Positions 1 to 21,240 of a DNA stretch of 21,240 nt are shown piece after piece. This DNA comes from a virus. The DNA lies in the IMG/VR virus record IMGVR_UViG_3300032053_011838, positions 1 through 21,240 of that record. One strand, written 5' to 3'. The stretch's first letter is position 1. Each line of letters begins with the position of its first letter. Under the pieces are notes generated by a model, which saw only the letters and a list, made by a program, of their open reading frames with translations, did no database searches and was not told the DNA's origin. Position numbers and translations under genes: made by a program.

Positions 1-1
1 C

Positions 2-220
2 GGATCGATCCAAGCGTTCCTGTGGCTGGATAGAGAGATGTTTAGTTGCCAACGTCTAGTCTACGGACTTGAGAGACTGTATCTTCAGGAGCCCGTGATT
101 ATAGCAAGGGTTCGGATTGACGATCCTGATCTCCCTGTGGTACAAGGAAGTCCCCACAAACAAGATGCCTATAAGCATGCCAAGTTTTACTTTTGCGCCC
201 ACGTGCGCGAATGGAGGTAA
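2..220 (+). CDS. C-terminal part of an unrecognised protein (start lies outside the window)
   Basis: The frame is open from the first bases of the window to a TAA at 218-220, so this is probably the tail of a gene that begins upstream. The visible 72 or so residues are mixed and soluble-looking, with many aromatic and basic residues near the end (YKHAKFYFCAHVREWR). I recognise no family. An internal ATG at 38 has no convincing ribosome binding site, which favours a truncated longer gene over a 60-residue gene. The stop sits inside the GGAGG site of the next gene, one base before its ATG, which is the usual tight phage spacing and suggests co-transcription. Confidence 0.5.
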   Translation, partial: GSIQAFLWLDREMFSCQRLVYGLERLYLQEPVIIARVRIDDPDLPVVQGSPHKQDAYKHAKFYFCAHVREWR

Positions 221-221
221 T

Positions 222-551
222 ATGTCCGATAACTCGATCCCAATTATTGTAGAAGCAACAGTACTGTTTGAGTTGTTAATGGCCTGTTGCGAGTCCCTAG
301 AGGAGGGTGATGAAGAGGCCGTGTGCCGCGTTTCAGTCGAAACACTTCAAGATGTGCGTATAATCGTATCCGATCATCCGGAACCTGAAGTAGTGGCTGA
401 GACTTTGGCTATTATAGATGTGATTCTAGAAGGAGTTGGAGATGGCAACACATTTGAAGCCCCTTCCGGGGACGTTGTTCTTTGCGACAATACTGTTACT
501 TCTGTTGATCCTAGCCCTAGTACCGACACTGGGCCAGCTGCCGCAACTTGA
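222..551 (+). CDS. Small acidic protein of unknown function
   Basis: The predicted product has 109 residues. I chose the ATG at 222 because a strong GGAGG lies about 5 bases upstream; the frame is open further upstream but without such a site. Residues 1-75 look like amphipathic helices rich in Glu, Asp, Val and Leu (for example LFELLMACCESLEEGDEEAV). The last 35 residues are Ser, Thr, Pro and Asp rich and probably disordered. No catalytic motif is visible and no family is recognised. The disordered tail is encoded by DNA that also encodes the membrane anchor of the next gene in another frame. The tail may therefore be shaped by the overlap rather than by its own function. Confidence 0.6.
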   Translation: MSDNSIPIIVEATVLFELLMACCESLEEGDEEAVCRVSVETLQDVRIIVSDHPEPEVVAETLAIIDVILEGVGDGNTFEAPSGDVVLCDNTVTSVDPSPSTDTGPAAAT

Positions 552-831
552 TCGTAGCATCCACGCCAAGCAGGCCCACACTAATCAGTTATGGTCTGCA
601 GAGAGCATATTAGCCGTAATGACTAATGGGGGTTGTGGTTCTGTGGAGGTATGGCAGTGCCCTGGTGATCGTTACATATATGTGTGTAAGTCGCCTACCA
701 ACCCTAGCAACACTCTTGGTTTGGTAGTAGGACAAACGTCGAACAGGATCGTTACTGGCTACACCGCTCGAACCAGTTTTTGGCTAAAGCGCTTACAAGG
801 TTGCACCCCTATTGCTGGTGGGATGCCTTAG
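442..831 (+). CDS. Membrane-anchored or exported small protein, unknown function
   Basis: The predicted product has 129 residues. The ATG at 442 is preceded by AGGAG with a 6-base gap, better than the TTG six bases upstream. Residues 9-30 form a strongly hydrophobic segment (LFFATILLLLLILALVPTLG), which may be a signal anchor or signal peptide. The remaining 95 or so residues hold four Cys (65, 73, 82, 121), which could form disulfides outside the membrane. Within this part is a compact stretch beginning GGCGSVEVWQCPGDRYIYVC. I do not recognise the family. The gene overlaps the preceding one by 110 bases in the +1 frame. A start at the ATG at 618 would remove both the overlap and the membrane segment, so the N-terminus is the uncertain part. 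Confidence 0.55.
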   Translation: MATHLKPLPGTLFFATILLLLLILALVPTLGQLPQLDRSIHAKQAHTNQLWSAESILAVMTNGGCGSVEVWQCPGDRYIYVCKSPTNPSNTLGLVVGQTSNRIVTGYTARTSFWLKRLQGCTPIAGGMP

Positions 832-855
832 CCGGCACGTCCGCAAAGGAGTAGC

Positions 856-942
856 ATGAGCGACATAAAAGTTCCACAAGTAAAGTATTTCAATTTGTCT
901 GCGTATCAAGTTTTGCGTGGCATGGTTAGGCCACCCAAATGA
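856..942 (+). CDS. 28-residue mini-ORF coupled to the helicase
   Basis: The ATG at 856 follows AAAGGAG at good spacing, and the frame encodes 28 residues ending in TGA at 940-942. That stop overlaps the helicase ATG (939) as ATGA. The helicase itself has only a poor ribosome binding site, so translating this peptide probably delivers ribosomes to the helicase start. The peptide (starting MSDIKVPQVKYFNLSAYQVL) shows no signal peptide, membrane segment or known motif. It could be a true small protein or only a translational-coupling leader; the sequence does not decide between them. Confidence 0.5.
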   Translation: MSDIKVPQVKYFNLSAYQVLRGMVRPPK

Positions 943-2234
943 AGACTCTTTATACTTTCCAACAACAAGCCATTGACAAAATACTACAAACGTCGGGATT
1001 CCTACTTGCAGACGAGTGCGGACTTGGTAAAACCATTACCGCTATCGAAGTAGCTAAACAATCACGTCCCTCGGTTGAGGGATGGAAGGGTTTAGTCGTA
1101 GTGCCGTTGAGTTTGCGCGCTCAGTGGGTGGATGAGTTGGCGCTACAGGATCCTAATACATCTGTAGGGATAAGCAACTATATTCCATGGGACTACACCA
1201 CGTATGCGGGTTGGGTAGTAGCTACCTACTCCGAGTTACAACACGGCCACGTTCACGAATTTACAGGCGTTCTGTGGGACATCATAATTGCTGACGAGGC
1301 ACACCGCGTAAAGAATCGTAAGTCGATTTCGGCGGAAGCCCTCAAGAAAATTCCAGCGGCGAGGCGGCTTGCGTTAACGGGGACTCCTTGGGAACGTTCT
1401 CCGGAAGATGTATGGTCGATTTTGAACTTTACACGCCCAGATGCTTTCGACTCCTACTGGTTGTGGGCTAAGGAATGGCTGGAGTTAGAACCTAACTATT
1501 TCGAGCATTGGCGCTTTGGAGGTCCTAAAGATCCTCAAGAGTTTGGCGAAATGCTTAGCGAGTTCATGCTTCGAAGAACTAAGGTAGAGGTTCGTGAGGA
1601 CATGCCAGAAAAAGTTCTGATTGAGGAACGAGTAGAAATGACACAAGCCCAGGAGGCTCAGTACAAACAGTTCAAAGAAGCTAACGATGTAGTTGTGGAG
1701 GTTGACGCCGAATCCTTCTTTGTGCAAAACGCCCTAACGGCTCTTACTTTAATGCAACGCTTTTCAACGGATCCGACTATGGTAGGGCTAAATGGTGTTT
1801 CAGGAAAGCTCCTTTGGCTAAAGGAATTCTTGGCAGATCACCCAATCGAACGTATAGTTGTTTTCTCAAGGTTCCGCGACGTAATTGAACGCTTGGCAGA
1901 GCAATATAAGGGCGACATGATCATAGGAGGAAGTCGGGGAGATGACTTCATTAATGGCAGGGCACGATTGTTGTTTGGTACCATCGATGCTATGGGTGAA
2001 GGTCTTAACCTGCAAAGCGCAAGCATTGCGATCTTCTTGGATGCTCATTGGAGTTCTACTAAAATGACTCAAGCAATGGATCGCATTCATCGCATTGATA
2101 TTCAAGAGAGTAAGATCATTTACCTACTGCACTCCTGTCGAGAAGATAAACTCGTACTAGACGCTATCGATCATAAGTGGACGGAGGAGCAACTTATTTA
2201 CTACTACATGCGTACTGAGGGGGTTCTTGAATAA
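939..2234 (+). CDS. SNF2/superfamily 2 DNA helicase or translocase
   Basis: The 431-residue product has both RecA-like lobes of the SNF2 family. Lobe 1 has the Q-like FQQQAI (7-12), Walker A DECGLGKT (25-32), the DEAH box (119-122) and TGTP (147-150). The SNF2-typical LRRTK follows at 211-215. Lobe 2 has VVFSRF (307-312), the GEGLNL motif (353-358) and the motif VI arginine finger region QAMDRIHRID (378-387). The protein should use ATP to move along or remodel duplex DNA. It is compact, with no accessory domain, as is common for phage members placed at the head of replication modules. Translation is probably coupled to the mini-ORF through ATGA. Recognition of the family is firm; the exact role, such as fork restart, branch migration or recombination, is inferred. 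Confidence 0.93.
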   Translation: MKTLYTFQQQAIDKILQTSGFLLADECGLGKTITAIEVAKQSRPSVEGWKGLVVVPLSLRAQWVDELALQDPNTSVGISNYIPWDYTTYAGWVVATYSELQHGHVHEFTGVLWDIIIADEAHRVKNRKSISAEALKKIPAARRLALTGTPWERSPEDVWSILNFTRPDAFDSYWLWAKEWLELEPNYFEHWRFGGPKDPQEFGEMLSEFMLRRTKVEVREDMPEKVLIEERVEMTQAQEAQYKQFKEANDVVVEVDAESFFVQNALTALTLMQRFSTDPTMVGLNGVSGKLLWLKEFLADHPIERIVVFSRFRDVIERLAEQYKGDMIIGGSRGDDFINGRARLLFGTIDAMGEGLNLQSASIAIFLDAHWSSTKMTQAMDRIHRIDIQESKIIYLLHSCREDKLVLDAIDHKWTEEQLIYYYMRTEGVLE

Positions 2235-2249
2235 CGGTCTGTATAATAT

Positions 2250-2278
2250 TTGTGTTTTTTACACTATTGTATTATAAT
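2250..2278 (+). promoter_or_regulatory. Candidate sigma-70-like promoter before the nuclease gene
   Basis: This AT-rich gap of 74 bases is the largest in the left module. It holds a perfect TATAAT at 2273-2278, with TTGTGT at 2250-2255 exactly 17 bases upstream as a weak -35. The word TATAATATT occurs twice (2242-2250 and 2273-2281). The site would drive the nuclease, Sak4, SSB and primase genes. AT-rich DNA gives TATAAT by chance fairly often, so this is a suggestion only. Confidence 0.35.
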
Positions 2279-2308
2279 ATTCCTATAGTAAAGGAGCCCA
2301 AAAAAGTC

Positions 2309-3388
2309 ATGACAAGTATCCACATTTCCGATATACGAACATTCCGTAGTTGCCGCCGTAAATGGCAGTGGAGTTCTGGCTTGCAAATGAACCTAGAGCC
2401 GGTGATTCCGTATGTTCCCTTCTTCACTGGAAAGGCTCTGCACGCCGCGTTAGAGTTTTACTACAGAGATGGAGTTCCTCTAGATCAGACCGTCGATAAG
2501 TACCTTCTTTCTGAAAAGGAGAATATGGAGCGGGTCGACGATCTTTGGCCTGCGGAGAAGACTTCCTTTGAAGAGCAGATAGACCTGATTAGGGATATGA
2601 TCTATCACTACAGTTTGTGGCAAGCGCAAGACGAACGTAAGTACGCAGACAAGAATCTCGAATTCATTTCTCTGGAGCAGGGCTTTGAAATTCCGCTCCC
2701 GCTGCCTGACTTTGTTGGGGAGCATCCTGATGCTACGTTAGGAGGTCGGTTTGATGGAATTGTAAAACATAAAGGAACGGGACAGTATTGGATTTGGGAA
2801 ACTAAGACGACTCGTTCCGCTACTGAGCTAACTAGGTCGTTAGTGAATGACGAGCAATGTGGGGTTTATATGTACGCGGCGAGTAAAATGCTTGGAGTCC
2901 CTGTAGTAGGCGTGCTCTACAACATCTTGAGAAAGAAGACCCCTACAGAACCTAAAATGTTACAGAACGGCTCTCTTTCACAAGCACGTAGTATCGACAC
3001 TACCGCATTTCATTACTTGTCGACAATTCGTAGCTGTTTTCCCGACTGGTCGAAAGAGACAATTGAACAGGAATATGGAGAGATGCTGGCCTCGCTACTA
3101 CCGAACGAGGATAAGTTTTTCCTTCGGTATCCCGTACATCGTAGTGATGTTGAAATCAAGATGTTAATGACCAACGTTTATCATACTGCAATAGAGATGA
3201 TGAATCCTCAGTTGGCATTGTATCCTGCCCCGAATTGGTTAAATTGCAACTTCTGCCAGTTTCGCAGTCCGTGTCTAGCTATGAATGCTGGGGGTAACTA
3301 CAGGGTTCTACTAGAAGAAGAGTATCAACATCGTGAGTCGGCAACATCAATGCGTTTGGAGGAAGGTGAAGTATGCGAGATCACCTAA
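2309..3388 (+). CDS. Cas4/RecB-like PD-(D/E)XK exonuclease with Fe-S cluster
   Basis: The product has 359 residues from the ATG at 2309, which has AAAGGAG about 12 bases upstream; the open frame upstream begins with hydrophobic residues and lacks such a site. The PD-(D/E)XK nuclease core is visible in order. It includes His45 in GKALHAALE, Asp149 in GGRFDGIV, Glu164 and Lys166 in WETKT, and the QxxxY motif at 183-187. Cys15 near the N-terminus and Cys313, Cys316 and Cys322 near the C-terminus match the split four-Cys iron-sulfur cluster of AddB and Cas4. It should be a metal-dependent DNA exonuclease that makes ssDNA ends. The neighbouring Sak4-like ATPase and SSB would use these ends for recombination. 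No adjacent Cas genes suggest a CRISPR role. Confidence 0.9.
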   Translation: MTSIHISDIRTFRSCRRKWQWSSGLQMNLEPVIPYVPFFTGKALHAALEFYYRDGVPLDQTVDKYLLSEKENMERVDDLWPAEKTSFEEQIDLIRDMIYHYSLWQAQDERKYADKNLEFISLEQGFEIPLPLPDFVGEHPDATLGGRFDGIVKHKGTGQYWIWETKTTRSATELTRSLVNDEQCGVYMYAASKMLGVPVVGVLYNILRKKTPTEPKMLQNGSLSQARSIDTTAFHYLSTIRSCFPDWSKETIEQEYGEMLASLLPNEDKFFLRYPVHRSDVEIKMLMTNVYHTAIEMMNPQLALYPAPNWLNCNFCQFRSPCLAMNAGGNYRVLLEEEYQHRESATSMRLEEGEVCEIT

Positions 3389-3552
3389 ACGTTCGCAACT
3401 TGCAAATGCTTGTGCTATACATATTTGTGTTCTTTTTGTGCATTGCGGTAGTTATCATAGTAGGGGTTATTTTTGCTCCTCCGCAGTCCATCGTATCTAC
3501 TTTTTACGACAGACCGCCTGCAATGCAGTGTTTTCACGACCACCGACTTTGA
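3373..3552 (+). CDS. 59-residue single-span membrane protein
   Basis: The ATG at 3373 overlaps the end of the nuclease gene by 16 bases and is preceded by GGAGGAAGGTGA. The frame runs 59 residues to TGA at 3550-3552. Residues 13-34 form one hydrophobic helix (MLVLYIFVFFLCIAVVIIVG), with a short basic N-terminus and a polar C-terminus of about 24 residues. The topology is probably N-in. A longer frame over the same DNA (3333-3560) has no membrane segment or good ribosome site and looks spurious. The function is unknown. Its place between recombination genes might mean a membrane tether for replication, but nothing in the sequence proves it. Confidence 0.6.
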   Translation: MRDHLNVRNLQMLVLYIFVFFLCIAVVIIVGVIFAPPQSIVSTFYDRPPAMQCFHDHRL

Positions 3553-3569
3553 TTCCATAAGGAGACATA

Positions 3570-4376
3570 ATGGCTAAACGATACGCGTTTCAAGACGAAA
3601 AGCTGAAGGCTCTTTTCTATGGACAACCAGGAACTGGAAAAACCCGACTAGCGGCAACCGCGGCGTTGGAACCTCGTATGGGACGAGTACTAATGCTCGA
3701 AGCTTTTGGTAATCCCATTTCTATCAAAGACTACCCAACCAAACCAGATATTATTACGATCGATCAGATGAGTGATTTTAACGCGCCATACAGATGGCTA
3801 TCTGATGGGCAGGACCCCAAAGATCCTTTTGTGGAGGAGTTCGGTCTTACGCCTCCCTACTCTACTTTGATTGTTGACGGCCTTACTGAAGTGCAACGAT
3901 TTGTAGTACGAAAGGTATCAGGTGTTGACTACGTTGGTCCTGGAGATCTTACTGGGGCTTTGGGCCGTCAAGGCTTCGGCCAGTTGTTGGGAACCATGCT
4001 CAACTGGGCTGTCAACTACATTCAGTTGGACTTGCATATAATTATAACGTGTCTAGAAGCGATTCAAACAGATGCTTCTACAGGCATAGCACACCGCCAT
4101 CCTCTAATATGGGGTCAATCAGGCAACGAGATCGCTGGCTATGCTTTTCTAGTTGGACGCATAACAAACAATCTTGTAGGCGAAAGATTATTGCTACAAG
4201 AGGCGCGCGATCCTGTTCGTGATGACACCGTCGCTGTAGCGTTTTTCAAAGAAACTCCCACATACTATGCAAAAGATCAATACCACATGCCAGTTACGCA
4301 TGTGACTAATCCCACTATAGGTAAGATTCTTGACTTAATTGATCAGAGCAAGAGCGAACCTACCCCCAAATCCTAA
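3570..4376 (+). CDS. Sak4-like RecA-fold ATPase (AAA_24-type) for ssDNA recombination
   Basis: The 268-residue protein starts at an ATG with AAGGAG upstream. It has Walker A GQPGTGKT (18-25) and a Walker B strand STLIVDG ending at Asp103. It keeps only the RecA core, as in phage Sak4 and related AAA_24 ATPases. These proteins bind ssDNA and promote single-strand annealing together with a phage SSB. The next gene is a DUF669-like SSB and the gene before the small membrane ORF is an exonuclease, which matches the exonuclease, recombinase and SSB trio of phage recombination. Its last codons contain one arm of the inverted repeat at 4333-4353. I am confident in the fold and less so in the exact subfamily. 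Confidence 0.82.
   Translation: MAKRYAFQDEKLKALFYGQPGTGKTRLAATAALEPRMGRVLMLEAFGNPISIKDYPTKPDIITIDQMSDFNAPYRWLSDGQDPKDPFVEEFGLTPPYSTLIVDGLTEVQRFVVRKVSGVDYVGPGDLTGALGRQGFGQLLGTMLNWAVNYIQLDLHIIITCLEAIQTDASTGIAHRHPLIWGQSGNEIAGYAFLVGRITNNLVGERLLLQEARDPVRDDTVAVAFFKETPTYYAKDQYHMPVTHVTNPTIGKILDLIDQSKSEPTPKS
4333..4353 (+). repeat. Left arm of a 21-nt inverted repeat bracketing the SSB gene
   Basis: This stretch, inside the last codons of the ATPase gene, matches the reverse complement of 4846-4866 at 20 of 21 positions. The only mismatch is at 4338. The core 4339-4353 (TTGATCAGAGCAAGA) is exact. The two arms enclose 492 bases that hold the whole DUF669-like gene. Confidence 0.85.
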
Positions 4377-4406
4377 CCCCCTATCCTGAATTGGAGAACC
4401 CTAACT

Positions 4407-4826
4407 ATGCCAAGTATTGATTTCTCAGCTGTACAAGGTCTTGAGCCGTTACCAGTTGGTAGATATCCTGCCACTGTCATATCGGCTGTCGAAGGCCTGT
4501 CCAAAGCCGGCAATCCGAAGATTGATTTGCAATGGAAGATTGCTAGCGGCAAGTACGAAGGGCGGATCGTTTTTGATTCGCTAGTGTTCACTCCCCAAAC
4601 CCTGTTTCGCGTGAAAGGTTCCCTGGTGGGTCTGGGCTTCCCGAAGAACTTCAAAGGGAATGTCGGCCCCCAGGACCTTGTTGGTAAGAATGCCGAGTTG
4701 GTGCTCGACATCGAGGCTAGTACCCAGCTTGATGAATCTACCGGCGAGCCTTATCCGCCACGCAACCGCGTAAAGAAAATTAAGTCGCTGACCTCTCCTT
4801 CATCCGCTCCTAGCGGCAAGAAGTAG
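4407..4826 (+). CDS. DUF669-like phage ssDNA-binding protein
   Basis: The predicted 139-residue protein has the layout of the DUF669 group. It starts with a short N-terminal strand and PVGRYPATVISA. Alternating beta strands follow with GNPKIDLQWKIASGKYEGR (35-53), typical of this OB-like SSB group. It ends with a Ser, Pro and Lys rich tail after NRVKKI. Such proteins coat phage ssDNA and work with Sak-type annealing proteins, and the gene directly upstream encodes one. GGAG lies upstream of the ATG. By hand count, 360 coding bases (4441-4800) give 52-53% G+C against about 46-47% in sampled parts of the flanking genes. The gene is also enclosed by an inverted repeat. The family call rests on pattern memory, not a search. 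Confidence 0.68.
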   Translation: MPSIDFSAVQGLEPLPVGRYPATVISAVEGLSKAGNPKIDLQWKIASGKYEGRIVFDSLVFTPQTLFRVKGSLVGLGFPKNFKGNVGPQDLVGKNAELVLDIEASTQLDESTGEPYPPRNRVKKIKSLTSPSSAPSGKK

Positions 4827-4845
4827 AAGAAGCAGTAGGTTTCAA

Positions 4846-4866
4846 TCTTGCTCTGATCAACTAAGT
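4846..4866 (-). repeat. Right arm of the 21-nt inverted repeat bracketing the SSB gene
   Basis: This arm lies in the 50-base gap between the SSB and primase genes and ends 10 bases before the primase ATG. It pairs with 4333-4353 at 20 of 21 positions, with one A/C mismatch. In the transcript the two arms could form a long stem that loops out the SSB message. The rest of the gap (4827-4876) holds only the weak primase ribosome site near 4865-4870. Confidence 0.85.
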
Positions 4867-4876
4867 TAGGAATCTA

Positions 4877-7261
4877 ATGACCCCTCAAGAATTCCTCGAA
4901 CAATTTACCTTCGGGGGCCTACTAACAGTCGCTATAGGCCCTCCTACAGCCAGGCGCTACTTTAACGCTGACGACCTCAGTACTTTGACAGTACCTCCAG
5001 ATGTCGATGTGTATTTCGGACCTGCTATGTGCAAAACGGCGGGGGCTGAAAAGAAAGACGTTTTGGGTACTAAAGTGTTGTGGGTTGATGTTGACGACGT
5101 TGGCAAGCCTCTGTGCACTCTTACGCCTTCCATAGCTGTGTTTAGCGGTCATGGGTGGCATTTGTATTGGATTTTAGCGGAACCGCTTCTCGACGTTGAT
5201 ACGATCGAAGCTTTGAACAAGACGCTAATGGACGATGTTCATACCGGTGGCGACTCCTGTTGGAACTGTAATAGAGTTTTACGTGTTCCCGGTACAACGA
5301 ACACCAAAGAAGAAGGAAAGCCTATTAGCGTAGAGCTTCGAAATTGGCGTCCTGGCTTAATCTATACCCCTCAAGAGATCGGTGTTATTGGACGTCTCAA
5401 TAAACAAGACAAGCACAAGATAACGACAGGTGATCGAAGAGGGTTTCGTTCACGAAGTGAACGTGATTGGGCTATTTTAACTGCACTCGTAGTAGCTGGA
5501 GCTGCTGACGAACTGATTCACAAAATCTTCGCAGAACACCCTTGTGGCGACAAGGCAAAGGAAAATGATCATTATCTTCCACACACAATAGAAGCTATAC
5601 GTGCAAAAGATTTGACTCCTGTAGAAGGAGATGACATTGTAGAACGTGACGACGGCTACTACGTTCCTGCACGTAAGGGATTCAAACGCATAAGTACTTT
5701 TTTGTTTGACCCGTTGTACTTGTTGGATGGATCTTCTTTCGGAGCAGCAGATGCCCTTGTAGGCGATGTAAGTGCTGAGGGTTTTGAGTGGCTCGGAGTT
5801 ACTTTTAGTAGAAGCGCCTTCACGTCTGTAAATAAGTTAGACAAGGAAGCTCCTGTAGCGGCGTGGCAGTTTCTGGGACACGATGATGAACTTCGTAGGT
5901 TACTTCCCTACTTTCTACAAAAGCTAAAGGGGAGGGGCCTACCTAAGATCGCCGCCACCCCGGTACTCGGATTACACAACATTAAGGGTGCTTGGCGTTT
6001 CTTGGGAACTAATCAAGCCTTAAGCGATACTCAATTGTGGGAACAGTATCAAGGTCCTATATGTTGGCTTCCCAGTCAAAAAGAACACCCGGAGCTTGAT
6101 TTGACCGTTCAAACAACTCCAGATGAGATTTTGCGAGTTGCGAAGAGTTTACCTTTATTGAATGAGCCAGGTACAATTTGGCCTATGATTGGTTGGTATA
6201 CCGCTTCTTGTTTGAAGCCTTGGTTTGAAGCACATAATTATAGGTTTCCAATACTCAACGTATCAGGTACAAAAGGTTCAGGCAAGACGTCGTTGATACA
6301 AAGAGTATTTATGCCGCTAATGGGCCAAACAAACCCTAAAACGTACGACGCAGGTACTACGAAGTTTATCATATTGTGTTTGTTGGGAGCAACGAATGCG
6401 GTACCAATTGCGTTTAGTGAATTTCGATATGGCTCAGTTGAAAACTTTATTCGGTTCATTCTCTTAGCCTACGATACAGGTCACGATCCGAGAGGTCGAG
6501 GAGACCAGACCACCGTAGATTATCCCCTATCCGCTCCCTTCAGTGTAGATGGAGAGGATCTTATCGATGATCCTGCGGCAAGAGAGCGAATAGTGGTGGC
6601 CCAGTTGCATCCAGAGGTCATTGACGAAGGTACAGTAGCTTATACAACCTTCCAGGAGCTTAGAAACAACATGCCTAAGTACTTCGGGGGGTACATGATA
6701 CAGGAAATTCTTAAATTGGAACCCCTGTTAGTTGATTTGCTATCCCGGGCTCGTACTGAAGTATTTGAGGCCTTCCCAGCAAAGCTTCCTGACAGGGTAC
6801 GTAACAACCATGTAGTTACTTATCTGGGCGTGCTTTTATGGTGTCGTATTTTAGGTGTCAATCCTCCTCCAGCTTCCGTAATGGAACGAAGCATCGCGTC
6901 TGTGTTTAACATCAAGTCTGGCAGAGCAAGAACTCTTGCAGATGCTATGGTTGAAGACCTTATAAATGGAATAGCACAAGGATTTGCCCATCTAAACTAC
7001 GTATATGATAACACCACAAACACTGTTTGGTTCCAGTTGGCGCCAGCACACACTTGGTGGATTACATCCAGGCGACGTCAAGGCCGTGGCAGTCTCGAGC
7101 GGGATGCTATCCGAGCTCAGCTCAAAGAAGCCCCTTACTCGGTCGAGCCTCATGTCATGAACGACGCCTGGATGTATGGCGTTGACCTGCAAGTGGCTGT
7201 GGATAACGGGCTTGACGTTCCTTCGAAAATATCGGACAATACCTTTGTAGTGAGAATGTAA
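4877..7261 (+). CDS. Primase-polymerase/helicase replication protein
   Basis: The 794-residue protein combines an archaeo-eukaryotic primase domain with a C-terminal ATPase. The primase domain shows the metal-binding DVD at 71-73, the SGHGWH nucleotide motif at 90-95, and NRVLRVPGTTN at 132-142, as in RepB/PrimPol-type phage primases. Residues 190-245 look like the PriCT-type helical linker. The ATPase has Walker A GTKGSGKT (464-471) followed by an acidic strand ending at Glu515, which could serve as Walker B. The protein would prime and unwind DNA at the phage fork, working with the downstream DNA polymerase. It is a normal size for a PrimPol-helicase fusion. The TAA stop overlaps the ATG of the next gene (TAATG). 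Helicase subfamily (SF3-like or other) cannot be settled by eye. Confidence 0.85.
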   Translation: MTPQEFLEQFTFGGLLTVAIGPPTARRYFNADDLSTLTVPPDVDVYFGPAMCKTAGAEKKDVLGTKVLWVDVDDVGKPLCTLTPSIAVFSGHGWHLYWILAEPLLDVDTIEALNKTLMDDVHTGGDSCWNCNRVLRVPGTTNTKEEGKPISVELRNWRPGLIYTPQEIGVIGRLNKQDKHKITTGDRRGFRSRSERDWAILTALVVAGAADELIHKIFAEHPCGDKAKENDHYLPHTIEAIRAKDLTPVEGDDIVERDDGYYVPARKGFKRISTFLFDPLYLLDGSSFGAADALVGDVSAEGFEWLGVTFSRSAFTSVNKLDKEAPVAAWQFLGHDDELRRLLPYFLQKLKGRGLPKIAATPVLGLHNIKGAWRFLGTNQALSDTQLWEQYQGPICWLPSQKEHPELDLTVQTTPDEILRVAKSLPLLNEPGTIWPMIGWYTASCLKPWFEAHNYRFPILNVSGTKGSGKTSLIQRVFMPLMGQTNPKTYDAGTTKFIILCLLGATNAVPIAFSEFRYGSVENFIRFILLAYDTGHDPRGRGDQTTVDYPLSAPFSVDGEDLIDDPAARERIVVAQLHPEVIDEGTVAYTTFQELRNNMPKYFGGYMIQEILKLEPLLVDLLSRARTEVFEAFPAKLPDRVRNNHVVTYLGVLLWCRILGVNPPPASVMERSIASVFNIKSGRARTLADAMVEDLINGIAQGFAHLNYVYDNTTNTVWFQLAPAHTWWITSRRRQGRGSLERDAIRAQLKEAPYSVEPHVMNDAWMYGVDLQVAVDNGLDVPSKISDNTFVVRM

Positions 7262-7842
7262 TGCCTCAAATAGACTTTACAAGTAAGCCAAACTTTGTAC
7301 GTCCCGAACTCCTGCAACATGGGCAGATTCCGCGACCCTTGGCAGGGGTTGCTCCTCGAATCGTTCTGGGTCAAGATTGGTGGGATATAGAGCGTAAGAA
7401 GGCGTACGAGGCAAATAAGTATTGTTGTTGGGCTTGCGGTGAAGAGGCTGCTTTGGAAGCTCATGAGGCATACACAATCGATTATATGAAGCTTACTATG
7501 ACCTTTACTGAGGTAGTAGCTTTGTGCTCGAAGTGTCATGGCTTCATTCACATCGGTCGATCGAGAATAAAAATGACGGAGCGAGAGTTTAAGGCCTTGG
7601 TGTTGCGAGGAGTGCGTCTTTTGAAGAAGGCAAAGCTAAAAGCTAATTGGGGTTTGAGGGCCGTATTGTCTGATGCTCCTTGGGCACCTCCGTTAGCTTC
7701 CTACATAATGGCCACTCCCTTAATGCGTGTAAGTCCTCCTTGGAACGCATGGCGTTTGGTGATTGCAAGCGATAAGTATCCTCCGAAGTTCAAAAATATT
7801 GAGGAGGCTAGCAAATTCTATGAGGAGAAAGACAATGGATAA
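7261..7842 (+). CDS. HNH-type zinc protein, possible endonuclease
   Basis: The 193-residue product begins at an ATG that overlaps the primase stop. Its middle carries an HNH-like zinc arrangement: Cys56 and Cys59 in CWACG, His68-Glu69 in EAHEAY, then Cys89 and Cys92 in LCSKCHGFIH with His93 and His97. This matches the usual H-E then LC..CH...H pattern of HNH nucleases. The C-terminal 90 residues have no recognised domain and include a Trp and Pro rich stretch (ILSDAPWAPPL-like). It could be a free homing-type nuclease or a phage-replication nuclease. It overlaps queC by 8 bases, so it is translated within the same operon. Substrate unknown. Confidence 0.65.
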   Translation: MPQIDFTSKPNFVRPELLQHGQIPRPLAGVAPRIVLGQDWWDIERKKAYEANKYCCWACGEEAALEAHEAYTIDYMKLTMTFTEVVALCSKCHGFIHIGRSRIKMTEREFKALVLRGVRLLKKAKLKANWGLRAVLSDAPWAPPLASYIMATPLMRVSPPWNAWRLVIASDKYPPKFKNIEEASKFYEEKDNG

Positions 7843-8512
7843 TTTAGTACTACTTTCTGGTGGGATGGATTCCGCTACTGCATTGGGATTAGCAATGAAG
7901 GATTCTCCCAACACAATGGCGGTGTCCATTCGTTATGGTTCGGTCCATAGCGACTCCGAAGCGAAAGCGGCTTTGGCTGTGGCTAACTGGTACGGACTTG
8001 GATTGCATGAGGTTTGCTTACCGCATTCGATTTTTCGAGGTGGTCAATCCTCGTTACTGGGCGAAAGTGAGATCCCTACTGAGGAGTACCATGATCCTGA
8101 GAAAGAGACACCCTCATCAACGGTGGTTCCTTTTCGAAATGCCTTATTTATCTCCGTTGCAGTTGCAATGGCTGAAGCGCAGGGATGCGCTCGAGTATGG
8201 CTTGCAGTTCATGCAACAGATCATTTAGGTTTTGCCTATCCTGATTGCTCTCCCGAGTTCATCGGATCTATGTTGTCCGCTACTTACATTGGAACACATC
8301 GAAAAGTACGTCTCATAACTCCGTTCCTATGGATCTCTAAAGCTCAAATTGTTAGGTTGGGGATGGAGCTAAGAGTACCCTACCAACTTACATGGTCGTG
8401 CTATCGTGGTGGCGATAGTTCATGTGGAGAGTGTCCGACGTGTCTTGAGCGGAAAAAAGCCTTTGCGGAGGCGTGCTATTTTGATCCCATTCCATATCTG
8501 AAGGAAGGTTAA
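7835..8512 (+). CDS. queC: QueC, 7-cyano-7-deazaguanine (preQ0) synthase
   Basis: The 225-residue enzyme starts at the ATG at 7835 after AGGAG; the frame is open further upstream but without a matching site or family residues. The PP-loop LSGGMDSAT (7-15) binds ATP. VPFRN (98-102) is a conserved family segment. The C-terminal zinc site CYRGGDSSCGECPTC uses Cys189, 197, 200 and 203. QueC converts 7-carboxy-7-deazaguanine to preQ0 with ATP and ammonia. Its usual length is about 220-230, so it is complete. Together with queD, queE and folE downstream it gives the full GTP to preQ0 route. With dpdA nearby the product is probably meant for DNA rather than tRNA. Confidence 0.95.
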   Translation: MDNLVLLSGGMDSATALGLAMKDSPNTMAVSIRYGSVHSDSEAKAALAVANWYGLGLHEVCLPHSIFRGGQSSLLGESEIPTEEYHDPEKETPSSTVVPFRNALFISVAVAMAEAQGCARVWLAVHATDHLGFAYPDCSPEFIGSMLSATYIGTHRKVRLITPFLWISKAQIVRLGMELRVPYQLTWSCYRGGDSSCGECPTCLERKKAFAEACYFDPIPYLKEG

Positions 8513-8513
8513 C

Positions 8514-8945
8514 ATGTTCAAACATAAGATATCACGTAAGTACGCATTTTCAGCCGCGCACAGACTTGAAGGTCATCCTAAATGTGGGAGGTTGCATGGC
8601 CACAATTACGTCGTCGAGGTTTGGCTTGAAGGTCCCTTAAAGGAGGGGATGGTGGTTGATTATGGCTTAATGGATCACATTGTCAAACCCGTTATAGACG
8701 AGTTCGATCATCGATTTATTGTAAGTCATGAAAATCGAGACTCAAATTGCGTTTACACCTTAGAAGCTCTGCGCAACAAAGACGCTGTAGATCTTCCCGC
8801 TGAACGTTCTACTGCAGAGTGTTTGTCTAAGTACTTCTACGAATTGTTTGCGGTAGCGTTTTCCAAAAATCCTGACTTCGTACATACTGTTGTCGCTGTT
8901 AGCGTTATGGAGACTGAAAAAAGTGTTGCCATCTATACTCCCTAA
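8514..8945 (+). CDS. queD: QueD, 6-carboxytetrahydropterin synthase
   Basis: The 143-residue protein is of the 6-pyruvoyl-tetrahydropterin synthase family. The zinc ligands are His16 in FSAAH and His28 and His30 in RLHGH. Cys24 of CGRLHGH is the expected catalytic cysteine of QueD. DYG near residue 49, FDH near 65 and STAE near 99 complete the active site. It converts dihydroneopterin triphosphate from FolE into 6-carboxy-tetrahydropterin. GAAGG lies upstream of the ATG, one base after the queC stop. The CGRLHGH pattern and the neighbours favour QueD over a biopterin enzyme. Confidence 0.94.
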   Translation: MFKHKISRKYAFSAAHRLEGHPKCGRLHGHNYVVEVWLEGPLKEGMVVDYGLMDHIVKPVIDEFDHRFIVSHENRDSNCVYTLEALRNKDAVDLPAERSTAECLSKYFYELFAVAFSKNPDFVHTVVAVSVMETEKSVAIYTP

Positions 8946-9324
8946 GAAATGCACTAGGTGTGGTTCGGAAGGCCCCTTTCCTAGAGACTCTACTAAGAAG
9001 GATGGGCTTTCTGCTTGGTGTAGAGCATGTCATAAGGCTACTGCAAGCATTAAGGTGCAACGACGGGCGAATCTGAAACATCATTACAAGATAACGCCTG
9101 AAATATACACAACCCTACTGCGCATGCAAAAGAATAGGTGTGCCATTTGTGGGAGAGACCAAGAGGAGGTCGGTAAACGCTTTGGTGTGGATCACGACCA
9201 CAAAACAGGAAACATCCGCGGACTTTTGTGTACTAAGTGCAATTCTGGTTTGGGTAACTTTAACGATGATGTGAGTGTTATCCTGTTGGCGGCCTACTAT
9301 TTGAAAGGATGCAAAAATGAATGA
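8923..9324 (+). CDS. Endonuclease VII-type HNH nuclease
   Basis: The 133-residue protein ends with the clear endonuclease VII signature: CAICG (73-77), VDHDHKTG (89-96) with RGLLC (99-103), and CNSGLGNFNDD (106-116). An N-terminal zinc-finger-like pair CTRCG and CRACH precedes it. I chose the GTG at 8923 because GGAG lies about 10 bases upstream; a TTG at 8890 would extend it further into queD. The gene overlaps the end of queD by 23 bases. Family members resolve branched DNA, as T4 gp49 does, or act as stand-alone homing-type nucleases. Its position inside the deazaguanine operon fits either a packaging or resolution role or a selfish insertion. Confidence 0.85.
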   Translation: MLPSILPKKCTRCGSEGPFPRDSTKKDGLSAWCRACHKATASIKVQRRANLKHHYKITPEIYTTLLRMQKNRCAICGRDQEEVGKRFGVDHDHKTGNIRGLLCTKCNSGLGNFNDDVSVILLAAYYLKGCKNE

Positions 9325-9595
9325 AGGCGTAAAGGAAGTTGTAGAAGGGCGCAACAAGGAGTATGCAGATGCTTGGGCGCGCACAGGGGTGTTAATTGCT
9401 CCCATAGCTTCGGAGGTTAACAAGCTTCTGGTAGAGTATCCTCAGATGTATTTTTCGTGGATGATGATACTGAATAAGTTATTACGTGTCCTTGGATCCC
9501 CAACAAATCCTGATCATTGGTTGGATATAGAAGGATATGCTCTTTTGGTTCGTAAATATATTACAGAAGGAGATCCATATGTACCAAGTAAATGA
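9317..9595 (+). CDS. Small DUF6378-like helical protein
   Basis: The 92-residue product overlaps the preceding gene by 8 bases and the next by 17. It is probably all helical. The sequence KEYADAWARTG near the start and ILNKLLRVLG followed by NPDHWLDIEGYALL near the end recall small phage proteins of the DUF6378 type. In those proteins a K/R-rich helix followed by H-x-D-x-x-DxxGY is conserved. That resemblance is from memory only. The residues hint at a compact metal- or nucleotide-binding bundle, as in MazG-like folds, but no activity is shown. It is co-translated with queE. Confidence 0.6.
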   Translation: MNEGVKEVVEGRNKEYADAWARTGVLIAPIASEVNKLLVEYPQMYFSWMMILNKLLRVLGSPTNPDHWLDIEGYALLVRKYITEGDPYVPSK

Positions 9596-10217
9596 AATAT
9601 TTCACTCCGTACAGGGGGAAGGATTTCACGTTGGTAAACCGGCAACGTTCATTCGTCTTCAAGGATGTTCTGTCGGCTGTAGCTGGTGCGATACTCAAAC
9701 CACATGGAAAGCTGGTGGCGAGCAGATGAGCGCCGCAGAGATCTGTATAAACGTATTTCCGTATTGGCGAGCTTGCGATAGGCCCTTTATAGTAATTACC
9801 GGTGGAGAGCCTACGTTATACGACCTCGATGCCTTGTTGGATGGATTGCGAAAGGGACGCGATGATGGTAGTTGTTGGCCCTATATCCAGCTTGAAACCT
9901 CGGGACAGAACAACCTTAAAGGATCGCTGCTTCCTGATTGGGTTACGTGGTCGCCTAAGAAGAATTTGGAGTATTGTGCTCCCGAGACTCTTTTAGGATT
10001 GGTAGATGAAGTCAAGTTTGTTGTAGATGACGACCTAACTGAGTTGCAGGTTGTCGATATTGACGCTCTTTTTCGCAGAAAGTATCCGCATATCGTTTTG
10101 ATGCCCGAAGGCTGCCCTCCCACGCTAGAACACATGCGTAAAGCCTATGAATGGGTTCTACGCCACCCTGCGTGGCGTGTCATAGATCGTCTGCAGTACC
10201 GCTTAGGAGTGAAATGA
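9579..10217 (+). CDS. queE: QueE, 7-carboxy-7-deazaguanine synthase (radical SAM)
   Basis: The 212-residue enzyme starts at the ATG at 9579, preceded by AAGGAG at good spacing; earlier in-frame starts lie inside the upstream gene. FHSVQGEG (8-15) is the QueE N-terminal motif. CSVGCSWC (30-37) binds the radical-SAM 4Fe-4S cluster, with Cys30, Cys34 and Cys37. TGGEPTL (74-80) is the SAM-binding GGE motif. It rearranges 6-carboxy-tetrahydropterin to 7-carboxy-7-deazaguanine. Its length is normal for the family. The stop overlaps the folE start as ATGA. Confidence 0.95.
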   Translation: MYQVNEIFHSVQGEGFHVGKPATFIRLQGCSVGCSWCDTQTTWKAGGEQMSAAEICINVFPYWRACDRPFIVITGGEPTLYDLDALLDGLRKGRDDGSCWPYIQLETSGQNNLKGSLLPDWVTWSPKKNLEYCAPETLLGLVDEVKFVVDDDLTELQVVDIDALFRRKYPHIVLMPEGCPPTLEHMRKAYEWVLRHPAWRVIDRLQYRLGVK

Positions 10218-10789
10218 AAAAGACAATGCTTGCCAACGAGTATTTTGAAAAGCACGACGTTGTAAACCTCTCAAGCACTCTTGAGGCAATCTTCGGTACA
10301 GACTGTTGGGATGATGACATAGAGCTTACAGCGGCAAGGTGGCTTAAAGCAATGAAGGAGTTTTCCCCCAAAGGAGAAATGCCTTTCAAGATTACCACCT
10401 TTCCAGCAAAGGTTAACCAGTTAATCGTGGTTGCAGATATCGAGTTCTCCTCTTTGTGCGCCCATCATTTGTTTCCGTTTGTAGGAAAGTGCCACGTAGG
10501 TTACATTCCTAATAAACTTCAAATAGGTCTAAGTAAGATACCCAGAATCGTTCACCACTTTGCAACTGGACCTCAGACACAAGAAAGGCTAACCGAACAA
10601 ATTGCTTCCTTTCTCAAACATGAGTTGGAGGCTATGGGCGTAGGAGTTGTTCTAGAATCAACTCATACGTGCATGTCGGCACGAGGAGTGAGGGAGCACA
10701 ACGGAGTGATGCGAACCTCCGAAATGCGTGGTCTCTTTTTAACCGCTTCAGAAGCTCGCAAAGAGTTTCTTTCGCTTATTGGAAAGTAG
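10214..10789 (+). CDS. folE: FolE, GTP cyclohydrolase I
   Basis: The product has 191 residues from the ATG at 10214, with TTAGGAG upstream and an ATGA overlap with queE. The type I active site is intact: LCAHHLFPF with Cys82 and His85 as zinc ligands and Cys153 in HTCMSARG as the third. GLSKIPRIV and QTQERLT are also present. It opens GTP to dihydroneopterin triphosphate, the first step toward preQ0. Folate synthesis would use the same reaction, but the operon context with queD, queE, queC and dpdA points to 7-deazaguanine production. Confidence 0.95.
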   Translation: MKKTMLANEYFEKHDVVNLSSTLEAIFGTDCWDDDIELTAARWLKAMKEFSPKGEMPFKITTFPAKVNQLIVVADIEFSSLCAHHLFPFVGKCHVGYIPNKLQIGLSKIPRIVHHFATGPQTQERLTEQIASFLKHELEAMGVGVVLESTHTCMSARGVREHNGVMRTSEMRGLFLTASEARKEFLSLIGK

Positions 10790-10795
10790 GATAAC

Positions 10796-11527
10796 ATGAA
10801 GTTCGCTCTTATAACAGCTCCCAACGGATTTGAAATCCTAGATGTTCTGCATCTATCTTATCATTTGGTACTTGCCCAATACAAAGACGATTATGCCTAT
10901 CTCAGTCGCTACAAAGTAGCACATCGTTTAGGTGATTTTGTTATGGTAGATAATGGTGCGGCTGAGCTCGGACGTTCTATTCCCTTTGAACAGGTACTTG
11001 ACTTCGCAAACGCAATACGTGCTGACGAAGTAATATTACCAGATGTGCTAGATGATTCGGTCGCCACTGTAAAAAGCTCAATAGAAACGGCACACTTCTT
11101 ACCTCCTAAGAAGTGTGCGGTCGTTCCGCAAGGAAGTAACTGGGATGAGTGGACTTGGTGCCTCAAAGAGTTACTTTCTCTAGGATGTCGTACCATTTGC
11201 ATTGCAAAAAGGTACGAAAGACTTCCTGGAGGGCGTCCGCATGCATTAGGTATTTTGCGTAAAATGGATTTACTTGATAGATACGACATTCACTTATTAG
11301 GTTTTGATGGCGACCCCCTCAAGGAAATTAGAGAGGCTCTTGCTTGCTATCAAGGTATCCGCGGAGTAGACTCCGCAGTACCTCTTGCATGGGCTCAACA
11401 AGGAATGCAACTTGGAGAGGCTCACCGCAGTTATACGTGGGGAGGGCGTTTTGTAGGCGCCTTGGCTACATATAATGCACGTCAAATCCTGTCGGCGTGT
11501 AATACGGAGTTCATATGCACATCATAA
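10796..11527 (+). CDS. dpdA: DpdA, TGT-like DNA guanine-exchange enzyme
   Basis: The 243-residue protein has the TIM-barrel signature of the tRNA-guanine transglycosylase superfamily. VDNGAAEL (51-58), LPDVLDD (81-87), VPQG (110-113), LGFDGDP (168-174) and RGVDSAVP (189-196) are visible. Asp52 and Asp192 are the likely counterparts of the TGT base and nucleophile. The zinc site CxCxxC of true tRNA TGT enzymes is absent and the protein is shorter than tRNA TGTs, as in phage DpdA proteins. DpdA swaps a guanine in DNA for preQ0 or a derivative, and such bases have been shown to protect phage DNA from host restriction. It sits directly after folE in the pathway operon. Assigning DNA rather than tRNA as target is inference from context and missing zinc site. 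Confidence 0.88.
   Translation: MKFALITAPNGFEILDVLHLSYHLVLAQYKDDYAYLSRYKVAHRLGDFVMVDNGAAELGRSIPFEQVLDFANAIRADEVILPDVLDDSVATVKSSIETAHFLPPKKCAVVPQGSNWDEWTWCLKELLSLGCRTICIAKRYERLPGGRPHALGILRKMDLLDRYDIHLLGFDGDPLKEIREALACYQGIRGVDSAVPLAWAQQGMQLGEAHRSYTWGGRFVGALATYNARQILSACNTEFICTS
11090..11118 (+). repeat. Perfect 12-bp hairpin inside dpdA
   Basis: Bases 11090-11101 (GCACACTTCTTA) are exactly complementary to 11107-11118, separated by the loop CCTCC. It lies wholly within codons for AHFLPPKKCA. No T tract follows, so it is not a standard terminator. It may be a chance result of codon choice, an mRNA processing or pausing structure, or a site on the DNA. Confidence 0.7.
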
Positions 11528-11766
11528 TAAAGGATCCTGAAACAGGAGAAACTCTAGCAATACTTTGCATAGAACGGAGCATACACTCTTGTCAAATCAT
11601 ACATGCTGATATGGACCACATGACTGAGATTTTAGGAGTTGCTCTTGGAATGAAGGTAAACGAAGTACGTATTATAGTGCCTCAGCAAGTAGTAGCGGAG
11701 ATGATTGAATTGGGCTGGGAAGTCGCTACGGAGAGTGTTGCGATGGTGAAGAGAAATGGCAAATAG
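11515..11766 (+). CDS. Small unknown protein between dpdA and the polymerase
   Basis: The 83-residue product starts at an ATG with GGAG upstream and overlaps both neighbours, by 13 bases with dpdA and 11 with the polymerase. The sequence looks like a small alpha/beta fold: a strand pair at the start (IIIKDPETGETLAIL), a helix, then KVNEVRIIVPQQVVAEMIEL and a final strand. The last half is vaguely like the C-terminal part of an acetyltransferase fold, but there is no acetyl-CoA motif. No family is recognised. Its position suggests a helper for base modification or for the polymerase, without proof. Confidence 0.6.
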   Translation: MHIIIKDPETGETLAILCIERSIHSCQIIHADMDHMTEILGVALGMKVNEVRIIVPQQVVAEMIELGWEVATESVAMVKRNGK

Positions 11767-14080
11767 ACTTCCGTTCGCTCAATGCGAAGAGTGTCCTCTT
11801 CTTTGGGACAGCCTCCGTGCAGTAGAGGGTTATGGCCCCTTAGATGCCAAAGTAATTGTTGTTGGTGAAGCTCCAGGGGCTTCGGAAGAGGCACAAGGCA
11901 TTCCCTTCGTAGGTCAGAGTGGGCAATTGCTGGATGCTGCCTTTGCCCAAACAGAAGGCTCTTTGGTCTTCAAAACCAATGTTGTGGCTTGTCGGCCCCC
12001 AAACAATCGTGAGCCCACTGAGGTTGAAGTTAAGTGCTGCAAACCCCGCTTACTTCATGAGCTTGAGACATTAGCAGGGAACCGCGTTATGGCGCTAGGG
12101 CACACGGCCTGTGATTTCTTTTCGGTACCTTTTGGGGAGCGCGGAGCAGTGTTTTCCTGGAACGATAAGTTGGTAATGCCTAACTGGCATCCCGCCTACA
12201 TCCTTCGAGCACCTGATGACGCTTCGGAGTTCCTAGGGCTTGTAAAACGTATTGTAGAGGGCCCCTTCGAAGTTAACTATCTTAAGTGGCCAGAAGTTAG
12301 GTGGGTGACTACCGTAGACGACTTGCGTGTTGCGTTGGCTGAGTGTCCCGACGACGCGTGGGTGGCGTTTGACATCGAAACGGATCAGGTACAATGGTAC
12401 GATACTCCTACTAAGCCCCGCGACAGCATTTTGATGTTGCAAATTGCATGGTCGCCCGACTTCGCCCTGATTTTGTCCGACGAGATGTTATACGATGTTG
12501 AGGGCGTGCCAGAGGTGTTGCAAGCGTTCTTTGGTCGCGTAAAAACCGTTGGTCATAATGCGAAGTTCGACTGTGTGTTCCTAAAGTCCCATTTAGGGTT
12601 GTCGATCGTTCAGGATGCAGATACTATGTTGGCTCACTATACTCTTGATGAGAACAAGAAGCATGGCTTGAAGTGGGTAGTACGCAACGAATTTGGTATT
12701 CCTGATTATGAAGAAGCAACAATTACTCAGTATCTGTCATCAAGGAATGATCGTTACTCCAAAATACCCCCAGAAGAGCTTGCTAAGTATGGAGCTATGG
12801 ATGTAGTTGCGACGCTTAGACTTAGGGAGCTTTTGGAGAATCGTTTAAGAGCCGAGGGCATGTACGAGTGGCCTTATAAAAATGTTTTGATGGACGCTGC
12901 TAACTGCCTTGCCGAAGTAGAGCTTAGAGGGATGTTGGTTGACCGTATGCAGTTAGATAAGGCATCAGTGGATCTAGAAGAAATCTTGTTGCGTTTAACA
13001 GAGCGGATTCGTGGCTTGGCGAATGAGCCTGATTTGAACCCTCGATCCACCCAACAAATAGCAACTGTGTTGTACGAAAAACTACACCTTCCGTTGCAAC
13101 GGGGTAGGAACGTTCCTCCACGCTCAACAGGTAAGGAGGTGCTTGAAAAGTTACAAGGTAAGCACCCTGTTATTCCTGTGCTTGTTAGGTATAGACGTGT
13201 TCATAAAATGAAGAGCTCCTACGTTGAGAATTTGCGGGAGTATTTGGATTGTGAAGGAAGAGTGCATGCTAACTTCAAAATCCCGGGAACGGAGGTTAGT
13301 CGTTTAGCAGTTTCTGATCCTGCGTTGCAAACCGTACCTCGTCCTTCCGATTATTTCGGGGCCCTCATACGAAGCTCCTTCATAGCGCGCGATGGGTACG
13401 TTTTACTCGTATGCGACTATTCGCAAGCCGAAATTCGCATAATGGCTTGCGAGAGCGGTGAGCCGTTCCTAATCAAAGTTTACGAAGATGATCGCGACTT
13501 GCACTCTGAGGTAGCTCTTGCTATGTATGGGTCAAACTATACCAAGGAACAGCGTGTGCAGTGTAAGATGTTCAACTTCTCTTATCAATATGGAGGCACT
13601 GAGTACTCCTTCGCCCAAGGAGCTGGTTTGAATATTGAGGTTGCTAGGGCATTTGTAAAAGAGTACAACAAGCTAATGCCAGTAGGTCTTGCATGGAAAA
13701 AAGCCCAGCTTCAAATTGCCCGTTCGCAAGGATATGTTCAAACGAGGTTTGGCCGCCGAAGAAGGTTTCCCTTTATCACACAAGAGACTTTAGATGATGC
13801 GCGGAAGGCCTGCGTTCATATGGTGTGCGCGTCGTCTGCAAGCGACCTGACTCTGATATCGGGCAATCAATTGATTCGTATGGGAGTCCCCGTAGTGTTG
13901 GAAGTGCATGATAGCATTGTAGCAGAATGTAAAGAGGATTTCGCTGAGGAGGTAGGTCTTATGATGACTACTACTATGAAGAGCAATGCAGAGAAATACT
14001 TTCCCGAAGTTCCTTGGAAAGTTGACTTAGATGTTTCGACGAGGTGGGCCGAACCGCTTCCTTTGCCGGAGGAAATATGA
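11756..14080 (+). CDS. Fusion of family-4 uracil-DNA glycosylase and A-family DNA polymerase
   Basis: The 774-residue protein has three parts. Residues 1-170 form a family-4 uracil-DNA glycosylase: VGEAPGASEEAQGIPFVG (37-53), the HPAY motif (145-148), and Cys10, Cys13, Cys79 and Cys95 placed as for its 4Fe-4S cluster. Residues 185-360 form a 3'-5' proofreading exonuclease with Asp206 and Glu208, Asn268 and Asp272, and Tyr345 with Asp349. The polymerase follows with motif A CDYSQAEIR (553-561), the O-helix with Lys604 and Phe608, and VHDS (717-720). It lacks a 5' nuclease domain. It should be the replicative polymerase. The glycosylase would remove uracil at or ahead of synthesis, or detect it. 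I recall UDG-like domains on some phage polymerases, such as SPO1. All key residues seem intact. Confidence 0.93.
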   Translation: MANRLPFAQCEECPLLWDSLRAVEGYGPLDAKVIVVGEAPGASEEAQGIPFVGQSGQLLDAAFAQTEGSLVFKTNVVACRPPNNREPTEVEVKCCKPRLLHELETLAGNRVMALGHTACDFFSVPFGERGAVFSWNDKLVMPNWHPAYILRAPDDASEFLGLVKRIVEGPFEVNYLKWPEVRWVTTVDDLRVALAECPDDAWVAFDIETDQVQWYDTPTKPRDSILMLQIAWSPDFALILSDEMLYDVEGVPEVLQAFFGRVKTVGHNAKFDCVFLKSHLGLSIVQDADTMLAHYTLDENKKHGLKWVVRNEFGIPDYEEATITQYLSSRNDRYSKIPPEELAKYGAMDVVATLRLRELLENRLRAEGMYEWPYKNVLMDAANCLAEVELRGMLVDRMQLDKASVDLEEILLRLTERIRGLANEPDLNPRSTQQIATVLYEKLHLPLQRGRNVPPRSTGKEVLEKLQGKHPVIPVLVRYRRVHKMKSSYVENLREYLDCEGRVHANFKIPGTEVSRLAVSDPALQTVPRPSDYFGALIRSSFIARDGYVLLVCDYSQAEIRIMACESGEPFLIKVYEDDRDLHSEVALAMYGSNYTKEQRVQCKMFNFSYQYGGTEYSFAQGAGLNIEVARAFVKEYNKLMPVGLAWKKAQLQIARSQGYVQTRFGRRRRFPFITQETLDDARKACVHMVCASSASDLTLISGNQLIRMGVPVVLEVHDSIVAECKEDFAEEVGLMMTTTMKSNAEKYFPEVPWKVDLDVSTRWAEPLPLPEEI

Positions 14081-14388
14081 GCAAACCAGTTTCAGCCCCC
14101 TTGAAAAATGCCGATGATATAATATTGACTCGGTGCAGGGCCTACGTCTATCGTAAGCACTACCTTCAGTTGGTGGTGTTTTCGACTTGGTGGTCGGAGG
14201 TCGAGAGTGTGTCCTATAGTTTTGGAGGGCACATATATAAGCATGGTACAGGTTTTATATGGATCCTTGCAAAGCGAGACTCTATCCTTGCTTTAGTAAC
14301 ACACCTTAAACCCTTCTTTCCATCCTTTACGGGTTTTGAGTCGAAGGTTTTGGATATCTACCCCCTAGAAAAGTACCTCACTACGTAG
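14077..14388 (+). CDS. Unknown 103-residue protein at the end of the + operon
   Basis: The ATG at 14077 follows GGAGG and overlaps the polymerase stop as ATGA, so it belongs to the same operon. The product is aromatic and basic. Its second half (SFGGHIYKHGTGFIWILAK, then a helix ending LKPFF) recalls part of a LAGLIDADG-type fold, but no full LAGLIDADG motif is present. I therefore do not call it a homing nuclease. It is the last + gene, and its stop lies inside the palindrome where the two gene blocks meet. Confidence 0.6.
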   Translation: MSKPVSAPLKNADDIILTRCRAYVYRKHYLQLVVFSTWWSEVESVSYSFGGHIYKHGTGFIWILAKRDSILALVTHLKPFFPSFTGFESKVLDIYPLEKYLTT

Positions 14389-14392
14389 TGAG
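14377..14392. terminator. 16-nt perfect palindrome at the convergent junction
   Basis: CTCACTACGTAGTGAG is its own reverse complement. It contains the stop codons of both the + strand gene (TAG 14386-14388) and the - strand glycosyltransferase (14383-14381). As RNA it could fold to a 6-bp stem with a four-base loop on either strand. No T tract follows on either side, so intrinsic termination would be weak. A protein-binding site is an equal possibility. Confidence 0.45.
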
Positions 14393-15103
14393 TATGTGAT
14401 CTATAAAGATTTGTACCTCTGGCGTTACAAGCTCAGCCAAGGGTGGGCGTACTGCTAAACCCCCTGCTATATGTAACATTTTAATCCTTTTGTTGTTTAG
14501 CTCTAAATGATCCCCCACTACGACTATCTTACGCCATAAATCCCAGAAGGTTTTTGTTCCCTCAACGATAGAAGTGCCGTAGTAAATCGAGCCTTCTAAA
14601 GGGTCTAGAATCTTGGTGCTATACTTAGGAAGATGGAAGACAATATTGAAGGTATCATTTTCTCCATACTTGTATTCTAGTACGTTGTCTTTCGTATAGC
14701 GCAACCACTCCTCCATAAAAGCCGCCGAGGAGACTGAGTGAATCCCTGCATTTACATACTTATGCCATGGGATGTTATGCAGCGTAACACCTTCGTGAGT
14801 AGTGCACCTATTGTTGTCGGTATTATTCCGACCAGCTCTAGCATCTGTACTGTCGTCAAACAGTTCGTCTATTCGATCAACGATGATCACGTCTGCATCG
14901 ATGTGGGTAACAGTTGAATACTTTTTGAACAAGGGAAGCTCCATCAAAGGATACCCCCAAGTGTCCAAACCAAGCAACATAAACTCCTTACGTTCAATGA
15001 TCTCCAGATTAACCTCAGGATGGAAGTGTAGGAGGCTTTTTATCATTCTTTCATGTTCGAACTTGAAGTCTCGGTAGAAACTAGACACGCAGCTCTTAGT
15101 CAT
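14381..15103 (-). CDS. GT8-like glycosyltransferase
   Basis: The 240-residue protein looks like a GT-A fold transferase. The DxD metal site is in HIDADVIIVDRIDELFD (67-83; Asp69 and Asp71). YVNAGI (117-121), GENDTFN (147-153) and HIAGG (211-215) follow in the order seen in family 8. Such enzymes use a nucleotide sugar and a divalent metal to glycosylate an acceptor. No signal peptide or membrane segment is seen, so it acts in the cytoplasm. It is the last gene of the - strand cassette and overlaps the methyltransferase by 8 bases. The acceptor could be a cell-surface glycan, a small molecule or a protein; DNA is less likely. The family call is firm, the acceptor unknown. Confidence 0.8.
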   Translation of the reverse strand: MTKSCVSSFYRDFKFEHERMIKSLLHFHPEVNLEIIERKEFMLLGLDTWGYPLMELPLFKKYSTVTHIDADVIIVDRIDELFDDSTDARAGRNNTDNNRCTTHEGVTLHNIPWHKYVNAGIHSVSSAAFMEEWLRYTKDNVLEYKYGENDTFNIVFHLPKYSTKILDPLEGSIYYGTSIVEGTKTFWDLWRKIVVVGDHLELNNKRIKMLHIAGGLAVRPPLAELVTPEVQIFIDHILTT

Positions 15104-15737
15104 AGTAGGCCACCAATCGATGACAGAGGTATTCTCGATAGGGAGATATAGATGTTGATAAGGCTACGCGAAATCCGTGAATGTAAAATAGCCGTTCCAA
15201 GTGTGCTTTTGTGAACTTGTTAATGTGTTGAAAATGGTAGTCATAGGTGAAAGAGGTAACATCCTCCCATATAGGACCCTCTACTACAACCACCCCTTCT
15301 TTAGCTATATGCCTTTTCACGCTCCTAAGCATTTCGTCGGGATTGTATATATGCTCGAGGGTATGTGAAAAGACGAATGTGTTGATCACCCCATTAAAAA
15401 CATCTCCAGGACCGTGCACGGCTACATTGGAGAATCCTTTTGCCGACAGTATTTGTGCTAGACAGCCGTCTGTACCTCCTACATCAACTAGGGGAGCGTT
15501 TAGGGGGAAGTTACACAAAAAGGTAGCAAGGTTTTCCAAGCGCTCGGTTGAGTACGGAGCATCGTCTGTTCGGTACACCTTTTTATAGAATACGTCTAAC
15601 GTTGCTTCCGTAGCAGCTGGGGAGTCGAGATATAACATGTCGCAAATACCACATCGATACAAACTCCAATCGATACCGTTATACTCTTTTACGAGAAGAC
15701 GCCTATAAGGAGCTAAACATATTGGACAGTTTCTCAT
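15096..15737 (-). CDS. SAM-dependent methyltransferase with N-terminal zinc ribbon
   Basis: The 213-residue protein begins with a zinc-ribbon-like module: Cys4 and Cys7 in CPIC, then Cys29 and Cys32 in CGIC. A class I methyltransferase core follows, with motif I LVDVGGTDGCLA (83-94) and the post-motif FSHTLEHIYNPDEML (123-137). A similar N-terminal zinc module occurs in sugar C-methyltransferases that act on nucleotide sugars. This protein stops after the core and lacks their usual extra C-terminal domain. It overlaps the ThDP gene by 4 bases and the glycosyltransferase by 8. With those two neighbours a sugar substrate is likely. Small-molecule or lipid targets remain possible. Confidence 0.8.
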   Translation of the reverse strand: MRNCPICLAPYRRLLVKEYNGIDWSLYRCGICDMLYLDSPAATEATLDVFYKKVYRTDDAPYSTERLENLATFLCNFPLNAPLVDVGGTDGCLAQILSAKGFSNVAVHGPGDVFNGVINTFVFSHTLEHIYNPDEMLRSVKRHIAKEGVVVVEGPIWEDVTSFTYDYHFQHINKFTKAHLERLFYIHGFRVALSTSISPYREYLCHRLVAYYD

Positions 15738-16849
15738 ATCTCACCTCGTATTGGGGGTGTCATAGATTCCATTGGATCGGAGACTATGACATTGTTAACT
15801 ATTCTGCTTGCTACCTTATAAACCGGACGAAAATCCAAAGAACACTTAACACAAGTAAGAGTTGCCTTAGGTGTGTTTAGGATTTGCGGTAGTAAACTTA
15901 GGGATGCGTTGTTAGCAATTGTATGAAAAGGGATATCCCAAACACTCGCTATCTGTTTAAGGTCTGGAAGGGTAAGACCACTAGAAGGATCGCTACCTAC
16001 CAAATGTTGAAAGTGGGTTTCTTGCATAGTGTGAATACTTCCATACCCTCCATTGTCAAAGATAAAGTAGTGTATGTTCAGGTCAAGCCGTTTTACAACC
16101 TCCAGCTCTTGAAGATTCTGGACAAAGCCCCCATCGCCCGTTACTACGATGGTACGTCTGTTAGAAGCAATCGCAGCTCCAATTGCCATTGGCTCCATAC
16201 CCATTGCTCCTATAGTATTGCATACTAAAACCTTCTGACCCTTCTTTACTTTGAAAGACTGCAGGAAGGCGCAGGATTGTTGTCCTGAAGAGCCTGGGAC
16301 TAAGATGTCCTCTGGAGTGCATGCGTTCGACAGTTCTCGAGTAAAGCTATAGGGGTTGACTAACTCGGTGGAATCGTCACCTTCTAATTCGAACCTCAGA
16401 CGATTATAAAGATCCTTACATTCCCTTAGCCAACTAACTTCGCCTTGTACAAATGGCAATAACCGAATTCCGTATTCGGTAGATACAGGATGATTTAGAT
16501 CCATTGCGAAGCACGCCCATTCCTTAGGATACTTCATGAGCTCTGCTGGATCCACGTCTACAACCGTTTTAGTTGCTTTAGGAGCAAAGTTTGTCACATT
16601 GTGGCCTACTTGTTCGCCATCCAGCCTTGCCCCTACTACCATTAACCAATTACAGTTTTGTTGAATGATGTTAGCCGCTCGTTGGCCCAGTACCCCTGGC
16701 CGACCGCAAAAGATAGGGTTGTCTTCGGATATTAAATCGCACGCCTGCCAGGTAGTCAACACAGGTACGTTAAGCTGGCAGAGTAGGTCTACCAAGGATG
16801 GATTATACCGCAGTCCGTTCCCAAACAGAAATACAGGCTTCAAAATCAT
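15734..16849 (-). CDS. ThDP-dependent enzyme, middle and PP domains (second half of a split acetolactate-synthase-like enzyme)
   Basis: The 371-residue product contains the central ThDP-enzyme domain (PVLTTWQACDLI, 29-40; GRPGVLGQRAAN, 49-60). The C-terminal diphosphate-binding domain follows: IGAMGMEPMAIGAAIA at 213-228, GDGGFVQN at 238-245, then DNGGYGSI at 265-272. Asp239 and Asn266 are the expected Mg-ThDP ligands. The nearest pattern I recall is the acetolactate-synthase-like group often found in O-antigen or capsule clusters. The catalytic-glutamate half is on the gene directly upstream, which this one overlaps by ATGA. The ATG at 16849 is used because earlier in-frame residues do not look like the family. 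It is probably non-functional alone and should pair with the upstream half. Confidence 0.88.
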   Translation of the reverse strand: MILKPVFLFGNGLRYNPSLVDLLCQLNVPVLTTWQACDLISEDNPIFCGRPGVLGQRAANIIQQNCNWLMVVGARLDGEQVGHNVTNFAPKATKTVVDVDPAELMKYPKEWACFAMDLNHPVSTEYGIRLLPFVQGEVSWLRECKDLYNRLRFELEGDDSTELVNPYSFTRELSNACTPEDILVPGSSGQQSCAFLQSFKVKKGQKVLVCNTIGAMGMEPMAIGAAIASNRRTIVVTGDGGFVQNLQELEVVKRLDLNIHYFIFDNGGYGSIHTMQETHFQHLVGSDPSSGLTLPDLKQIASVWDIPFHTIANNASLSLLPQILNTPKATLTCVKCSLDFRPVYKVASRIVNNVIVSDPMESMTPPIRGEI

Positions 16850-17361
16850 ACCTCCATCCCCTGAACGTCTAAAGGAATTGACAACCAACATGGACCAGGT
16901 CTTCTATCTTTGCATGTTGCAATCATACGCTCAAGCATGCAAAGGAGGCTCTCTACACCATCTGCCTGCCACGCAAGTTTTGTAATAGGCGTAACTAACG
17001 GAATAATATCTACTTCTTGCACACCCTTAGTACGCATATTACTACTCCCCACCAACGTAGTGGATTTTGCTTGCCCGCTAATAAACAAAATAGGAATACT
17101 GTCCATCCATGCGGCAGCACACGCGGATAAAACATTAGTGGATCCGGGACCTGACGTTACAAGGCATGCGCCCAGGTTTTTTGTCGCCATAGAGTACCCT
17201 ATTGCCATGTAGCCAGCTCCTTGTTCGTGCAGGGCGGCTACGTATGTTAGGTTAGACCGCCCAAGGGCGTCGACTAAGTACATCGCCCCTCCTCCTGCGA
17301 CGAAGAAAATTGTAGTAAGTTCTTTTTCTAGTTCTTTGAAAAGAGCGTCAGCTATTCTCAT
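16846..17361 (-). CDS. ThDP-dependent enzyme, pyrimidine-binding domain (first half of a split acetolactate-synthase-like enzyme)
   Basis: The 171-residue protein is a complete N-terminal Pyr domain. It shows FVAGGGAMYLVDAL (20-33), the catalytic Glu46 within LHEQGAGYMA (44-53), LVTSGPGSTNVLSA (67-80), and DSIPILFISGQ (87-97). The end SIPLDVQGMEV is where the Pyr domain of acetolactate-synthase-like enzymes normally finishes. GGAGG lies three bases upstream of the ATG at 17361. In full-length relatives a linker leads to the middle domain; here a stop occurs and the second gene starts in the same ATGA. Both halves sum to about 540 residues, normal for the intact enzyme. This half provides activation of the ThDP ring and should need the other subunit. 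Confidence 0.88.
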   Translation of the reverse strand: MRIADALFKELEKELTTIFFVAGGGAMYLVDALGRSNLTYVAALHEQGAGYMAIGYSMATKNLGACLVTSGPGSTNVLSACAAAWMDSIPILFISGQAKSTTLVGSSNMRTKGVQEVDIIPLVTPITKLAWQADGVESLLCMLERMIATCKDRRPGPCWLSIPLDVQGMEV

Positions 17362-17374
17362 CTTCCTCCAAAGG

Positions 17375-17402
17375 AGAACGGGTAACTTCCGTTACCCGTT
17401 CT
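17375..17402 (-). terminator. 12-bp perfect hairpin with GGAA loop between the virion and cargo genes
   Basis: On the - strand AGAACGGGTAAC pairs perfectly with its partner around a GGAA tetraloop (GNRA type), giving a very stable stem. It lies 20 bases after the stop of the membrane-protein gene and 13 before the ThDP ATG. The downstream sequence TCCTTT is only a weak T tract. It could be a partial terminator or a stabilising 5' structure on the cargo message. The remaining gap (17362-17422) has only the ThDP ribosome site. Confidence 0.6.
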
Positions 17403-17422
17403 TAGGTATGGACGGTCAAGGC

Positions 17423-17974
17423 CTATTTGGGCTTCTTCAGGTTAAAGAGCGCTGGTATGCCGGGTAGGTTGAAGGCTGCAGTGGTGGTCGCTGTGTACAC
17501 GTAATCAAGAGCCCCTTGCTTCTTCAAGAAAGAGGCTGCCGCCCAAATCATAATAGCGGCAATCGACTTGACCAGCTCCGGATTGAGTGAGGCAACCAGT
17601 GGTATGTCTTTGAACATGACGGTATTGAAGCCCTTAGCGGAGGCATATGCAACCAGAAAGGCCAAGAGGGCGCTCTTTGAGCCGTCAGGGAAAAACAACT
17701 TCAGCACCCTGTTGGCTGTCAAATAACGCAAAAGGTCTTTCAAAGCCTCCGTCGAGACGCCAGTTCCGTAGGCTATGACTACGAGCACTGCTATGAAGGT
17801 GCCAATGAGTTTGACCCAATCCCAAACCGCTTGCCAGTCTACAAGAGGTGCAGCGGTTGAAGTTGCATCGGGAGGGGGGTTCGCTTCTTGTGCAAGGGCG
17901 GGAACGGTGGCACCAAAGAGGATCAGCACAATAACGATTGCAGTGATCCAACGGGGGAGAACTAACTTTTTCAT
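17423..17974 (-). CDS. Signal-peptide-bearing membrane protein, possible holin-like
   Basis: The 183-residue product follows AAGGAG. Residues 1-28 form a likely signal peptide: MKKLVLPRW, a hydrophobic stretch, and the cleavage-like ALA before QEA. A Pro and Thr rich linker follows, then hydrophobic segments near 53-71, 101-115 and 135-151. The C-terminus is basic (LKKPK). This could be an envelope protein with a lysis role, such as a holin, but no family is recognised. It is the last gene before the hairpin and the ThDP cassette, so it probably ends the virion or lysis operon. Confidence 0.65.
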   Translation of the reverse strand: MKKLVLPRWITAIVIVLILFGATVPALAQEANPPPDATSTAAPLVDWQAVWDWVKLIGTFIAVLVVIAYGTGVSTEALKDLLRYLTANRVLKLFFPDGSKSALLAFLVAYASAKGFNTVMFKDIPLVASLNPELVKSIAAIMIWAAASFLKKQGALDYVYTATTTAAFNLPGIPALFNLKKPK

Positions 17975-17991
17975 TTTTTACTCCTTTAATA

Positions 17992-18011
17992 CAGGCTGTG
18001 AACTCAGCCTG
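17992..18011 (-). terminator. Weak 7-bp hairpin in the gap before the 183-residue membrane protein
   Basis: CAGGCTG at 17992-17998 pairs with CAGCCTG at 18005-18011 around a six-base loop. The gap runs from 17975 to 18017 and also carries the ribosome binding site of the next gene. On the - strand no T run follows, so terminator activity is doubtful. Confidence 0.25.
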
Positions 18012-18017
18012 GTGTTT

Positions 18018-18476
18018 CTAGGTCAACGGAACTTCTGGCGCAGTGTTTTCCACTTTTATAACTTTAAGCTCTTCCATGTGGGCATCCACGTTGCCAACTC
18101 GTAAAGCAAAAGACACGTGATACAAACTGTTTTTCTCCAGTAGTTGTGTTCTCAGCAGGTCAACTACTTTTCGCAAAGCATCCTTATCCTTTTCAAGTTC
18201 GATAACTTTAATCTCCAGACGCAAGCGGGCGGCAGTAGCAAGGTCGGCAATCTCTTGTGAGGTCTTACTTGCTTCATTGTCATCCCGTCTATCTTGATTG
18301 GGTAGATTGCGCCACATAAGAAATGCCCCAGAGATAGCAACAATTGAAGCAACAATGGAAGCAACCAATGATATAACAACTGCTGGTTCAAGGGGAGAGT
18401 CTACTACAATTGTGCGAATCATCCCGCCGATAGCAATTGAGACTGAGCACATTGTAACTCTAATGTAATTCATCAT
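18018..18476 (-). CDS. Membrane protein with coiled coil, unknown function
   Basis: The product has 152 residues from the ATG at 18476, which overlaps the preceding stop as ATGA and has GGAGG just upstream. Residues 31-54 form a transmembrane helix (PAVVISLVASIVASIVAISG), with a weaker hydrophobic segment at 5-24. Residues 72-116 form a probable coiled coil (LRLEIKVIELEKDKDALRKV), and the tail is polar. A membrane anchor with a coiled coil resembles spanin-type or holin-associated proteins, but it has no lipobox or other family motif. With the two adjacent membrane genes it could belong to a lysis set. Confidence 0.6.
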   Translation of the reverse strand: MMNYIRVTMCSVSIAIGGMIRTIVVDSPLEPAVVISLVASIVASIVAISGAFLMWRNLPNQDRRDDNEASKTSQEIADLATAARLRLEIKVIELEKDKDALRKVVDLLRTQLLEKNSLYHVSFALRVGNVDAHMEELKVIKVENTAPEVPLT

Positions 18477-18772
18477 AAATGCTCCTCCAGTACCAAAAAG
18501 GTTGGCAACCCCAATAAAAGGGGCATTACTGGCCGCGTGAAAAGACCTGCCGACAGCGCTGGTATCGAAGTGGCAGATGTCAATCCAAACCAAACAGCAA
18601 CATAGACGCCGGCAATATATAACATTGATAGTCCCATGAGTAACAATAACATCGCGCGTTTGGGATGCTTCATATTTGCCCAGGCTCTAAGTAATAGGAA
18701 TGTACCTGCTACTAGTCCGATAACAATTATCAAGACTACAAATATTTGATAGATCAAGTTCGTGAGTGTCAT
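18473..18772 (-). CDS. Three-span membrane protein, possible holin-like
   Basis: The predicted product has 99 residues. The ATG at 18772 forms ATGA with the stop of the upstream gene and has AAAGGA upstream; a longer upstream frame has no site and a non-membrane composition. Hydrophobic segments lie at about 6-28, 40-62 and 80-95, separated by the basic loop WANMKHPKRA. Size and topology fit class I holins, but other small phage membrane proteins look the same. The lack of a recognised endolysin nearby weakens the holin idea. Confidence 0.6.
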   Translation of the reverse strand: MTLTNLIYQIFVVLIIVIGLVAGTFLLLRAWANMKHPKRAMLLLLMGLSMLYIAGVYVAVWFGLTSATSIPALSAGLFTRPVMPLLLGLPTFLVLEEHL

Positions 18773-19506
18773 TTGTAAAGTCCTTTCATCTGGACAAAGA
18801 AAAATGGGCGGTCTGACAGTAATGGATATTTGACACCGCCCACCCCTGCGAACGGCATGTAATAGTGCCCGTCCTTCGTAAAGGCATACCACGTGTGCAA
18901 CAGATAGTCCGGCAGGTCGGCGGGAATGGGTTTGTGAATATCCACTGCCTCGACTCGTGCAAAGTTGCCGATAATCTCAAGGACGTTGACAATATTATTC
19001 CCCGACCAGCATGGGACGGGGCATTTATACCTGCCGTCCTCATCTACGGTTAACTGCTTGTCATTCCCTTTTTGGGATACGAGCCAGTCAACCGCATCCT
19101 GATTACGATGGTTTAGTATCAGGATGCTGTCCATAATCGCATGAGTCAGGACGATTGACCTCGGCTTCACTATTTTCATTGAGTCCAGTCCCCACCCAAT
19201 GTCGAATGAGCCTGTGTTTTTATAATTTGCGCCAGCGGGTTTGTATCCCCACCGTTTCTGGTCGCCTCTGATTGTGTGCCAGATGTTTGTCCCATCTGGT
19301 ATCACATCAGGTGGAGGCGGGTACACAAAATCATCCCGTTCCAGCAGAGAATGTTTGACCCATCCATTGACAGGACTATCAATCTGGTCATATCCCCATC
19401 GGCTGTCAATCACTCTTACTTTCTCTCCACCGCTAATATTGCATCTTTTGCCAATGCCGAGGGAGGTCTTGTAGACTGTTACTGTTTGCTTAGTTATGTA
19501 TTTCAT
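18769..19506 (-). CDS. SH3-like protein of unknown function beside the tail fibre
   Basis: The 245-residue protein starts at an ATG with TTGGAG upstream. Residues 1-56 fit a bacterial SH3 domain (GEKVRVIDSRWGYDQI and NGWVKHSLLE), the kind that binds cell-wall or surface polymers. The rest is soluble-looking, rich in Trp, Tyr and Asp, with a Cys pair in YKCPVPCW and no known lytic motif. It could be a baseplate or host-binding protein, an unrecognised endolysin or an envelope factor. It sits between the tail fibre and the small membrane genes, the usual place for a lysis enzyme. Confidence 0.6.
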   Translation of the reverse strand: MKYITKQTVTVYKTSLGIGKRCNISGGEKVRVIDSRWGYDQIDSPVNGWVKHSLLERDDFVYPPPPDVIPDGTNIWHTIRGDQKRWGYKPAGANYKNTGSFDIGWGLDSMKIVKPRSIVLTHAIMDSILILNHRNQDAVDWLVSQKGNDKQLTVDEDGRYKCPVPCWSGNNIVNVLEIIGNFARVEAVDIHKPIPADLPDYLLHTWYAFTKDGHYYMPFAGVGGVKYPLLSDRPFFFVQMKGLYK

Positions 19507-19519
19507 ATTGACTCCAATG

Positions 19520-19638
19520 GAATATCAGAATTGGAAAGTGTTTCAACGGTAAGGGTCAGTAAAAATAAAGAAAATTTACTTTGGCGATTCATTTTTTTCC
19601 TTTCAATTCTTTCAGTTCTGTTTCCAGTTCTGATATTC
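19520..19638. repeat. 18-nt inverted repeat spanning the tail-fibre stop
   Basis: Bases 19520-19537 match the reverse complement of 19621-19638 at 17 of 18 positions, with 83 bases between. The right arm lies in the last codons of the tail fibre (RISELE region), the left arm in the 82-base gap before the SH3-like gene (19507-19588). The - strand transcript could form a long stem across the stop codon, just before the next ribosome site. Confidence 0.8.
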
Positions 19639-21240
19639 GTTTCTCGTGTAATTTCAATGCTTCAATGGCAACCGCTAAAACCGACCTGTCATAATATCCC
19701 ATCGGTGTATCTCCAATGGAGTCAGGCGCGGCTTCCTTACCAATTGCCTTTTGTACATTCTGTGCGTAAAAGCCAAGCTGCCTGCCTTCCCCGATTGTTT
19801 CTTCCTTGCTGTAATAATATCCCGGCTTCAGCTTCATCAGCATTGGAATGGGGTCTTTTATTTCTCCGTCTTTTGTTTTCAAGCGCTCATCTGATACGGA
19901 TGATATAACGCCTGCCGCCGAGAACGTTGCCGTGCCTACACCATATTTCGGCATGGTGATCGTACCGTCCAGTGCAATGGATAGGACGTCCCGTAGTGTC
20001 GCCGCCGCATCTGCATTACCTGTGTTTGCAGTATTCCTGAATTTGAACACCCCGGTAGTTGTATTTAATTCAAACACCCCGCAGTAGTTTGAAGAACTGC
20101 CTGCGCCATATTTCCAGCCCGCCGAGTAGTATGCGTTCAAGCCAAGTGTCGGATAGTTAGCGATTAAATAAAATGGCAGTGTGTCCCCAAATCTATTGAC
20201 GTTTGCAGTAAAAGCATTTAATGCGGTCAGTGTAAGCCATGACAATTTTTCAAAATCCGCGGCACTCATGCTACCCGGCACAGCGGCTGTGGCAGGGACA
20301 ATTGCGATAGTCCTGTCCGCTGATAGGTCTGCAGATGTCGTGCCTGCTATCGTGATAGGAGCGGTTGCTGTGATAGTACGAGTAGACGGTACAAATCCAG
20401 TATGCCCCGCACTTGCATAAGCAAGGTTGGCAAGGCTCGCATGGTCTACCGCCGCCGATAACGTGAACGAAGTAGCCCAAACTGTCTCGACTGAATACAA
20501 TGTAGCGTTAGTCTTTTTGCAAATCACGCGTCCGATAAGTCTTGACCAGTTTGTACATCTTGCCGGAAGCGAAGCCGGAACCGTTGCCGCCTGTGCCGCT
20601 CCGATGTTTGCGTAAGTTGCATCTCCCAGGACAACATTTAAATGTCCCTGTGGGCAGATGAATATCCAATAAACGCCGTAATGATTGCCAGTCAATGCGG
20701 CAAGCGATGTCCCATTCTGATAGGTCTCGAAAACTTTTGATGTTCCGCCGTCAAAGACCTCCGAGAACAGGGTTAGCAATGCGCTTTGAGTCCACGCCCC
20801 GCCGCCCGTTCGGTACATGACCGTGAATTGATCTACCAGCGGAGTTGTGAAGGCTGTATTCGCGACATACCACGATCCAGCATTGCATGTCAGGCGCAGT
20901 GGAGTTGCATGGGCTGTGATAGTTGCCCCGCTGACGTGATCCATGCCGCTGTATTTCAGAATGAGGCGATTATGCGAGCGTCTGTCTTTGTTGTAGAGAC
21001 TATGCCCAGATGCTTGTACTTCAACCGTGTTACCACTGCGCCAGGCTCTAGCAACCGTAAACTGGTCATATTCGTGAATGGTTGCTCGGTCAACAGTTGA
21101 AAGATATTGTGGTGTACCCCCGTTCCAATCTAAGTAAACCCAACTGACAGAATTATCTGTAAGGGCTGCTGTTGTGCCGGATGCTTGCCTAAAATAAATG
21201 TAATCTCCACCGAGAGCATTGGTGGTGAATATCATCCCTT
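19589..21240 (-). CDS. Tail fibre or spike with C-terminal S74 chaperone (5' end outside window)
   Basis: The frame is open to the right edge of the window, so the N-terminus lies beyond it; 548 residues follow the first Met seen at 21235. Counted from that Met, the last 101 residues form a peptidase S74 intramolecular chaperone. SDERLK (448-453) carries the Ser-Asp self-cleavage pair, followed by a hydrophobic core, GFYAQNVQKAIG, MGYYDRSVL and a coiled-coil end (LHEKRISELETELKELKG). The chaperone trimerises the fibre and then cuts itself off. Upstream are beta-rich, Gly, Thr and Ala repeats typical of fibres. It should bind the host surface. Two sampled lines give about 50-55% G+C, higher than the replication genes. 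Confidence 0.92.
   Translation of the reverse strand, partial: GMIFTTNALGGDYIYFRQASGTTAALTDNSVSWVYLDWNGGTPQYLSTVDRATIHEYDQFTVARAWRSGNTVEVQASGHSLYNKDRRSHNRLILKYSGMDHVSGATITAHATPLRLTCNAGSWYVANTAFTTPLVDQFTVMYRTGGGAWTQSALLTLFSEVFDGGTSKVFETYQNGTSLAALTGNHYGVYWIFICPQGHLNVVLGDATYANIGAAQAATVPASLPARCTNWSRLIGRVICKKTNATLYSVETVWATSFTLSAAVDHASLANLAYASAGHTGFVPSTRTITATAPITIAGTTSADLSADRTIAIVPATAAVPGSMSAADFEKLSWLTLTALNAFTANVNRFGDTLPFYLIANYPTLGLNAYYSAGWKYGAGSSSNYCGVFELNTTTGVFKFRNTANTGNADAAATLRDVLSIALDGTITMPKYGVGTATFSAAGVISSVSDERLKTKDGEIKDPIPMLMKLKPGYYYSKEETIGEGRQLGFYAQNVQKAIGKEAAPDSIGDTPMGYYDRSVLAVAIEALKLHEKRISELETELKELKGKK

Follow-up and report, generated by a model that had tools for sequence, protein, structure and literature searches.

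The window analyzed here comes from an uncultured phage and is a linear fragment of 21,240 bases. In it, FolE, QueD, QueE and QueC form a single tight operon with their motifs present, followed by a 243-residue protein with a tRNA-guanine transglycosylase (TGT) fold and a UDG-PolA polymerase. Gene absences given for the window apply to this fragment, not to the whole genome. The genes of the region are as follows:

4877–7261, + strand: primase/helicase-like replication protein, upstream (phrog_3123, E 1.7e-18; phrog_10514 DNA primase, E 1.5e-14)
7261–7842, + strand: HNH-type endonuclease gene, before the operon (phrog_5200, E 2.7e-20)
7835–8512, + strand: QueC, 7-cyano-7-deazaguanine synthase (Pfam, E 5.6e-54; NCBIfam TIGR00364, 157.2 bits, cut-off 150.3)
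8514–8945, + strand: QueD, 6-carboxytetrahydropterin synthase (PTPS, E 5.9e-27)
8890–9324, + strand: endonuclease VII-type HNH protein (Endonuclease_7, E 7.3e-23; maximal ORF, start codon uncertain)
9317–9595, + strand: DUF6378-like four-helix protein (PF19905, E 2.2e-5, below cut-off)
9579–10217, + strand: QueE, 7-carboxy-7-deazaguanine synthase, radical SAM (TIGR04322, E 1.2e-28; TIGR04508, E 2.1e-22; phrog_2076, E 8.6e-28)
10214–10789, + strand: FolE, GTP cyclohydrolase I (PF01227, E 1.2e-49)
10796–11527, + strand: short putative DNA-guanine transglycosylase (DpdA superfamily, CP220-like subfamily; fold and profile)
11515–11766, + strand: 83-residue conserved protein between DpdA and the polymerase (homologues found at this position in most members of the window clade)
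11756–14080, + strand: fusion of a family-4 UDG domain with a 3'-5' exonuclease/DNA polymerase A (PF03167, E 4.3e-24; PF01612, E 1.3e-18; PF00476, E 8.1e-72)

Organization and conservation of the operon

Neighboring genes of the operon overlap or lie 1–6 nt apart, and about 20 other phage contigs preserve their order, which excludes a chance arrangement. The clade containing the window, about 20 phage contigs with the same compact operon, is supported. The primase/helicase-like gene holds the same position in relatives and is part of the conserved block. The HNH-type gene in front of the operon, which overlaps QueC by 8 nt, is present in relatives L002, L003, L009 and L011 and absent in L004, L005 and L008. 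Within the operon, the endonuclease VII-type gene is found in most relatives and a DUF6378-like gene throughout the window clade; both are conserved components of the module rather than chance insertions. The UDG-PolA gene comes after DpdA throughout the family, with the polymerase no more than 500 nt from DpdA in 72 of 82 loci.

The DUF6378-like protein is predicted by AF2 to be a four-helix structure (pLDDT 90.9), for which Foldseek returned no match. Its invariant residues are Arg12, Lys54, Arg57, Trp68 and Asp70, and no ExxE motif is present. Assignment as a MazG-like pyrophosphatase was considered and rejected, given the lack of a Foldseek match, of the ExxE acids and of a profile match to the MazG cluster. 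In the genome collection, one Cloacimonadota MAG contig matched, which gave no host inference, and scanning with the window polymerase brought up no more extended sequence of this phage.

preQ0 enzymes and the QueC variant

By homology, FolE, QueD, QueE and QueC convert GTP to preQ0. QueD has Cys24 and HGHN, QueE has CxxxCxxC (as CSVGCSWC), FolE has CAHH and HTCMSARG, and QueC has SGGMDS, PFRN, YPDC and C-x7-CxxCxxC. Canonical QueC combines SGGxDS, VPxRN, YPDC, the zinc cysteines and YxQxHxxE (Libby 2026); the window QueC shares the first four features but reads YGSVHSDSE where the last is expected, a Gln-to-Ser change. The residues essential in E. coli QueC (Tyr35, Arg99, Tyr131 and Tyr189) are all kept. 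The change (YGSxH) runs through the whole window clade and is also carried by QueC of Campylobacter phage CP220, where its origin is separate from that in the window lineage. The preliminary description had all four enzymes present with their active-site residues intact. Profile matches and motifs agree with the presence of all four, and intact residues were found in QueD, QueE, FolE and most QueC motifs, but not at the YGSVH segment of QueC.

A short, divergent putative transglycosylase

The protein encoded at 10796–11527 has no Pfam or NCBIfam match, and in PHROGs it matches only unknown families. Its AlphaFold2 model (pLDDT 96.3) adopts the TGT/DpdA fold, with Foldseek matches to a TGT (1iq8, E 3.6e-9) and to DpdA (7ui4, E 2.6e-6), and a profile search likewise reached the DNA-guanine transglycosylase 7ui4 (E 2.7e-5). 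The (β/α)8 barrel and catalytic aspartates of TGTs are present: Asp52, Asp83 and Asp192 are conserved, together with Glu57, His166, Gly169, Arg189 and Asn227. Among 59 relatives, Asp52 and Asp192 are each found in 58 and His166 in all. A weak profile-profile alignment (E 0.007) places Asp52, His166 and Asp192 on the conserved Asp, His196 and Asp of the 9g-type DpdA. The CxCxxC zinc motif, a feature of tRNA-guanine transglycosylases, occurs in none of the 59 family members.

DpdA of the 9g, CAjan, Dp-1 and Rosebush types scored below 5 bits against the window family in hmmsearch, and the family found no match in those genomes. Placement by sequence with DpdA1 was rejected on these scores, the profile-profile E of 0.007 being the only signal, as was placement with DpdA2 of phage nt-1 (12.1 bits, E 0.008 over 77 positions). 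The family profile does match proteins of CP220 (E 7.2e-31, positions 8–245), phiST (E 5e-39) and immuto (E 2e-40). The window enzyme thus belongs to a short, divergent subfamily that includes CP220, not to the 9g/CAjan/Rosebush type. Because no relation to the DpdA of 9g, CAjan, Dp-1 and Rosebush is detectable by sequence search, those enzymes are no guide to the substrate preference of this one. We take the short CP220-like subfamily to be the DpdA3 of Cui et al. 2023, a subfamily that reportedly allows complete guanine replacement, in keeping with the CP220 match. Unnamed hypothetical proteins of Campylobacter, Cellulophaga and Bacillus phages are now linked to the putative insertion step.

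Comparison with known systems

By its gene content, the window operon would join the known phage preQ0/DpdA systems, such as those of Rosebush (Mycobacterium) and CAjan (Escherichia). Both have FolE, QueD, QueE, QueC and a DNA-guanine transglycosylase with no amidotransferase, and this minimal set gave dPreQ0 (PMC6884629). In both, dPreQ0 was measured. Their DpdA proteins are longer (about 310–380 residues), with no detectable sequence relation to the 243-residue enzyme, their QueC has YGQxH, and a DUF6378 or UDG-PolA neighbor is lacking.

The Campylobacter phages CP220 and CPt10 (Firehammervirus) share the transglycosylase family (E 7e-31) and the YGSxH form of QueC with the window, but their genes are scattered in a 177-kb genome, the neighbors are HD and kinase genes, and the measured base is dADG at 100%. 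In CP220, which was earlier described as having no DpdA, all dG is dADG (PMC8306585). Bacillus phages BSTP12 and BSP7 and Weizmannia phage Youna2 share with the window the order primase-QueC-QueD-QueE-FolE-short DpdA-PolA; they differ in a kinase-like gene directly before DpdA, in FADS for YPDC in QueC and in having no DUF6378. DpdA2 of Vibrio phage nt-1 belongs to the same superfamily and flanks a preQ0 cluster, but it has 464 residues, scores 12 bits against the window family profile and is of a type said to lack the conserved His, which the window enzyme has as His166.

Proposed function and alternative readings

We propose, with a probability of roughly three in four, that the operon is a phage module for 7-deazaguanine substitution in DNA, composed of preQ0 genes and a short TGT-fold enzyme that would swap guanine in phage DNA for a base of the preQ0 pathway. 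That the short enzyme exchanges guanine is inferred from its fold, the conservation of catalytic residues, the place of its gene in the operon and its relatives. The same gene order in the Bacillus and Weizmannia phages and the location of the operon directly before the polymerase support this explanation. The altered base may shield the phage DNA against host restriction enzymes and related nucleases, a role known for phages with 7-deazaguanine DNA. Since the enzyme falls in the subfamily of fully substituted CP220, extensive replacement is more probable than the level of about 30% of G seen in CAjan and Rosebush. Full guanine replacement is rare among phages, and whether the base enters at the level of finished DNA or of nucleotides is testable with these sequences.

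The preliminary description had proposed a GTP-to-preQ0-to-DNA route with no QueF, amidotransferase or other downstream enzyme in sight and dPreQ0 as the simplest prediction. The pathway and the DpdA hold up, the latter by fold and profile match, and a search for QueF, GATase (GATase_6), ArcS and formyltransferase genes came up empty for the 21,240-base window and for its closest near-complete relatives alike. The DpdA, however, is of a divergent subfamily rather than a characterized type, and the dPreQ0 prediction is less certain than stated, the Gln-to-Ser change in QueC being found also in the dADG phage CP220. We still favor dPreQ0 as the most likely inserted base, at about even odds, with dADG a near second. 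dADG would arise if the QueC variant performed only the first amidation, from CDG to ADG, leaving ADG for the short DpdA to insert, a possibility that we hold short of even: the YGSxH change arose separately in the window and CP220 lineages, and a 49.8-kb relative (G013/L032) keeps QueC, DUF6378 and DpdA but not QueD, QueE and FolE, as if its QueC supplied something that the host does not. The CP220 QueC differs also in FPDC and CNVC, however, so that Gln-to-Ser alone may not matter, the four essential QueC residues are retained in the window, and a single phage is a single data point. Because the transglycosylase is of the CP220 type, CP220 is entirely dADG and the QueC variant is common to both, dADG and complete replacement are to be taken as seriously as partial dPreQ0. 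An improbable further reading is that a tailoring enzyme outside the fragment or among the unassigned genes changes the final base. Some relatives do carry QueF (L038 and L042), GATase (L021 and L023) or a methyltransferase with a DJ-1/PfpI gene (L002) on the same scaffold, and the window itself has methyltransferase and GT8 genes on the other strand; these window genes nevertheless stand apart, adjoining a ThDP-enzyme gene. The closest near-complete relatives (L008, L009 and L011) have no genes for QueF, GATase, ArcS or formyltransferase, and three relatives of 48–56 kb have none for QueF, GATase or ArcS. It is very unlikely that the genes instead raise queuosine precursors for host tRNA, a role proposed in the literature for phages that have preQ0 genes and lack DpdA: the solved folds nearest to the enzyme are TGTs, yet its profile matches the DNA-guanine transglycosylase 7ui4, the zinc motif is missing from the entire family, the gene sits in a replication block, and a relative occurs in a phage whose dG is fully substituted.

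The exchange could also act on the nucleotide pool, with dGTP cut to dGMP, the base swapped on dGMP, the triphosphate rebuilt by a kinase and the product incorporated by the adjacent PolA, giving complete replacement. A modified-dGTP route has been mentioned for Campylobacter phages (Hutinet 2019, PMC6884629), which counts in its favor, as does the proximity of DpdA to the polymerase. Outside the window clade, the short DpdA of relatives often adjoins genes for a P-loop kinase and a pyrophosphatase of the MazG type. Of 64 loci of the short enzyme, 19 have a MazG-type or related pyrophosphatase (MAZ, C33 or C39) no more than 1.5 kb away, against none of 70 CAjan-type loci (the Rosebush- and Dp-1-type control scans comprised only two loci each), and P-loop kinases stand directly upstream of DpdA in L006, L007, L026, L035, L041, L043, L066 and L069. 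CP220 has HD and P-loop neighbors, phiST MazG and a kinase, and immuto PRA-PH and a kinase. After strict dereplication, with close relatives removed, however, the control comes down to 3–6 lineages and significance is lost for recognized pyrophosphatases. Neither the window nor its clade has a recognized MazG or NMP kinase, save for weak ORFs of MazG/PRA-PH-like type in L022 and L017, and the DUF6378-like protein has neither the MazG fold nor the ExxE acids. Cui et al. 2023 reportedly argue for a post-replicative step. We judge the nucleotide route unlikely. A broader conjecture, quite doubtful as a whole, is that the short DpdA swaps guanine on free deoxyguanosine nucleotides, that pyrophosphatase, kinase and polymerase feed in modified dGTP to give guanine-free genomes, and that the QueC of the window clade makes ADG. 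The clade-specific QueC change predicts a testable difference in product, preQ0 or ADG, and the minimal 243-residue transglycosylase is suited to expression.

Organization of the 7-deazaguanine module

The window, a linear IMG/VR fragment of 21,240 bases, encodes every gene that the preliminary description had listed for 7835-11527 (QueC, QueD, QueE, FolE and DpdA), and that list is correct.

Features of the window
7835-11527, one strand: preQ0/DpdA operon (QueC, QueD, endonuclease VII-type, DUF6378-like, QueE, FolE, TGT-like protein)
Directly after the operon, same strand: 83-aa protein, then UDG-exonuclease-PolA fusion
11756-14080: the fusion, a DNA polymerase A preceded by a family-4 uracil-DNA glycosylase domain at its N-terminus
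14381-15737, minus strand: GT8-like glycosyltransferase and class I methyltransferase, adjoining the ThDP gene
15734-16891, minus strand: ThDP enzyme, M and C domains
16846-17361, minus strand: ThDP enzyme, N domain

Neighboring operon genes overlap or are separated by gaps of 1-6 nt. Genes for primase, SSB-like, Sak4-like, PD-(D/E)XK and SNF2 helicase proteins lie on the 5' side, which places the operon inside a replication block. Comparable full-length matches to the UDG-PolA protein occur in Serratia, Brevundimonas and other phages. The acetolactate-synthase-like ThDP enzyme (15734-17361) is encoded in two pieces by ORFs that overlap in different frames, which may represent a real split, a frameshift or a sequence error; no counterparts of the adjoining GT8-like and methyltransferase genes were seen in the loci compared.

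Two scans yielded 80 related viral loci. In the DpdA tree the window falls inside a 21-row clade (support 98/92), across which the order primase-QueC-QueD-(EndoVII)-DUF6378-QueE-FolE-DpdA-83 aa-UDG/PolA is kept, with DUF6378 present in 19 of the 21 rows; the polymerase lies within 500 nt 3' of DpdA in 72/82 loci. The cultured relatives, all confirmed by the family profile, comprise Bacillus and Weizmannia phages sharing the window's gene order, Flavobacterium phage immuto (whose family member is annotated as DNA guanine transglycosylase), Cellulophaga phage phiST and Campylobacter phage CP220. The 7-deazaguanine module of the window is real and complete; its kind is known, and the phage lineage carrying it is new. 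Eleven loci (L002, L003, L004, L008-L011, L014, L015, L017, L048) have a conserved ~123-aa protein, with no Pfam match and missing in the window, between the DUF6378 and QueE genes, and short DpdA genes form tandem pairs in L023 (9941-11415) and L073 (9146-10972).

A separate short transglycosylase subfamily

The transglycosylase has no match in Pfam or NCBIfam. AlphaFold2 modeling with 59 relatives gave a confident fold (pLDDT 96.3), whose closest solved counterparts are TGTs (1iq8, E 3.6e-9), with a further match to DpdA 7ui4, a DNA preQ0 insertase (E 2.6e-6), which the family profile also recovers by sequence (E 2.7e-5). The profile recovers none of the DpdAs of phages 9g, CAjan, Dp-1 and the Rosebush-type Arbiter, and it reaches only 12 bits with DpdA2 of Vibrio phage nt-1. 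In a weak profile-profile alignment (E 0.007), D52, H166 and D192 line up with three residues conserved in 9g-type DpdA (D, H196 and D). The CxCxxC zinc motif is absent from every member of the short family. The protein therefore belongs to the TGT/DpdA superfamily, yet to a separate short subfamily. Cui et al. (2023) reportedly named a DpdA3 subfamily with which guanine can be fully replaced, and made the case for a step after replication; we take the window enzyme to be, very probably, of this type. Campylobacter phages were grouped as lacking DpdA, with mention of a modified-dGTP route (Hutinet et al. 2019; PMC6884629), but CP220 does encode a full-length short-family transglycosylase (profile search, E 7e-31). 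In the stretch 53542-56035 of CP220 (6868-9358 of its locus L093), this DpdA-like gene and its two flanking neighbors are found, an HD plus P-loop protein and a P-loop kinase.

Short DpdAs could instead exchange the base at the nucleotide level. Outside the window clade, short DpdA is often accompanied by a MazG-type pyrophosphatase and sometimes has a P-loop kinase directly upstream; a MazG relative making dGMP from dGTP in 2-aminoadenine phages is a precedent for exactly such a pathway (PMC8342488). Recognized pyrophosphatases occur within 1.5 kb in 19/64 short-DpdA loci versus 0/70 CAjan-type loci, although relatedness confounds this contrast, and strict dereplication removes its significance. 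The window clade has no recognized MazG or kinase, and DUF6378, with no Foldseek match and no ExxE acids, gives no sign of replacing MazG there. We therefore keep nucleotide-level exchange as a hypothesis for the family and consider it unlikely for the window.

Identity of the base

Active-site residues, described earlier as intact, are present in QueD (C24, HGHN), QueE (CxxxCxxC), FolE (CAHH, HTCMSARG) and most of QueC (SGGMDS, PFRN, YPDC, zinc cysteines), including each of the four residues that E. coli QueC requires (Y35, R99, Y131, Y189; PMC13329287). The exception is the QueC motif YxQxHxxE, which reads YGSVHSDSE. Together with the divergent insertion enzyme, this variant makes base identity and extent of replacement testable questions.

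Searches for QueF, GATase, ArcS and formyltransferase were empty in the window, in keeping with the preliminary description, which had also proposed searching beyond it. Among relatives, the closest near-complete contigs lack QueF, ArcS was found in none searched, and the 17 related records contain no formyltransferase and a separate GATase only in L021 and L023. The more distant L038 and L042 have QueF, so the QueF search works. A minimal gene set without tailoring yielded dPreQ0 in CAjan and Rosebush (PMC6884629), and dPreQ0, the base originally predicted, keeps a probability of about 50%. The main competitor is dADG, which replaces all dG in CP220 and CPt10 (PMC8306585): CP220 QueC has the same YGSxH change on a separate branch of the QueC tree, and a 49.8-kb relative retains this QueC and DpdA without QueD, QueE and FolE. 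Because CP220 QueC also carries FPDC and CNVC, differences beyond YGSxH, the argument is weak, and we regard dADG as a close second choice to dPreQ0.

Other gene sets vary. That 49.8-kb contig (G013, locus L032) and L019 have QueC, DUF6378, DpdA, PolA and a Vut_1/YhhQ-type transporter, with no QueD, QueE or FolE within 49.8 kb; this is a salvage variant. L039 and L075 have QueD, QueE, FolE and DpdA but no QueC within the stretch examined, which would predict a carboxy-deazaguanine base. Variants on the same scaffold are the QueF of L038 and L042, the separate GATase of L021 and L023, and the 480-aa QueC-like proteins of L061 and L078, which are probable Gat-QueC fusions. In L002 (6903-8739), DUF6378 and QueE are separated by an insertion of three possible tailoring genes, encoding a methyltransferase, a conserved protein of 121 aa and a DJ-1/PfpI protein; the DJ-1/PfpI gene recurs in six operons.
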